Of a DNA stretch of 64,000 nt, positions 1 to 64,000 are shown piece after piece. The stretch's first letter is position 1. Every line of letters begins with the position of its first letter. The position numbers and the translations under genes are program-made. The stretch is from Pseudomethylobacillus aquaticus (GTDB lineage: Bacteria > Pseudomonadota > Gammaproteobacteria > Burkholderiales > Methylophilaceae), in the NCBI RefSeq assembly GCF_003730115.1, contig NZ_RJVP01000003.1, positions 248,001 through 312,000 of the forward strand. Reading direction: 5' to 3'. The notes under the pieces are model-generated. The model worked only from the letters and a program-made list of their open reading frames with translations. It was not told where the DNA came from and did no database searches.

Positions 1-131
1 GCCGCTTCACTGGCAGCCGCATTGGGCACCAGCGACATGTTGTCGGTCACGTCCAGCACACGGGCCATGTTCTCGGCACGTTCAATGTAACGTGCCATCC
101 AGTACAGGTGATCTGCGGTTCGACTAAGCAA
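1..131 (-). CDS. alpha-E domain protein, N-terminal fragment
   Basis: The N-terminus of an alpha-E (DUF403) protein runs off the left edge. It starts at a TTG codon with a strong GGAGGTG ribosome site at 135-141. The first residues read [20 protein letters not shown], the signature opening of this family. The family is almost always encoded with a circularly permuted ATP-grasp protein and is predicted to act in peptide-bond or amide ligation; its substrate is unknown. The partner gene lies upstream on the same strand, but about 200 bp away, wider than the usual tight spacing. Confidence 0.85.
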
Positions 132-332
132 TTTCACCTCCTAATGTTGATACAGCGCGGAATGATGTAACGGGTACTGCCTGAGGCAGGGTGCCGGCAG
201 ACCCATACCTTGTTGCTGCGATGGCGCTAACTGTGGTTAAGCCAGGGTGATGCATGCCGGCATAGGCTGCCTTCATGACCGCAATCTTCATAACCGCAAT
301 GACAAGCAGCGACATCACCAGAAATACCATCA

Positions 333-1748
333 TCAATTCAATACCCAGGTGTCCTTGGTGCCACCGCCCTGTGAGGAATTCACCACCAGCGAGCCTTCTT
401 TCATGGCCACGCGGCACAAGGCACCGGGCACCATGCTGACCGACTTGCCGGACAGCACAAAAGGCCGCAGGTCTACATGGCGCGGTGCCAGCCCCTGCGC
501 TACCAGCGTGGGGCAGGTGGACAGGGCCAGCGTAGGCTGGGCGATGTAATTGCTGGGGCAGGACAGGATGCGCAGACGGAACTCGTCCAGCTCCTTGCGG
601 CTGGCAGCCGGTCCGACCAGCATGCCGTAACCGCCCGAGCCCTGCACTTCCTTGACCACCAGTTCGGCCAGATGGTCGAGCACGTATTGCAGCTCGTCCG
701 GCTTGCTCAGCTGATAGGTCGGCACGTTATTGAGGATGGGCTCTTCGCCAAGATAGAAGCGGATCATGGCAGGCACATGAATATAAGTGGATTTGTCATC
801 CGCCACGCCGGTACCGACCGCATTGGCCAGCGTCACGCCGCCGTTGCGGTAGACCGTCATCAGGCCGGGCACGCCCAGCATCGAATCCGGGTTGAAATTG
901 AGTGGGTCGATAAACTCGTCGTCGATGCGGCGGTAGATCACATCGACACGCTTGGGGCCTTCGGTGGTGCGCATGTAAACGGCGTTGCCGCGCACGAACA
1001 GATCCTGTCCTTCCACCAGCTCCACGCCCATCTGCTGGGCGATGAAAGCATGTTCGAAGTAGGCGCTGTTATAGGCGCCTGGCGTCATCAGCACCACCGT
1101 GGGTTCCTGGATGCCAGGCTGGGCCACGGCGCGCAGGTTGTTGAGCAGCATGTGCGGGTAGTGTTCCACCGGGGCCACCGAGTATTTACGGAACAGCTCC
1201 GGGAACAAACGCATCATCATGCGCCGGTCTTCCAGCATGTAGGACACGCCGGACGGCGTGCGCAGGTTGTCTTCCAGCACATAGAACTGGTCTTCGCCGG
1301 TACGCACGATGTCGATGCCGGCGATGTGCGCATACACGCCACCCGGCACATTGACGCCTATCATCTCGGGCCGGTATTGCGGATGCGCGAGGATGGAGTT
1401 GGGTACCAGACCGGCACGCAGGATGTCCTGCGAGTGGTAGATGTCGTGCAGGAACATATTGAGCGCACGCACGCGCTGCATGGCCCCGTCCGACAACAGC
1501 TTCCACTCGCGTGCAGCCAGCAGTCGCGGCACTACATCGAACGGGATCAGCCGTTCCTTGCCTGCGGTCTCGCCATACACATTGAAGGTGATGCCAACCC
1601 GACGGAACAGCAGTTCGGCTTCCTGCCGCTTGCTTTCCAGTTGTTCTGGCGGTGTATTACTCAGCCAGTCAGCGTAGGCCGCGTAGATATCACGCGCCAC
1701 GCCATCCACCAGCATTTCATCGAAAGGGAGTTTGACTTGCATGTTCAT
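333..1748 (-). CDS. circularly permuted type 2 ATP-grasp protein
   Basis: This 471-residue protein belongs to the circularly permuted ATP-grasp family (DUF404/DUF407), predicted to form amide bonds using ATP. Family hallmarks are FDEML near the start, the RVGITFNVYGE block, the NPDSMLGVPGLMTVYR segment and the C-terminal RPFVLSGK...SSQGGGTKDTWVL. The length matches the family. The start is uncertain: ATG 1748 and ATG 1742 are close together and neither has a clear ribosome site; a TTG at 1775 is also open. The downstream gene on the same strand is its usual alpha-E partner. Substrate and pathway are unknown for the family. Confidence 0.85.
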   Translation of the reverse strand: MNMQVKLPFDEMLVDGVARDIYAAYADWLSNTPPEQLESKRQEAELLFRRVGITFNVYGETAGKERLIPFDVVPRLLAAREWKLLSDGAMQRVRALNMFLHDIYHSQDILRAGLVPNSILAHPQYRPEMIGVNVPGGVYAHIAGIDIVRTGEDQFYVLEDNLRTPSGVSYMLEDRRMMMRLFPELFRKYSVAPVEHYPHMLLNNLRAVAQPGIQEPTVVLMTPGAYNSAYFEHAFIAQQMGVELVEGQDLFVRGNAVYMRTTEGPKRVDVIYRRIDDEFIDPLNFNPDSMLGVPGLMTVYRNGGVTLANAVGTGVADDKSTYIHVPAMIRFYLGEEPILNNVPTYQLSKPDELQYVLDHLAELVVKEVQGSGGYGMLVGPAASRKELDEFRLRILSCPSNYIAQPTLALSTCPTLVAQGLAPRHVDLRPFVLSGKSVSMVPGALCRVAMKEGSLVVNSSQGGGTKDTWVLN

Positions 1749-1891
1749 AACCAACTGTTGCAAGCCGTGTGCCAAGGCATGATCTGTTATGAATCATGGA
1801 GTTAAAATTCATCTAAACGGGCAAATGTAGAGAACGCACCGAGATGGGGCGTGCAGCTGGAGCATGATGTGTGCCTTGGTGCATGGCAGCT

Positions 1892-3586
1892 TCAATCACG
1901 CCCTGAACGCCAGATCGAGATCACCAGACCGATGCCGATCAGGAAAGCCAGGAAGAAGCCCATAAAACCGAATGCGGGCAGACCGAACAGCGTGGGGCCG
2001 CCCTTCACCGTCATGACGATGGAGGAGCCTACGATCAGCGCTGCACTGATCAGCGCCATGGTCAGCCGGTTGGTACTGTGGTCGAGCTGATGACCGAAAT
2101 GGTCCAGGCGCTTCAGATCCAGATTGAGCTTGAGACGGCCACGTGCACCTGCCCGCAACAACTGCGAGATATCGCCGGGCAGGCCGCTGGCGGCACTCAT
2201 GGCGCGCGTCAGGCCGCGTCTGCCGCGCTTGAGCAATGCGCCCGGACGGTAGCGGTCTATGATGATCTTTTTGACGATGGGCGTGAGGTGACCGACGATC
2301 TGGAAATCCGGGTCCAGCTGACGCCCCAGGCCTTCCAGCGTGACCAGCGCCTTGAACAGCATGGTGAGGTCAGGCGGCACCGCCAGCTGGTTCTCGCGCA
2401 TGATACTGGTCAGATCATTGAGCAGCACACTGAAGCGCATGTGCTTGAGCGGCGCACTTTCGTAACTACTGATGAATTCGTCGATATCGGCACTGAGGCG
2501 GCTCTCGTCGATGTGCAGCTCTTCCTGGCCGCTATCGCCCGCCCACTGGATCAGGATCTCGCGCAGGGTCTCGATATCACGCGACACCAGCGCCGCCAGC
2601 ATGTCGGCGATCTGGCCGCGGCGTTCCATGGTGACACGCCCCACCATGCCGCAATCGATGATGGCCAGCCGGTTGTCCTGCAGGAAGAAGATGTTGCCGG
2701 GATGTGGGTCGGCGTGGAAAAAGCCGTCGATGAGCACCATCTTGAGCACGGTGCTGGCCCCCAGGTCGGCCAGTCGCTTCAGGTCCAGCCCGGCGGCACT
2801 GGCGCGCTCCAGCTCGTTGGCCGGGATGCCGTCGATGTGGTCCATGACCAGGATGCGCTCGCTGGTGTAATCCCAGTGGATACGCGCAAAACTGACGTTG
2901 GGGTCGGTACTGAAATTTTGTGCGAAGCGTTCGGTGTTACGCCCCTCCATGGCCAGATCCAGCTCGCGCAGCAGAGATTTGGAGAATTGCGACACGATCT
3001 CGGTGGGACGGAAGCGCGCGGCTTCGGCGAACTCCAGTTCGATCAGGCGTGCCAGTTGCGCCAGCAGGCGCAGGTCGGCCTCGATACGGGCGGTGACATT
3101 GGGGCGACGGATCTTCACCACCACGCGCGTGCCATCATGCAGGCGCGCCAGATGGACTTGGGCGATGGAGGCTCCGGCGATGGGCACGGCTTCGAATTCG
3201 CGGAAGATGATAAACGGAGAGTTACCCAGCGCGGCTTCCAGATCCGGCATCAGCTCGCTGAGCGCTACAGGTGGTACCTGATCCTGCAGTTTGGCGAACT
3301 CGTCCACCCATTCCGGAGGGAAGATGTCCGGCCGCGTGGCCAACACCTGGCCGAGTTTTACAAAAGTAGGCCCCAGCTCCTGAAGCGCCAGACGTGCACG
3401 CACCGCCGAGGGCAGCGTCATCATCTCCTGTGAGGTTTTAGAACTGAGCGCCTTGCCGGTCCAGGCGATGATGCTGCCCTTGCCCAGACGACGTGCCACA
3501 TCGCTCCAGCCGTAGCGCATGAGTATGCCGGCGATGGTGCGTAACCGTTTGAAATCCCGTAACAAGGCCAGCGTATTCCTGATCAT
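1892..3586 (-). CDS. ubiB: UbiB/ABC1 family atypical kinase-ATPase
   Basis: UbiB-type protein of 564 residues needed for aerobic ubiquinone synthesis, where it is thought to act as a membrane-bound ATPase helping lipid precursors reach the Ubi enzymes. The alanine-rich AGASIAQVH nucleotide loop, the VVVKIRRP lysine, the HADPHPGN catalytic loop and the IIDCGMVGR metal motif are all present. Two hydrophobic helices close the protein (from ALISAALIV and FGFMGFFLAFLIGIGL), typical for a C-terminal membrane anchor. ATG 3586 gives the normal family start (MIRNTLALLRDFKRL); a GTG at 3640 would add 18 residues. It is divergent from the NlpC/P60 gene. coq7, another ubiquinone gene, lies about 4 kb away. 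Confidence 0.88.
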   Translation of the reverse strand: MIRNTLALLRDFKRLRTIAGILMRYGWSDVARRLGKGSIIAWTGKALSSKTSQEMMTLPSAVRARLALQELGPTFVKLGQVLATRPDIFPPEWVDEFAKLQDQVPPVALSELMPDLEAALGNSPFIIFREFEAVPIAGASIAQVHLARLHDGTRVVVKIRRPNVTARIEADLRLLAQLARLIELEFAEAARFRPTEIVSQFSKSLLRELDLAMEGRNTERFAQNFSTDPNVSFARIHWDYTSERILVMDHIDGIPANELERASAAGLDLKRLADLGASTVLKMVLIDGFFHADPHPGNIFFLQDNRLAIIDCGMVGRVTMERRGQIADMLAALVSRDIETLREILIQWAGDSGQEELHIDESRLSADIDEFISSYESAPLKHMRFSVLLNDLTSIMRENQLAVPPDLTMLFKALVTLEGLGRQLDPDFQIVGHLTPIVKKIIIDRYRPGALLKRGRRGLTRAMSAASGLPGDISQLLRAGARGRLKLNLDLKRLDHFGHQLDHSTNRLTMALISAALIVGSSIVMTVKGGPTLFGLPAFGFMGFFLAFLIGIGLVISIWRSGRD

Positions 3587-3674
3587 GAATGCAGTTGCAA
3601 CCTGTAGAAGTGGGTTCCTGTTGATTTTAACCCAGTACACAAACTATTCCGTCAAACAATTTGGTACAAATGCA

Positions 3675-3704
3675 TTTACAAACCGAATCGCTATCTCTTA
3701 GAAT
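3675..3704 (+). promoter_or_regulatory. candidate sigma-70 promoter of the NlpC/P60 gene
   Basis: TTTACA at 3675-3680 and TAGAAT at 3699-3704 are separated by 18 bp. The -10 box ends 6 bp before the ATG at 3711, so the transcript would begin at or next to the start codon. No ribosome site precedes that ATG. This is pattern matching only. Confidence 0.4.
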
Positions 3705-3710
3705 CGTCCC

Positions 3711-4241
3711 ATGATTCTCAACTCAGCTCGTTCACAATGGCTGTACAGCACCCTGCTAGCCGGGCTGTTGGCGCTGAGTCTGCCGTTCTCTGCCGCACAG
3801 GCTGACAACGTCGAGCTGTCCGTGCAGGCCTCCCCCGATGTGGAAAAGAGCTGGTCCGAAAAGACACAGGAAGTGTTGTTCAAGGCGCTTAGCCTGAGCG
3901 GCATACGCTATCGCTATGGCGGCACCTCACCCGACACCGGTTTCGATTGCAGCGGCTTTGTGCGCTATGTGTTCCAGCAGGCCGCCAGCCTGTCGCTGCC
4001 ACATGGCGCGCGCTCCATCAGCCAGATGGGCGAGTTCGTCTCTAAAGAAGAGCTGCAGCCCGGTGATCTGGTGTTCTTCAATACCCTGCGCTCCGCGTTC
4101 TCGCATGTGGGCATCTACATCGGCGATAACCGCTTCATCCACGCGCCCAGCTCCGGCGGTGGCGTCAAGATCGTGGACATGAACGAACGCTACTGGGCCA
4201 ACAGCTACAACGGCGCACGCCGCATCGAGCACGACAAATAA
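3711..4241 (+). CDS. secreted C40 (NlpC/P60) peptidoglycan hydrolase
   Basis: A 176-residue exported cell-wall hydrolase predicted to cut peptide stems of peptidoglycan. Residues 1-31 form a signal peptide ending AAQA. The NlpC/P60 domain (about 52-172) carries the catalytic cysteine C80 in FDCSG, the histidine H132 in SHVGIYIG and a third polar residue H144 in FIHAPSS. Length is normal for a single-domain enzyme of this family. It is transcribed alone, divergent from ubiB, and ends at a strong hairpin shared with the convergent ferritin gene. There is no Shine-Dalgarno before the ATG, and the predicted -10 box lies directly upstream, so the mRNA may be leaderless. Confidence 0.88.
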   Translation: MILNSARSQWLYSTLLAGLLALSLPFSAAQADNVELSVQASPDVEKSWSEKTQEVLFKALSLSGIRYRYGGTSPDTGFDCSGFVRYVFQQAASLSLPHGARSISQMGEFVSKEELQPGDLVFFNTLRSAFSHVGIYIGDNRFIHAPSSGGGVKIVDMNERYWANSYNGARRIEHDK

Positions 4242-4273
4242 AGCAGCCGCGCCATAACTGAAACAAGGCAATA

Positions 4274-4309
4274 AAAATGGCACAAGCCGTGCGGGCTGTG
4301 CCATTTTTT
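4274..4309. terminator. bidirectional rho-independent terminator
   Basis: The arms AATGGCACA and TGTGCCATT extend through a bulged base into GCC/GGC pairs, with a T tract on the right and an A tract on the left. It lies between the convergent NlpC/P60 and ferritin genes and can end both transcripts. Confidence 0.85.
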
Positions 4310-4334
4310 GTTGCCTGCTATCAAAGCCGGGCTG

Positions 4335-4808
4335 TTACTTGTGGAACGCCGCCACGTCGCCCGGCTTGCGCAACATCTTGTCGACTTCACCGATGTGCAG
4401 CTCTTCCGCGTAGATCATCTCGCGTGCGTACTCTTCCAGCATCACGGACTCGCCTTCCACCAGCTTGAGCAGGTTGCGATAGCACTGCAATGAAGCGCTT
4501 TCATGCGCCAGCGACTCGCGCAGGATATCGCCGATGTCATGGTTATGGGTTTCCAGCAGCGGGCCTATGGCCAGGGATGGGTGCCCGCCCAGATGGGTGA
4601 TCAGTTCGCCCGCCTTGTTGGCGTGGTCCAGCGACTCGGTGGCCTGACCGCGCAGCCAGGAAACGATGGGGATACGGTTATAGCCATACACCATCAGCGC
4701 ATAATGGGTGTAACGCACCACCCCTGCCAGTTCCATCTCCAGTATGGTCTTCAGCGCGTCGATGATCGCTGAACTGCCCTCATCTGTGCTTTTGTCTTTC
4801 TTTGCCAT
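4335..4808 (-). CDS. ferritin-like / bacterioferritin-type iron storage protein
   Basis: A 157-residue four-helix ferritin-fold protein. Likely diiron ligands are E26 with Y33 in helix A, E58 and H62 in helix B, E103 in helix C, and an ExxH (EELH, 135-138) in helix D. The helix-B methionine that binds heme in Escherichia coli Bfr is not visible, so I call it ferritin-like rather than a proven heme bacterioferritin. A clear AAGGAGG ribosome site precedes the ATG. A perfect 10-bp palindrome lies about 80 bp upstream of the start. The same-strand gene upstream carries a Fur box, so iron control of this neighbourhood is plausible. Confidence 0.82.
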   Translation of the reverse strand: MAKKDKSTDEGSSAIIDALKTILEMELAGVVRYTHYALMVYGYNRIPIVSWLRGQATESLDHANKAGELITHLGGHPSLAIGPLLETHNHDIGDILRESLAHESASLQCYRNLLKLVEGESVMLEEYAREMIYAEELHIGEVDKMLRKPGDVAAFHK

Positions 4809-4887
4809 GATGCCTCCTTAACGGTTGTAGGGTCGGGTCCTTGAACCCAGCGCCTGCAGTGTAGACCAGAATTTTCCATGCTGCAGA

Positions 4888-4912
4888 ATTGCTAATAGTT
4901 CATATTAGCAAT
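4888..4912. promoter_or_regulatory. perfect palindrome upstream of ferritin gene, candidate operator
   Basis: The arms ATTGCTAATA and TATTAGCAAT pair perfectly around the 5-nt spacer GTTCA. No T tract follows on either strand, so it is a poor terminator and a better candidate for a dimeric regulator site. It lies between the end of the EAL gene and the start of the ferritin gene. It does not match the Fur consensus. Confidence 0.5.
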
Positions 4913-4928
4913 CGCACACGGCAGCAGC

Positions 4929-5753
4929 TCAAGCGCGGATGTGCTGCCGCGCGAACAGGCGTCCTTGCACATAATCCACGCCCATGCGCTGCGCCCAGTC
5001 GAAGTGTTCGCAGCTGGCCACCCCGTCCAGTATGGTCTGCACACCGATACGCCTGGCCGCACTCACCAGCCAGTCCAGTGTGGCTTCGGCCGCACGCGGA
5101 TTCAGGCCCTGCAGGGCCTGACGGTTGAACTTGATGACACGTGCATCCACGAATGCGCTCAGCGAGAACATGCCCCAGCGCAGCCCCACATCCTCCATGG
5201 CCACCGAAGTGCCACTTTGTTGCAGCAGCACGATCATCTGCTGGGCACGTGCGGCATCGGCCAGATTGTGGTTCTCCACGATGTTGATGATGAGCTCGGG
5301 CTCGTTCCAGGCATGCTGGCGGAACAACTGCAGGAACGGGTTCTCCTGCCCGGCACCACCTTCCATGAAGCTGTCGATATCCAGATCCAGCATCAGCCAG
5401 CCCACTTGCGGCGCACGCTCGATCTGCAATTTCTTCATTTCCAGCTCGGTGTGATATAGCAACAGCGGGTTGCGATGCAGCACCGCGAACATCTTGCCCG
5501 CGCTGATACGCTGTCCACTGACGGTATGGAATGCCGCTTTGGCCTGATAGCCTTGCACTTCCTGAGACTGCACATCCACCACCGGTCTATAGTCGGTGCC
5601 GAAGCGGCGCGACATGACGATGTCCAGCACCTGCTGTGCAGGCAGGCCGTTAGGATCCAGCCGGACGGCAGCCAGGCCAAGGGCTTCGCGCCGGACGGCA
5701 CCGGGGTCCAGCTGCGCCAGTTGCTGCAGCTCTGCATAATGAAATGCGTTCAT
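4929..5753 (-). CDS. degenerate EAL-domain protein, probably non-catalytic
   Basis: A 274-residue cytoplasmic protein with an EAL (c-di-GMP phosphodiesterase) fold at about residues 30-270. The fold shows in RPVVDVQSQEVQGYQAK, LDLDIDSF, VIKFNRQALQG and VDYVQGRLFA. The catalytic signatures are eroded: the EAL motif reads QAK, the LEITE-like strand reads INIVEN, DDFG has become EDVG, the K(I)DR motif is KFNR, and the late AEGVE motif is LDGVAS. It therefore probably does not hydrolyse c-di-GMP and may instead bind a nucleotide or a partner protein, as other degenerate EAL proteins do. A Fur-box-like site lies 33 bp upstream and a ferritin gene follows. Confidence 0.8.
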   Translation of the reverse strand: MNAFHYAELQQLAQLDPGAVRREALGLAAVRLDPNGLPAQQVLDIVMSRRFGTDYRPVVDVQSQEVQGYQAKAAFHTVSGQRISAGKMFAVLHRNPLLLYHTELEMKKLQIERAPQVGWLMLDLDIDSFMEGGAGQENPFLQLFRQHAWNEPELIINIVENHNLADAARAQQMIVLLQQSGTSVAMEDVGLRWGMFSLSAFVDARVIKFNRQALQGLNPRAAEATLDWLVSAARRIGVQTILDGVASCEHFDWAQRMGVDYVQGRLFARQHIRA

Positions 5754-5785
5754 GATGACTCCACATAAGAGGTGACATCACTATA

Positions 5786-5804
5786 CTAAATGAGAATCAT
5801 TATT
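5786..5804 (-). promoter_or_regulatory. Fur box upstream of the EAL gene
   Basis: This 19-bp site matches the classical Fur consensus (GATAATGATAATCATTATC) at 14 of 19 positions, including the core ATGA-N-AATCATTAT. It lies 33 bp upstream of the EAL-domain start, where repressor binding would cover a promoter. It could also serve the next gene to the right only if that gene were divergent, which it is not. Confidence 0.6.
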
Positions 5805-5855
5805 ATTTGAAGGCTTTTAGCTATTTCATTCTGCCGGTTTAATTCTGTATGGCGC

Positions 5856-6170
5856 TCATTCGCCTGACTGTGGCCTGTCGCTGTGGCCCAGCGGACGGTC
5901 AGGATCGATCTGGTCACGGATCAGTTGCTTCAATTCCTTGGATTCAGGGAAACGCTGCATGGCTTTACGGCTATAAAGCAATAGCCCGTTGAGCCGCACA
6001 TCAAAAATACCCCCCGTGCCCGGAACCAGACTCACACGGCCAATGTCCGATTCGAAGGTTAGCAAAAGCTCCTGCGCCATCCAGGCCGCACGTAGCAGCC
6101 AGCGACACTGGGTACAGTATTCGATCTCGATATGGTGGGTGGTCGTCATGGTCGTCATCTGGTCAAACAT
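5856..6170 (-). CDS. Rdx family (SelT/SelW/SelH-like) redox protein
   Basis: A 104-residue protein with the Rdx thioredoxin-like fold. The CxxC redox motif is CTQC in the first beta-alpha unit (IEIEYCTQCRWLLRAAWMAQ), followed by the GTGGIFDVRLNG block typical of bacterial SelW-like proteins with cysteine in place of selenocysteine. The physiological partner is not known for this family. ATG 6170 is the longest start; internal ATGs at 6155 and 6146 are also possible. It ends about 100 bp before the Fur-box region and is transcribed in the same direction as the EAL gene. Confidence 0.82.
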   Translation of the reverse strand: MFDQMTTMTTTHHIEIEYCTQCRWLLRAAWMAQELLLTFESDIGRVSLVPGTGGIFDVRLNGLLLYSRKAMQRFPESKELKQLIRDQIDPDRPLGHSDRPQSGE

Positions 6171-6237
6171 CGTTCTTTAGTGGGTAGTTAATATCTGGCA
6201 ATCTGGACAAGCTCGCTTGCCTGTATCACATCATCAC

Positions 6238-6256
6238 CAACTTGCTTGGCAAGTTG
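6238..6256. repeat. short perfect inverted repeat upstream of ctp
   Basis: CAACTTGC and GCAAGTTG pair perfectly around a TTG loop. It lies about 75 bp before the ctp start and about 70 bp before the divergent Rdx gene. There is no T tract; it may be an operator or an untranslated-region hairpin. Confidence 0.35.
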
Positions 6257-6331
6257 ATCGCAAATAGCGGAAAATGCGTAACATAGCAGCATTAGCCATT
6301 TCACAGCACGTTAGATGAGGAAACCTCGCAC

Positions 6332-7777
6332 ATGCGCGGAAAATTTGAAAAGTTCGGTCTGATCGGCATGGGTGCCGTTCTGGGTGTGATGATCAGTCTG
6401 AATTATTCGGCGATTGCCGAAAAAGACAGCAAACCACAGCTGCCGCTGGATGACCTGCGCACCTTCGCCGAGATCTTCGGCAAGATCAAAAGTGACTATG
6501 TAGAACCCATCGAAGACAAGAAGCTGATTACCGAAGCCATCAACGGTATGCTGACTGGCCTGGATCCGCACTCGGCCTATCTGGACGCTGACGGCTTCAA
6601 GGACCTGCAAGCAGGCACCCAGGGCGAGTTCGGCGGACTGGGCATCGAAGTGGGCATGGAAGATGGCTTCGTCAAAGTGGTGTCGCCCATCGAAGACACG
6701 CCTGCCTACAAGGCCGGCATCAAGGCCGGTGACCTCATCATCAAACTGGATGACACGCCAGTCAAAGGCCTGACCCTCAACGACGCGGTCAAGCGCATGC
6801 GCGGCAAACCGGACAGCGTGATCGTGCTGACCGTGGCGCGCAAGAACGAACCCAAGCCACTCATCTTCAAGATCGCCCGCGCCGTGATCAAGACCAAGAG
6901 CATCAAGCCCAAGCTGGTGGAAGCCAACTACGGGTATGTGCGCATCACCCAGTTCCAGGAACATACCGGTCAGGATCTGGCCACGGCCCTGAAGGCACTG
7001 GCCACCGAGAACAAGGGCAAGCTGCAAGGTCTGGTGCTGGACATGCGTAACAACCCGGGCGGCCTGCTGAATGCTGCTGTTGGGGTATCTGCTGCTTTCC
7101 TGCCCAAGAATGAGCTGGTGGTGTACACCGAGGGCCGCACCGAAGATGCCAAGATGCGCCTGTCTGCCACGCCACAGGATTATGTGCGCGGCGGCCCCAA
7201 GGACGACTACCTGCGTGACCTGCCTGCCGACTTCAAGACCGTGCCCATGGTGGTGCTGGTGAATGGCGGTTCGGCTTCGGCGTCCGAGATCGTGGCAGGC
7301 GCCCTGCAGGATCACAAGCGCGCAGTGATCATGGGCACCCAGAGCTTCGGCAAGGGTTCGGTACAAACCATCCTGCCGATGAACAACGGCACGGCGATCA
7401 AGCTGACCACCGCACGCTACTTCACGCCCAAGGGTCGCTCCATCCAGGCCAAGGGGATCGTGCCGGATATCCTGGTCGAAGAAAGCACGCTGACTGGTGG
7501 CCAGGCGGCGGTTGGCTTGCGCGAGGCAGATCTGAACCACCACCTCTCCAATCCCAAGGAGACGGAAGCAGAACCTGCTGCGCCAGCAGCCCCGGCTGCA
7601 CCCGCTGAGCCAGCCGCCAAGCCAGAAGCCGATGCGCCTAAGAAGCCAGGCGCTGACGCTGCTGCCGCTACCGGTCCGGCTGAATTCGGCTCCAAGTCGG
7701 ATTACCAGTTGAACCAGGCACTCAACCTGCTCAAGGGCCTGCAGATCCTGCAAAAGAAGCAGGCGGCGGCCAACTGA
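6332..7777 (+). CDS. ctpA: S41 carboxy-terminal processing protease
   Basis: A periplasmic serine protease of 481 residues that trims protein C-termini. A hydrophobic N-terminal segment (about 8-29) serves as export signal or anchor. A PDZ domain follows (about 95-165), then the S41 core. The catalytic serine is S316 in NGGSASASE (311-319), with the lysine K341 and glutamine Q345 in [11 protein letters not shown]. The C-terminus has an alanine-proline-rich stretch (about 410-450) before a final helix, probably a linker. It is followed 5 bp later by coq7, so the two are likely co-transcribed. Function is firm at family level; its natural substrate cannot be read from sequence. Confidence 0.93.
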
Positions 7778-7782
7778 TCGCC

Positions 7783-8406
7783 ATGCTGCTGGATCAACTG
7801 ATCACGCAATTCGATAACGGCCTGCGCACCCTGCTGGCCACCCCGCACAGCGGGCGTCCACATCCGGATGCCCAAGTGACGGAGGGCAGCTTGTCTGACG
7901 CCGAGAAACGCCACGCAGCGGCGCTGATGCGGGTGAACCACACCGGGGAAGTGTGTGCCCAGGCCTTGTACAGCGGCCAGGCACTCACCGCGCGTGATGG
8001 CAAGACCGTCGCGGCACTAAAACAGGCGGCGCGTGAAGAAACCGAGCATCTGGCCTGGTGCGAACAACGCATCAAGCAACTGGGTGGCCGCACCAGCCTG
8101 CTCAACCCCGTGTTCTATGGTGGCTCGTTTGCCATGGGGGCGCTGGCTGGCGTGCTGGGCGACAAATGGAATCTGGGCTTTCTGGCCGAGACCGAACGCC
8201 AGGTAGGCGCACATCTGGAGCAGCATCTGCAAACCTTGCCTGCAGCGGATGAAAAGAGCCGTGCCATCGTGGCCGCGATGCGCGCAGATGAAGCAGAGCA
8301 TGCGGCCACGGCAGTGGCACAAGGTGCCGCCGAACTGCCTGCCCCGCTCAAACATGCCATGCAGCAGCTGTCGCGCCTGATGACCAGCAGCACCTACCGT
8401 TTGTAA
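7783..8406 (+). CDS. coq7: demethoxyubiquinone hydroxylase Coq7
   Basis: A 207-residue diiron monooxygenase that hydroxylates 2-polyprenyl-3-methyl-6-methoxy-1,4-benzoquinone in aerobic ubiquinone synthesis, as an alternative to UbiF. Six ligands are visible: E56 in HTGEV, an ExxH pair (E86/H89) in REETEHLAW, a glutamate near 136-138 in AETERQ, and a second ExxH (E170/H173) in DEAEH. Length equals the family norm. It starts 5 bp after ctpA. With ubiB and ispB it completes part of the quinone pathway in this window. Confidence 0.93.
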
Positions 8407-8531
8407 GACCATTCCGATGGATACTGTAGCCTAGGCGCCGCAGTTGCATCAAAACCAACATCACGCATTCCACGACACATGAGCCGCCAAGCCGTGTGCC
8501 AGATCAACACGAACCAACACGAGTACCCTAC

Positions 8532-8849
8532 ATGCCAACATTCTCTGAAAATCTGGCCAAGCTGCCGACCGTAGACCATGTCGCACAGATCGATCTCAAG
8601 AACATGCAAGGCATGCTGATCGACATCATCGAAAACAAGCCTGGCAGCGCCGGTTCGGTGCGCGTCTACCATTACCTGGGCCAGAAACATGGTGGTATCA
8701 CGCTGGCAGCAGCGCGCGAAGGCCTGGAGATCTATGCCGAGCACACCGACGATGCGCTGATGAACCCGGGCAAGCATCCCAATATCGATCGTTTGCTGAC
8801 GCTGCTGGAAGAGCAAAAAGAGATCAGGATGGATTTGCTGTTGAAATAA
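8532..8849 (+). CDS. DUF2322 family protein
   Basis: A small soluble protein of 105 residues in the DUF2322 family, which is common in Betaproteobacteria and has no known function. The GSVRVYHYLGQKHGG block and the EIYAEHTDDA...PGKHPNIDRL block identify it. ATG 8532 gives the conserved N-terminus (MPTFSENLAKLP); an upstream GTG at 8496 is open but lacks a ribosome site. It stands alone between coq7 and a convergent VOC gene. Confidence 0.8.
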   Translation: MPTFSENLAKLPTVDHVAQIDLKNMQGMLIDIIENKPGSAGSVRVYHYLGQKHGGITLAAAREGLEIYAEHTDDALMNPGKHPNIDRLLTLLEEQKEIRMDLLLK

Positions 8850-8888
8850 GCCGCTGCGCTGACCAGCGCTTCAACGCGGCCAGCCGCT

Positions 8889-9314
8889 TCAATCCGCCGA
8901 CAAGGTCGCCAGCAGCGGTGAGATGGGGGGGTGGTAGATGAATTGCACCAGGTTGCCGCATGGGTCCAGACAGTAAAGACTGCGCGCGCCATCACGATGG
9001 GTCCTGGGGGCTTGCGCGATGCGCGTACCATGCGCCAGCAGATGCGCATGCCACTGGTCCACATGCTCCGGGGTGGCCATGATGAACCCGATATGATCCA
9101 GCCGCTGTTGCCCTTGCAGATCGGCATCTGCAGGCAAACGATGCAGGGCCAGATTGTCCGCACCTGAACTGAGGTAGATATTGTCAGGGTCTGGCTGCCA
9201 TTCCTCCTGCATGCCGACCACATCCCGATAGAACTGCAGACTGGCGTCCAGATCGGTCACGAACAGGGCCACATGATGCAGACCCTGCATGCCACCCGGA
9301 CGCTGCGCTTGCAT
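8889..9314 (-). CDS. VOC family (glyoxalase/dioxygenase superfamily) protein
   Basis: A 141-residue vicinal-oxygen-chelate protein with two beta-alpha-beta-beta-beta units: GLHHVALFVTDLDASLQFYRDV at the start, and LDHIGFIMATPEHVDQW as the second unit. Histidines in HHVAL and LDHIGF occupy metal-ligand positions, but the last ligand position reads NLVQF where glyoxalases have glutamate, so a glyoxalase I role is unlikely. The ATG overlaps the stop of the upstream OsmC gene by one base (TGATG), indicating translational coupling. Substrate unknown. Confidence 0.8.
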   Translation of the reverse strand: MQAQRPGGMQGLHHVALFVTDLDASLQFYRDVVGMQEEWQPDPDNIYLSSGADNLALHRLPADADLQGQQRLDHIGFIMATPEHVDQWHAHLLAHGTRIAQAPRTHRDGARSLYCLDPCGNLVQFIYHPPISPLLATLSAD

Positions 9315-9736
9315 CAAACAGCCGCCTCGACGATCTCGAAGCCGTGGGTCACTTCCGCAGCCTTGCCCAGCATGATGGAAGCCGAGCAATACTTCTCCGC
9401 AGACAGTTTCACAGCACGCTCCACTTGCACGGCACTGAGCTGACGCCCGGTGACCACGAAGTGCACATGGATCTTGGTGAACACCTTGGGGATGCTGTCA
9501 GCACGCTCGGCCGTGATTTCGGCCACGCAGTCGGTGACCGGCTGACGCGCCTTGTTGAGGATGGTGACCACGTCGAACGAGGTGCACGCGCCCATGCCGA
9601 TCAACAGCATCTCCATGGGGCGCATGCCCAGATTGCGGCCACCAGCCTCCGGCGCGCCATCCAGGATCACCGCATGACCGGTCTCGGATTCGCCCATGAA
9701 GCAGACGTTCTCAACCCATTTGATGCGTGCTTTCAT
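9314..9736 (-). CDS. OsmC family peroxide-detoxifying or redox protein
   Basis: A 140-residue OsmC/Ohr-fold protein. The two redox cysteines of the family are C51 in GACTSFDV and C117 in EKYCSAS. The overall pattern (MKARIKWVENVCFMGES at the start, NLGMRPMEMLLIGMGAC) resembles the YhfA subgroup rather than classical Ohr. It is tightly coupled to the VOC gene downstream and lies 2 bp after the FKBP gene end. Family members reduce organic hydroperoxides, but the YhfA subgroup's role is not settled. An OhrR-type regulator occurs at 59 kb, too far away to link by position. Confidence 0.85.
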   Translation of the reverse strand: MKARIKWVENVCFMGESETGHAVILDGAPEAGGRNLGMRPMEMLLIGMGACTSFDVVTILNKARQPVTDCVAEITAERADSIPKVFTKIHVHFVVTGRQLSAVQVERAVKLSAEKYCSASIMLGKAAEVTHGFEIVEAAV

Positions 9737-9738
9737 GC

Positions 9739-10200
9739 TTATTTGACGCCCAGCAGCTCAACATCGAACAGCAGCGTGGCATTCGGCGGGATCACGCCGC
9801 CCGCACCGCGAGTGCCGTAGCCCATCTCGGGGGGAATGATCAGCGTGCGCTTGCCACCGACCTTCATACCGGCAAAGCCCTGATCCCAGCCCTGAATGAC
9901 CTGACCACCGCCCAGATAGAAGATGAACGGATCACGTCTGTCTACCGAGCTGTCGAACTTCTCACCCTTGCCGTCCGGCTTGCTTGGGTCGTACAGCCAG
10001 CCGGTGTAATGCACGGTGACATTGAAGCCGATCTCGGCTTCGCGGCCGGTGCCGACCACGGTGTCTTTCTTGACCAGTTCAGTGATGGTGTTGCTCATGG
10101 CAGAGGTTTCCTTGTTGGTAGATGCGTTTTCAGCGGTGCAAGCCCCGGTGGCAAGCATGGCGGTCAGCATGACGCTAACGGCCAGGACAGAGTGTTTCAT
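9739..10200 (-). CDS. exported FKBP-type peptidyl-prolyl isomerase
   Basis: A 153-residue protein with a signal peptide of about 22 residues ending near a cysteine (ATGAC), possibly a weak lipobox. The FKBP domain fills residues about 50-153 ([55 protein letters not shown]). The start at ATG 10200 is set by a GGAG site just upstream; an in-frame ATG at 10215 would place that site inside the gene. It probably assists folding in the periplasm. The OsmC gene follows 2 bp later on the same strand. Confidence 0.9.
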
Positions 10201-10335
10201 CGGGTACTCCAGCATAGTTTAAGAGTGCATATGATAACCGAATTGGGCATCGGTTCCGCCGCACGGGCTATCAGGGACGGCGCGATCAAGGAGGCGCTGC
10301 CATGGATGCCGTGACTGCCGGCCGCACCGGCCAGA

Positions 10336-11784
10336 CTAAGGCTGGCTGTACAACCAGTCGATGAGCACATCCTGCGCGCCTCGCGTCTGCTGCGCCTTGG
10401 CATGGTTGCTGATGCACACCACCACCCAGCGCCGACCTTTAGCGTCCAGCACATATCCCGCGATGGAGCGCACATTACTCAGCGAACCGGTCTTGAGGTG
10501 CGCCCGGCCATAGGCCGCACTGTCCTTTTGGCGTTTGCGCAAGGTACCGTCCACAGCCAGGATGGGCAGCGAAGACATCAGCTCAGGCATCACCGGGCTG
10601 GCATAGGCCGCCAGTAACAGGGAGGCCAGATGCTGGCTACTGATGCGCTCGACACGCGACAGACCGGCGCCGTTCTCGATCACCAGTTCAGGGAATTCCA
10701 GCCCCTTGCTGCGCAGCCACAACAGCACGGCGCGTGCACCGTTGGCTTCGGTGCCCGGCGTGGCGATCTGCTCGGCGGCCAGCGTCAACAGCAGCTGCCT
10801 TGCCATCAGGTTGTTGCTGAACTTGTTGATGTCACGCACCACTTCGGCCAGCGTCACCGATTCATTGACCAGCAGTTTCACCGCACGCTCTGGCATCAGG
10901 CCGACGCGCAATTTGCCGCCAAAACTGCCGCCCAGCTGCTGCCACAATTGCCGGAACAGAAAGTAGCCATGACTGGCTTCATCGAAAAAACTCAGGTCCA
11001 GCCATTTTTCGCCGCAATCCAGCGCGTAGTCACCACGCAGCACCAACTCCACAGCGCGGGCATTGGACGCATCGCTGCGTACGTTCACGTCATAAGCGAG
11101 GCGGGTTTTCCAGTCGCCACAGGCGCTGCGCACCAGCTTGAGCTGATTGGTCAAGGTCAAGGCCGTCATGCCCGGACTGTTCGGGTCGGGCTCGGCACGC
11201 AGCAGCACTTGCTGCGTCACGGCATCCGCCTGCAACTGGATGCCAGTGGCTTTGAGGTCCATCACCAGCGCAGCTGGCGTGGCGTTATAAGCCCGGTACG
11301 GCTCACCATCAAAAGCGGCCGGACCCGCATTGGTGCTGGCGAAATAGCTGCTGTCCAGCAACAGATCACCGTCTATGCGCTGCACGCCCTGCTGGCGCAA
11401 GCGCGACAGCATGCGCCACAGATCTTCCACGCGCATGCTGGGGTCGCCATAGCCCTTGAGGATGAGGTTGCCCGTCAGCACACCCTGCTTCAACACGCCA
11501 TCATGGTAGATCTCGGTGCGCCAGCGATACGCCGGGCCCAGTAGTTCCAGCCCGGCATAGGTGGTCACCAGCTTCATGGTGGAGGCCGGGTTCAGCGCGA
11601 TATCAGCCTGATGCGCCAGCAAAGGCGCAGGCTGATCCACACGCTGCACATACACGGACAGCGCATCCGCCCCCAGGCCTTCTGCCTGCAAGGCACGCAG
11701 CACGGGGGCGGGTAACTCGGCATGTGCAAGGCTGCTGAGCGCCACCAACAGGAGGCCGATCAAACAATAAACGCTTAAGCGCAT
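10336..11784 (-). CDS. dacB: D-alanyl-D-alanine carboxypeptidase/endopeptidase (PBP4)
   Basis: A 482-residue class C penicillin-binding protein (peptidase S13) that cuts D-Ala-D-Ala and peptide cross-links. The signal peptide spans about 1-23 (LIGLLLVALSSLAHA). Active-site motifs are SxxK as STMK in NPASTMKL, SxN as SNN in KFSNNLMARQ, and KTG in HLKTGSL. The first ATG with an export signal is 11784, which overlaps the bioA stop by 10 bp; an upstream extension in the same frame runs inside bioA and is spurious. Length fits PBP4. Confidence 0.92.
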   Translation of the reverse strand: MRLSVYCLIGLLLVALSSLAHAELPAPVLRALQAEGLGADALSVYVQRVDQPAPLLAHQADIALNPASTMKLVTTYAGLELLGPAYRWRTEIYHDGVLKQGVLTGNLILKGYGDPSMRVEDLWRMLSRLRQQGVQRIDGDLLLDSSYFASTNAGPAAFDGEPYRAYNATPAALVMDLKATGIQLQADAVTQQVLLRAEPDPNSPGMTALTLTNQLKLVRSACGDWKTRLAYDVNVRSDASNARAVELVLRGDYALDCGEKWLDLSFFDEASHGYFLFRQLWQQLGGSFGGKLRVGLMPERAVKLLVNESVTLAEVVRDINKFSNNLMARQLLLTLAAEQIATPGTEANGARAVLLWLRSKGLEFPELVIENGAGLSRVERISSQHLASLLLAAYASPVMPELMSSLPILAVDGTLRKRQKDSAAYGRAHLKTGSLSNVRSIAGYVLDAKGRRWVVVCISNHAKAQQTRGAQDVLIDWLYSQP

Positions 11785-13088
11785 GCGAGCACCGCCTGAT
11801 AGGTCTGCGTGATGAGGAAGTCGATCTCGTCCTCGTTCAACACATAAGGTGGCATGAAATACACCGTGTTTCCGATCGGCCGCAGCAGCAGGCCGCGCTT
11901 CAAGGCCTCCAGATAAAAACGCTGTGCGAAACCTGGCGTGGCGCTCTCCACATCGAAGGCCCAAATCATGCCGCGATGGCGCAAATGGCGGATCGGCAGG
12001 TTCGCGTAGCGGGTCAGGCGTGCATTGATTATGGTAGCCGTTTTGGCATTGTCGGCCAGCACATCCTGCTCGGCAAAGATATCCAGCGTCGCCAGCGCGG
12101 CACTGCAAGCCAGCGCATTACCGGTGTAACTATGCGAATGCAGAAAGCCACGTGCCGTGCTGTCGTCATAAAAAGCTTGATAGATGCTGTCGCGCGTCAA
12201 CGTCACCGACAAGGGCAGATAACCGCCGGTGATGCCTTTGGACAGCGTCATGAAGTCGGGCAGGATTGCGGCCTGCTCACAAGCGAACAGGGTGCCGGTG
12301 CGGCCGAAGCCCACGGCGATCTCGTCTGCGATCAGATGCACGCCATAACGGTCGCAGGAAGCACGCACCAGCTGCAGATACAGTGGGTCGTACATGGCCA
12401 TGCCGGCCGCGCACTGCACCAGCGGCTCCACCACCAGCGCCGCGATACTGGCGTGATGCTGCGCCAGGTGCGCATCCACAGCCGCCGCGCAGCGCCTGGC
12501 GTAATCGGCCGCCGATTCACCCACTTCGGCCAGCCTGGCGTCCGGGCTGGGCATGTGCGTGCTGTGCCGCAACAGCGGCGCATAGGTGTCCTTGAAGATG
12601 GCCACATCGGTGACCGAGAGCGCGCCCAGCGTCTCCCCGTGATAACTCTGCTGCAGGCTGAGGAATTCGGTCTTGCCGGGCCGACCCTGATTGCGCCAGT
12701 AATGGAAACTCATCTTGAGCGCGATCTCGATGGCAGACGCGCCATCCGAACCATAAAACGCATGACCCAGGCCGGTCAGCCTGGCCAGACGCTCCGACAG
12801 CTGCACCACAGGCTCATGCGTAAAACCGGCCAGAATCACATGCTCCAGCGTATCCAGCTGCGCCGTGATAGCCGCCTTGATGCGCGGATGATTATGCCCG
12901 AACAGGTTCACCCACCAGGAGCTGACGCCGTCCAGATAACGCTGGCCGTCAAAATCGTACAGCCACACCCCCTCACCGCGCCGGATCGGCACCAGCGGCA
13001 GGGATTCATGCTGCTTCATCTGCGTGCATGGGTGCCAAACGGCCTGCAGGCTGCGTTGCAGCAAAGTCTGATTGTTAAGAGTCTGCAT
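11775..13088 (-). CDS. bioA: adenosylmethionine-8-amino-7-oxononanoate aminotransferase
   Basis: A 437-residue PLP-dependent class III aminotransferase converting 7-keto-8-aminopelargonate to 7,8-diaminopelargonate in biotin synthesis. It shows WHPCTQMKQHE near the start, the YGSDGASAIEIALKM phosphate loop, the HLIADEIAVGFGRTG aspartate region and the PLP lysine in LSKGITGG. ATG 13088 matches the family N-terminus; ATG 13118 is an alternative. The last 10 bp overlap dacB. No other bio gene is in the window. Confidence 0.93.
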   Translation of the reverse strand: MQTLNNQTLLQRSLQAVWHPCTQMKQHESLPLVPIRRGEGVWLYDFDGQRYLDGVSSWWVNLFGHNHPRIKAAITAQLDTLEHVILAGFTHEPVVQLSERLARLTGLGHAFYGSDGASAIEIALKMSFHYWRNQGRPGKTEFLSLQQSYHGETLGALSVTDVAIFKDTYAPLLRHSTHMPSPDARLAEVGESAADYARRCAAAVDAHLAQHHASIAALVVEPLVQCAAGMAMYDPLYLQLVRASCDRYGVHLIADEIAVGFGRTGTLFACEQAAILPDFMTLSKGITGGYLPLSVTLTRDSIYQAFYDDSTARGFLHSHSYTGNALACSAALATLDIFAEQDVLADNAKTATIINARLTRYANLPIRHLRHRGMIWAFDVESATPGFAQRFYLEALKRGLLLRPIGNTVYFMPPYVLNEDEIDFLITQTYQAVLACA

Positions 13089-13207
13089 GTTTCGGTATCT
13101 ATCCTTGTCTACTGACATGCTAGCGCATCGCGGTCGCGCCTGCCTAGGGAATGCACAGCGCCCTCCGCTGCTGTTGAGCACACGCCGACGCGGCCCCAGC
13201 CCGCTGC

Positions 13208-13255
13208 GCTGAGACTGAGGCTGGGACTTAGGCTGGGACTTAGGCTGAGACTGAA
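13208..13255. repeat. four tandem 12-bp repeats
   Basis: Four head-to-tail 12-bp units begin at 13208, 13220, 13232 and 13244. The two inner units are identical (GCTGGGACTTAG) and the outer ones vary (GCTGAGACTGAG/A). They lie between bioA and the Rnk-like gene, outside coding sequence. Confidence 0.8.
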
Positions 13256-13271
13256 GCCAGACAAGGCACGG

Positions 13272-13679
13272 CTACAGGCTGTAATCCCCGGCCGCTTCCG
13301 GCTGGAACAGCAGTTCGACGATACGGGCAAAGCGCACTTCTCCCTGCAGGGAGCGCCAGGACGCGATCGCGCCGCAGCGTAAACCTAACATGCTGGCGCC
13401 AGCAGGCGACAGCACAGAGATATTCCCCTGCGCTGGTGCCGCATTCCCAGGGTAGCAAAGCCGCAGCTGCGTGCGATGGCCTGTGGTGTCATCCGCAATC
13501 ACGAACAGCGAGTTCATGGTGACGACATCGTCCGGGATCTCGGCAGAATCAACCACCTCGGCAGCATCCAGGCCATCTTCCAGTTCGATCGGATAAGAAA
13601 GCTTGTCCAGCTTGGATAGACGGAAATAATCAATCTCGGTGAGCATGCGCTCGGTGTTACTGAGGGTGGTATTCAACAT
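13272..13679 (-). CDS. Rnk-like GreA/GreB-family regulator of nucleoside diphosphate kinase
   Basis: A 135-residue protein related to Rnk, which has the C-terminal GreA/GreB fold and binds RNA polymerase without the long coiled coil. It has a short N-terminal helical part (EIDYFRLSKLDKL), then DVVTMNSLFVIAD, a beta-rich QLRLCYPGNA and ISVLSPAGASMLGLRCG, the standard Rnk/GreA C-terminal elements. ATG 13679 is chosen because family homology starts shortly after it; the upstream in-frame ATG at 13721 is less likely. It probably modulates transcription or NDK level; the exact role here is inferred. Confidence 0.78.
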   Translation of the reverse strand: MLNTTLSNTERMLTEIDYFRLSKLDKLSYPIELEDGLDAAEVVDSAEIPDDVVTMNSLFVIADDTTGHRTQLRLCYPGNAAPAQGNISVLSPAGASMLGLRCGAIASWRSLQGEVRFARIVELLFQPEAAGDYSL

Positions 13680-13739
13680 ATGGTCTCTTTCAGCTCGACA
13701 CGATGCCGCGCTTGACGGCATACCATGTCAAAGATCGCG

Positions 13740-14108
13740 CCTGGCTTAGGCCCGGCGATGATCTGTTGCGCTAAAAGTAGTGATTATCGACGGGCTGGGA
13801 GGTCTGCGGCGGAAAGAAGGGTTCTTTCAAGCGCGACGGATTGTGGGCAACAAACATCCGCGACGCCGTGGGACGCATTGCATTCAGGATGATGTTTGTG
13901 CAGGGAGAACATGGGCCGATTTAAGCCTTTAACGCTGTGCTTGTCAACCGAGCGCGGCGTTAAGCAGCCACCCTGACGGCAGGGTACCCAGACTCAAACC
14001 CCAGACTCAAACCATAGTCGAGCCGGACCAGTGACGCCCTTTTGCAGGCGAAAGCCGCCGGGGTTGCTGAGTCATCGGCTTCATTTCCCATATCAACCCG
14101 TTCAATTC
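13740..14108. other. non-coding stretch upstream of the groES promoter
   Basis: No convincing gene, tRNA or hairpin is visible here. It holds only a short tandem copy of CCAGACTCAAAC near 13988-14012. Confidence 0.6.
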
Positions 14109-14121
14109 TTGAAAATCAGCT

Positions 14122-14151
14122 CTTGAAAAACAGTGAACCTGTCCCTATCAT
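14122..14151 (+). promoter_or_regulatory. groES heat-shock promoter (sigma-32 and/or sigma-70)
   Basis: CTTGAAA at 14122-14128 and CCCTATCA at 14143-14150, 14 bp apart, match a sigma-32 promoter. The same bases also give a sigma-70 reading: TTGAAA (14123-14128), 17 bp, TATCAT (14146-14151). The CIRCE operator begins at the -10 box. Confidence 0.75.
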
Positions 14152-14177
14152 TAGCACTCTGTAAGCGTGAGTGCTAA
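14151..14177. promoter_or_regulatory. CIRCE element (HrcA operator)
   Basis: A perfect TTAGCACTC-N9-GAGTGCTAA, identical to the CIRCE consensus. It sits at the transcription start of groES-groEL, so HrcA should repress the operon. No hrcA gene is present in this window. Confidence 0.97.
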
Positions 14178-14262
14178 CAGCGCGCTGGATCGCAAGGCAC
14201 CAGAGGCCAGTTGCATTCGCGCCAAGAACAATTCGTTGTCCAACAAATCAGGAGATCAACTC

Positions 14263-14553
14263 ATGAAAATTCGTCCTCTGCATGACCGCGTTATCGTCAA
14301 GCGCCTCGAAGAAGTCCGTACCACCGCTTCCGGTATCGTCATCCCTGACACCGCCGCCGAGAAGCCGGATCAAGGCGAGATCCTCGCTGTTGGTCCAGGC
14401 AAAAAAGACGACAGCGGCAAGCTCATCGCACTGGATGTGAAGGTCGGCGACAAGGTGCTGTTCGGCAAATACGCTGGCCAGACCGTCAAGGTTGACGGCG
14501 CTGAAGTGCTGGTGATGCGCGAAGAAGATCTGATGGGCGTAGTCGAGGGCTAA
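14263..14553 (+). CDS. groES: co-chaperonin GroES
   Basis: A 96-residue 10-kDa chaperonin that caps GroEL rings. It begins [14 protein letters not shown], has the mobile loop around [16 protein letters not shown] and ends [13 protein letters not shown]. Start ATG 14263 follows a CAGGAG ribosome site at 14249-14254; an upstream in-frame GTG at 14167 lies inside the CIRCE element and is not the start. It is the first gene of the CIRCE-controlled operon, with groEL 96 bp downstream. Confidence 0.98.
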
Positions 14554-14625
14554 GTCCTTCACGCCAGATATTGAGCCTGTAAGCGGCTAGCCGCTTTAAA
14601 CCAGACCTGACAATGGTCAATCTGA

Positions 14626-16284
<1,659 letters not shown>

Positions 16285-16381
16285 TTTTGAATTGCATCAT
16301 CTTGCCGACCATCGCAATCAATGGCGCGGCATGATGCAACTGGTCTTGACCGACCTGTCACACCTGAAGTCGCAATAAACG

Positions 16382-16409
16382 AAAAGCCCCGCCAAGTGCG
16401 GGGCTTTTT
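16382..16409 (+). terminator. groESL rho-independent terminator
   Basis: The perfect 11-bp stem AAAAGCCCCGC / GCGGGGCTTTT around CAAGT, followed by a T run. It lies about 100 bp after the groEL stop. Confidence 0.92.
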
Positions 16410-16434
16410 GTTGGGCGCCCCATACACGACGGGC

Positions 16435-16470
16435 AAAAAAAACCCCGATTAAAGGGGATAAAATCGGGGT
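16435..16470 (-). terminator. minus-strand rho-independent terminator
   Basis: The stem ACCCCGATT / AATCGGGGT with an 11-nt loop is followed on the minus strand by eight T. No minus-strand protein gene precedes it, so it most simply ends the candidate small RNA. Confidence 0.85.
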
Positions 16471-16540
16471 AATAAAGCTTCATTACTGAAGCTTCCTGCT
16501 CAGGGAGGAAAAGCAGGAGACGATGTTTCATCGTCTGCTT
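16435..16540 (-). ncRNA. candidate four-hairpin small RNA with C-rich loop
   Basis: Read on the minus strand, four perfect stem-loops follow each other. They are AGACGATG/CATCGTCT (16518-16536), CCTGCT/AGCAGG with an 11-nt CU-rich loop containing CCTCCC (16495-16517), AAGCTTCA/TGAAGCTT closed by GTAA, a GNRA-type tetraloop (16475-16494), and a terminator stem ending in eight T. The CCUCCC loop is complementary to Shine-Dalgarno sequences, as in C-rich-loop regulatory RNAs. The 5' end and promoter (probably between 16540 and 16640) are not resolved. No similar reading works on the plus strand, where no T tract follows. It may belong to no known Rfam family; this cannot be checked here. Confidence 0.5.
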
Positions 16541-16616
16541 CTGTGACCAGCCTGCTCCGCTGCAAGTTCCATCAACTGCATTTCTCATCCCCAGCCCGAC
16601 CTGCGATAATCACGGC

Positions 16617-18827
<2,211 letters not shown>

Positions 18828-18907
18828 TTGCCAGAGGCCTGCTTGCAAGCTGGCAGGCCGTCAACAACAAGGCTACTAAGGCAGTCAGCAGCGCAAGGCT
18901 GACGGTC

Positions 18908-19684
18908 TTATTTGCCAGCCTCAATCAGTGGCGTTTCAAACACACCACGGTAGCTGAAATACTGGATCGCCAGCATCAGACTGGTGACCGACAGCATGCA
19001 ACCCAGCAGGGCCAGACTCATGATCAGCGTGCCCAGCGCAGACGACAACAAGCTCAGCAGCGCCACCAGGCCACCTACCAGCAACATCACCGCCGTCAGC
19101 ATCAAGGTCAGCACCAGCCAGGCCGCGCCCAGCGGGATCATGAAACGCCAGCTGGCCCACAGACTCTGCCCCAGCGCATTCAGCAAGCTATGCCCCTGGT
19201 AAGCGATCAACATGGGCGCGAACCAGGTGGCCATCAGCAAGGGCACCAACAGCAGCATCACTTTGAGCAGCAGCGGGGTCAGGTCCGGCATCATCGCCTC
19301 GGGGCCGGTCTGTTGCAGCAGATCGGTCAGGCGTTGTAACTCGTCGCCGGTTAGAAAACCGACCAGCGTGCCATACACCAGACAAGCGCCACCCAAGCTC
19401 AGCAGGCGGCCGAAATTGGGTTTGATCTGCTCGAACAATTCACGTAACGGCGTCTCGCGCCCGGCGGCGGCCTCGCGCAGCAAGCCCATCGCCAGCGCCA
19501 GGAACACCGGCCAGAACATCATCAGCACCAGGCTCAGCAAGCTGGGCATCACTGTGGGCAACATCAGGAACAGCACCACATAAGCCAGCGCGAGGCCCAG
19601 CCACTTGCCAGGGTAACGCCCGAACAGATACAGGCTGGCGATCACCCAGTTGAGGCCGGTTTTAATGCTGAGGGGTAACTTCAT
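18908..19684 (-). CDS. BPSS1780-like multi-pass membrane protein
   Basis: A 258-residue inner-membrane protein with about six hydrophobic helices (near 15-35, 36-70, 95-115, 140-162, 180-205 and 215-245). It resembles the BPSS1780 family of unknown function. No catalytic motif is visible. It starts 39 bp after the thrB stop on the same strand and is probably co-transcribed with thrB. Confidence 0.7.
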   Translation of the reverse strand: MKLPLSIKTGLNWVIASLYLFGRYPGKWLGLALAYVVLFLMLPTVMPSLLSLVLMMFWPVFLALAMGLLREAAAGRETPLRELFEQIKPNFGRLLSLGGACLVYGTLVGFLTGDELQRLTDLLQQTGPEAMMPDLTPLLLKVMLLLVPLLMATWFAPMLIAYQGHSLLNALGQSLWASWRFMIPLGAAWLVLTLMLTAVMLLVGGLVALLSLLSSALGTLIMSLALLGCMLSVTSLMLAIQYFSYRGVFETPLIEAGK

Positions 19685-19722
19685 GGCACAGGTTCTTTCT
19701 CAAGGTCGTTCTGTCATGCGGC

Positions 19723-20658
19723 TCATGCGGTGAGCGGCGTGTGGCCATCCATGCGCACTTGCAGGATGCGGCGGAAATGCTGCGGGTCTTTGGCGTGCGT
19801 CAGTTCGCCTGATTGCGGAAAATGCAGATCGTACAAGCGCGATAGCCAGAAACGCAGGGCCGCACGGCGCAGCATGGCCGGCCAGGCTGCACATTCCTCG
19901 CGGGTCAGCGTGCGCACGCCACGGTAGGCCTCCAGCAGGGCGGCCTGACGCGGCAGATCCGGCGTGCCGTCGGGCTGCACGCACCAGTCATTGACGGCGA
20001 TGGCCAGGTCATACAGCAAGGCGTCGTCACAGGCATAGTAAAAGTCGATGATGCCGCCCAACTGTTCGCCATCGAACAGCACGTTGTCGCGGAACAGGTC
20101 AGCATGGATCACCCCCTGAGGCAGATCGGCAAAAGACGGCATGGCGCTCAGCACGCTGTCCAGCAAGGCCTGGTCGGCAACTTGTAATTTGCTGCGCACC
20201 TGCGCCGCCGTGGCATCGCGCCAGGCATCGCCACGCGGGTTGACCATGCTGGCAGGAAAGCCCTGCCCAGCCAGGTGCATCTGGCCCAGCGCGCGCCCGA
20301 CGGCAGCACATTGCCCCAGCGTGGCAGATTCCACATCACGTCCCGTCAAACAACTCACCAGCGCGGCTGGTTTTCCGTTAAGCAGGCCCAGCTTGCCGCC
20401 ATCGGAACGCGCCACCGGGTGCGGACACAACACGCCCCGCTCGGCCAGGTGGGTCATCAGGTCCAGGAAGAACGGCAGTTCGTCCAGCGTGTTCTTTTCG
20501 AACAGGGTCAGCACATAGCGCCCCTGCGTGGTGGTGACGAAGTAATTGGTATTGGTGATGCCCGCGGCGATGCCCTGCAGCGTCAACAGCTCGCCCAGCG
20601 AGAAATCCTTGAGCCAGTGCTGCAATTGATCAGAGGTGACGGTGGTGAAAACGGACAT
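19723..20658 (-). CDS. thrB: homoserine kinase, APH-fold type
   Basis: A 311-residue homoserine kinase of the aminoglycoside-phosphotransferase fold, found in many Beta- and Gammaproteobacteria instead of the GHMP-type ThrB. It phosphorylates homoserine in threonine synthesis. Signatures are AGITNTNYFV for the nucleotide loop, the catalytic HADLFRDNVLF, and IIDFYYACDD for magnesium binding. It lies downstream of a DUF2782 gene, a pairing common in Betaproteobacteria, with a long stem-loop between them. Confidence 0.92.
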   Translation of the reverse strand: MSVFTTVTSDQLQHWLKDFSLGELLTLQGIAAGITNTNYFVTTTQGRYVLTLFEKNTLDELPFFLDLMTHLAERGVLCPHPVARSDGGKLGLLNGKPAALVSCLTGRDVESATLGQCAAVGRALGQMHLAGQGFPASMVNPRGDAWRDATAAQVRSKLQVADQALLDSVLSAMPSFADLPQGVIHADLFRDNVLFDGEQLGGIIDFYYACDDALLYDLAIAVNDWCVQPDGTPDLPRQAALLEAYRGVRTLTREECAAWPAMLRRAALRFWLSRLYDLHFPQSGELTHAKDPQHFRRILQVRMDGHTPLTA

Positions 20659-20699
20659 GGATGTTCAGGAAAGGTAACGATAGAAGAAAGGCATGAAAC

Positions 20700-20726
20700 A
20701 TCAAGAGGGCGATGCGCCCTCTTGAT
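20700..20726 (-). terminator. stem-loop between DUF2782 gene and thrB
   Basis: A perfect 12-bp stem, ATCAAGAGGGCG / CGCCCTCTTGAT, with a 3-nt loop. On the minus strand a short T-rich stretch (TGTTTC) follows, so termination may be partial and thrB may receive read-through. Confidence 0.6.
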
Positions 20727-20734
20727 GAACTAAC

Positions 20735-21079
20735 TCAAAAATTGAAGATGACCCACTTGGGGATGACCAGCGGCGGGTTGGGGCCGTCCATGCGTGACCA
20801 GCCGCCCTCCTGATCCTCTTTCAGCAGGTAATAGGGCTTTTTGCCACCGGCTGGTGTGATCTTCTGCATGTACAGCTCACCGTTGATACGGTATTCCTCT
20901 ACGGTATCCTCACCCTTCTGGATGATGGTCACTTCCGGCTCTGCATTCGGGTCCAGCTCCATGCCAGCTGGCGGTGGAGGCGGTTCAGGCAGTGGTTCCA
21001 GCACAGGCGGTTGACCACCTGCATAGGCCAGCACAGGCAGCACGGTAGCGAGCAACAGCAAGCAGCGAATCAGGCGCAT
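20735..21079 (-). CDS. exported DUF2782 protein
   Basis: A 114-residue protein with a signal peptide ending YAGG (about 1-20), a short proline-rich linker (residues 29-38) and the DUF2782 domain: EVTIIQKGEDTVEEYRINGE, YMQKITPAGG and PYYLL. Function is unknown. It is typically found beside thrB and polA in Betaproteobacteria, as here. The long GC stem-loop at 20700 follows its stop. Confidence 0.85.
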   Translation of the reverse strand: MRLIRCLLLLATVLPVLAYAGGQPPVLEPLPEPPPPPAGMELDPNAEPEVTIIQKGEDTVEEYRINGELYMQKITPAGGKKPYYLLKEDQEGGWSRMDGPNPPLVIPKWVIFNF

Positions 21080-21155
21080 GACAGATCCAAATCTACGGTT
21101 AATGGACTGAGTTTAGCAAAAAGCCGTCCGCACTGGGGCAGCCACTGGCAAAAAG

Positions 21156-21884
21156 CTACAAATAAAGCTGGATCTGGCGCTCGCTGGGCGAGGGCTCGAA
21201 ACCGCGTGTCTCGTAATGCTTGAAGATGGCTTCCACCACGTTTTTCGGCTCATCGATCACCTGGATCAGGTCCATATCCTCGGGCGATGCCATGCCTTCG
21301 GCGATCAAGGCACTGCGGAACCAGTCCAGCATGCCCTGCCAGAACGCCGAGCACACCAGAATGATGGGGATCTTGCGCGTCTTGCCGGTCTGGATCAGCG
21401 TCAAGGCTTCCATGAGTTCGTCCAGCGTACCAAAACCACCCGGCATCACCACATAAGCCGAGGCGTTCTTGACGAACATCACCTTGCGCATGAAAAAGTG
21501 TTTGAAATTCTGGCTGACGTCCTGGTAATCGTTGCCCTTTTGCTCATGCGGCAGCTCGATATTGAGGCCTATGCTGGGCGATTTGCCATGGAACGCGCCT
21601 TTGTTGGCCGCTTCCATGATGCCAGGACCACCACCGGAGATGACACTGAACCCGGCGTCTGACAACAGACGCGCGATCTGTTCCGTCAGCTGGTAATAAG
21701 GATGGTCAGGCGGGGTGCGGGCGCTGCCGAAGATGGAGACCGCAGGCGTGATCTGCTTGAGGCGTTCCGTGGCATCCACGAATTCTGCCATAATCTCGAA
21801 GGCATGCCAGGATTCGCGTGCGGAAGGCTGGGCGTTCAATATTTCGATATCCGTGATCTTGGGCAGCTTGCTGGCGACGCTCAT
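21156..21884 (-). CDS. TIGR00730 / LOG family protein
   Basis: A 242-residue Rossmann-fold protein of the LOG family. It has the GGGPGIMEAANKGA and PGGFGTLDELMEALT (PGGxGTxxE) motifs that bind nucleotide phosphate. Members are nucleotide 5'-monophosphate nucleosidases, first known as cytokinin-activating enzymes; the bacterial role is not settled. The start is taken at ATG 21884; a TTG at 21899 would add five residues. It is divergent from polA with about 34 bp between starts, so the two promoters must overlap or interleave. Confidence 0.85.
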   Translation of the reverse strand: MSVASKLPKITDIEILNAQPSARESWHAFEIMAEFVDATERLKQITPAVSIFGSARTPPDHPYYQLTEQIARLLSDAGFSVISGGGPGIMEAANKGAFHGKSPSIGLNIELPHEQKGNDYQDVSQNFKHFFMRKVMFVKNASAYVVMPGGFGTLDELMEALTLIQTGKTRKIPIILVCSAFWQGMLDWFRSALIAEGMASPEDMDLIQVIDEPKNVVEAIFKHYETRGFEPSPSERQIQLYL

Positions 21885-21918
21885 GCGGTGGTTATCCAAT
21901 CAATAGAAAATCTTCAAA

Positions 21919-24672
21919 ATGAAAACCTTGTTACTGGTTGATGGCTCGTCCTATCTGTACCGAGCCTTCCATGCCATGCCGGACCTGCGCAATGCACACA
22001 ACGAGCCGACCGGGGCCATCCAGGGCGTGCTCAACATGCTGCGCCGCCTGCACAAGGACTATCCGGCCGATTATAGCGCCTGCGTGTTCGATGCCAAGGG
22101 CAAAACCTTCCGCGACGACATCTACCCGCAATACAAAGCCAACCGCGCTGCCATGCCGGATGACCTGCGCCTGCAGATCGCCCCGCTGCACGAAGCCATC
22201 AAGGCCATGGGTTGGCCGCTGATCGTGGAAGACGGTGTGGAAGCCGATGACGTGATCGGTGCACTGGCCAGGCAGGCTGAACGCGAAGGCATGCGCGTGA
22301 TCATCTCCACGGGCGACAAGGACATCTCGCAACTGGTCAGCCCACAGGTCACCGTGATCAACACCATGCGCGACGCCTTCCGCAAGACCGATGAAGTGCT
22401 GGACGAAGCCGGTGTGGAAGCCAAGTTTGGCGTGCCGCCTGCGCTCATCGTGGATTACCTGATCCTCATCGGCGACAGCTCGGACAATGTGCCCGGCGTG
22501 GAAAAGGTCGGCCCCAAGACCGCAGTCAAATGGCTCAAGCAATATGGCTCGCTGGACAACATCATCGCGCATGCCGACGAGATCAGCGGTGTGGTCGGTG
22601 AAAATCTGCGCAAAGCGCTGGAATGGCTGCCGACCGCACGTGCGCTGATCACCATCCGCTGTGATGTGGGCATACGTGAACATCTCAGCGACCTGGCACC
22701 ACGCACGCAGGACAAAGACACCCTGATCCGCCTGTTCGACCGTTTTGAGTTCAAGACGCTGCGCCGCGAGCTGGAGCTAAGTCAGCCCAGCCCACCCAAA
22801 GTGGCAGCCGCCAGCCCCCTGCCTGCCGAAGGCAGCGGGGACCTGTTCGCGGCCAGCGCCGTCACCACACGCCACTATGACACCTTGCTGAGCGAAGCCG
22901 AGTTGCAGCGCTGGCTGGACAAGCTGCGTGCGGCGCCGCTGTTCTGTTTCGATACCGAAACCACGTCGCTGGACCCCCTGCAGGCCAGGCTGGTCGGCAT
23001 GTCCTTCGCCACCGTGGCTGGCGAAGCCGCTTACCTGCCACTCACCCATGACTATGCCGGGGTGCCGCAGCAACTGGACTTGGAGACCACGCTGGCTCAG
23101 GTGCGTCTCATCCTTGAAGACCCGGCGATCAAAAAAGTCGGCCAGAACCTCAAATATGACCAGCATGTGCTGGCCAATCATGGCATCGCGCTGAACGGCA
23201 TCGCGCACGACACGCTGCTGCAATCCTATGTGCTGGAAAGCCACCGTAGTCATGGCATGGACGATCTGGCCATGCGCCATCTGGGCGTCCAGACCATCAG
23301 CTTCGAAGAGGTAGCCGGCAAAGGCGCCAAGCAGATCGGCTTCAATCAGGTGGCGCTGGAACAGGCCAGCGAATATGCCGCGGAAGATGCCGACATCACC
23401 CTGCAGCTACACCAAACGCTGTACCCGCAGATCGCCAGCGATGCCAAGCTGGAACATGTGTACCGCGATATCGAGCTGCCGGTGTCCGGCATCCTGTTCA
23501 AGATCGAACGCAACGGCGTGCTCATCGATGCGGCCATGCTGGGCCGCCAAAGCCACGAACTGGGCATCAGGCTGCAGGAGCTGGAACAGCAGGCGCATGC
23601 GCTGGCAGGCCAGCCCTTCAACCTGGGCTCACCCAAACAGCTGCAGGAGATCCTGTTCGGCAAACTGGGCATCAAGCCGCTGAAAAAGACACCGAGCGGT
23701 GCGCCGTCTACCGACGAAGATGTACTGCAGGAACTGGCGCTGGACCACGCCCTGCCCAAGGTGATCCTAGAACATCGCGGCATGGCCAAACTGAAGTCCA
23801 CCTACACCGACAAGCTGCCACGCATGGTCAACCCGGCCACCGGCCGCGTGCATACCAGCTACAGCCAGGCCGTGGCCGTCACCGGCCGCCTGGCCAGCTC
23901 GGACCCCAATCTGCAGAACATCCCTGTGCGCACCGCAGAAGGTCGCCGCATCCGCGAAGCCTTCGTCGCCGCGCCGGGCAGCGTCATCGTTTCGGCCGAC
24001 TATTCGCAGATCGAGCTGCGCATCATGGCGCACCTGTCACAGGACGCCGGTCTGCTGGCCGCCTTCGCGGCCGGTGAGGATATCCACCGCGCCACCGCCG
24101 CCGAGATCTTCGGCGTGGAACGCAGCGCCGTCGATCACGAGCAGCGCCGCTATGCCAAAGTGATCAACTTCGGGCTGATCTACGGCATGTCCGCCTTCGG
24201 GCTGGCGCAGAACCTCAACATCGATCGCAGTGCCGCCGCGAGCTACATCGAACGCTATTTCGCGCGCTACCCCGGCGTGCGTGACTACATGCAGAACACG
24301 CGCGAACAAGCCAAGGCGCAGGGTTATGTGGAAACCCTGTTCGGCCGCCGATTGTGGGTGCCGGAGATCAACAGCCCGAACGGCATGCGCCGTGCCGGTG
24401 CCGAGCGCGCCGCCATCAACGCGCCCATGCAGGGCACCGCTGCCGACCTGATCAAACTGGCTATGATTGCCGTGCAAGGCTGGCTGGAATCCGCGCAACT
24501 CAGCACCAAGCTCATCATGCAGGTGCACGATGAACTGGTGCTGGAAGTGCCGGATGCCGAACTGGAGCTGGTCAAGCACACGCTGCCGCTACTGATGCAG
24601 GACGTGGCCAAGCTGGACGTGCCGCTACTCGCGGAAGTGGGCATAGGCAGCAACTGGGAAGAAGCGCACTAG
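21919..24672 (+). CDS. polA: DNA polymerase I
   Basis: A 917-residue replication and repair polymerase. The 5'-3' exonuclease domain is at the N-terminus (LLVDGSSYLYRAF, FDAKGKTFRDD, STGDKDISQL). The 3'-5' exonuclease domain keeps its first catalytic aspartate (FDTETTSLDPL) and a later NLKYDQHVL, so proofreading is probably active. The polymerase motifs are VSADYSQIELR, RRYAKVINFGLIYGMS and QVHDELVLEV. Length matches the family. Confidence 0.97.
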   Translation: MKTLLLVDGSSYLYRAFHAMPDLRNAHNEPTGAIQGVLNMLRRLHKDYPADYSACVFDAKGKTFRDDIYPQYKANRAAMPDDLRLQIAPLHEAIKAMGWPLIVEDGVEADDVIGALARQAEREGMRVIISTGDKDISQLVSPQVTVINTMRDAFRKTDEVLDEAGVEAKFGVPPALIVDYLILIGDSSDNVPGVEKVGPKTAVKWLKQYGSLDNIIAHADEISGVVGENLRKALEWLPTARALITIRCDVGIREHLSDLAPRTQDKDTLIRLFDRFEFKTLRRELELSQPSPPKVAAASPLPAEGSGDLFAASAVTTRHYDTLLSEAELQRWLDKLRAAPLFCFDTETTSLDPLQARLVGMSFATVAGEAAYLPLTHDYAGVPQQLDLETTLAQVRLILEDPAIKKVGQNLKYDQHVLANHGIALNGIAHDTLLQSYVLESHRSHGMDDLAMRHLGVQTISFEEVAGKGAKQIGFNQVALEQASEYAAEDADITLQLHQTLYPQIASDAKLEHVYRDIELPVSGILFKIERNGVLIDAAMLGRQSHELGIRLQELEQQAHALAGQPFNLGSPKQLQEILFGKLGIKPLKKTPSGAPSTDEDVLQELALDHALPKVILEHRGMAKLKSTYTDKLPRMVNPATGRVHTSYSQAVAVTGRLASSDPNLQNIPVRTAEGRRIREAFVAAPGSVIVSADYSQIELRIMAHLSQDAGLLAAFAAGEDIHRATAAEIFGVERSAVDHEQRRYAKVINFGLIYGMSAFGLAQNLNIDRSAAASYIERYFARYPGVRDYMQNTREQAKAQGYVETLFGRRLWVPEINSPNGMRRAGAERAAINAPMQGTAADLIKLAMIAVQGWLESAQLSTKLIMQVHDELVLEVPDAELELVKHTLPLLMQDVAKLDVPLLAEVGIGSNWEEAH

Positions 24673-24770
24673 AACGGGATGGCAGCAGAGCCTGCTGAAC
24701 ATCAGTGCACATCCGCTCGGGCTCAGCGAGCGTGGTCCAGGTGTTGATGCCAGTGATTGACGCTAACTAC

Positions 24771-24800
24771 TACTGCTATCTATTACTGCTATCTATTATT
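24771..24800. repeat. tandem 13-bp repeats at the 3' end of the BFD-like gene
   Basis: Two exact 13-bp copies (TACTGCTATCTAT) at 24771-24783 and 24784-24796, with a diverged third following. The second copy covers the stop region of the BFD-like gene, so slippage here would change its C-terminus. Confidence 0.75.
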
Positions 24801-25097
24801 GCTACTAGGCGACTCACCACACTGGCTGGCGACATCATCCTTCGCTGACCCGCCACAACTGGCGGCCACATCCGTGGCTGCGGATGCGCTAGCAGCTGCT
24901 TCGGTCGCCTGGGCCAGCTCTTCCAGATAGACGCCTATGTCCCACTCGCAGCCGCCGCAACCACTCAGCGCCCCCGTCCAGCGCGAGATGCCGTCCATGT
25001 CGCGGCCGCCCAGGAACAGCTCGCGTATCTGGCCGCGTCTGGTGCCGCTGCAATAGCACAACACTTCGTCGTCAGGGTTCTTTTGATCGTCAGCCAT
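24789..25097 (-). CDS. BFD-like [2Fe-2S] protein with extra Cys-rich tail
   Basis: A 102-residue protein. Residues 10-60 match the bacterioferritin-associated ferredoxin-like [2Fe-2S] domain, with cysteines C14, C16, C47 and C50 (CYC...GCGGC). A tail of about 40 residues, rich in alanine and serine and carrying two more cysteines (C81, C93), is unusual. BFD domains release iron from ferritin or deliver electrons. ATG 25097 (MADDQKN) is preferred; ATG 25151 would add 18 residues. A ferritin lies about 20 kb away, so a link is speculative. Expression signals are weak. Confidence 0.7.
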   Translation of the reverse strand: MADDQKNPDDEVLCYCSGTRRGQIRELFLGGRDMDGISRWTGALSGCGGCEWDIGVYLEELAQATEAAASASAATDVAASCGGSAKDDVASQCGESPSSNNR

Positions 25098-25343
25098 GCA
25101 ATAGATATTTGAAAATGGATATTTGAATATGCTGGTTAACCAGTTGAGCATTCATTTTAAGGCCAGCCGTGTTGCTGGAATAGCCACACACAACGAAAAG
25201 CGCGCAAAACCTTTTAGAGGGGGCATTAGCAACAGCAGCGAACCCGAATCGATGCCACATGGTCAACATAGGCACGTAGTCGTTTTAACGTAGTCCTTAC
25301 TCAAATCAAGCGCAAACCACCCACTATTGATACACTTGATGCA

Positions 25344-25634
25344 ATGAACAAAAGCCTCGCCATTGAATTGCTGAAGAAGCACAAAAGCATCCTGACACAA
25401 CGGTTTGGCGTCAGTCAGTTGGCATTGTTCGGCTCCACCGCACGTAACGAGGCCACCGAGCATAGCGATATTGACATTCTGGTCGATTTCGATGGGCCTG
25501 CATCTTCAGAACGCTACTTTGGCGTGCAGTTCTATCTTGAGGATTTGTTGGACAAGCCCGTTGATCTGGTCACTCATAAAGCGCTGCGCAAAGAGTTGCG
25601 GCCTTATATCGAACGCGAAGCGATTCGTGTCTGA
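25344..25634 (+). CDS. mntA: MntA-type minimal nucleotidyltransferase, antitoxin
   Basis: A 96-residue nucleotidyltransferase with GSx10DxD (G30, S31, D42, D44) and a third acidic residue D74 in PVDLVT. In the type VII HepT/MntA systems this enzyme adds AMP to the toxin's tyrosine and silences it. The stop overlaps the next gene's GTG start by 8 bp, consistent with a co-translated antitoxin-toxin pair. The upstream region has no obvious strong ribosome site. Confidence 0.88.
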   Translation: MNKSLAIELLKKHKSILTQRFGVSQLALFGSTARNEATEHSDIDILVDFDGPASSERYFGVQFYLEDLLDKPVDLVTHKALRKELRPYIEREAIRV

Positions 25635-25992
25635 GAAAATCGCAAATCCGCACGCCGGGCCAGACCGAGAATGGCGTTTTTATATCGCCGATATGATGGC
25701 GTTTGCGGAGAAAGTCGAGCTATACACGCAAGGTATGGGTCAATCCGAGTTTGTGGTCAGCGGTCTGAATTACGATGCCACGGTCCGCAATCTGGAACTC
25801 ATCGGCGAAGCAGCAACGCATATTCCACTTTCGGTACGCGCCCAGCATGAGAACATCCCGTGGCGCACTGTCATTGCCACCCGAAACCGACTGATACATG
25901 GCTATCTTGGTATCGATAATGACACGCTGTGGAGCATTATCAAAACCGATATCCCTGCCCTCATCCGGCAGCTAAACACTATTAACTTTTAG
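25627..25992 (+). CDS. hepT: HepT-type HEPN RNase toxin
   Basis: A 121-residue HEPN-domain protein. The RNase motif Rx4-6H is R86 to H91, in RNRLIHGY. The following tyrosine Y93 (Rx4HxY) is the site AMPylated by MntA in characterised pairs. GTG 25627 overlaps mntA by 8 bp and is the natural start; the longer open frame back to 25405 only shadows mntA. It likely cuts RNA when unmodified and is neutralised by MntA. The motif is intact, so I expect an active toxin. Confidence 0.85.
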   Translation: MSEKIANPHAGPDREWRFYIADMMAFAEKVELYTQGMGQSEFVVSGLNYDATVRNLELIGEAATHIPLSVRAQHENIPWRTVIATRNRLIHGYLGIDNDTLWSIIKTDIPALIRQLNTINF

Positions 25993-26009
25993 CATTTTCT
26001 CAGCTCACC

Positions 26010-26783
26010 ATGTCATCCCACTCGCCCTACTTAGGCACTTACATCATTGGCGCTTACATCATCGGCGACGAGATACTGTCCGGCAAACGTCAGGACAAAC
26101 ACCTCAGTCGAGTTATCGAAACACTGGGCGCACGCGGCCTGTCGCTTTCCTGGGCAGTCTATCTGGGGGACGAACCAGCACGCATCACGGCGGCGTTACA
26201 GCGCTCGTTGGCCACCAGCGACATCGTGTTCAGCTTTGGCGGCATCGGTGCCACGCCAGACGATTTCACGCGCCAGTCGGCCGCTGCTGCACTGGGCGTG
26301 CCCATAGAACGTCATGCGGGTGCGGTCGCCGAGATCGAAGCACGTTTTGGCGATGCGGCTTATCCCAAGCGTGTGCTGATGGCAGATTTCCCGCAAGGTG
26401 CCAGCCTGATCCCCAACCCGGTCAACCGCGTGGCCGGGTTCTCGGTAGGCAGCCATTATTTTCTGCCCGGCTTCCCGGAGATGGCCTGGCCGATGATGGA
26501 ATGGGTGCTGGATACACACTACGCTCAACTATTCCACCAGCGCGACCATGCTGAAGCCTCCATTCTGGTGTTCGATGCCGGTGAAAGTCAGCTCATCGAC
26601 CTGATGAACGCCGTGGTCAATCAATTTCCAGATCTCAAGCTGTTCAGCCTGCCCAAGCTGGATGTACGCCGCACCATCGAGCTGGGTGTCAAAGGTCAGG
26701 CCAGTAAGGTGGCTGACGCCATGAACATGATCTGCCACGGTGTCAGCAGCGCAGGCTTTGAGTGGCATGCGCTGAGCACATGA
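26010..26783 (+). CDS. molybdopterin-binding (CinA N-terminal-like) protein
   Basis: A 257-residue protein with the MoCF-biosynthesis/CinA N-terminal fold. Key blocks are [23 protein letters not shown], then the [17 protein letters not shown] nucleotide-binding loop and [22 protein letters not shown]. The second half is diverged. The N-terminus carries an odd 15-bp duplication giving YIIGAYIIG, where relatives have one such unit. The YkgJ-like gene follows with a 4-bp ATGA overlap. Cytosolic; role unsettled (nicotinamide or molybdopterin-like metabolism by family). Confidence 0.82.
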
Positions 26784-27094
26784 GCAGCTTGTCCAGCGTC
26801 ACTTGCCGCACCGGCTGCGGGGCCTGCTGTATTGCGCCCTCCATCACCAGCCCCATCCCGGGCATGCCGGAAGGAAAACCTGCTGGCGTACCGTGCGTGC
26901 AACTGCTGGAGGATAGGCGCTGTGCCTTGTTCGGCAAGCCGGAGCGGCCAGCGTTCTGTGGCGGGCTACAAGCCAGTACCGAGATGTGCGGGCCAGACCG
27001 CCAGCATGCCCTGCACTGGCTGGGGCGTCTGGAAGCACTCACCCGCCCGGAGCCGCCGCTGTCTCCTGCATGGCATACACAGCCAGACCACTGA
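26780..27094 (+). CDS. YkgJ family cysteine-cluster protein
   Basis: A 104-residue protein of the YkgJ type, with cysteines in [28 protein letters not shown] and EMCG, probably a zinc or Fe-S binder. Function is not known for the family. The ATG overlaps the upstream stop by four bases, showing translational coupling. Its last 56 bp overlap the 3' end of the convergent MFS gene. Confidence 0.82.
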
Positions 27095-28340
27095 TCGCTG
27101 CCATCACCGACATGTAAGCACCCACTAGCGCCAAACCACCATAGTTAGCCAGCAGCTGCGACACAAACGGCGCAATGGAGGCACCAAGGATACCGCCCAG
27201 GTTGTAGGCCAGCCCGGCCCCGCTATAGCGCACCGCCACCGGGAATTGTTCAGGCAGATAAGCGCCCATGGGCGCAAAGGTCGCCCCCATCAGCAACAAG
27301 GCCAGCGACAGAAACAACAGCACCAGCGCTGGGGAACCGCTGGTCATCAGCGGTTCCAGCGCAAAGCCCAGCAACACCGCAGCAGCACAGCTCAGCATCA
27401 ACACCGGCCGTCGGCCGAAACGGTCACTCAAGCCTGCAGACAAGGGCGTCACCAGCGCCATGCACAGCACTGCCACGGTCAACATCCACAAAAAGTCAGT
27501 CCGCGGGATCTGCAAGCTGCTGGTACCGTAACTCAGACAGAACACCGTGGCGGTATAGAACAGGTTGTAGCACACCCCCATGGCCAGCGCGCCCAGCAGG
27601 ATGCGGCGCCAATGCTGCTGGAGCAAAGGCCACAACGGCGCACGATGGGTCTGCTTGCTGGCCAATGCTGCCGCAAAGGCGGGCGTCTCGGTGAGCTGAA
27701 AACGCACATACAAGCCCACCATCACCAGCAGGGCACTGGCCAGGAAAGGCAGACGCCAGCCCCACTGCTTGAATTCGGCTGCGCTGAGCAGGCTGGCCAG
27801 CGCCAGAAAACTCAGTGTCGCCAGCAGGAAGCCGACCGACGGACCCAACTGCGGGAACATGCCGAACCAGCCGCGCTTATCCGCAGGCGCATGCTCGGTC
27901 GCCAGCAAGGCCGCACCACCCCACTCACCACCCAGGCCCAACCCCTGGCCGAAACGCAGCACACACAGCGCGATGGGCGCCCACACGCCCCAGCTATCGT
28001 AGCCGGGCAGCAGGCCGATCAACAGCGTGGAGACGCCCATCACCAGCAAGGAGGCGGCCAGCGTGGCCTTGCGTCCGATGCGGTCTCCAAAATGGCCGAA
28101 CAGAATGGCGCCCAGCGGCCGTGCGATGAAGGCCAGGCCAAAGGTCAGAAAGGCATTGAGCGCCTGCGCGGTGGGGTCGCTCTGCGGAAAGAATACCTGA
28201 CCGATCACCAGCGCGGCGGCCATGGCGTAGATGTAAAAGTCGTAGAACTCGATGGCCGTACCGATGAAACTGGCAAATGCGATGTGCGCTGTGGATGGTG
28301 CGGCTGGCTTCATAGCGGCTAGAGGTGAAGCTGTAGTCAA
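27039..28340 (-). CDS. MFS permease, metabolite:H+ symporter (MHS) type
   Basis: A 12-helix secondary transporter of about 433 residues. The opening block is [20 protein letters not shown], with [13 protein letters not shown] and, in the second half, [12 protein letters not shown] loop motifs, typical of ProP/KgtP/ShiA-type MHS carriers. The substrate cannot be assigned. The start is taken as TTG 28340, which has a GGGAG site at 28348-28352; ATG 28313 is the alternative. Longer starts would read through the 27-bp repeat region. The last 56 bp overlap the YkgJ gene tail-to-tail. Confidence 0.8.
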
Positions 28341-28382
28341 GACGATGCTCCCATGACGAGGACGTTGCATCAGTCTGACATA

Positions 28383-28463
28383 GAGCTCGCAGGCGCGACG
28401 GAAAAAATAGAGCCCGCAGGTGCGTCGCAAAAAACACAGCCTGCGAGTGCATCGCAAAAAATC
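28383..28463. repeat. three tandem 27-bp repeats
   Basis: Three diverged 27-bp units at 28383-28409, 28410-28436 and 28437-28463. On the plus strand they lie in a 60-codon open frame (28353-28535) and read as nine-residue units such as EPAGASQKT. Most differences between units are synonymous in that frame but not in the minus frame. They lie upstream of the MFS start. Confidence 0.75.
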
Positions 28464-28606
28464 GTATTGCCGCCACCTGTTGTACGCGTACACAACATGC
28501 AGCAGGCCCACCGTACACAGCGCTATAAACGCTGACAGAATTGTTTCCTAGCCAGCACGATTGCATATAAAATAAGCACCTTTCGCGTTAACAGAATCCC
28601 ACTTTC

Positions 28607-29629
28607 GTGCAGATCGGCCCTCACTTACTCAAGAACAACCTTGTCGTTGCGCCCATGGCTGGCGTGACCGACCGGCCTTTCCGCATGTTGTGCAAGAAGA
28701 TGGGCGCTGGTCTGGCCGTTTCCGAGATGGTGACCTCCAACTCGCTGCTGTACGGCAGTGCCAAGACGCTGCGCCGTGCCAACCACGAAGGTGAAGTCAG
28801 CCCGATCTCGGTGCAGATCGCCGGTGCCGACCCGCAGATGATGGCGGAAGCCGCGCGCTACAACGTGGACCGTGGTGCCCAGATCATCGACATCAACATG
28901 GGCTGCCCGGCCAAAAAGGTCTGCAATGTGATGGCAGGCTCCGCGCTGCTCAAGGATGAACCGCTGGTGGCGCAGATCCTGCGCGCCGTGGTGAATGCCG
29001 TGGATGTGCCGGTCACCCTCAAGATACGCACCGGCTGGGACAAGGCCAACCGCAATGCCATCGCCATCGCGCGCATGGCAGAAGACATCGGCGTACAGGC
29101 CCTGGCCATGCACGGCCGCACCCGTGCCTGTGCTTACACGGGCGATGCCGAATACGACACCATCGCTGCCGTGAAGCAGTCCATCAAGATCCCGCTGATC
29201 GCCAATGGCGACATCACCACCCCGGAAAAAGCCAGGCTGGTGCTGGACCACACTGGCGCTGACGCGGTGATGATAGGCCGTGCCGCCCAGGGCAGGCCGT
29301 GGATCTTCCGCGAGATCGAACACTTCCTGAACACCGGCACCCACCTGCTGCCGCCCACGGTCACCGAGATCCATACCGTCATGCTGGAACACCTGCATGA
29401 CCTGTACGAGTTTTACGGTGTGGAGACCGGCGTGCGTGTCGCGCGCAAACACATCTCCTGGTACACCAAGGGCCTGGTCGGCTCGGCCAATTTCCGTCAT
29501 GAGATGAACCAGCTGCCCACCATGGAAATGCAACTGCACGCCATCAACAGCTTCTTTGCCCAGCTGCACGAGCAAGGCGAGCGCCTGCAATATGTGGCGC
29601 TCAGCGACGCGGAGGCGCTGGCAGCATAA
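28607..29629 (+). CDS. dusB: tRNA-dihydrouridine synthase B
   Basis: A 340-residue FMN-dependent enzyme reducing uridines in tRNA. Family motifs: VVAPMAGVTDRPFR, DINMGCPAKKVC with the catalytic cysteine, LKIRTGWD, ALAMHGRTRA and IANGDITTPEKA. It begins at GTG 28607. The one-base overlap with fis (TAATG) reproduces the classic dusB-fis operon of proteobacteria, where dusB leads and fis follows. Confidence 0.93.
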   Translation: MQIGPHLLKNNLVVAPMAGVTDRPFRMLCKKMGAGLAVSEMVTSNSLLYGSAKTLRRANHEGEVSPISVQIAGADPQMMAEAARYNVDRGAQIIDINMGCPAKKVCNVMAGSALLKDEPLVAQILRAVVNAVDVPVTLKIRTGWDKANRNAIAIARMAEDIGVQALAMHGRTRACAYTGDAEYDTIAAVKQSIKIPLIANGDITTPEKARLVLDHTGADAVMIGRAAQGRPWIFREIEHFLNTGTHLLPPTVTEIHTVMLEHLHDLYEFYGVETGVRVARKHISWYTKGLVGSANFRHEMNQLPTMEMQLHAINSFFAQLHEQGERLQYVALSDAEALAA

Positions 29630-29862
29630 TGGCGAATTGTGAAATGGCGATCAGCGTTAAAAAAGCGCTGGATGATTACTTCCGTGACCTCGATGGTCAG
29701 CCACCGCATGCCGTCTACGACATGGTGCTGGCCTGCATGGAAAAGCCTTTGCTGGAATACGTGCTGCACCGTGCAGGCGGCAACCAAAGCAAGGCCGCCG
29801 ACATCCTTGGGCTCAACCGCAACACCTTGCGCAAGAAGCTCAAAGAGTACGACCTTCAATAA
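29629..29862 (+). CDS. fis: Fis family nucleoid-associated regulator
   Basis: A 77-residue protein with the Fis-type C-terminal helix-turn-helix (GGNQSKAADILGLNRNTLRKKLKEYDL). The N-terminal part is shorter than in E. coli Fis and lacks most of its arm, typical of the betaproteobacterial form. ATG 29629 overlaps the dusB stop by one base; ATG 29644 (MAISVKK) is an alternative start. It is followed 24 bp later by purH, so growth-related control may extend to purine synthesis. Confidence 0.88.
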   Translation: MANCEMAISVKKALDDYFRDLDGQPPHAVYDMVLACMEKPLLEYVLHRAGGNQSKAADILGLNRNTLRKKLKEYDLQ

Positions 29863-29886
29863 TCCCTTCCTTTTTTAAGACAGATC

Positions 29887-31479
29887 ATGGCAGTCATCAA
29901 ACGTGCACTCATCAGTGTCTCTGACAAAACCGGCATCATCGAGCTGGCGCAAGCCCTCAACGCACTGGGTGTGGAGATCCTTTCTACCGGCGGTACCGCC
30001 AAGCTGTTTCGCGAGCAGCAGATACCCGTCATCGAAGTCAGTGATTACACCGGCTTCCCGGAGATGCTGGACGGCCGCGTGAAGACGCTGCACCCCAAGG
30101 TGCACGGCGGCCTGCTGGGACGCCGCGAGTTGCCCGAACATGTTGCCGCCATGCAGCAGGCCGGCATCCCCAATATTGACCTGCTGGTGGTGAACCTGTA
30201 TCCGTTCGAGGCCACTGTCGCCAAGGCGGATTGCACGCTGGAACAAGCCATCGAGAACATCGACATCGGCGGCCCGGCCATGGTGCGCTCTGCCGCCAAG
30301 AACTGGCGTGACGTGGCGGTGCTGACCGATGCGTCACAGTATGCCGAGTTCATCACTGAGCTGAAGAGCACCAGCGGTGCCACCAGCCAGGCCACACGTT
30401 TCGCACTGTCGGTGGCCGCGTTCAACCGCATCAGCAACTACGATGCCGCCATCAGCGATTATCTTTCCTCCTACAAGCCGGACGGCAGCCGTGCCGATTT
30501 CCCCGGCCAGACCAACGGCCGCTTTGTCAAACTGCAAGACCTGCGCTACGGCGAGAACCCGCACCAGCAGGCCGCGTTCTACCGCGACCTGCATCCGGCA
30601 CCTGGCTCGCTGGTGTCGGCCCAGCAACTGCAGGGCAAGGAACTCAGCTACAACAACATCGCCGACGCCGATGCGGCCTGGGAAGCGGTGAAGAGTTTTG
30701 ACAGCGCGGGCACCGCCTGTGTCATCGTCAAACATGCCAACCCCTGTGGCGTTGCACTGGGCAGCAGCCCGCTGGAGGCTTACAGCAAGGCCTTCCAGAC
30801 CGACCCGACCTCGGCCTTTGGCGGCATCATCGCCTTCAACCGCACGCTGGATGCAGCGGCGGCTGAAGCCGTTTCCAGGCAATTCGTGGAAGTGCTGATC
30901 GCGCCGGACTACACGCCGGAAGCGCTGGCCATCTTCAAAGCCAAAGCCAATGTGCGCGTGCTCAAGATCGCGTTGCCACCCGGTGGCGATACGCCCTGGG
31001 CACAGGGCCGCAACTCGCATGACATCAAGCGCGTGGGTTCCGGCATCCTGATCCAGACCGCAGACAACCACGAGATCAGCGTCACCGACCTGAAGATCGT
31101 CAGCCAGAAGCAGCCCACACCGCAGCAACTGGAAGATTTGCTGTTCGCCTGGCGTGTGGCCAAATATGTGAAATCCAACGCCATCGTGTTCTGCGGCAAC
31201 GGCATGACGCTGGGCGTGGGTGCAGGCCAGATGAGCCGCGTCGACAGTACGCGTATCGCCGCCATCAAGGCCCAGAATGCCAACCTCAGCCTGCAGGGCT
31301 CGGTGGTGGCTTCGGATGCGTTCTTCCCGTTCCGTGATGGCATCGACGTACTGGCGGAAGCCGGTGCGGCGGCAGTGATCCATCCGGGTGGCAGCATGCG
31401 TGATGAAGAAGTCATCAACGCCGCCAACGAACGCGGCCTGGTCATGGTGCTGACCGGCATCCGTCACTTCAGACACTAA
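29887..31479 (+). CDS. purH: AICAR transformylase/IMP cyclohydrolase
   Basis: A 530-residue bifunctional enzyme for the last two steps of IMP synthesis. The IMP cyclohydrolase domain is N-terminal ([38 protein letters not shown]). The transformylase domain follows ([42 protein letters not shown]). Length is typical. purD follows about 100 bp later. Confidence 0.96.
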
Positions 31480-31581
31480 ATTACATGGAGGGTGAAGGGT
31501 AAAGGGCGCAGGGTTCATGTGCGACACATTGATCCAGACCCGATCTCCCCTTCCCTCTTCTCTACTTCAGGGAAGTACATT

Positions 31582-32850
31582 ATGAAAGTTTTAGTCATTG
31601 GTGGCGGTGGTCGCGAACATGCGCTGGCATGGAAACTGAAACACAGCCCACGCGTGAGCCGCGTGTTCGTCGCGCCCGGCAATGCCGGCACCGCGCTGGA
31701 TCCTGACATGAAGAACGTGCCGATCAGCACAGTGGATGAACTGCTGCAGTTCGCACTCGACGAGCAGATCGGCATCACCGTGGTCGGCCCGGAAGCGCCG
31801 CTATCGCAAGGCGTGGTCGATGCCTTCCGCGCCGCCGGTCTCAAGATCTTTGGCCCGACCAAGGCTGCTGCGCAGCTGGAATCATCCAAGGACTTCGCCA
31901 AAGCGTTCATGGTGCGTCATGGCATCCCCACCGCCGCCTACGCCACCTTCACCGATGCCGCTGCCGCGCATGACTACGTCCATCAGCAAGGCGCGCCCAT
32001 CGTCATCAAGGCCGACGGCCTGGCCGCGGGCAAAGGTGTAGTGGTGGCCATGTCGCTGGACGAAGCGCATGCTGCCATCGACGCCATGCTGGCCGACAAC
32101 AAGCTGGGCAGTGCAGGCGCACGCGTGGTGATCGAAGAATTCCTCAGCGGCGAAGAAGCCAGCTTCATCGTCATGGTGGACGGCAAGAACATCCTCGCGC
32201 TGGCCACCAGCCAGGACCACAAACGCTTGCTGGACGGCGACCAGGGCCCCAACACCGGCGGTATGGGGGCTTATTCCCCGGCACCCGTGGTCACGCCCGA
32301 GATCCATGCACGCGTGATCCGCGAGATCATCCGCCCCACCGTGGAAGGCATGGCCAAAGACGGCATCCCCTATACCGGTTTCCTTTACGCGGGCCTGATG
32401 ATCAGCCCGGACGGCAAACTGAAGACGCTGGAATTCAACTGCCGCATGGGCGACCCGGAGACGCAGCCCATCATGCTGCGCCTGAAGAGCGACCTGCTCA
32501 ACCTGGTGGAGCATGCGGTGGATGGCAAGCTCAACGCCGTGGACGTGGACTGGGACCGCCGTACCGCGCTGGGTGTGGTGATGGCCGCCGCCAATTACCC
32601 CGATACGCCACGCAACGGTGACGTGATCACCGGCCTGCCCAAAGAGCTCGTTGACGCCCATGTGTTCCATGCCGGTACCAGCATGCACGATGGTCAGGTA
32701 CTCACCAGCGGCGGTCGCGTACTGTGTGTGACGGCGCTGGGTGAAACCGTCAAATACGCGCAAAGCCGCGCTTACCAGATCGCCGACGAGATCCAGTTCG
32801 ACGGCAGCCAGTATCGCCGCGACATCGGCTACCGCGCCGTCAAAGGCTGA
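31582..32850 (+). CDS. purD: phosphoribosylamine-glycine ligase
   Basis: A 422-residue ATP-grasp enzyme (GAR synthetase) adding glycine to phosphoribosylamine. It starts MKVLVIGGGGREHALAWKL, has AVDGP-type VVGPEAPLSQGVVD and the ATP-grasp blocks KADGLAAGKGV and EFNCRMGDPETQ. ATG 31582 follows an AGGGAAG ribosome site; the open frame upstream to 31492 is spurious. It lies 102 bp after purH and 11 bp before tsaC. Confidence 0.96.
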   Translation: MKVLVIGGGGREHALAWKLKHSPRVSRVFVAPGNAGTALDPDMKNVPISTVDELLQFALDEQIGITVVGPEAPLSQGVVDAFRAAGLKIFGPTKAAAQLESSKDFAKAFMVRHGIPTAAYATFTDAAAAHDYVHQQGAPIVIKADGLAAGKGVVVAMSLDEAHAAIDAMLADNKLGSAGARVVIEEFLSGEEASFIVMVDGKNILALATSQDHKRLLDGDQGPNTGGMGAYSPAPVVTPEIHARVIREIIRPTVEGMAKDGIPYTGFLYAGLMISPDGKLKTLEFNCRMGDPETQPIMLRLKSDLLNLVEHAVDGKLNAVDVDWDRRTALGVVMAAANYPDTPRNGDVITGLPKELVDAHVFHAGTSMHDGQVLTSGGRVLCVTALGETVKYAQSRAYQIADEIQFDGSQYRRDIGYRAVKG

Positions 32851-32861
32851 GGTTCAGGGCC

Positions 32862-33404
32862 ATGCTGGACCGCGCCCTCCATCATTATCTGCGCGCTGGC
32901 GGCGTCATCGCCTATGCCACGGAATCCTGTTTCGGGCTGGGTTGTGACCCACGCAGCCGCCTGGGCGTGCAACGCATCCTCAGGCTGAAAGGCAGGCCGC
33001 AGCACAAAGGCCTGATCCTGATCGCCAGCAAGGTCACGCAGCTACGTCATTACATGGCACCGCTCAGCGCGGATGAATACCAGCAACTCGGCGCAAAGCG
33101 CCCGCGCCCGCATACCTGGCTGGTACCCACTGCCACACACTGCCCGGTATGGCTCAGCGGCCGACACCCCAGCATCGCCGTACGCATCACCGCCTTCCCG
33201 CCCGCACGTCAGCTGTGCCAGGCCAGCAATATGGCGCTGGTCTCCACCAGCGCCAACCGTAGCGGCCATGCGCCCGCCAAGACCACGCGACTGTGCAAGC
33301 AACTGTTCGGTGACCGTGTGCGCGTGATCGCCGGGCTTACCGCAGGCAACAAACGCCCCTCCACCATTCAGGACCTGCGCAGCGGACGCATACTGCGCGC
33401 CTGA
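32862..33404 (+). CDS. tsaC: threonylcarbamoyl-AMP synthase, YrdC type
   Basis: A 180-residue YrdC/Sua5-domain protein making threonylcarbamoyl-AMP for the t6A37 modification of tRNA. Visible are the substrate-binding [27 protein letters not shown] and [12 protein letters not shown]. The size matches single-domain TsaC rather than the longer Sua5. It lies between purD (11 bp) and hemF (19 bp) and is probably in one operon with them. Confidence 0.88.
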
Positions 33405-33423
33405 ACTCCTTTGGATCGAGACC

Positions 33424-34506
33424 ATGAGCGACATCTCCACACAACGCGTCTACGACTACCTGCAACAGCTGCAAGCCCGCATCGTCGAGGCGCTGGAACT
33501 GGTGGACGGCAAACGCTTCCTCAACGACAGCTGGCAACGCCCGGAAGGCGGCGGTGGCACCAGCTGCCTGCTGGAAGAAGGCAATGTGTTCGAACGCGCT
33601 GGCGTGGGCTTTTCACATGTCAAAGGCAGCAAACTGCCACCTGCTGCGACGGTAGCCCACCCGGAAGCCGCCGGCCGCAGCTGGGAAGCCATGGGTGTGT
33701 CGCTGGTGCTGCATCCGCGCAATCCCTATGCGCCCACCGTGCACATGAATATCCGCTTCTTCGTTGCGAAAGCACCGGACCCGGAGATAGCCGCCATGGA
33801 TTTACGTGCAAAACAAGCTGAGCATAAAAGCGAACAATCGGCAAAGTATCAGGGTGCGAGCCAAGGCGCTGACGGCGCGGCGACGCGACATACCTCGTCA
33901 GGTAGGCAAGGAGCCGCGTCGGAGAGCAACGCAGGCGCAGCCCCTGAGACACAGCCGATTTGGTGGTTTGGCGGCGGCATGGACCTCACCCCCTACTACG
34001 GCTTTGAAGAAGACGCCGTGCACTTCCACCGTTGCTGCCGCGATGCACTGGATCCGTTCAACGCGGACTATTACCCCAAGTTCAAGACCGCCTGCGACAA
34101 GTACTTCTTCCTCAAGCATCGTCAGGAACCGCGCGGCATCGGCGGCATCTTCTTTGATGACTTCAGCGAGCTGGGCTTCGAACAGAGCTTCGCCCTGCAG
34201 CGCAATGTGGGCGATGCCTTCCTGCAGGCCTACCTGCCCATCCTGCAGCGGCGCAAGGACACGGCTTATGGCGAGCGCGAGCGCGATTTCCAGGCCTACC
34301 GCCGTGGCCGTTATGTGGAATTCAACCTGGTGTTCGACCGTGGCACGCTGTTCGGTCTGCAATCCAATGGCCGCACTGAATCCATCCTGATGTCCATGCC
34401 GCCTGTAGTGAAATGGCGTTATGACTGGAAACCGGCGGCAGGCAGCCCCGAGGCGGCGCTATACAGTGACTTTTTGACCGAGCGCGACTGGTTGCAAACA
34501 CGCTGA
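33424..34506 (+). CDS. hemF: oxygen-dependent coproporphyrinogen III oxidase with insertion
   Basis: A 360-residue enzyme that decarboxylates coproporphyrinogen III to protoporphyrinogen IX in heme synthesis. The family is about 300 residues. The core is intact: [69 protein letters not shown]. Residues about 119-177 are a low-complexity, charged insertion (A, G, S, Q-rich) between MNIRFFVA and IWWFGGG, where relatives have a short loop. It is in frame, so a working enzyme is likely, but this should be confirmed. It ends the dusB-fis-purH-purD-tsaC-hemF run. Confidence 0.92.
33778..33954. repeat. palindromic in-frame insertion inside hemF
   Basis: The inserted segment encodes hemF residues about 119-177 and contains a nested inverted repeat. 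CGACGCG (33881-33887) pairs with CGCGTCG (33915-33921), and inside it TACCT (33891-33895) pairs with AGGTA (33900-33904). Its length keeps the frame. I found no second copy in this window, so mobility is a hypothesis. Confidence 0.55.
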
Positions 34507-34594
34507 CCAACTGCCTAGCTAGTTTGAATGCGCAGGCTGCTTAGTTTTCTGGCACGTTTGGTGCATACTCCATTAAAAAAATCAGGGAGATCTC

Positions 34595-35998
34595 ATGTTT
34601 GCTCAGCTGTTGCGTACCAAACCGGCAGACCCGCATGGCCATAGTGGTCTCAAAAAATGCCTGAGCGCATTTGATCTTGCCCTGCTCGGTATCGGCTGCG
34701 CCATCGGCACCGGGATCTTCGTACTGACCGGCATCGCGGCAGCCACCCAATCCGGCCCGGCCGTGGTGTTGTCGTTCGTATTCGCCGGCGTAGCCTCCGG
34801 CTTTGCGGCACTGGCCTATGCAGAACTGGCGGCCTCAGTGGGCGGCTCGGGCAGTGCTTACGGTTACAGCTATGTGGCGTTCGGGGAGTTCATCGCCTGG
34901 GTGATGGGCTGGATCCTGCTGTTGGAATATGGCGTAGGTGCGGCCGCAGTGGCCAATGGCTGGGCCGGTTACTTCATCAATACGCTGGCCAATTTCAATA
35001 TCGTGCTGCCCGAAGCGCTGATCAAAGCACCAAGTCAGGGCGGCATCATCAACCTGCCCGCCTTCGGCATCATCTGGGTGCTGACCTTGTTACTCATCAG
35101 CGGCGTCAAGCAAAGCTCGCAGTTCAATAACATCATCGTTGCCGTCAAACTCAGCACCATCGTCATTTTCATCGCGCTCGCCTCCATGCACCTCAACACC
35201 GACAACTGGACACCGTTCATGCCGTTCGGCTGGTTCGACACACTGGATAACGGCAAGACCATAGGCGTGCTGGCAGGCGCATCGCTGGTGTTCTTTGCCT
35301 ACTTTGGCTTTGACGCGGTATCCACCGCCGCCGATGAAGCCAAAAACCCGCAGCGTGACCTGCCTATCGGCCTGCTTGCCTCGCTGGTGTTCTGCACCGT
35401 GGTGTATATCCTGGTGTCGGGGGTGCTGACTGGCGTGGTGCCATACGGTGAATTGAACGTGTCCTCCCCGGTGGCGTATGCCTTGAGCAAACTGGGGTAC
35501 ACCTGGTCCTCCACGCTGGTCGCTACCGGCGTGCTGGCGGGCCTGATCACGGTGCTGCTGGTGCTGCTGTACGGCCTGACCCGCATCCTGTTCGCGATGA
35601 GCCGCGATGGCCTGATCTCACCGTTCTTCTCCACCATCAACCCGGACCGTCAGACGCCGGTGCGCATCATCCTGCTGTGCGGGATAGTGGTGTCGCTGGT
35701 GGCCGGTTTCATTCCGCTTGGGCAACTGGCCGAGACTGTCAATATCGGCACGCTGGCCAGTTTCGTCATGGTGTGTGTGGGCGTGATCGTGCTGCGCATT
35801 CGCCAGCCCGACTTGCCGCGTCCATTCAAAAACCCCTGGAATCCCTTGGTCCCGGTGCTGGGCATCCTGTCCTGCGGCGCCTTGATGGCCTTCCTGCCCA
35901 CCGAGACCTGGCACCGTTTCGGCTGGTGGGTGGCGGCTGGCGTTGTGTTCTATTTCAGCTATTCCATACGCCACAGCAAGCTGCGCAAGGCGGCATAA
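34595..35998 (+). CDS. APC superfamily amino-acid permease (CAT-like)
   Basis: A 467-residue membrane transporter with about 12 helices. The opening LALLGIGCAIGTGIFVLTG is the APC substrate-binding loop. The GFAALAYAELAASVGGSGSAYGY block and later FDAVSTAADEAKNPQRDLP match the cationic amino acid transporter/YfnA-like subgroup. The exact substrate is not clear. It stands alone after hemF and ends at a strong terminator shared with the convergent cytochrome gene. Confidence 0.88.
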   Translation: MFAQLLRTKPADPHGHSGLKKCLSAFDLALLGIGCAIGTGIFVLTGIAAATQSGPAVVLSFVFAGVASGFAALAYAELAASVGGSGSAYGYSYVAFGEFIAWVMGWILLLEYGVGAAAVANGWAGYFINTLANFNIVLPEALIKAPSQGGIINLPAFGIIWVLTLLLISGVKQSSQFNNIIVAVKLSTIVIFIALASMHLNTDNWTPFMPFGWFDTLDNGKTIGVLAGASLVFFAYFGFDAVSTAADEAKNPQRDLPIGLLASLVFCTVVYILVSGVLTGVVPYGELNVSSPVAYALSKLGYTWSSTLVATGVLAGLITVLLVLLYGLTRILFAMSRDGLISPFFSTINPDRQTPVRIILLCGIVVSLVAGFIPLGQLAETVNIGTLASFVMVCVGVIVLRIRQPDLPRPFKNPWNPLVPVLGILSCGALMAFLPTETWHRFGWWVAAGVVFYFSYSIRHSKLRKAA

Positions 35999-36015
35999 GC
36001 CGAATTTCGGGCAAC

Positions 36016-36048
36016 AAAAAAGCCAGTCTTTTGGACTGGCTTTTTTTT
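36016..36048. terminator. bidirectional rho-independent terminator
   Basis: AGCCAGTC and GACTGGCT pair around TTTTG, with A and T tracts on either side. It separates the convergent permease and cytochrome c genes. Confidence 0.93.
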
Positions 36049-36062
36049 GCACCGTTGCTAGA

Positions 36063-36389
36063 TTACAGGGTAAGAATCCACTGCACGATGGTTTTGATAT
36101 CAGCATCTTTGACCTGGGGGCTGTGAGGTGGCATCGGGATAGGACCCCAAACGCCACTGCCACCCTTTTTGACTTTTTCGATCAGCTTGGCTTCCGCTGT
36201 CTTGTCACCCTTGTACTTGGCAGCCACGTCCTTGTATGCAGGACCAACTACTTTGTTGGCAATGGTGTGACAGGCCAGACAGCCACTTTTCTGTGCCAGG
36301 GCTTCAGCGGCCTTGGCGTCTACTGCGCTTGCCTGTCCGGCCAGCATCAGAGAGCCAGCGGCGGCAACCGTCATTAATAACGCTTTCAT
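36063..36389 (-). CDS. periplasmic class I cytochrome c (c551-like)
   Basis: A 108-residue exported cytochrome. The signal peptide covers about 1-22. The heme site is C37-L-A-C40-H41, and M86 in GPIPMPPHS is the likely sixth ligand. It matches the small cytochrome c551/c552 group that carries electrons to terminal oxidases or nitrite reductase. A GAAGGAGAT ribosome site precedes the ATG. The electron partner is not indicated by neighbours. Confidence 0.9.
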   Translation of the reverse strand: MKALLMTVAAAGSLMLAGQASAVDAKAAEALAQKSGCLACHTIANKVVGPAYKDVAAKYKGDKTAEAKLIEKVKKGGSGVWGPIPMPPHSPQVKDADIKTIVQWILTL

Positions 36390-36706
36390 GCTATCTCCTT
36401 CAACTCGATCTTTATCGGACTACTGATTACTTCAAGCTTTACAGCTCTATCATGATACCCAAGATAGACTAAGCTTGAAAAGAATTACGCTATCGCAGCA
36501 TGCTGTCAGGTACTTCGGGAACCAATCGTTGCTCTGCTTTGGTTAAACGCTCCAAGCCGGTATGGGTTGACAGTAACAACGCACAACAGGGCCAGTAACT
36601 TGCTATCGGCAGGCGAAGTGGAATCTTGAGAATGCGATGATCAGTCTAGTCATGCACTCAAGCGCATGTTGGCCTTCCCTGACCTGTCCGGCCAGGGAAG
36701 ACTGCG
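36390..36706. other. non-coding region between cytochrome c and mutarotase genes
   Basis: No gene is visible. A stem-loop (CTTCCCTG / CAGGGAAG, 36674-36700, 11-nt loop) lies just after the mutarotase stop but lacks a T tract. The cytochrome c promoter should be at the left end. Confidence 0.55.
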
Positions 36707-37642
36707 TCACATAGACTCGACGGTATATTCTGCACTCATGATATGGGTGCGATTCGGGTTGATCACCACCATGTTCTCCATGGCGTTGGCTGATTCGATA
36801 CAGATCATATTGCGCCATTCATCTGCGCTGCCCATGTCACCCGTACTATGGGCTTTTTCTTCCCATGGCGTCCAGATCACGGTGCTACGGCTGTTGGAGG
36901 TGGAGACGCGGATACGGCGCTTGTAACCCGGGTCGGACAGCAGGCAGTCGCCACTATGGTTCAAATAGACACGATCGAACTCGCCATCAAAGGTCAGCAC
37001 TTCATGCTCGACATAACGCTGGTAGTTCTTGAGCTTGTCGGCATAGACATAATCCTGCAGACCCGTGATCTTGACATTGGCCACATCGCTGATGTTGAAG
37101 TAGGTGTGGAATGCCTCACCGATGATGAAAGGATGATCCGCCTTGTTGGTGGTGGCCAGATCGATCTTCAGGCGCTTGCCTACGGTGATGGTCATGGTCA
37201 GCACATAGGGATAACCCAACTGACGGCGCGTCACATCGGTTTCCTGCATCTGCAACAACAGACGTGTCGCGCCAGTGTCGGTGGTGTCCGAATCGACCAG
37301 CTGCCAGGGAATGACGCGGGCGAAACCATGCGGACACAAGGTGCTATCGGTCTGGTGCGCACCGAACCAGGGCCAGCAGATCGGCACGCCGCCACGAATG
37401 GAACGGCCTTTCACATAGCGCGCATGTTCGGACAACCACAACACCGGCTGTTTCTCGGTCTTGGGTTGCCAATGGATGACATGGCCACCCTGCAAGGCGA
37501 TCCTGGCCTTGGCCAGCGGGTTGTCGATCTCGATATAGCGCAGCCCATTCCCGTCTTCAGTCAACTGGATATGCGGATGGGCCAGGCTGGTGCCCGTCCC
37601 ATCACTGTTGTAGAAACTGTTTGCGAGCGTTTGAGTGCTCAT
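36707..37642 (-). CDS. D-hexose-6-phosphate mutarotase (YeaD-like)
   Basis: A 311-residue aldose-1-epimerase-fold enzyme that interconverts anomers of glucose-6-phosphate and similar sugars. The fold is marked by GGHVIHWQP, RGGVPICWPWFGAH, PHGFAR with the catalytic histidine, GEAFHTYFNISDV with another active-site residue, and FDRVYLN. It lies 43 bp after ilvD on the same strand, an unexpected pairing. Confidence 0.88.
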   Translation of the reverse strand: MSTQTLANSFYNSDGTGTSLAHPHIQLTEDGNGLRYIEIDNPLAKARIALQGGHVIHWQPKTEKQPVLWLSEHARYVKGRSIRGGVPICWPWFGAHQTDSTLCPHGFARVIPWQLVDSDTTDTGATRLLLQMQETDVTRRQLGYPYVLTMTITVGKRLKIDLATTNKADHPFIIGEAFHTYFNISDVANVKITGLQDYVYADKLKNYQRYVEHEVLTFDGEFDRVYLNHSGDCLLSDPGYKRRIRVSTSNSRSTVIWTPWEEKAHSTGDMGSADEWRNMICIESANAMENMVVINPNRTHIMSAEYTVESM

Positions 37643-37685
37643 TCATTTACCCCGGTTATCTTGGTCGTGCTTGAAAGAATTCTTG

Positions 37686-39536
37686 TTATTTTTCGATTTG
37701 CGCAACATCGCGCACTGCGCCACGGGCTGCGGAAGTGCTCATCGCCGCATAGGCACGCAAGGCGGGTGAAACCACGCGCTGACGGGATACCGGCTTCCAG
37801 GCCAGGGCTCCCTTGGCCACCATGTGGGCACGTCGATGCGACAACACTTCATCACTGACCGCGAGATGGATGGTGCGGTTCGGAATATCGATCTCGATGG
37901 TGTCGCCTTCTTCCACCAGACCGATGGCACCCCCCTCTGCAGCCTCTGGGGAAGCATGGCCTATACTCAGACCGGAGGTGCCCCCGGAGAAGCGTCCATC
38001 TGTAAGCAAAGCACAAACCTTGCCCAGGCCCTTGGATTTCAAGTAACTGGTGGGATACAGCATCTCCTGCATGCCAGGACCGCCACGCGGGCCTTCGTAG
38101 CGGATCACTACCACGTCACCCGCTATCACGTTATCGGCAAGAATCGCGGCCACTGCATCGTCCTGTGATTCAAAGATGCGCGCACGGCCGGTGAACTTGA
38201 GGATGCTGTCATCCACCCCCGCCGTTTTGACAATGCACCCATCCTGTGCGATGTTGCCGTACAGCACCGCCAGACCGCCATCCTGCGAGTAGGCATGGGC
38301 CTTGTCGCGGATGCAGCCCTCAGCACGGTCTGTGTCCAGATCGGGCCACAACATGGACTGACTGAAAGCGATGGTGGTCGGGATGCCGCCGGGCGCCGCG
38401 CGGAACAGCTGGCGCGCCTCTTCATTAGCCAGGTTGCTGATATCCCATTGCTGCAGTGCATCGCCCAGGGTCGGGCTATGGACGGTGGGGATCTCGTTAT
38501 GGATCAGGCCGGCTTTATTCAACTCGCCCAGGATGGCCATCACGCCACCCGCACGATGCACGTCTTCCATGTGGTATTTCTGTGTGGCAGGCGCCACCTT
38601 GCACACGCAGGGCACACGGCGCGAGATGCGGTCGATGTCGCTCATGGTGAAATCGACACCCGCTTCATGCGCAGCCGCCAGCAAATGCAGCACGGTATTG
38701 GTGGAGCCGCCCATGGCCACATCCAGGCTCATGGCATTCTCGAATGCCTGCATATTGGCGATGGCGCGTGGCAGCACGCTGTAATCGTCCTGCTCGTAAT
38801 GCCGCCTGGCCAGCTCGACGATGAGGCGACCTGCTTTCAGGAACAACTGCTTGCGCGCCGCATGCGTGGCCAGCGTGGAGCCGTTACCGGGCAGGGACAA
38901 GCCCAGCGCCTCGGTCAGGCAGTTCATGGAATTGGCCGTGAACATGCCGGAGCAGGAACCACAGGTGGGGCATGCAGAACGCTCGACTGCCGCTACATCG
39001 GCATCGCTGACATGGCTGTCCGCCGCTTCAACCATGGCATCCACCAGATCCAGCTTGCGAATCGTGCCATTCCAGTTGACCTTGCCGGCCTCCATCGGGC
39101 CACCCGAAACGAACACCACCGGGATATTGAGACGCAGCGCTGCCATCAGCATGCCGGGCGTGATCTTGTCACAGTTGGAGATGCACACCAGCGCATCGGC
39201 ACAGTGCGCATTGACCATGTATTCGACGCTGTCCGCGATCAAGTCACGGCTGGGCAGCGAATACAGCATGCCACTGTGGCCCATGGCGATGCCGTCATCC
39301 ACGGCGATGGTGTTGAACTCTTTGGCGACGCCACCCGCCTTTTCGATCTCGCGTGCGACCAGCTGGCCCATATCTTTCAGGTGCACATGGCCAGGCACGA
39401 ACTGGGTGAAGGAGTTGGCAATCGCGATGATGGGCTTGGTGAAATCCTCATCCTTCATGCCGGTGGCACGCCATAAAGCGCGTGCACCCGCCATGTTGCG
39501 GCCGTGTGTGGTGGTACGTGAACGATAAACCGGCAT
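37686..39536 (-). CDS. ilvD: dihydroxy-acid dehydratase
   Basis: A 616-residue Fe-S dehydratase in isoleucine, valine and pantothenate synthesis. Cysteine ligands lie in [10 protein letters not shown] and [19 protein letters not shown], with the first conserved cysteine in [11 protein letters not shown]. It begins [19 protein letters not shown]. Length equals E. coli IlvD. It is divergent from lgt, with about 150 bp between starts. Confidence 0.95.
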
Positions 39537-39634
39537 GGATCAACCTCTGGTAATAACACCGCTAAAAAATGACTGGGTAGCGCAAGCGCTGCAGCAGATG
39601 GTGCGCAACTGCAAAACGGCTTACGCAAAAAACG

Positions 39635-39640
39635 TATAAT
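39635..39640 (+). promoter_or_regulatory. candidate -10 box of lgt
   Basis: A perfect TATAAT lies 46 bp before the lgt start. No good -35 box is visible at 17 bp upstream (CAAAAC). Offered as a weak candidate. Confidence 0.35.
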
Positions 39641-39685
39641 CTGAAGTCCTTCATAATTTTACCTTATTCTGAGGCCAGTCCGCAT

Positions 39686-40468
39686 ATGCTCGTCCATCCG
39701 CAATTCGATCCCATCGCGCTCCAGATCGGCCCCCTCGGCATCCACTGGTATGGCCTGATGTACTTGCTGGGTTTTCTAAGCCTGCTATGGCTGGGTAAAT
39801 GGCGCGTGCGCCAGCAGCCACAACTGGGCTGGGAAAGCAGCGAGGTGGATGACCTGCTGTTTTACGGCGTGCTGGGGGTGATCCTGGGTGGCCGACTCGG
39901 CTATGCCATCTTCTATCAACCCAGCTACTTTCTGGCCCATCCGCATGAAGTGCTCTATTTGTGGCAAGGCGGCATGTCCTTCCACGGCGGTTTTCTGGGC
40001 GTGCTGGTCGCCATGCTGTGGTTCGCCAGAAAGACCGGCAAACGCTGGCTGGGCGTGATGGACTTTGTTGCGCCACTGGTGCCCATCGGCCTGGGCGCTG
40101 GCCGTGTAGGCAATTTCATCAACGGTGAATTGTGGGGACGCCCCACTGATGTCGCCTGGGGCATGGTGTTTCCACAGGTGGATCAGCTGGTGCGCCACCC
40201 TTCGCAGCTGTATCAGTTCGCGCTGGAAGGCGTGGCACTGTTCCTCATCCTGTGGTGCTATTCCAGCAAACCCAGGCCAGTTGGTTCAGTATCCGCCCTG
40301 TTCCTGCTGGGGTATGGCAGCTTCCGCTTCATCGCCGAGTTCACACGCGAACCGGACAGCTACCTGGGGTTGCTGTCGCTGGGTTTGAGCATGGGGCAAT
40401 GGCTTAGCCTGCCCATGATCCTGGCGGGTGCCTGGTTGTGGCGAAAATCGCAGCATTATGGCAATTGA
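39686..40468 (+). CDS. lgt: prolipoprotein diacylglyceryl transferase
   Basis: A 260-residue multi-pass inner-membrane enzyme that moves a diacylglyceryl group from phosphatidylglycerol to the lipobox cysteine. Visible motifs are [22 protein letters not shown], the [11 protein letters not shown] loop with its histidine, and the Lgt signature [18 protein letters not shown]. Length is close to the family norm. The next gene follows 64 bp later. Confidence 0.94.
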
Positions 40469-40532
40469 TTTACAATACGAGCGTGTCGATGAGTATTTCA
40501 GCGACTTTCTTTCCATCTTCAAGGAGCATTCA

Positions 40533-40901
40533 ATGATGCCACGTATTCTGATGATCATGCTGTGCAGCCTGCTCGGTTATAACGCGACCGCCATGGCAGA
40601 GACCAAACTGAGCCCGCAACCTGGCCAGTGGTCCACCATCGTTGCCATACTCGACAATTCCAATAATCACTACCTGCTGAAGACCTCGGTACACGCCGAT
40701 GCCAAGACCTGTGTCGCCGCCCTGCCTGACCTGGCGGGCAGTATTCAGGATGCAGGTGGCAAGATCTGGACTAATCGCGAGCGCAATACCATCAATTACG
40801 AGAAGAAGATCGGCATCACCGAAGATAATGTCAAAGTGGAAGAAGTGCGTTGTGTGCTGGAGCCATTCAGCCCTGAGTTCGCACGCTTCCTCGGCCGCTG
40901 A
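40533..40901 (+). CDS. small exported protein of unknown function
   Basis: A 122-residue protein with a signal peptide (1 to about 22, ending TAMA). The AAGGAG ribosome site at 40521-40526 sets ATG 40533, and the longer open frame upstream runs inside lgt. The mature part has two cysteines (in KTCVAALPD and VRCVLEPF) that could form a disulfide. I do not recognise the family. It is followed by a clean terminator. Confidence 0.7.
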   Translation: MMPRILMIMLCSLLGYNATAMAETKLSPQPGQWSTIVAILDNSNNHYLLKTSVHADAKTCVAALPDLAGSIQDAGGKIWTNRERNTINYEKKIGITEDNVKVEEVRCVLEPFSPEFARFLGR

Positions 40902-40933
40902 TCGGGTTCCACACCGCTGCGGGACACCAGCCG

Positions 40934-40964
40934 CCGCTGCCTTGATTCAGGGCAGCGGTTTTTT
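40934..40964 (+). terminator. rho-independent terminator
   Basis: CCGCTGCC / GGCAGCGG with an 8-9 nt loop and six T. It ends the lgt and small exported gene unit. Confidence 0.9.
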
Positions 40965-41009
40965 ATGGCCCGCGCCCAGCTTCAACCCAGCTTCAACCCA
41001 GCTTTCAGC

Positions 41010-41201
41010 TCAGCAGCAGCGCTTCACACCCTTCCACTTATTGTCCTGCCACTGTTTGAAGAACGCGGCGCGCGTCAGCGGTGCCTCATCACCATGGTGT
41101 TCCACATGGTGGCGCAGGTAGCGCTCATAGGCATCGTCACCCGACAGGCGCCGGAACAAACGCCAAAACGCGCGCAGTGCGCCCTTGAGTTGCCCCAGCA
41201 T
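41010..41201 (-). CDS. ybdD: YbdD/YjiX family small protein
   Basis: A 63-residue protein of the YbdD/YjiX (DUF466) family, encoded behind CstA-type pyruvate/peptide transporters and required for their activity in some bacteria. The YERYLRHHVEHHGDEAPLTR block identifies it, and it ends with paired cysteines (RCC). Its ATG overlaps the cstA stop by one base, showing translational coupling. Confidence 0.87.
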   Translation of the reverse strand: MLGQLKGALRAFWRLFRRLSGDDAYERYLRHHVEHHGDEAPLTRAAFFKQWQDNKWKGVKRCC

Positions 41202-43267
41202 CAGTCACGCACCCCAGCGCTGTCCAGCCGTGTCTGCTGGTAAGCCACTTCGCTGCAAGGCAGCACGGGCTTGCCGCTTAGATGGCGCACACACACACGC
41301 AGCATGTCGAAGATCACCACCCACAGCACCACGATGAAGAACATGGTCAGCCAGGCATCCAGCTGCTGGTTGAAGATCAGTTGCGGCGCGACCGCCGCCT
41401 TCTCGGGCGGCAACAGGCCGCTGGCGAGTTTTTCTGACATGTCGCGGGCGGCAGCAAAGAAGCCGACCCGAATATCCGTGCTGAAGATCTTTTCCCAGGC
41501 CGCCGTACTGGTGACGATGACCAGCCAGACCAGCGGCAGCGCGGTGACCCAGGCGAAACGTGCACGACCGGATTTCACCAGGATGCCGGTGGCTACGCAC
41601 AGCGCGATGGCTGCCAGCATCTGGTTGGCGATGCCGAACAGCGGCCACAGGATGTTGACGCCACCGTTGGGATCGATGACGCCTATGTAAAGGAAATACC
41701 CCCAACCGGCCACCACCAGCAAACTGGTGAAGATCACCGAGGGGTACCAGGAGGTGCGGCCCAGCGCGGGCCACACATTGCCTAACATGTCCTGCAGCAT
41801 GAAACGGCCGACACGCGTGCCGGCGTCCAGTGTGGTCAGGATAAAGATGGCCTCGAACATGATGGCAAAGTGATACCACAGCGCCAGCAGATGCTGACCA
41901 AAAGCGCTGCCAAAGATGCTGGCCATGCCCACGGCCAGCGACGGTGCGCCACCGGTGCGCGCGAACAGCGTGGCCTCGCCCATATCGGCCGCCAGCTTTT
42001 CCATCTGTGCCACGGTGACCGGGAAGCCCCAGCTGTTGATGGTGGCCACGGCTTCCACAGCGGTCTTGCCCACCACACCCGCCGGACTGTTGATGGCAAA
42101 GAACACGCCGGGGTCCAGCACGGTAGCGGCGATCATGGCCATGATGGCAACGAAGGATTCCAGCAGCATGCCGCCGTACCCTATCATGCGGATATCGCGC
42201 TCACTGGCCAGCAGCTTGGGCGTGGTACCGGAAGCGATCAGCGCATGGAAGCCGGAGATCGCACCGCAGGCCACGGTGATGAACACGAACGGGAACAGGG
42301 TGCCGCCAAAGATAGGGCCAGTGCCATCGATGAACTGCGTGAGGGCCGGCATCTTCACTTCGGGTTGCAGCATGACGATGGCCACCGCCAGCAGGATGAT
42401 GGTGCCCAGCTTCATGAAGGTAGACAGATAGTCGCGCGGCGCCAGCAGCAACCATACCGGCAGGATGGCCGCGGCAAAGCCGTAGGCGATCACCGCCCAG
42501 GCCAGCGCCAACCCGTCATGGTCGAACCAGCCACGGAAGGCACTGTGGTCTATCCAGCCGCCACCGGCTACGGCCGCCAGCAGCAGCAGCACACCCAGCA
42601 AGGAGCCTTCCAGCACGCGGCCGGGACGCAGGTTGCGCATATACAGGCCGACCACCATGGCGATGGGGATGGTGGCAGCCACCGTCGAGGTGGCCCAGGG
42701 GCTGTGTTTCATGGCATTGACCACCACCAGGCCCAGTACGGCGATCAGGATGATCATGATGAAGAACGTGCCCAGCAAAGCCGCCACACCACCCAGCGGC
42801 CCCAGCTCGTCACGTGCCATCTGACCCAGGCTGCGCGCATTGCGGCGCGTGGACAGGAACAAGGTCACCATGTCCTGCACTGCGCCACCCAGCACCGCAC
42901 CGATCAATATCCACAAGGTACCGGGCAGGTAACCGAACTGCGCGGCCAGCGTGGGCCCGATCAGCGGCCCAGGCCCGGCGATGGCAGCAAAGTGATGTCC
43001 GAACACCACCCAGCGGTTGGTGGGCACAAAATCACGGCCATTATCCAGACGTTCGGCTGGCGTGGCACGCGTCGCATCCAGCATCAGCACCCGGGCGGCG
43101 ATCCAAGCGGCATAGAAACGATATGCGATGGCATACACACAGACCGCGGCGGTGATGAACCACAAGGCGTTGATGCTTTCACCACGATGCAGGGCGATAC
43201 CACCAACGGCACCAGCCCCCAGCAAGGCGATGGCCAGCCAGACCAGCGTTTTTATTGAGTTGCGCAT
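41201..43267 (-). CDS. cstA: carbon starvation protein A (CstA family transporter)
   Basis: A 688-residue membrane protein with many helices. The opening matches CstA: FVPTNRWVVFGHHFAAIAGPGPLIGP. Further blocks are GAVQDMVTLFLSTRRNARSLG and VACGAISGFHALIASGTTPK. CstA proteins import peptides or pyruvate during starvation. ATG 43267 is the start by homology (MRNSIKTLVW); the open frame reaching 43573 is an upstream extension. ybdD is translationally coupled downstream. No strong ribosome site precedes the ATG. Confidence 0.92.
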   Translation of the reverse strand: MRNSIKTLVWLAIALLGAGAVGGIALHRGESINALWFITAAVCVYAIAYRFYAAWIAARVLMLDATRATPAERLDNGRDFVPTNRWVVFGHHFAAIAGPGPLIGPTLAAQFGYLPGTLWILIGAVLGGAVQDMVTLFLSTRRNARSLGQMARDELGPLGGVAALLGTFFIMIILIAVLGLVVVNAMKHSPWATSTVAATIPIAMVVGLYMRNLRPGRVLEGSLLGVLLLLAAVAGGGWIDHSAFRGWFDHDGLALAWAVIAYGFAAAILPVWLLLAPRDYLSTFMKLGTIILLAVAIVMLQPEVKMPALTQFIDGTGPIFGGTLFPFVFITVACGAISGFHALIASGTTPKLLASERDIRMIGYGGMLLESFVAIMAMIAATVLDPGVFFAINSPAGVVGKTAVEAVATINSWGFPVTVAQMEKLAADMGEATLFARTGGAPSLAVGMASIFGSAFGQHLLALWYHFAIMFEAIFILTTLDAGTRVGRFMLQDMLGNVWPALGRTSWYPSVIFTSLLVVAGWGYFLYIGVIDPNGGVNILWPLFGIANQMLAAIALCVATGILVKSGRARFAWVTALPLVWLVIVTSTAAWEKIFSTDIRVGFFAAARDMSEKLASGLLPPEKAAVAPQLIFNQQLDAWLTMFFIVVLWVVIFDMLRVCVRHLSGKPVLPCSEVAYQQTRLDSAGVRD

Positions 43268-43455
43268 GGTTAAGAACCCAGGGTGGATAACATGGTGTGC
43301 ACTAGACGAGAAATGATCAAACCGCAGTATAAAGCACTGCCAGCCGCTTGGAACGCTGATGCGACACGCAGGCGCCACAGAAAGCGAATCCGCCGTGTAA
43401 GGTTGCCTGCTGCTGCACGACCAAACAGCATCGATAACTTGATATGGGATCCCTG

Positions 43456-43836
43456 ATGAAAACGCTATTTCGCACCCTGATTCTGATTTGCATGATGCTG
43501 GCCGGCAGCGCTTATGCCAATCCTGGCCATTACGAAGCGAGCAGGTTCGAAAGTCTGCAGAATGCTGGTACACCTACTTTGCTGCACGTGCATGCCGACT
43601 GGTGCTCGACTTGCCGCACGCAGGCCCCCATTCTGGGCAGCCTGCTCAAAATGCCTGAATACAGCGGCATCCAGGCACTGCAAGTCAGTTTTGATGACCA
43701 GAAAGACGTACTCAAACAATTCAATGTACGCCGCCAGAGCACATTGATCGTGTTCAAGAACGGCAAGGAAGTCGGGCGCAGCACTGGTGATACCAGCCGC
43801 CTGAGCATAGAGCGCCTGCTGCAACAGGCGCTGTGA
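43456..43836 (+). CDS. exported thioredoxin-family protein
   Basis: A 126-residue protein with a signal peptide (1 to about 20, ending SAYA) and a thioredoxin fold. The redox site is ADWCSTC (C50, C53), followed by TLIVFKNGKEVGRSTG. ATG 43456 is chosen; ATG 43444 would add four residues. The stop overlaps the CcdA-like gene's start by one base, so this periplasmic thioredoxin is probably kept reduced by that membrane protein, like a split DsbD. Confidence 0.87.
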   Translation: MKTLFRTLILICMMLAGSAYANPGHYEASRFESLQNAGTPTLLHVHADWCSTCRTQAPILGSLLKMPEYSGIQALQVSFDDQKDVLKQFNVRRQSTLIVFKNGKEVGRSTGDTSRLSIERLLQQAL

Positions 43837-44564
43837 TGTCAGCCGAGCTGGCCAGCTATGGCCTGAGTTTTCTGGCTGGTACCTTATCCGTGCTGGCCCC
43901 CTGCGTGCTGCCCCTGCTGCCTATCCTGCTGGGCAGCGCACTCAACACACACAAGCTGGGGCCACTCGCCCTGGCGGCCGGGCTGGCCATCACGTTCACT
44001 GTGATCGGCGTGCTGATCGCCAGTAGCGGCGCCGTGCTTGGGCTGGAGCAAGACACCTTGCGCCGCTTTGCGGCCGTATTGCTGATCTTGTTCGGCGTGG
44101 TGCTGTTATCCAGCCATCTGCAGCATTACTTTTCCAGACTGACTGCAGGCCTGGGTAACAGCGGAAATAACTTACTGTACCGCTTGTCTGGCGATACGCT
44201 GGCTGGCCAGTTCCTGCTGGGGTGTGTGCTGGGCCTGGTGTGGAGCCCGTGTGTAGGCCCCACGCTGGGTGCTGCCATTACGCTGGCCAGTCAGGGCGAA
44301 AGTCTGCTGCATGTGACGCTGGTGATGGCCATGTTCGGCATGGGCGCTGGCTTGCCCTTGATCGCACTGGGCCTGCTGTCACGCCAGGCCATGCTACGCT
44401 TGCGCGGCAAGCTCATGCAGGCAGGAAAGGTAGGCAAACAAGTGATGGGCATCGCCCTGCTGGTAGTTGGTCTGCTCATCCTGACCGGTTTTGACAAAAG
44501 CATTGAGTCCGGCCTGCTGGATATTTTGCCCACTTGGATGACGGAAATCACCACGCGTTTTTAG
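43836..44564 (+). CDS. CcdA/DsbD-type membrane thiol-disulfide transporter
   Basis: A 242-residue membrane protein with about six helices. Two conserved cysteine-proline motifs (APCVLP, C23; SPCVGP, C139) mark the DsbD-beta/CcdA family, which passes electrons from cytoplasmic thioredoxin to the periplasm. It starts at ATG 43836, overlapping the stop of the periplasmic thioredoxin gene. The pair may serve cytochrome c maturation or other periplasmic thiols. Confidence 0.88.
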   Translation: MSAELASYGLSFLAGTLSVLAPCVLPLLPILLGSALNTHKLGPLALAAGLAITFTVIGVLIASSGAVLGLEQDTLRRFAAVLLILFGVVLLSSHLQHYFSRLTAGLGNSGNNLLYRLSGDTLAGQFLLGCVLGLVWSPCVGPTLGAAITLASQGESLLHVTLVMAMFGMGAGLPLIALGLLSRQAMLRLRGKLMQAGKVGKQVMGIALLVVGLLILTGFDKSIESGLLDILPTWMTEITTRF

Positions 44565-44829
44565 TCTGCCACCCCCATCTCGTTGTTCTTGCACAACTTT
44601 AAAATTAGCGGTTTTTCACACTATTTGGCCGCACATCAATTGCCCCCAAACGATGGATTGACGCCACTTCCGGGCCGGTTGTAGCATCTGCGGCACTGTT
44701 CTGGTGCTGACTGCTTGACCTCACGTTTGGGAGGGGGTCGTCATGTGTTTTTCATGAGCCAATCAACATCCGACAGTGCTAGTAAAAGGCAGTAAAGATA
44801 TTTTATCTTTCAACATTAAAAGGAACATC

Positions 44830-45414
44830 ATGAAAACGATTCTTTCAGCACTGGTACTTGGCACTCTGAGCTTCAACGTCGCTGCAGCGGAACTGCCTGT
44901 AGACCTGCCTCTGGGCGCGGTCACCGGCGTGGTTGAGGGTGTACTGGGTACGGTTGCCCTGCCCGGCCTGCCTGTAGACCTGCCACTGGATACCGTCACT
45001 GGTCTGGTTGGCGGTCTGGTTCCTACCGTGATCGGTCTGCTGGATGGCGTATTGGGTGGTGTTGCACTGCCTGGTGCTCCTGCAGTGCCCGGCCTGCCAG
45101 CACTGCCAGTTGATCTGCCACTGGGCGCTGTGACCGATCTGGTGGGTGGCCTGGTGCCTACCGTCACTGACGTGGTCGGCGGCTTGCTGCCCACCGTGAC
45201 CGGTCTGGTTGACGGCCTGGTGCCTACTGTGACCGGCCTGCTGGATGGCGTATTGGGTGGTGTTGCACTGCCTGGCGCGCCTGCTGTGCCTGGCCTGCCA
45301 GCACTGCCAGTTGATCTGCCACTGGGCGCTGTGACTGATCTGGTCGGCGGCCTGGTGCCTACCGTGACCGGTCTGGTTGACGGTGTACTGGGTGGCGTTG
45401 CACTGCCACTGTAA
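44830..45414 (+). CDS. secreted repeat protein with a nine-residue alphabet
   Basis: A 194-residue exported protein with a clear signal peptide (1-20, ending NVAAA). I count only nine amino-acid types in the mature part: A, D, E, G, I, L, P, T and V. There are no Lys, Arg, His, Cys, Met, aromatic, Ser, Asn or Gln residues, and 14 acidic residues with no basic ones. Four LPVDLPL headers each lead into units such as GLVxGLVPTVT, then GVLGGVALP(G), with the linker APAVPGLPA after two modules. I know no family for it. An AAGGA ribosome site precedes the ATG and a strong terminator follows. The DNA repeats differ by synonymous changes only, so the protein seems selected. Confidence 0.75.
   Translation: MKTILSALVLGTLSFNVAAAELPVDLPLGAVTGVVEGVLGTVALPGLPVDLPLDTVTGLVGGLVPTVIGLLDGVLGGVALPGAPAVPGLPALPVDLPLGAVTDLVGGLVPTVTDVVGGLLPTVTGLVDGLVPTVTGLLDGVLGGVALPGAPAVPGLPALPVDLPLGAVTDLVGGLVPTVTGLVDGVLGGVALPL
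45040..45366 (+). repeat. long internal direct repeat of the nine-residue protein gene
   Basis: A stretch of about 126 bp at 45040-45165 recurs at 45241-45366, 201 bp later (67 codons). All eight or so differences are synonymous. The phase is preserved, so the repeat encodes identical protein. Confidence 0.85.
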
Positions 45415-45438
45415 GCTGCGCATTCAAGGTTCTAAATG

Positions 45439-45468
45439 AAAACGCCCCATTGCGGGGCGTTTTTTATT
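45439..45468 (+). terminator. rho-independent terminator
   Basis: AAAACGCCCC / GGGGCGTTTT with a 5-nt loop and a T tract, 25 bp after the repeat protein's stop. Confidence 0.92.
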
Positions 45469-45552
45469 TGACGCCAGGCTGAGTCTTGAGCCCCTGCGAT
45501 TTGAGTCAGATTTGGCGTCAGTTTTATTGGGCAATGTCGCTGGCGTGCCAGC

Positions 45553-46692
45553 TTAACCGATCCCCAGCTCCGAACGCGCGATCAGCGCCTGATTGTGCGC
45601 ACTGTCCCGGTCAGCGGCCAGCGTGGTGAAATGCCCCATCTTGCGCCCCGGTCTGGCTTCATGTTTGCCGTACAGATGCAATTTCAGCGCCGTGTGTGCT
45701 GTGGCTTTGGACCAGGCGGGCTCGCCGTCCTGCCAGATGTCACCCAGAATGTTCACCATCACGGCGGCACTATGCTGACGTGCGTCACCCAGAGGCAATC
45801 CGGTCAAGGCACGCACCTGTTGTTCGAACTGATTGGTCACGCAGGCATCGATGGTGTAATGGCCGGAGTTATGGGGGCGAGGTGCCATTTCGTTGACCAG
45901 CAGCTTGCCTTCACTGATAAAGAACTCCACCGCCAGCACGCCTTCATAAGCCAGCTTTTGCGCCAACTGCGTCGCCAAGGCTTGTGCCTTGGCTTTGAGC
46001 ACGTCACTGATGCGGGCAGGGGCGATGCTGACATCGAGGATACCGTTGAGGTGACTGTTCTCCACCACCGGAAAAGTGACGATATGGCCATCAGCATCAC
46101 GCGCCAGCACCACGGATACTTCGGCATCCAGGCTGAGCATGTTTTCCAGCACGCAGGTCTGCATGCCGAACTGTTCGAACGCCGCAGCGGCAGCGGCAGC
46201 ATCGGCAACCCGGGCTTGCCCCTTGCCGTCGTAACCGAAGCGCGCCACCTTGAGGATGGCCGGATACAAGCCGCTGTCGTCCGCAGGCAGGTCTTGCGCA
46301 GTATTGATCACGGCGAACGGCGCGACCGGCAAGCCTGCATCGCGTACGAACTGCTTCTCCAGTACGCGGTGCTGGGCAATCGCCACTGCGCTGGCCGATG
46401 GGCGCACGGTGCGGGTCTGGGCCAGGAAGTCCAGCGTCGCCGCAGGCACATTCTCGAATTCGGTCGTGATCGCGGCACAGGTCTCGGCCATGCTGGCCAG
46501 CGCCGCCGCATCGTCATAAGCGCTGCACAGATGCACATCGGCAATGCGGCCGGCCGGACTATTGGCATCCGGGTCCAGCACGGTCACCTTGTAGCCTAGC
46601 TCATGCGCAGCGATGACAAAATAGCGGCCCAGTTGACCGCCACCCAGCATGCCCAACATCGCGGGCGGAAGAATCATCGGCTTGCTCAACAT
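45553..46692 (-). CDS. purK: N5-carboxyaminoimidazole ribonucleotide synthase
   Basis: A 379-residue ATP-grasp enzyme making N5-CAIR from AIR, bicarbonate and ATP. It begins MLGGGQLGRYFVIAAHELGY after a short lead and contains ITTEFENVPA, RFGYDGKGQARV, EFFISEGKLLVNEMAPRPHNSGH and GDIWQDGEPAW. ATG 46692 is chosen for a GGAG just upstream, though spacing is short; ATG 46704 is an alternative. It follows purE by about 60 bp and probably shares its operon, giving the two-step bacterial route. Confidence 0.95.
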   Translation of the reverse strand: MLSKPMILPPAMLGMLGGGQLGRYFVIAAHELGYKVTVLDPDANSPAGRIADVHLCSAYDDAAALASMAETCAAITTEFENVPAATLDFLAQTRTVRPSASAVAIAQHRVLEKQFVRDAGLPVAPFAVINTAQDLPADDSGLYPAILKVARFGYDGKGQARVADAAAAAAAFEQFGMQTCVLENMLSLDAEVSVVLARDADGHIVTFPVVENSHLNGILDVSIAPARISDVLKAKAQALATQLAQKLAYEGVLAVEFFISEGKLLVNEMAPRPHNSGHYTIDACVTNQFEQQVRALTGLPLGDARQHSAAVMVNILGDIWQDGEPAWSKATAHTALKLHLYGKHEARPGRKMGHFTTLAADRDSAHNQALIARSELGIG

Positions 46693-46755
46693 ATCTCCAT
46701 TCAAATCAGGCGATGTTCAGAAAGAATCGCTAACGCGTCTACAAATGGCCAGCAC

Positions 46756-47250
46756 TTATTCCGGCAGCTGCATGGCCAGCACTTTTTCGGCCTGGCGCTT
46801 GCGAAAATCCACCAGCTTCTGTGCCAGCGCAGCATCGGTCAGCGCCAGAATCGACGCGGCAAAGATGCCAGCATTGGCAGCGCCCGCCTCACCGATCGCA
46901 AACGTCGCCACCGGCACGCCACGTGGCATCTGCACGATGGAAAGCAGGGAGTCCTGCCCTTGCAGATGTTTGCTGGGCACGGGAACGCCCAGTACCGGCA
47001 AGGTGGTCTTGGCAGCCACCATGCCTGGCAAATGGGCAGCGCCACCAGCACCGGCGATGATGACTTTGAAGCCGTTGGCGACGGCTGTCTCGGCAAAACT
47101 GAACATCAGATCCGGCGTACGGTGCGCAGACACCACGCGCGCTTCGTAACTCACGCCGAAATCTGTCAGGGTCTGTGCGGCCGCTTTCATGACCGGCCAG
47201 TCACTGTCGGAACCCATGATGATGGCCACTGCGGCTTGTTGTTGTGTCAT
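46756..47250 (-). CDS. purE: N5-CAIR mutase PurE
   Basis: A 164-residue enzyme converting N5-CAIR to CAIR. The GSDSDWPVM start motif, [11 protein letters not shown] and [14 protein letters not shown] sequences identify it. It precedes purK on the same strand and is 11 bp after proB, so four genes may form one unit with obgE. Confidence 0.96.
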
Positions 47251-47261
47251 GGCATGCCCTT

Positions 47262-49443
<2,182 letters not shown>

Positions 49444-49461
49444 TTATAGGGGCTAAAAGAA

Positions 49462-49490
49462 AAAAGCCCTACCGATGCGATAGGGCTTTT
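49462..49490 (-). terminator. rho-independent terminator after rpmA
   Basis: AAAAGCCCTA / TAGGGCTTTT with a 9-nt loop. On the minus strand it is followed by TTTTTTC, fitting an end for the rplU-rpmA transcript just before obgE. Confidence 0.88.
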
Positions 49491-49509
49491 GCTGCGCGAG
49501 ACGCCGCGA

Positions 49510-49767
49510 TCAGACTGGGATGATGTTGACCAGCTTGCGACGCAGGGCGCCCTTGACCGTGAAGCTCACCTTGCCGTCAACCTTGGCGAACAAGGTGTGA
49601 TCCTTGCCCATGCCGACGTTTTCACCGGCGTGCATACGGGTGCCACGTTGGCGAACGATGATGCTGCCCGCGGAGATCACTTGCTCACCGTAGGCTTTTA
49701 CACCCAGTCGCTTCGATTCCGAATCGCGACCGTTACGGGAACTACCACCTGCTTTTTTGTGTGCCAT
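49510..49767 (-). CDS. rpmA: 50S ribosomal protein L27
   Basis: An 85-residue ribosomal protein beginning [20 protein letters not shown], whose N-terminal tail reaches the peptidyl-transferase centre. The Lys/Arg-rich start and the [11 protein letters not shown]-like [17 protein letters not shown] are conserved. It follows rplU by 10 bp. Confidence 0.98.
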
Positions 49768-49777
49768 GCTTTACCCC

Positions 49778-50125
49778 TTATTCTGCCGCTTTAGCCTTGG
49801 CCGCTTTGGCTGGCTTGGTCGCGATATCGCCGATCTGGATTTCGGTGTAGTCCTGACGATGACCTTGCGTCTTGCGATAGTGCTTACGACGACGCATCTT
49901 GAAGATCATCACCTTGTCGCCACGGCCGTGGGACAGCACCTTGGCTTGCACGCTTGCGCCAGCAATCAGAGGTGCACCGATGGTGACGTTCTCGCCGTCA
50001 GCCAGCATCAACACTTGGTCGATCGTGATGTCGCTGCCGACTTCACCGATCAGTTTTTCTACTTTTAATCTTTCGCCAGCGACTACACGGTACTGCTTGC
50101 CGCCGGTCTTGATGACTGCATACAT
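49778..50125 (-). CDS. rplU: 50S ribosomal protein L21
   Basis: A 115-residue 23S rRNA-binding protein. It starts [20 protein letters not shown] and has the [21 protein letters not shown] signature. The C-terminus carries an extra Ala/Lys-rich tail ([12 protein letters not shown]). ATG 50125 is the true start; the open frame begins upstream at 50149. It leads the rplU-rpmA unit and is divergent from ispB. Confidence 0.97.
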
Positions 50126-50403
50126 GGTTATGCCTCGTTTGCTACGCATTCAAATGAATCGCGCATTATACGCAAACTACGCGGCAAAGCAAACGGCTTT
50201 GTACAGATAATTTGCCGTGACGCTGCACGAACTGCGGGGCCGATTAGCGCGCCCGCAACAAGCTCGATTACACCTGCAGATAGCGCACAAGTCAACCTGG
50301 ACAGGTGCTTGCCGCCACAGGCTTCAGCCACCGGCTCAGCAAGCCCGATGACCAGCAAAGCGCTGTGGTAAAATCCGGATACTTATTTCAGGCTGTCGTT
50401 ATT

Positions 50404-51372
50404 GTGTCCCTAGCCCCTATTAACGCCTGCGTCGCTGACGACATGGCGGCTGTTGATCGCGTCATCCGCCTTTCCCTGCATTCCGAGGTCGTGCTGGTCA
50501 GACAAGTGGCTGACTACATCATCCACAGTGGCGGTAAACGCCTGCGGCCCGCCCTGGTGCTGCTGAGTGCAGGCGCATTCGGCAACATCACCGAGCAGCA
50601 ACATACCCTGGCGGCGGTAGTGGAGTTCATCCATACCGCCACACTGCTGCATGATGATGTGGTGGATGAATCCAGCCTGCGCCGCGGTCGCGAGACCGCC
50701 AACAGCCTGTTCGGTAACGCCGCCAGCGTACTGGTCGGTGATTTCGTCTATTCGCGTGCGTTCCAGATGATGGTAGGCGTAGGCAACATGCAGGTGATGC
50801 AGATCCTGGCGGAAGCCACCAACATCATCGCCGAGGGCGAAGTATTGCAGCTGCTCAACTGCAATGACGCCAGCATCAGCGAGGCCGATTACCTTAAGGT
50901 CATCCACTATAAAACAGCCAAGCTGTTCGAAGCGGCGACGCGCCTGGGCGCCCTGACTGCCGGTGCCAGTGCGCAGGACCAGCAAGCGCTGGCCGACTAT
51001 GGCATGCACCTGGGCACAGCATTCCAGTTGATCGATGATGTGCTGGACTTGAGTGGCGACCCGGACGAGATCGGCAAGAACCTCGGTGACGATCTGGCAG
51101 AAGGCAAGCCCACGCTACCGCTGCTGTACGTGATCCAGCATGGCAACACCTTGCAGCGTGAACTGGTGCGCAACGCCATCGAGCAAGGCGGCCTGGAACA
51201 GCTGACAGCAGTGCTGCAAGCGGTGCAGGAAACCGGCGCGCTGGCGCATGCACGTGCCGTGGCGCAGAAGGAAGCCGAGCAGGCTTGCGCCTGCATACAG
51301 CACCTACCCGCCTCGGCTTACCGTGATGCGATGCTGCAACTGGCAGAATTCGCTGTCAGCCGCGATCACTAG
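50404..51372 (+). CDS. ispB: octaprenyl diphosphate synthase
   Basis: A 322-residue trans-isoprenyl diphosphate synthase making the ubiquinone side chain. The first aspartate-rich motif is in LLHDDVVDESSLRRG and the second in FQLIDDVLDLSGDPDEIGKNLGDD. GTG 50404 gives the normal start (MSLAPINACVADDMAAVD); the open frame upstream is not conserved. It is divergent from rplU, a common arrangement. It works with ubiB and coq7. Confidence 0.92.
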   Translation: MSLAPINACVADDMAAVDRVIRLSLHSEVVLVRQVADYIIHSGGKRLRPALVLLSAGAFGNITEQQHTLAAVVEFIHTATLLHDDVVDESSLRRGRETANSLFGNAASVLVGDFVYSRAFQMMVGVGNMQVMQILAEATNIIAEGEVLQLLNCNDASISEADYLKVIHYKTAKLFEAATRLGALTAGASAQDQQALADYGMHLGTAFQLIDDVLDLSGDPDEIGKNLGDDLAEGKPTLPLLYVIQHGNTLQRELVRNAIEQGGLEQLTAVLQAVQETGALAHARAVAQKEAEQACACIQHLPASAYRDAMLQLAEFAVSRDH

Positions 51373-51503
51373 CATCAGAAATCCCGTCACCAGAAAATCC
51401 AGCGCCACGCCCTCTCACACCGCATGCTGTAACGCACCAGACCCATGCGTCAAATCGCCAACAAAGGCAACTCGAGAAAGGCTCAGGAAAGATTAGTGAA
51501 CGA

Positions 51504-51824
51504 TTAGTTCAGCACGATAGGTTCGCCGCTGTCGGCCTGATAATAACTCAGGTGCGCCCAGTCACTGGTGCCCGCAGTGAGACTGCCGTCGAATAAAGAC
51601 TCGCCATCCACATCCACCACGGCATAGCCGCTGTGATAAAGACGGATCTCAGCCAACTGTTGTCCCTGACGCATGGCAAAGCCCACGAATGCCTCGTCTT
51701 CCTCTTCGGCAAAGAGCTCCCAATCAGCACGCCCGGTCAACTGTTCCAGCCAGCCTGGCAGATCCACTTCCACACGGCAGACCACCGGCGTATCCCACAG
51801 TTGCTGATGCTCATTGGCTAACAT
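51504..51824 (-). CDS. hypothetical acidic protein
   Basis: A 106-residue soluble protein, acidic (EEEDEAFVG) and tryptophan-containing. I do not recognise a family. ATG 51824 is set by an AAGGAG site about 10 bp upstream; the open frame upstream to 51881 is doubtful. It is monocistronic and lies between ispB and pilD, with over 130 bp of non-coding sequence on each side. Confidence 0.6.
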   Translation of the reverse strand: MLANEHQQLWDTPVVCRVEVDLPGWLEQLTGRADWELFAEEEDEAFVGFAMRQGQQLAEIRLYHSGYAVVDVDGESLFDGSLTAGTSDWAHLSYYQADSGEPIVLN

Positions 51825-52037
51825 GGTGCTGGTCTCCTTGGTTGGCGCTACATACATCATCATAAAAAACGACTTAATCAATAACTGGTTTTAACAAACA
51901 GCTTGGTGTTGACAGTTAGTTGATGCCGATAGTGCCTGTTTCAAGGGCGGCAGCGCATCTTTCATCATCTTTCGTTGCGACACCTGTTTATCGGTGCGAT
52001 GATGCAAAAATCAATCCACTTCCGCTGATACGACGTC

Positions 52038-52892
52038 ATGCCCTTCGCCAGCTACGCCCAACTCGTGTCTGACCTTAACACCCACTTGCCAGCCCTGCTA
52101 TTGATTTCCGGCCTGATCGGCCTGCTGGTCGGCAGCTTCCTGAACGTGGTGATCCATCGACTACCCAGAATGATGGAGCTGGAATGGCAAGCCAGCAACA
52201 GCGACACCCCACCCGTCCGCTATAACTTGCTGCGCCCCCGCTCCAGTTGCCCGCAATGCCAGCAGCAACTGAGCATCGCAGACAACATCCCGCTACTGAG
52301 CTATGCCCTGCTACGCGGCCGCTGCCGCTATTGCCAACACCCGATAGCGGCCCGCTACCCTCTGGTAGAGGCCTGCACTGGCATACTGACGGCGGTGGTA
52401 GCCTGGCAATTCGGCTGGGGCTGGCAGATGCTGACCGCCTGGCTGTTCCTGTGGGCGCTGATCGCCCTGACCTTTATAGACCTCGATACCTATCTGCTGC
52501 CAGACAGCATCACGCTGCCGCTGTTATGGCTGGGTTTGCTGATCAATCTTGGTGGCAGCGGTTATACCGACCTGCACTCTGCCGTGATAGGCGCCGCTGC
52601 CGGCTACCTGAGCCTGTGGAGCGTATACTGGCTGTTCAAGCTGATACGCGGCAAAGAAGGCATGGGGTATGGCGACTTCAAACTGTGCGCGGCCATCGGC
52701 GCCTGGTTCGGCTGGCAGGTGCTGCCTGCGGTGATCTTGCTGTCATCGCTGATCGGCGCCGTGGTCGGTATCCTGCTACTGGTGACCAGCCGCCAGAACA
52801 GCCAGACACCGATCGCGTTCGGCCCCTATCTGGCGCTGGCTGGCCTGGCCACCTTGCTGTGGTCGGATACGCTGGCCATGCTGGGCTATTAA
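52038..52892 (+). CDS. pilD: type IV prepilin peptidase
   Basis: A 284-residue inner-membrane bifunctional A24 peptidase and N-methyltransferase that matures prepilins. The start helix leads into GSFLNVVIHRLP. The four zinc-type cysteines are C71, C74, C96 and C99 (CPQC...CRYC). The catalytic aspartates lie in FIDLDTYLLPD (about 148-156) and in GMGYGDFKL (D214). It precedes coaE by about 50 bp, as in many Betaproteobacteria. No pilin genes are in the window. Confidence 0.94.
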   Translation: MPFASYAQLVSDLNTHLPALLLISGLIGLLVGSFLNVVIHRLPRMMELEWQASNSDTPPVRYNLLRPRSSCPQCQQQLSIADNIPLLSYALLRGRCRYCQHPIAARYPLVEACTGILTAVVAWQFGWGWQMLTAWLFLWALIALTFIDLDTYLLPDSITLPLLWLGLLINLGGSGYTDLHSAVIGAAAGYLSLWSVYWLFKLIRGKEGMGYGDFKLCAAIGAWFGWQVLPAVILLSSLIGAVVGILLLVTSRQNSQTPIAFGPYLALAGLATLLWSDTLAMLGY

Positions 52893-52944
52893 TCATTGAT
52901 TGAGTGTTATATTTCGTTAGCGCTATACGTCTAGGAGACAAGCA

Positions 52945-53553
52945 ATGTACGTGGTTGGCCTGACCGGCGGCATAGGTGCCGGCAAGAGTGAAGCAGCAAA
53001 GATGTTCGCCGCCCTGAATGTCCCTATCGTCGATGTCGACGTGATCTCCCATCACCTTACCGAGGTCGGCCAGCCCAGCCTGCAGAAGATCGCCGATGCC
53101 TTTGGCAGCGGCATCCTCACCGCCGAAGGCACGCTGGACCGTAGCGCCCTGCGCGAACAGGTGTTCAGCAGCGATGCCGCCAGACGTAAACTGGAAGCCA
53201 TCCTGCACCCGGCCATACACGCTGCCGCCGTGCGTCAACTCTCCAGCAACAGCGCGGCACCTTATCAGATCCTGGCTATCCCGCTGCTGTTCGAAACGGA
53301 CCGCTACCGCGGCCTGGTCAATCGTACCCTGCTGATCGATTGTGCAGAGTCCCTGCAGATCAGCCGCACTTTGCAGCGCAACGGCATGACCGAGGCCACG
53401 GTACGCGCCATCATCGCCGCACAGGCCTCGCGCAGCTTCCGCAAGGCACTGGCCAATGATGTGATCGACAACAGCGGCAGCATCGAACAGTTACGTGAGC
53501 AGGTAGCATTCCTGCACAAAAAATATCTTGTGGCTTGCCTAGAATTGGAATAA
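52945..53553 (+). CDS. coaE: dephospho-CoA kinase
   Basis: A 202-residue P-loop kinase for the last step of coenzyme A synthesis. VGLTGGIGAGKS is the P-loop, VPIVDVDVISHHLTE is the substrate region and LLFETDRYRGLVN is typical. A TAGGAG site lies upstream. The order pilD-coaE-zapD is conserved. Confidence 0.95.
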   Translation: MYVVGLTGGIGAGKSEAAKMFAALNVPIVDVDVISHHLTEVGQPSLQKIADAFGSGILTAEGTLDRSALREQVFSSDAARRKLEAILHPAIHAAAVRQLSSNSAAPYQILAIPLLFETDRYRGLVNRTLLIDCAESLQISRTLQRNGMTEATVRAIIAAQASRSFRKALANDVIDNSGSIEQLREQVAFLHKKYLVACLELE

Positions 53554-53607
53554 ATCTCATAATCTTTCACTACTGAACCTGCAGATTCCGATCCGCCGTC
53601 CACCTCC

Positions 53608-54366
53608 GTGCCCAGCTACGACTTCCCATTCAACGAACGCATCCGCACCCTGCTCAGGCTGGAAGATCTATTCCAGAAAGCGTTCCATCACGTAGACGCA
53701 AATCACGAGCACAGCCATCACTGCGCGCTGCTCACGCTGTTCCAGATCATGGATGTGATCGACCGCGCTGAACTGAAGATGGATCTGCTGCAGGAACTGG
53801 ACAGGCAGAAGATCGGCCTGAATGTATTGCGTGGCAAACCGGGCATCGCAGAAGCCATACTGAATGAGACCATCAGCCGCATCGAAGCCGCCGGCGCGGA
53901 ACTGCGCGCCAACACCGGCAAACTGGGACAGGCGCTGCGCGACAATGAATGGCTGATGAGCATCAAGCAACGTGCCGGCATTCCGGGGGGAGTTTGCGAG
54001 TTCGACGTGCCTTCCTACCATTACTGGCTGGGACTGGGCGCGCAGCGTCGCACGCAGGACCTGCGACAATGGCTGAGTTTCCTCATGCCGATCAGCAATG
54101 CACTCAACGTCATTCTGCACATCCTGCGCGGTAGCGGCAGCAGCAGCAGCTTCATCGCGCCACAAGGCGCTTACCAGCAGATGCTGGGCGGCACCAAGCC
54201 TGCGCAGATGCTGCGTGTGGAGCTTGGCGACCAGCAACCCTACTTCCCCGAAGTCAGCGCCAACAAATACGCGATCAATATCCGCTTCCATAGCCTGGAA
54301 CTCAACGAAAAACCACGTCCGGTCGAGACCGATGTGAACTTCACACTGATCTTGTGTAACCTTTAG
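53608..54366 (+). CDS. zapD: cell-division protein ZapD
   Basis: A 252-residue FtsZ-binding protein that cross-links FtsZ filaments at the division ring. It opens [19 protein letters not shown] and shows [15 protein letters not shown] and the NKYAINIRF block near the end. It begins at GTG 53608. The order coaE-zapD-yacG is conserved. Confidence 0.94.
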
Positions 54367-54395
54367 ATCTTGAGCCATCACTAAGGCGCTACCCC

Positions 54396-54569
54396 GTGAC
54401 ATCAGCCAGCATCAAGCGCGTCGCCTGCCCGCAATGTGGCAAAGACGCGATCTTCAGCCCGGAAAACCCCTATCGTCCGTTCTGCAGCCACCGTTGCCAG
54501 CAGATCGACCTGGGAGCCTGGGCCAATGAAGATTTCCGCATCCCCGTCGCACCCGAACCGGAGGAATGA
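54396..54569 (+). CDS. yacG: DNA gyrase inhibitor YacG, zinc protein
   Basis: A 57-residue zinc-binding protein that can inhibit DNA gyrase by binding GyrB. The zinc ligands are CPQC (11 and 14) and C30 with C34 in FCSHRC, followed by the family's [15 protein letters not shown] tail. It starts at GTG 54396, 29 bp after zapD, and its stop lies 2 bp before the PCuAC start. Confidence 0.95.
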
Positions 54570-54571
54570 AC

Positions 54572-55030
54572 ATGCGCTACATTCTGCTACTCGTCACGGC
54601 CTGCCTGCTAATGGTGCAACTGCCCGCGCTTGCCGGCCCGGCGGCTCCAGTCGAGATCACTGACGCCTGGGTGCGCGCCACGGCACCAGGGCAAAAAGTG
54701 GGTGCCGCCTACATGACGCTGAAGAGTGAGGTGGATGGGGAGTTGATCGCGGCAGACAGCAACATCACCAGCAGCGTGGAGATCCACAGCATGTCCATGA
54801 AGGACGGCGTGATGCAGATGCGCATGCTGCAACGCCTGCCTTTAACGGCAGGTGAACCTTATCACCTTGCCCCCGGTGGCTTTCACCTCATGCTGTTTGG
54901 CCTGAATGAAGCGCTTAAGCCGGGCATGTCGGTCCAGCTGACCCTGCGCTTCCGCGACAGGGCTGGCAACAGCTTCGAGAAAACCATACCCGCACCCGTC
55001 AAACAGGCGGTTCGCGACCATCATCACTAG
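54572..55030 (+). CDS. periplasmic copper chaperone PCu(A)C
   Basis: A 152-residue periplasmic copper chaperone that helps build the Cu-A centre of cytochrome oxidase. After a signal peptide (1 to about 21, ending ALA), the copper motif H-x10-M-x21-HxM is exact: H72, M83, H105 and M107. A His-rich end (DHHH) may add metal affinity. GGAGG at 54561-54565 with ATG 54572 fits better than ATG 54566. A possible Cu-linked membrane protein is encoded nearby on the other strand (55368). Confidence 0.93.
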   Translation: MRYILLLVTACLLMVQLPALAGPAAPVEITDAWVRATAPGQKVGAAYMTLKSEVDGELIAADSNITSSVEIHSMSMKDGVMQMRMLQRLPLTAGEPYHLAPGGFHLMLFGLNEALKPGMSVQLTLRFRDRAGNSFEKTIPAPVKQAVRDHHH

Positions 55031-55149
55031 CTTGCCCAGCCTCGGCTGACTGGCCATCTGCTGCTGGGTAGCATCACACGGCGGTACTGGCGGGCCGAAC
55101 TAGCACAGTGAACCTCGCAGCAATATCAGGGGCGAGCTTGTTTGCCTGG

Positions 55150-55169
55150 GTTCCCGCCTGCGCGGGAAC
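55150..55169. repeat. short palindrome resembling neisserial-type dRS3 repeats
   Basis: GTTCCCGC / GCGGGAAC around CTGC. Its core resembles the TTCCCGC...GCGGGAA repeats scattered in many betaproteobacterial genomes. Non-coding. Confidence 0.7.
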
Positions 55170-55208
55170 GACGGCATCGGGTGATGTGACCTAGCCACTA
55201 CTTCACCC

Positions 55209-55325
55209 GCTTGCAGGGCGCACCCGCTTACGCTGCCCAGCATGGTGAGATTCAGCAGACTGCAAACAGAGCTTGTAGGGCGCACCCGCTTGCGGTGCGC
55301 CGTATGGCGAGATTCAACAAGTTGC
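55209..55325. repeat. two tandem-like 55-bp repeat copies
   Basis: Copies at 55209-55263 and 55271-55325 share most bases. The second keeps a perfect inner hairpin (GGCGCACC / GGTGCGCC, 55279-55301); the first has lost it. They lie in the non-coding interval 55031-55367, which holds no gene. Confidence 0.75.
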
Positions 55326-55367
55326 TACAGCAACACCAGAACAACCCTCACCTCGCGCCATACGTGC

Positions 55368-55790
55368 TTAAGGCTGGCCAGCCTGGAAACTGAGTAGAAC
55401 GCGCTGCAGACCGGCAGCCGTTTCCAGATCCAGCTGCAGCTGCCAGTCGCTACGGCCCTGCACGCAGACCGGCAGGTTCACTTCTGCCCACCAGGCCTCG
55501 CCGTCTGCCAGCAAGCGGTAACGGTTCAGGCCCATTTCCATCCCCTGCATGGCAAAACTCGCGGTGCCAGCCTTGAGCGGCATGCCAGTGAGGTAAAGCC
55601 GGAACGGCTGCAAAGTGACCGGCGCCTTATCGAAGCGCAACTGCAAGCCGTCCTGCAAAGCACAGGCCTGCGGAAGATTCGGGCAACTCACCACCCGCGT
55701 GATGGCAGGCTCCACCGCCATGCGCTGAGTCCACTGCCAGACCAGCAGGGGCAGCAGTATCGCTGGAAGTACCCACAAATATCGACGCAT
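55368..55790 (-). CDS. membrane-anchored protein with Met-rich motif, unknown function
   Basis: A 140-residue protein with one N-terminal membrane helix (about 4-22) and an extracytoplasmic domain. Two cysteines (SCPNLPQAC) and a later cysteine (VCVQGRSDW) may bind metal or form a disulfide. MQGMEMGLNRYRL is a Met-rich motif like those in copper-handling proteins. I do not recognise a named family. ATG 55790 overlaps the Nudix gene's stop by one base; the spacing to GGAGG favours it over ATG 55793. A copper role is inference. Confidence 0.65.
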   Translation of the reverse strand: MRRYLWVLPAILLPLLVWQWTQRMAVEPAITRVVSCPNLPQACALQDGLQLRFDKAPVTLQPFRLYLTGMPLKAGTASFAMQGMEMGLNRYRLLADGEAWWAEVNLPVCVQGRSDWQLQLDLETAAGLQRVLLSFQAGQP

Positions 55791-56755
55791 CATTCCCTCC
55801 ACCAAGCGCGCTGCATGGCCAGGCCATGCGCATGATGCGCCTGCGCCTGCTGCATGTCAGCAGGCTGCATGCCGCCCAGCGCATATACCGGCAGCGGGTA
55901 ATCGGCCAGCCAGTGCGCGAACGTCGTCCACCCCAAAGGCACTGCATCCGGGTGGCTACGGGTGGCCTGCACTGGCGACAAGGTCACATAATCCAGCCCC
56001 AGCCTGGCTGCGTGTTCCAGTTCCAGCGGGCTATGGCAGGAGGCGCCACACAGCAGATCCACCGGGCGCTGCGTACACTGCATCAGTTGTGCAGCGGGAA
56101 GATGCACGCCATGCGCACCGATACGACGCGCCAGCGCCACATCCGCATTCACCACCAGCCGGGTTGCGGAACCCGCCGTCAGTTCCAGCATCTGCAGCCC
56201 CCAGCGCTCCTGTTGCTGCGGCGTGGCCTGCTTCTCGCGCAATTGCAGCAGGAACGGCTGTGCTTGGCCTAGGGATGGCGTAATGGATGGCGTGACAGAT
56301 TGCGACAAGGCCGTGAAGAAAGCCGCCTCGCCCATCTCGGCGATATGGCTGATGGCCAGCACCTCAGGCAGTAACAAGGCCTGCAGGATAGGGGCATTGG
56401 CAGGCAGCATCGGGCCCACAGTCAATTGTGCCGGGGATTGCCAGGCCAGTTGCTGGCCTTCACGGCCATGTGGCTCGCCCTGCCAGGCGCTCACCCGAAA
56501 GAAATGCAGCCGGATGCGACGATCCGGGTAATCGAATTCACGCAACAGCCAGGGGCTGGCCATTGTTGCACGGATGCCCAACTCTTCGTCCAGCTCGCGC
56601 TGCAATGCCGCCAGTGCCGACTCTCCCGCCTCGATCTTGCCACCCGGGAACTCCCACCAGCCAGCCCAGGGCTTGCCCTCGGGGCGCTGCGCCAGCAGCA
56701 CCTGTCCATCCTGACGCCGCAGGATGGCGACCGCCGCGTCGACCACCAGCGTCAT
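55790..56755 (-). CDS. mutT: Nudix hydrolase fused to a TenI/ThiE-like domain
   Basis: A 321-residue fusion. Residues 1 to about 130 are a MutT-type Nudix hydrolase with the Nudix box GGKIEAGESALAALQRELDEELG, which would clean 8-oxo-dGTP from the nucleotide pool. Residues about 145-321 are a thiamine-phosphate-synthase-like TIM-barrel, degenerate in its active site (VNADVALARRIGAHGVHLP, LDYVTLSPV). This fusion is common in Betaproteobacteria. The ATG overlaps the ATPase stop by 4 bp. Confidence 0.9.
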   Translation of the reverse strand: MTLVVDAAVAILRRQDGQVLLAQRPEGKPWAGWWEFPGGKIEAGESALAALQRELDEELGIRATMASPWLLREFDYPDRRIRLHFFRVSAWQGEPHGREGQQLAWQSPAQLTVGPMLPANAPILQALLLPEVLAISHIAEMGEAAFFTALSQSVTPSITPSLGQAQPFLLQLREKQATPQQQERWGLQMLELTAGSATRLVVNADVALARRIGAHGVHLPAAQLMQCTQRPVDLLCGASCHSPLELEHAARLGLDYVTLSPVQATRSHPDAVPLGWTTFAHWLADYPLPVYALGGMQPADMQQAQAHHAHGLAMQRAWWRE

Positions 56756-57645
56756 GCAGCGGGCGATCCAGCGGATTTCCGGGAGGCAGCAAACCCCACG
56801 CGCCCCGCATGGTCACGGGCGAACTGATACGCCGAGCGGCCGCTACGCGAACCGCGCGTCAGCGCCCATTGCAGTGCAGCACGCCGCACCTCGTCACTGA
56901 ACTCGCTGATGCCATAATGACGCAGCCACTCGGCCGCCACGGCCAGGTAAGCATCCTGATCAAAGGCATAGAAAGACAGCCAGATACCAAAGCGGTCGGA
57001 CAGGGCGATCTTTTCTTCCACGCTCTCGCCGGGGCGGATCTCGCCGCTTTGACGCTGCAATTCCAGGTTGTCGGCCATGTACTCCGGCATCAAATGACGC
57101 CGGTTGGAGGTGGCATACACCAGCGCATTGTCGGAGCTGGAGGCCAGCGAACCGTCCAGCACCACTTTAAGTGCCTTGTAACCCGGCTCGTCCGCTTCGA
57201 ACGACAAGTCGTCACAGAACACGATGAAGCGCTCAGGACGGCCTCGCAAACATTCCATGATGGCGGGCAGGTCAGTGAGGTCCTGCTTGTCCACCTCCAC
57301 CATGCGCAGCCCCTGTGGCGCGAAGCGGCCCAGCAAGGCTTTCACCAGCGAGGATTTGCCGGTACCACGCGCCCCGGTCAACAGGACATTATTAGCCGGA
57401 TAACCATGCACGAACTGCTCGGTGTTGCGCACGATCTCGGCTTTTTGCAGATCCACATGCTGCAAACTTTCCAGCGCGATCAGGTGCGGGTACTGCAAAG
57501 CCTGCAACTGGCCGCCGGCCGGGCTGGCCTGCCAGCGCCAGGCCAGCGCAGTCCAGTCGGTGGCAGGCGGCGGGCTCAGCCATTTGGCTTGCACCTTATC
57601 CAGCAGGTTGTCGATGCGGCCGATCAGGGCAGAGAAATCGCTCAT
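56752..57645 (-). CDS. DUF815 family AAA-type ATPase
   Basis: A 297-residue P-loop ATPase. The Walker A is LLTGARGTGKSS and the Walker B region is FIVFCDDLSFEADEPGYKAL. The arginine-finger region is ATSNRRHLMPEYM. The family has no firm function; it lies near argJ and the Nudix gene in many Betaproteobacteria. ATG 57645 (MSDFSALIGR) is chosen, 1 bp from the argJ stop. Confidence 0.87.
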   Translation of the reverse strand: MSDFSALIGRIDNLLDKVQAKWLSPPPATDWTALAWRWQASPAGGQLQALQYPHLIALESLQHVDLQKAEIVRNTEQFVHGYPANNVLLTGARGTGKSSLVKALLGRFAPQGLRMVEVDKQDLTDLPAIMECLRGRPERFIVFCDDLSFEADEPGYKALKVVLDGSLASSSDNALVYATSNRRHLMPEYMADNLELQRQSGEIRPGESVEEKIALSDRFGIWLSFYAFDQDAYLAVAAEWLRHYGISEFSDEVRRAALQWALTRGSRSGRSAYQFARDHAGRVGFAASRKSAGSPAA

Positions 57646-57646
57646 A

Positions 57647-58873
57647 TCAGCTGCGGTAATCCGCATTGATCTTCACATAGTCATAGGAGAAATCACAGGT
57701 CCACACCCTGGCACTCGCCTCCCCACGCCCCAGCACCACACGCACCAGGATCTCCGCCTGCTGCATCACCGCCGCGCCATCGGCTTCCACATAACTGGCA
57801 GCCCGACCGCCCTGCTCGGCCACCAGCACATCACCGAGGTAGAGCTTGAGCTTGCTCACGTCCAGATCCGCCACGCCGGCATAGCCGATGGCAGCGAGGA
57901 TACGTCCGAGGTTGGGGTCCGAGGCAAAGAAGGCGGTCTTGATCAGCGGCGAATGCGCGATGGCATAGGCGATCTGCCTGCATTCCGCTTCATCCTGTCC
58001 GGCTTCGACCTGGATGGTCATGAATTTGGTGGCGCCCTCGCCGTCGCGCACGATGGCCTGCGCCAGCAGCATGGCCACTTCGGTGACCGCCTCACGCAAT
58101 GCCAGGTAATCCGCATCGGCTTCGGTCAGTTCGGCATGGCCAGCCTGACCGGTGGCCAGCAGCACCAGCGCATCATTGGTGGAGGTATCGCCATCCACGG
58201 TGATGCAATTGAAGGAGCGGTTCACTGCATGCTGGATCAGCGCGTCCAGTGCAGGCTGGCTGACCGCCGCGTCGGTGGCGATATAGCCCAGCATGGTGGC
58301 CATATTGGGGTGGATCATGCCGGAACCCTTGGCGATGCCGGTCACGGTCACGGTGTTGCCGCCTATCTCCAGCTGGCGCGAGACGCCTTTGGCCACGATA
58401 TCGGTGGTCATGATGGCTTCGGCCGCATCGGCCCAATTATCCGCCTTCAGGTTGGCAATGGCTTGCGGCAGACCGGCGATGATGCGCTCGGCTGGCAGCG
58501 GCTCCATGATCACGCCAGTGGAGAACGGCAGAATCTGCTCTGGCTGGCATTGCAGCGCCGTCGCCAGCGCCTCACAGGTTTGCTGGGCACGCGCCAGACC
58601 GTCATTGCCAGTACCGGCATTGGCATTGCCGGTGTTGACCAGCAATGCGCGTATGCCCGTGCCCGCTGCCAGATGCTGCTTGCAGATCAGCACCGGCGCG
58701 GCGCAAAAACGGTTCAGGGTGAACACGCCGGATACGCGCGTGCCATCTGCCAGCTTAACCACCAGCACATCCTTGCGGTTGGGTTTACGCACATGGGCTT
58801 CAGCCACGCCCAGTTCAACACCGGCGACCGGCAACAGGGAACGCGCTTCAGGCGCGACGAGATTAACAGGCAT
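57647..58873 (-). CDS. argJ: glutamate N-acetyltransferase/amino-acid N-acetyltransferase
   Basis: A 408-residue bifunctional enzyme of the cyclic arginine pathway, cleaved autocatalytically into two chains. The cleavage site lies in [18 protein letters not shown], with the nucleophilic threonine after the alanine. It shows [16 protein letters not shown] near the start and [13 protein letters not shown] in mid-chain. The length equals the family norm. It is upstream of the ATPase gene in an operon. Confidence 0.95.
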
Positions 58874-58971
58874 GTCAGGATTCCAACGGAGTGAAGAGGC
58901 TAGATTCTAGCGCATTCGTGCATGGCGGTTTATGACACACCAGGCGCAGCATGCTGTCTGCTATAAAATAC

Positions 58972-58995
58972 TTATGCATAATAATTATTGCATAA
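58972..58995. promoter_or_regulatory. ohrR: palindromic operator upstream of the MarR/OhrR gene
   Basis: TTATGCA and TGCATAA arms separated by 10 AT-rich bases. It lies 72 bp before the ohrR start, in the region also holding the divergent argJ promoter. MarR dimers bind such sites. It is probably the autoregulatory operator; a role on argJ is less sure. Confidence 0.6.
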
Positions 58996-59067
58996 CAATA
59001 AAATTTGGCTTTACACTTAAAGAATAAGAATTATTCCCAGATAGCCGTCATTTACAAAGATCTGACC

Positions 59068-59526
59068 ATGAGTCAATACGAAAACCTGAAACTCGACCAT
59101 CAGCTGTGCTTCGCCCTGTACGCTGCCACCCACGCCCTCACGCGCGCCTATCGAGGCGGCCTGGAAAAAGCCGGCCTGACCTACAGCCAGTATCTGGTCA
59201 TGCTGGTGTTATGGGAAGAAGATGGCGTCAGCGTAGGGCAGATCGCCCGCAAACTGGATCTGGATTCCGGCACTCTGACCCCGATGCTGAAACGCCTGGA
59301 AGTGGCTGGCCTGGTAGCCCGTCGCCGCAACAGCCTGGACGAGCGCGTGGTAGAGGTGACGCTGACTGCACAGGGGCGCGAACTGGAACACGAGATCGCC
59401 AAAGTGCAGAATGGCGTGGAGTGCAAGACCGGCTTGTCGAATGAAGAATTTGTCCAGCTGCGCTCCACATTACAGCGCCTTCTGCAGACCATGTCTGCCG
59501 ATAGCGAACACTCCATCGCCGCCTGA
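59068..59526 (+). CDS. ohrR: OhrR-type MarR family redox regulator
   Basis: A 152-residue winged-helix repressor. The OhrR signature LDHQLCFALYAATHALTRAYR carries the peroxide-sensing cysteine C14. The wing DERVVEVTLTAQG is typical. ATG 59068 is preferred; the open frame upstream to 59005 is not conserved. OhrR usually controls an adjacent ohr gene, but none is next to it. An OsmC-family gene lies at 9.3 kb. A palindromic operator lies just upstream. Confidence 0.85.
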   Translation: MSQYENLKLDHQLCFALYAATHALTRAYRGGLEKAGLTYSQYLVMLVLWEEDGVSVGQIARKLDLDSGTLTPMLKRLEVAGLVARRRNSLDERVVEVTLTAQGRELEHEIAKVQNGVECKTGLSNEEFVQLRSTLQRLLQTMSADSEHSIAA

Positions 59527-59592
59527 ACGGCCAGCCTTGATCGCCAGACGATGCTGGCCAGGCCTTGCTAAGGAGCGCTAGCCAGCATCAGA

Positions 59593-59778
59593 TCAATCGA
59601 AGTTAGCCAGTTCGATCTGACGCTGTTCCAGCTTGGCCATCACCTCGGCGCGCTGCGCTGCATCAAGATCCCACCAGTCGCGTATCTCGTCTATGGTACG
59701 GTAGCAGCCTTCACATAAGCCGGTGGCTTCATTCATGGCGCAAACCCCGATACAGGGGGAAAGTACAGTTTCGTTCAT
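59593..59778 (-). CDS. DUF1289 family protein
   Basis: A 61-residue protein with the DUF1289 motif SPCIGVCAMNEATGLCEGC(Y/F)RT, four cysteines likely binding a metal. Family function is unknown. It lies 39 bp downstream of secA on the same strand. Confidence 0.87.
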   Translation of the reverse strand: MNETVLSPCIGVCAMNEATGLCEGCYRTIDEIRDWWDLDAAQRAEVMAKLEQRQIELANFD

Positions 59779-59817
59779 TGCAGCATCATCTCATTCAATC
59801 GCGCTGACAGCACGGAC

Positions 59818-62550
59818 TCAGCTCAAGCGGCCGTGGCAGTGTTTGTACTTCTTGCCAGAGCCACACGGACACGCATCATTTCTGCCGACCTTGACGCCCT
59901 CGCGCTCGTAAGGCAGTTGCTCGGTGGCCTGCTCAGCCGCTGGCGGTGCGTCGTCAGGGTTGGCGATTGCTTCATCGAATGCCGCATGCTGATATTGCAC
60001 GTTCTCAGGCTCGACCGGCATCTCGACTGCTTCCACATCCGCTTCGCTGCGTATCTGTACCAGCATGGTGGTTTGCGTCACTTCACGCTTGACGGTATCC
60101 AGAAAAGCCGAGAACAACTCGAAGGCTTCGCGCTTGTATTCCTGCTTGGGGTTCTTTTGCGCGTAGGAGCGCAGATGGATGCCCTGACGCAGATGATCCA
60201 GCGCTGACAGGTGTTCGCGCCAGTGATTATCCAGGCTTTGCAGCATCACGGCACGCTCATACTGACGCATGACATCGATACCGGCCTTGCTTTCCTTGGC
60301 CACATATTCCTGCTCGGCGGCTTCAAAGATGCGCTCGCGCAAGGTCTCTTCATGCAGGTCCGGGTTGTCTTCCAGCATCTGCTGTAATGGCAGCCTGATG
60401 CCGGTTTCAGCCTCCAGCGCCAGTTCCAGCGCTGGCACATCCCACTGCTCTTCCACACTGCCCGGCGGGACATGCGTGGCAATCAGTGCATCCAGCACGT
60501 CCTGACGCATGGCGCGTATGGTTTCGCGGATATCGGCCGCTTCCAGCAACTCGTTACGCTGTTGATAGATCACCTTGCGCTGGTCATTGGAGACATCATC
60601 GTATTCCAGCAATTGTTTGCGGATATCGAAGTTGCGACCTTCCACCTTGCGCTGGGCGTTCTCGATAGCGCGCGTCACCCAAGGGTGCTCGATGGCCTCG
60701 CCTTCCGGCATCTTGAGGCGCTCCATGATGGCGGAGACACGTTCAGACGCGAAGATACGTAGTAGCGGGTCTTCCAGCGACAGGTAGAAGCGACTGGAAC
60801 CCGGGTCACCCTGACGACCGGAACGGCCGCGCAGCTGGTTATCCACACGACGGGATTCATGGCGCTCGGTACCGATGATGTGTAGACCACCCGCTGCCAG
60901 CACCGCGTCATGGCGCTGTTGCCATTCGGCTTTAAGCGTGGCGATAGCCGCATCTTTTTCGGCCTCACTCAGCGCTTCGTTCTGACGCACTTCATTGATA
61001 TCCGGCTCCGGGTTACCCCCCAGCACGATGTCGGTACCACGGCCTGCCATATTGGTGGCGATGGTGATCACACCGGGACGACCCGCCTGCACCACGATGT
61101 GCGCTTCGCGCTCGTGCTGCTTGGCGTTCAGTACCTGATGTTCCAGCTTGGCTTTGGTGAGCAGTTCGGAGATCAGCTCCGAGTTCTCGATGGAGGTGGT
61201 GCCCACCAGCACGGGCTGACCGCGCTGCTGGCAGTCCATGATGTCATCCACCACGGCCTGATATTTCTCCTTGGCGGTGCGGTACACCTTGTCCATCATG
61301 TCTTTACGCTGCATGCCGCGATGGGTAGGGATGACCACGGTTTCCAGACCATAGATCTGGCTGAACTCATAGGCTTCGGTATCGGCGGTACCGGTCATGC
61401 CGGACAGCTTGCCGTACATGCGGAAATAATTCTGGAAGGTGATCGAAGCCAGCGTCTGGTTTTCCTTCTGGATCGCCACGCCTTCCTTGGCCTCGACGGC
61501 CTGATGCAGACCGTCGGACCAGCGTCGGCCGGTCATCATGCGGCCGGTGAACTCATCGACGATGGTCACTTCGCCATTGCGAACCACGTAGTGCTGATCG
61601 CGGTGGAACAAGGCACGCGCACGCAGGGCCGCATACAGATGGTGGATCAGCGTGATGCTGGCCGCGTCGTACAGGCTCACGCCCTCAGGCAGCAGGCCGG
61701 CTTCACTGAGCAGCGCTTCGGCATGCTCGTGCCCCTGCTCCGACATATAGGCTTGATGGGCTTTTTCATCGACCCAGTAATCGCCCTCGCCGTCCTCTTC
61801 TTCCTGACGCACCAGCTTGGCGGCGATCTCGTTGATCTGCACATACAGGTCAGCGCCGCCTTCGGCCTGACCAGAGATGATCAGCGGTGTGCGCGCTTCA
61901 TCAATGAGGATGGAATCCACTTCATCGATCAGAGCATAGTTCAGCGTGCGCTGTACACGCTGGTCCAGCGTGTACACCATGTTGTCGCGCAGGTAATCGA
62001 AGCCGAATTCGTTGTTGGTGCCATAGGTGATGTCGGCCGCATAGGCTTTGTGTTTGTCTTCATGCGGCATGTTGGACAGGTTGATGCCCACCGTGAGGCC
62101 GAGGAAGTTATACAGGCGTGCCATCCATTCGGCATCGCGCTTGGCCAGGTAATCATTGACGGTGATCACATGCACGCCCTTGCCGGACAGCGCGTTGAGA
62201 TAGGCCGGCAGCGTCGCCACCAGCGTCTTGCCCTCACCCGTGCGCATTTCGGCGATCTTGCCGGCATGCAGCACCATGCCACCTATCATCTGCACATCGA
62301 AGTGACGCATCTCCAGCACGCGGCGGCTGGCCTCACGCACCACAGCGAAGGCTTCGGGCAGCAGCTTGTCCAGCGACTCGCCCTGTTGATGACGCTGTTT
62401 GAACTCCTCGGTCTTGGCACGCAGGGCATCGTCAGTGAGCGCTTCCATCTGCGGTTCCAGCGCGTTGATGGCCTTGACCTGGGAAGCATATTGTTTGACC
62501 AGGCGCTCGTTACGGCTGCCGAAGAATCTTTTGAACAACGTGGATAACAT
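59818..62550 (-). CDS. secA: preprotein translocase ATPase SecA
   Basis: A 910-residue motor driving proteins through SecYEG. NBD1 shows [20 protein letters not shown] and the [19 protein letters not shown] block. NBD2 shows [14 protein letters not shown]. The C-terminal SEC-C zinc motif [14 protein letters not shown] binds SecB and phospholipid. The length is normal. A short hairpin lies 14 bp before the start, with a GGGAG in its right arm. Confidence 0.97.
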
Positions 62551-62563
62551 GAGATGACACCAA

Positions 62564-62582
62564 CTCCCGAGCAGGTCGGGAG
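62564..62582 (-). promoter_or_regulatory. secA leader hairpin
   Basis: CTCCCGA / TCGGGAG around 5 nt. On the minus strand it ends 14 bases before the secA ATG and its right arm includes a GGGAG. It could mask a ribosome site; spacing to the ATG is longer than ideal, so this is tentative. Confidence 0.45.
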
Positions 62583-62670
62583 CCTCTAGGTTAGTAGGGA
62601 TTCAGTCTGGAACTAGACAGGATAGTGGGCATTCGGTTGCGTTTTTTCAAGCATTAATCACAAGCATTCA

Positions 62671-63552
62671 TCATGCGTGTTTATCGTGTTGCAGGTATTT
62701 GCGCGGGTCCAGAGGTGCGCCGTTCAGGCGTACTTCAAAATGCAGGTGCGGCCCGGTCGATCTGCCCGTGTTACCCACTTTGCCGATCGCCTGACCTTTT
62801 TGCACACGGTCACCCACTTTGGCGACGAATGAGGACAGATGCGCATAGCGCGTTTCCATGCCAGCACCGTGATCCACGATGATGATATTACCATAGTCGG
62901 CCCGGCCTTCAGCTGCCACGACCAGGCCATCCGCTGCTGCAAATACCGGACTGCCCACGTCGGCGGTGAAATCCAGCCCTTCATGAAAGGCATTGCGTCC
63001 AGTGAAGGGATCGACACGCCAGCCGAAGCTGGACGAGTTGTAGCTGGCATACACCGGCGCACTGTCCGGCAACAGGTTGTTCTTGATGTTCTTTTGAACC
63101 AGCAGCGCTTCCAGCAGACTCAGCTGGTCGCCACGCTGCGCGATCTGTTCTGCCAGCGCCGCGATATGTTGCTCCAGCTCGTTTGCATTGAGTGAGCGCG
63201 CATTGACTTCAGGGCCACCACGACCGGGCGCTGTCGGCATATCTTCCGTCTTGATACCCGCCAGCTTGGCCAGCTGGTCACTGAGCGCATCCAGCCTGGA
63301 CATGCGCGCCTGCATCTCGCCGAGTTGCAAGGTCAAGGCGTCCAGATGCTTTTGTGAATGCTGTATGGAAAAATTGAATGGATTAGGCAGCAGATGCTTG
63401 ACGTTGCTGGGCCCATGTTGGCTGCCTGGCGCTATAATCCAGATGGTAAGCAGCACAGCCAGCACGGTCCAGCACAGCACCAGCGCCAGCAATTGACGGC
63501 TGCTCAGGGTTCTGGCCTTCGCAGTGGCATCGGTAAAGATAATGATATTCAC
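62671..63552 (-). CDS. M23 family peptidase with N-terminal membrane helix and coiled coil
   Basis: A 293-residue protein. A membrane anchor lies at about 23-43, and a coiled-coil region (about 65-160) follows. The LytM/M23 zinc domain is C-terminal: FHEGLDFTADVG (HxxxD) and TGPHLHFEVRLNG (HxH). It is located in the periplasm, either as an amidase activator or an endopeptidase. It is near secA and the DUF721 gene, as in other Betaproteobacteria. Confidence 0.9.
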   Translation of the reverse strand: MNIIIFTDATAKARTLSSRQLLALVLCWTVLAVLLTIWIIAPGSQHGPSNVKHLLPNPFNFSIQHSQKHLDALTLQLGEMQARMSRLDALSDQLAKLAGIKTEDMPTAPGRGGPEVNARSLNANELEQHIAALAEQIAQRGDQLSLLEALLVQKNIKNNLLPDSAPVYASYNSSSFGWRVDPFTGRNAFHEGLDFTADVGSPVFAAADGLVVAAEGRADYGNIIIVDHGAGMETRYAHLSSFVAKVGDRVQKGQAIGKVGNTGRSTGPHLHFEVRLNGAPLDPRKYLQHDKHA

Positions 63553-63580
63553 AGTTCCCCCTCACTGGGAGTCGTAACAA

Positions 63581-63997
63581 GTGCAACGTATCGGCCAATT
63601 TTTACAAGCACAGCACGTGCCATCCACTTGGTCTGATCTATTGCGCGACTCGGGCGTGATGCAAGCCGTTTGGAAAACGACAGTTCCGGAAGCCTTGCAG
63701 CCCTATTTGCATGTCGGTCGCCTGCAGGATCACGAGCTGGTCGTATTCGCCACCAATGGCAGCGTGGCTGCCAAGCTGCGTCTACTGACCCCAACCATGC
63801 TAAATAAGCTGCAAAAGCAGGGGCTTGAAGTTACTTCAATTCGCGTGCGAGTGCAAGTGCTATCTGCCAGCCAGCCGTCCATCAAGCCCAAACGCACGGT
63901 CAGTACAGCCGCCTCCAGGCAATTGCAGCAACTAGCGGAGAGCCTGGGCGAGTCGCCTCTTTCCGAGGTGATCAAGCGCCTCGCCAGTCATCGCTGA
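63581..63997 (+). CDS. DUF721 (DciA-like) protein
   Basis: A 138-residue protein with an N-terminal DUF721/KH-like domain (VWKTTVPEALQPYLHVGRLQDHELVVFATNGSVA). Relatives include the helicase-loading protein DciA. The C-terminal part is basic and less conserved. It starts at GTG 63581, divergent from the M23 gene. Whether it loads DnaB here is inference. Confidence 0.82.
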   Translation: MQRIGQFLQAQHVPSTWSDLLRDSGVMQAVWKTTVPEALQPYLHVGRLQDHELVVFATNGSVAAKLRLLTPTMLNKLQKQGLEVTSIRVRVQVLSASQPSIKPKRTVSTAASRQLQQLAESLGESPLSEVIKRLASHR

Positions 63998-64000
63998 AAG

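Follow-up and report, generated by a model that had tools for sequence, protein, structure and literature searches.

A repeat protein of nine residue types with an amphipathic 11-residue unit in Pseudomethylobacillus aquaticus

Introduction

A stretch of 64,000 nucleotides of Pseudomethylobacillus aquaticus (contig NZ_RJVP01000003.1, positions 248,001 to 312,000 of the forward strand; this whole stretch is referred to as the window) contains an open reading frame whose product, P0001, reads as a secreted repeat protein composed of very few types of amino acids. The locus raises the question whether this frame is a gene, what its repeats consist of, and what kind of protein such a sequence could form. 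A preliminary description, made from the sequence of the window, had characterized the product by its composition and by a 201-bp repeat. We followed up this description by comparison with related genomes, by analysis of the periodicity of the repeats and by searches for related proteins and families.

Results

P0001 is encoded by a single gene under purifying selection

P0001 is a real gene under purifying selection, as it has a ribosome-binding site, a terminator and an ortholog with a dN/dS of about 0.05 (Table 1). The frame is open over 194 codons plus stop, and the expectation that a related genome would contain an ortholog was borne out: P0002 of Methylobacillus flagellatus L1B (G001) is located between the same neighbours as P0001 and its frame is open. 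Of the nucleotide differences between the two coding sequences, 26 are synonymous and 3 are nonsynonymous (dS 0.148, dN 0.0077, omega 0.05). Counted by codons, 25 changes are synonymous and 3 nonsynonymous, and the nucleotide differences are distributed 5/1/23 over the three codon positions. The sole coding indel between the two species is one 11-codon unit, with the best-placed gap after codon 168, in block 4 (Table 1). Between the species, 2 of the 75 nucleotides 5' of the ATG differ; over the entire upstream gap, which contains these 75, the count is 21 of 265. The ortholog keeps the terminator hairpin, apart from an additional A on its 5' side. The fold of the terminator region (45415-45480) has an energy of -23.9 kcal/mol (z -2.59), and 1 of 200 shuffles was as good; a simple terminator scan around P0001 listed none. 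A single, weak promoter-like match (9/12) was found for the gene, and an Rfam scan of 43400-46700 gave no match. An antisense ORF of 192 amino acids (44845-45423, -) covers the repeat, and a similar ORF of 218 amino acids is open in the ortholog; these antisense ORFs probably arise as a side effect of the codons used for the repeat.

P0001 stands alone as a gene. The ORFs upstream encode thioredoxin-like and DsbD-like proteins, and a link of P0001 with this pair was dropped because of the 265-nt gap that precedes P0001. Downstream, purK (45553-46704, -) is convergent. Ten more ORFs within 34595-56755 are mostly metabolic or housekeeping, one of them without a match, and no secretion, assembly or anchor gene was recognised beside P0001 among the 13 neighbouring ORFs scanned.

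Table 1. Features of the P0001 gene and of related loci. Positions are those of the window unless another sequence is named. Segregation counts refer to a fixed angle of 98.18 degrees per residue; as the four blocks repeat one another, the shuffles are to be read accordingly.
Feature	Coordinates	Strand	Basis or remark
P0001 gene, 194 aa + stop	44830..45414	+	open frame, ortholog codon comparison
AAGGA Shine-Dalgarno-like sequence, 5 nt 5' of ATG	44820..44824	+	direct reading
Sec-type signal peptide MKTILSALVLGTLSFNVAAA	44830..44889	+	read by eye: K2, hydrophobic core, AAA then E
Header 1 LPVDLPL, residues 22-28	44893..44913	+	sequence
Amphipathic block 1, residues 28-42	44911..44955	+	15/15 segregate; reached by 25/20000 shuffles
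Header 2 LPVDLPL, residues 47-53	44968..44988	+	sequence; LPLDLPL in ortholog
Amphipathic block 2, residues 53-78	44986..45063	+	25/26 segregate; 0/20000 shuffles
45-codon block, first copy	45034..45168	+	repeated 201 bp on
Header 3 LPVDLPL, residues 92-98	45103..45123	+	sequence
Amphipathic block 3, residues 98-145, four tandem 11-mers	45121..45264	+	48/48 segregate; 0/20000 shuffles
45-codon block, second copy	45235..45369	+	10 synonymous, 0 nonsynonymous vs first copy
Header 4 LPVDLPL, residues 159-165	45304..45324	+	sequence
Amphipathic block 4, residues 165-190	45322..45399	+	26/26 segregate; 0/20000 shuffles
Rho-independent terminator hairpin, then U-rich tract	45438..45464	+	fold of 45415-45480
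P0003, 245 aa, repeat protein	G000:C8:36095-36829		between P0007 and P0004, same strand
Row of P0005, P0006, P0007, a glycosyltransferase, P0003 and P0004	L007 6312-14618 (G000:C8, about 30311-38617)		
P0007, 580 aa	L007 10125-11867		collagen-triplet and GGDLLGG/LLAPVTGLLGG repeats, lipobox by eye
G210 short ORFs	L066 1504-1728; L069 1486-1731	-	double-glycine-type leaders by eye

The mature chain is composed of nine residue types

With the cleavage site placed by eye at VAAA^E, the mature chain of P0001 is 174 amino acids long and has the composition L38 V36 G34 P23 T15 A13 D12 E2 I1, without any K, R, H, C, F, W, Y, M, N, Q or S. Together G, A, V, I and L make up 122 of the 174 residues and Gly plus Pro make up 57. 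The computed pI is 4.05, the mass 16.25 kDa, the extinction at 280 nm zero and the GRAVY value +1.23. No Cys is present in the whole 194-residue protein, and hence no lipobox Cys. These counts agree with the preliminary description, which had given a secreted repeat protein whose mature chain, after removal of a signal peptide, has 174 residues of nine types, 14 of them acidic, and lacks K, R, aromatics and Cys. Its prediction that trypsin-based proteomics and absorbance at 280 nm would miss the protein also stands, as the mature chain contains no trypsin site.

The repeat unit is 11 residues long

The four LPVDLPL headers reported earlier are found at residues 22, 47, 92 and 159. The accompanying statement that copies 201 bp apart differ only by synonymous changes holds for a core block of 45 codons, in which residues 69-113 and 136-180 (an offset of 67 codons) are encoded with 10 nucleotide differences, all of them synonymous; in the offset copies outside this block the amino acids differ. 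When 10 changes were placed at random, they caused 6.4 amino-acid changes on average, and none of the 5000 trials was free of such changes. The 201-bp copies alone cannot show selection, because copies within one gene can be homogenised, and the conclusion drawn from them, that the protein sequence is selected, is carried instead by the comparison with the ortholog.

A smaller repeat unit of 11 residues, VTxLVxGLVPT, had been overlooked. In our refined description the structural unit of P0001 is this 11-residue amphipathic hendecad, rather than the LPVDLPL or 201-bp period. In the core of the protein (residues 101-144) the successive units are VTDLVGGLVPT, VTDVVGGLLPT, VTGLVDGLVPT and VTGLLDGVLGG. 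Although their residues vary, all four have the polarity pattern hpphhpphhpp, with hydrophobic residues at positions 1, 4, 5, 8 and 9. Pro-rich linkers (ALPGAPAVPGLPALPVDLPL and shorter forms) separate the four blocks listed in Table 1.

The blocks are amphipathic at the angle of an 11/3 helix

Segregation of hydrophobic residues was counted at a fixed angle of 98.18 degrees, a residue being scored as correct when it was L, V or I and lay within 80 degrees of one direction, or was any other residue and lay outside. The ends of the blocks were taken from the second AlphaFold model described below, and the linkers were left out of the count. The sole misfit in block 2 is I68, which is Thr in the ortholog; I68 excepted, the opposite face of the predicted helices would consist of Gly, Thr, Ala, Pro and Asp/Glu. 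Of 11 angles tried, 98.18 degrees was the best, with 48, 25, 26 and 15 correct residues in blocks 3, 2, 4 and 1, compared to 26, 19, 18 and 13 at 90 degrees and 26, 14, 14 and 11 at 110 degrees. The hydrophobic periodicity of P0001 peaks at 97-98 degrees with a value of 0.96, the maximum among 300 shuffles being 0.65, and the periodicity of the core was reached in 0 of 1000 shuffles and in 0 of 1000 shuffles of the unit. P0001 has the 11-residue period with a hydrophobic face at 98.18 degrees per residue that is expected of a hendecad. Within the four core units 44 of 44 residues segregate, and the column-consistent control gave 11/462. If the repeats are counted as one event, the chance of a perfect 11/3 pattern is this 11/462, or about 2.4%, which is much weaker evidence than the shuffle figures and counts against the helical reading considered in the Discussion.

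AlphaFold2 models were of low confidence, with a mean pLDDT of 41.7 when three sequences were used and of 52.0 when two mature sequences were used. In both models the four blocks are helical and the Pro-rich linkers are coil, an agreement that is partly by construction, the block ends having come from the second model. In water, helices form poorly from Gly, Val, Thr and Pro, and this counts against helix, as does the recurrence of Pro three times within the long block 3.

Positions 1, 4, 5, 8 and 9 of the 11-mer cover what we take to be the a, d, e and h core of hendecad coiled coils. Tetrabrachion contains a right-handed hendecad coiled coil, and P0001 resembles hendecads of this type in its 11-residue period and its hydrophobic core positions. 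It differs from them in that the opposite face is rich in Gly, Thr and Pro and has no basic residues, and in the Pro-rich linkers between the blocks.

P0001 has a limited distribution among the genomes searched

A match to P0001 was found in both genomes of the genus that were searched and in 2 of 61 relatives, own genome included. For the order and the phylum the query was a profile with three rows (P0001, P0002 and P0003, see below), in which P0003 matches arise by construction, and in each genome no more than six candidates from a first look were scored. This profile matched in 3 of 399 genomes of the order and in 1 of 398 genomes of the phylum sample, the latter being the own genome. No ortholog was found outside the genus among the sampled genomes, and this absence means 'not found' only, because low-complexity queries search poorly. 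A purK match was present in 31 genomes, and on the 3' side of purK in the four others that were read (G012, G014, G002 and G010) no P0001-like ORF was seen among ORFs of at least 60 amino acids. The ORF at this position in G012 and G002 is presumably that of ribosomal protein S20, in contrast to the P0001/DsbD-like arrangement of the window; the arrangement in G014 and G010 differs again.

None of the curated families in Pfam, NCBIfam and PHROGs fits P0001, no solved structure matched at E 10, and word searches of the open-access literature found no published work on P0001 or its repeats. Matches below cut-off to Wza_C (0.019) and holin_4 (0.18) for P0001 and to Wza_C (0.0023) for P0002 were read as composition, as was a PHROGs tape-measure family match to P0001 (nominal 2e-4), which we did not credit. 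The earlier statement that no family like it was known is accurate for curated families and structures; it has to be qualified by the weakly similar paralog P0003, by lipoproteins of the same genome whose basic-free stretches are longer, and by two peptides of another family with nearly the same 11-mer (see below).

P0003 and repeat lipoproteins of the same genome

The repeat protein P0003 resembles P0001 in being secreted-looking, in its LPALP and TVTGLV motifs and in the end of its leader (LSF...N.AAAE). The Smith-Waterman score of the pair is 183, compared to 95.6 for shuffles (sd 13.3; 0/300) and 134 for the reversed sequence, and pairwise BLASTP gave an E value of 5e-6, the genome search only 0.012. 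From these scores paralogy of P0001 and P0003 is plausible. Unlike P0001, P0003 has a 20-residue repeat, contains K, N, S and F, and is encoded in an operon-like arrangement together with P0004, an outer-membrane protein of the ShlB/FhaC type (Pfam POTRA_2 5e-16, ShlB 3e-13). It is without the 11/3 pattern, its best angle of those tried being 108 degrees, and this counts against the helical coat reading of P0001. P0003 occurs in 2 of 150 family genomes, the same two as P0001; P0004 has matches in 63 of the 150, most of them distant.

The repeat lipoproteins P0005 and P0006 (lipobox by eye) and two glycosyltransferases are also encoded near P0003. The longest run without K, R, H, C, F, W, Y and M is 543 residues in P0007, 366 in P0005, 157 in P0006 and 97 in P0003. 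The odd composition of P0001 is therefore not unique in the genome, but takes to an extreme what some of its other repeat proteins also show; with the lipoproteins P0005-P0007 it shares the basic-poor composition. Homology of P0001 and P0007 was rejected, as the score of 169 (167 reversed) reflects composition only. The collagen-like proteins (CLPs) of the Burkholderia cepacia complex (PMC10224339) have a repeat-driven low-complexity sequence as P0001 does. P0001 differs from collagen-like and surface lipoproteins in the missing lipobox Cys and in having no Pfam Collagen match at E 10, a family that P0007 matches at 1.3e-10.

Cargo of two-partner secretion (TpsA) is marked by an N-terminal TPS (haemagglutination activity) domain and an adjacent TpsB gene. 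Pfam gave no match to this domain in P0001 at E values up to 10, nor in P0002 and P0003 at E values up to 0.1, and a TpsB gene is adjacent to P0003 and not to P0001. The neighbours of P0004 gave no TPS-domain match. At five of six loci with a P0004 homolog that were read in other genomes of the family (L014, L018, L019, L020 and L021) a repeat ORF of the LLAPVTGLL/LPLTS type lies directly upstream; at the sixth (L016), which has the opposite orientation, P0007 matches are found just upstream too. P0004-type loci could possibly represent a conserved, non-canonical system of a TpsB protein plus a repeat protein.

Short ORFs with a similar 11-mer in another family

The only profile matches outside the genus among the 399 genomes of the order were two short ORFs in G210, a genome of another family. 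They (MAILELNKQEIEVVSGG... and MAIQELNKQEIAVVSGG...) contain 11-mers of the GTVTGLVGGIL type and lie near ORFs that by eye are HlyD-like and TolC-like. When one of the two was used to search the order, matches came from 5 of 250 genomes, and the best match outside G210 was P0001. P0001 scored 142 and 135 against the two peptides and 111 and 104 against the reversed sequences (P0008: 142 vs 111). To judge from these scores, convergence on a good 11-mer would be as likely as shared ancestry. The G210 ORFs matched Pfam Bacteriocin_IIc and the NCBIfam cerein-type models below cut-off only, and are candidate Cdz-like or class II bacteriocin peptides.

Discussion

We propose, with a probability of about 0.42, that P0001 is an exported amphipathic-helix protein which assembles with itself or at an interface and serves as an envelope or matrix coat. 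The Sec signal peptide would carry P0001 across the inner membrane and then be removed, releasing a mature chain of four blocks (15, 26, 48 and 26 residues) that are wholly or partly based on the 11-residue unit and are joined by stiff Pro-rich linkers. Each block may fold as an 11/3 helix that has Leu and Val along one unbroken face, and these faces could be buried where the helices pack into bundles or fibres or settle on a hydrophobic surface, which would leave a small, smooth, acidic exterior exposed. P0001 would in this way act as a coat protein of the envelope or matrix in the Methylobacillus lineage, the copy number of its repeats being free to drift. The selection on the gene and its conserved terminator, the periodicity and segregation at the 11/3 angle, the polarity pattern common to the four core units, the indel of one 11-mer between the species, the helix that both models place (in part by construction) on the blocks and the presence of other exported-looking repeat proteins of similar composition in the same genome count for this reading. 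The low AlphaFold confidence and the isolated position of the gene count against it. The wider proposal that P0001 is a natural exported fold of nine residue types, made of 11/3 helices and Pro-rich hinges, and that it represents a new charge-poor class of self-assembling or surface-active proteins with a hendecad that also occurs in bacteriocin-like peptides and so far with a single methylotroph lineage as its source, is in our view doubtful.

An unlikely alternative is that P0001 is a low-complexity protein of the cell surface, mostly disordered or polyproline-like. It would then be related to the repeat lipoproteins as a short form that is free, and selection would act on its composition and not on a helix. 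The basic-poor G/L/V/P/T/D composition that P0005, P0006 and P0007 share, the low AlphaFold confidence and the large content of Gly plus Pro fit this alternative. The patterning of polarity at 98.18 degrees speaks against it, as does the GRAVY value of P0001, which is unlike that of ordinary disordered proteins. The nearly equal forward and reversed scores of P0007 argue against kinship with the lipoproteins, and not against a shared composition.

P0001 could instead be a membrane-active glycine-zipper protein similar to Cdz or class IIb bacteriocins, whose helices would insert in or aggregate on target membranes and harm neighbouring cells. CdzC/CdzD of the Cdz-like group and class IIb bacteriocins are, like P0001, exported, rich in Gly and aliphatic residues (G, A, V, I and L in P0001) and provided with GxxxGxxxG motifs, of which P0001 has four, and the G210 ORFs combine leaders that by eye are of the double-glycine type with nearly the same 11-mer and return P0001 in the reverse search. 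Cdz-like proteins have a leader ending in GG, GA or GS, a length of 60-151 amino acids, a zipper uninterrupted by proline or a charged residue, and genes for type I secretion no more than about 10 kb away (PMC5380434). The leader of P0001 is of the Sec type and ends in VAAA^E (by eye), the protein is longer with its 194 residues (174 mature), and each of its four motifs contains D or E. No ABC exporter, HlyD or TolC family gene was found among the 13 ORFs scanned near P0001, and no immunity gene was recognised by eye near it. In the four blocks the glycines lie on the polar face together with the acids, much of the similarity to P0008 is due to composition, and P0001, unlike Cdz-like proteins, is encoded by a lone gene that keeps the same place in two species. 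We regard this explanation as quite improbable.

Less probable again is that P0001 is an accessory or cargo of P0004, which would export both P0003 and P0001. The position of P0003 between P0007 and P0004 on the same strand, its alignment score with P0001 and the shared leader end are in line with such a role. Against it, P0001 is unlinked to P0004 and has no TPS domain match, and P0004 has matches, mostly distant, in 63/150 and P0003 in 2/150 family genomes and P0001 in 2/61 relatives. That the locus is not a gene but a GC-rich repeat with a chance frame, or that the antisense strand is coding, is highly improbable: in each of the two species the repeat is covered by long antisense ORFs, and a stop-free antisense frame has 22 synonymous and 6 nonsynonymous codon changes, but the sense frame does better (25 vs 3), and ribosome-binding site, signal peptide and terminator are in the right order and kept in the ortholog.

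If the helical reading of P0001 is true, it would be a natural protein of nine residue types without basic residues, which bears on the minimal alphabet for folding, and it would be useful for the design of self-assembling or surface-active proteins. Mature chains without K, R and aromatics evade tryptic proteomics and detection at 280 nm, which leaves a blind spot, and surface proteomes may under-count genes like that of P0001, along with the basic-free stretch of 543 residues in P0007.
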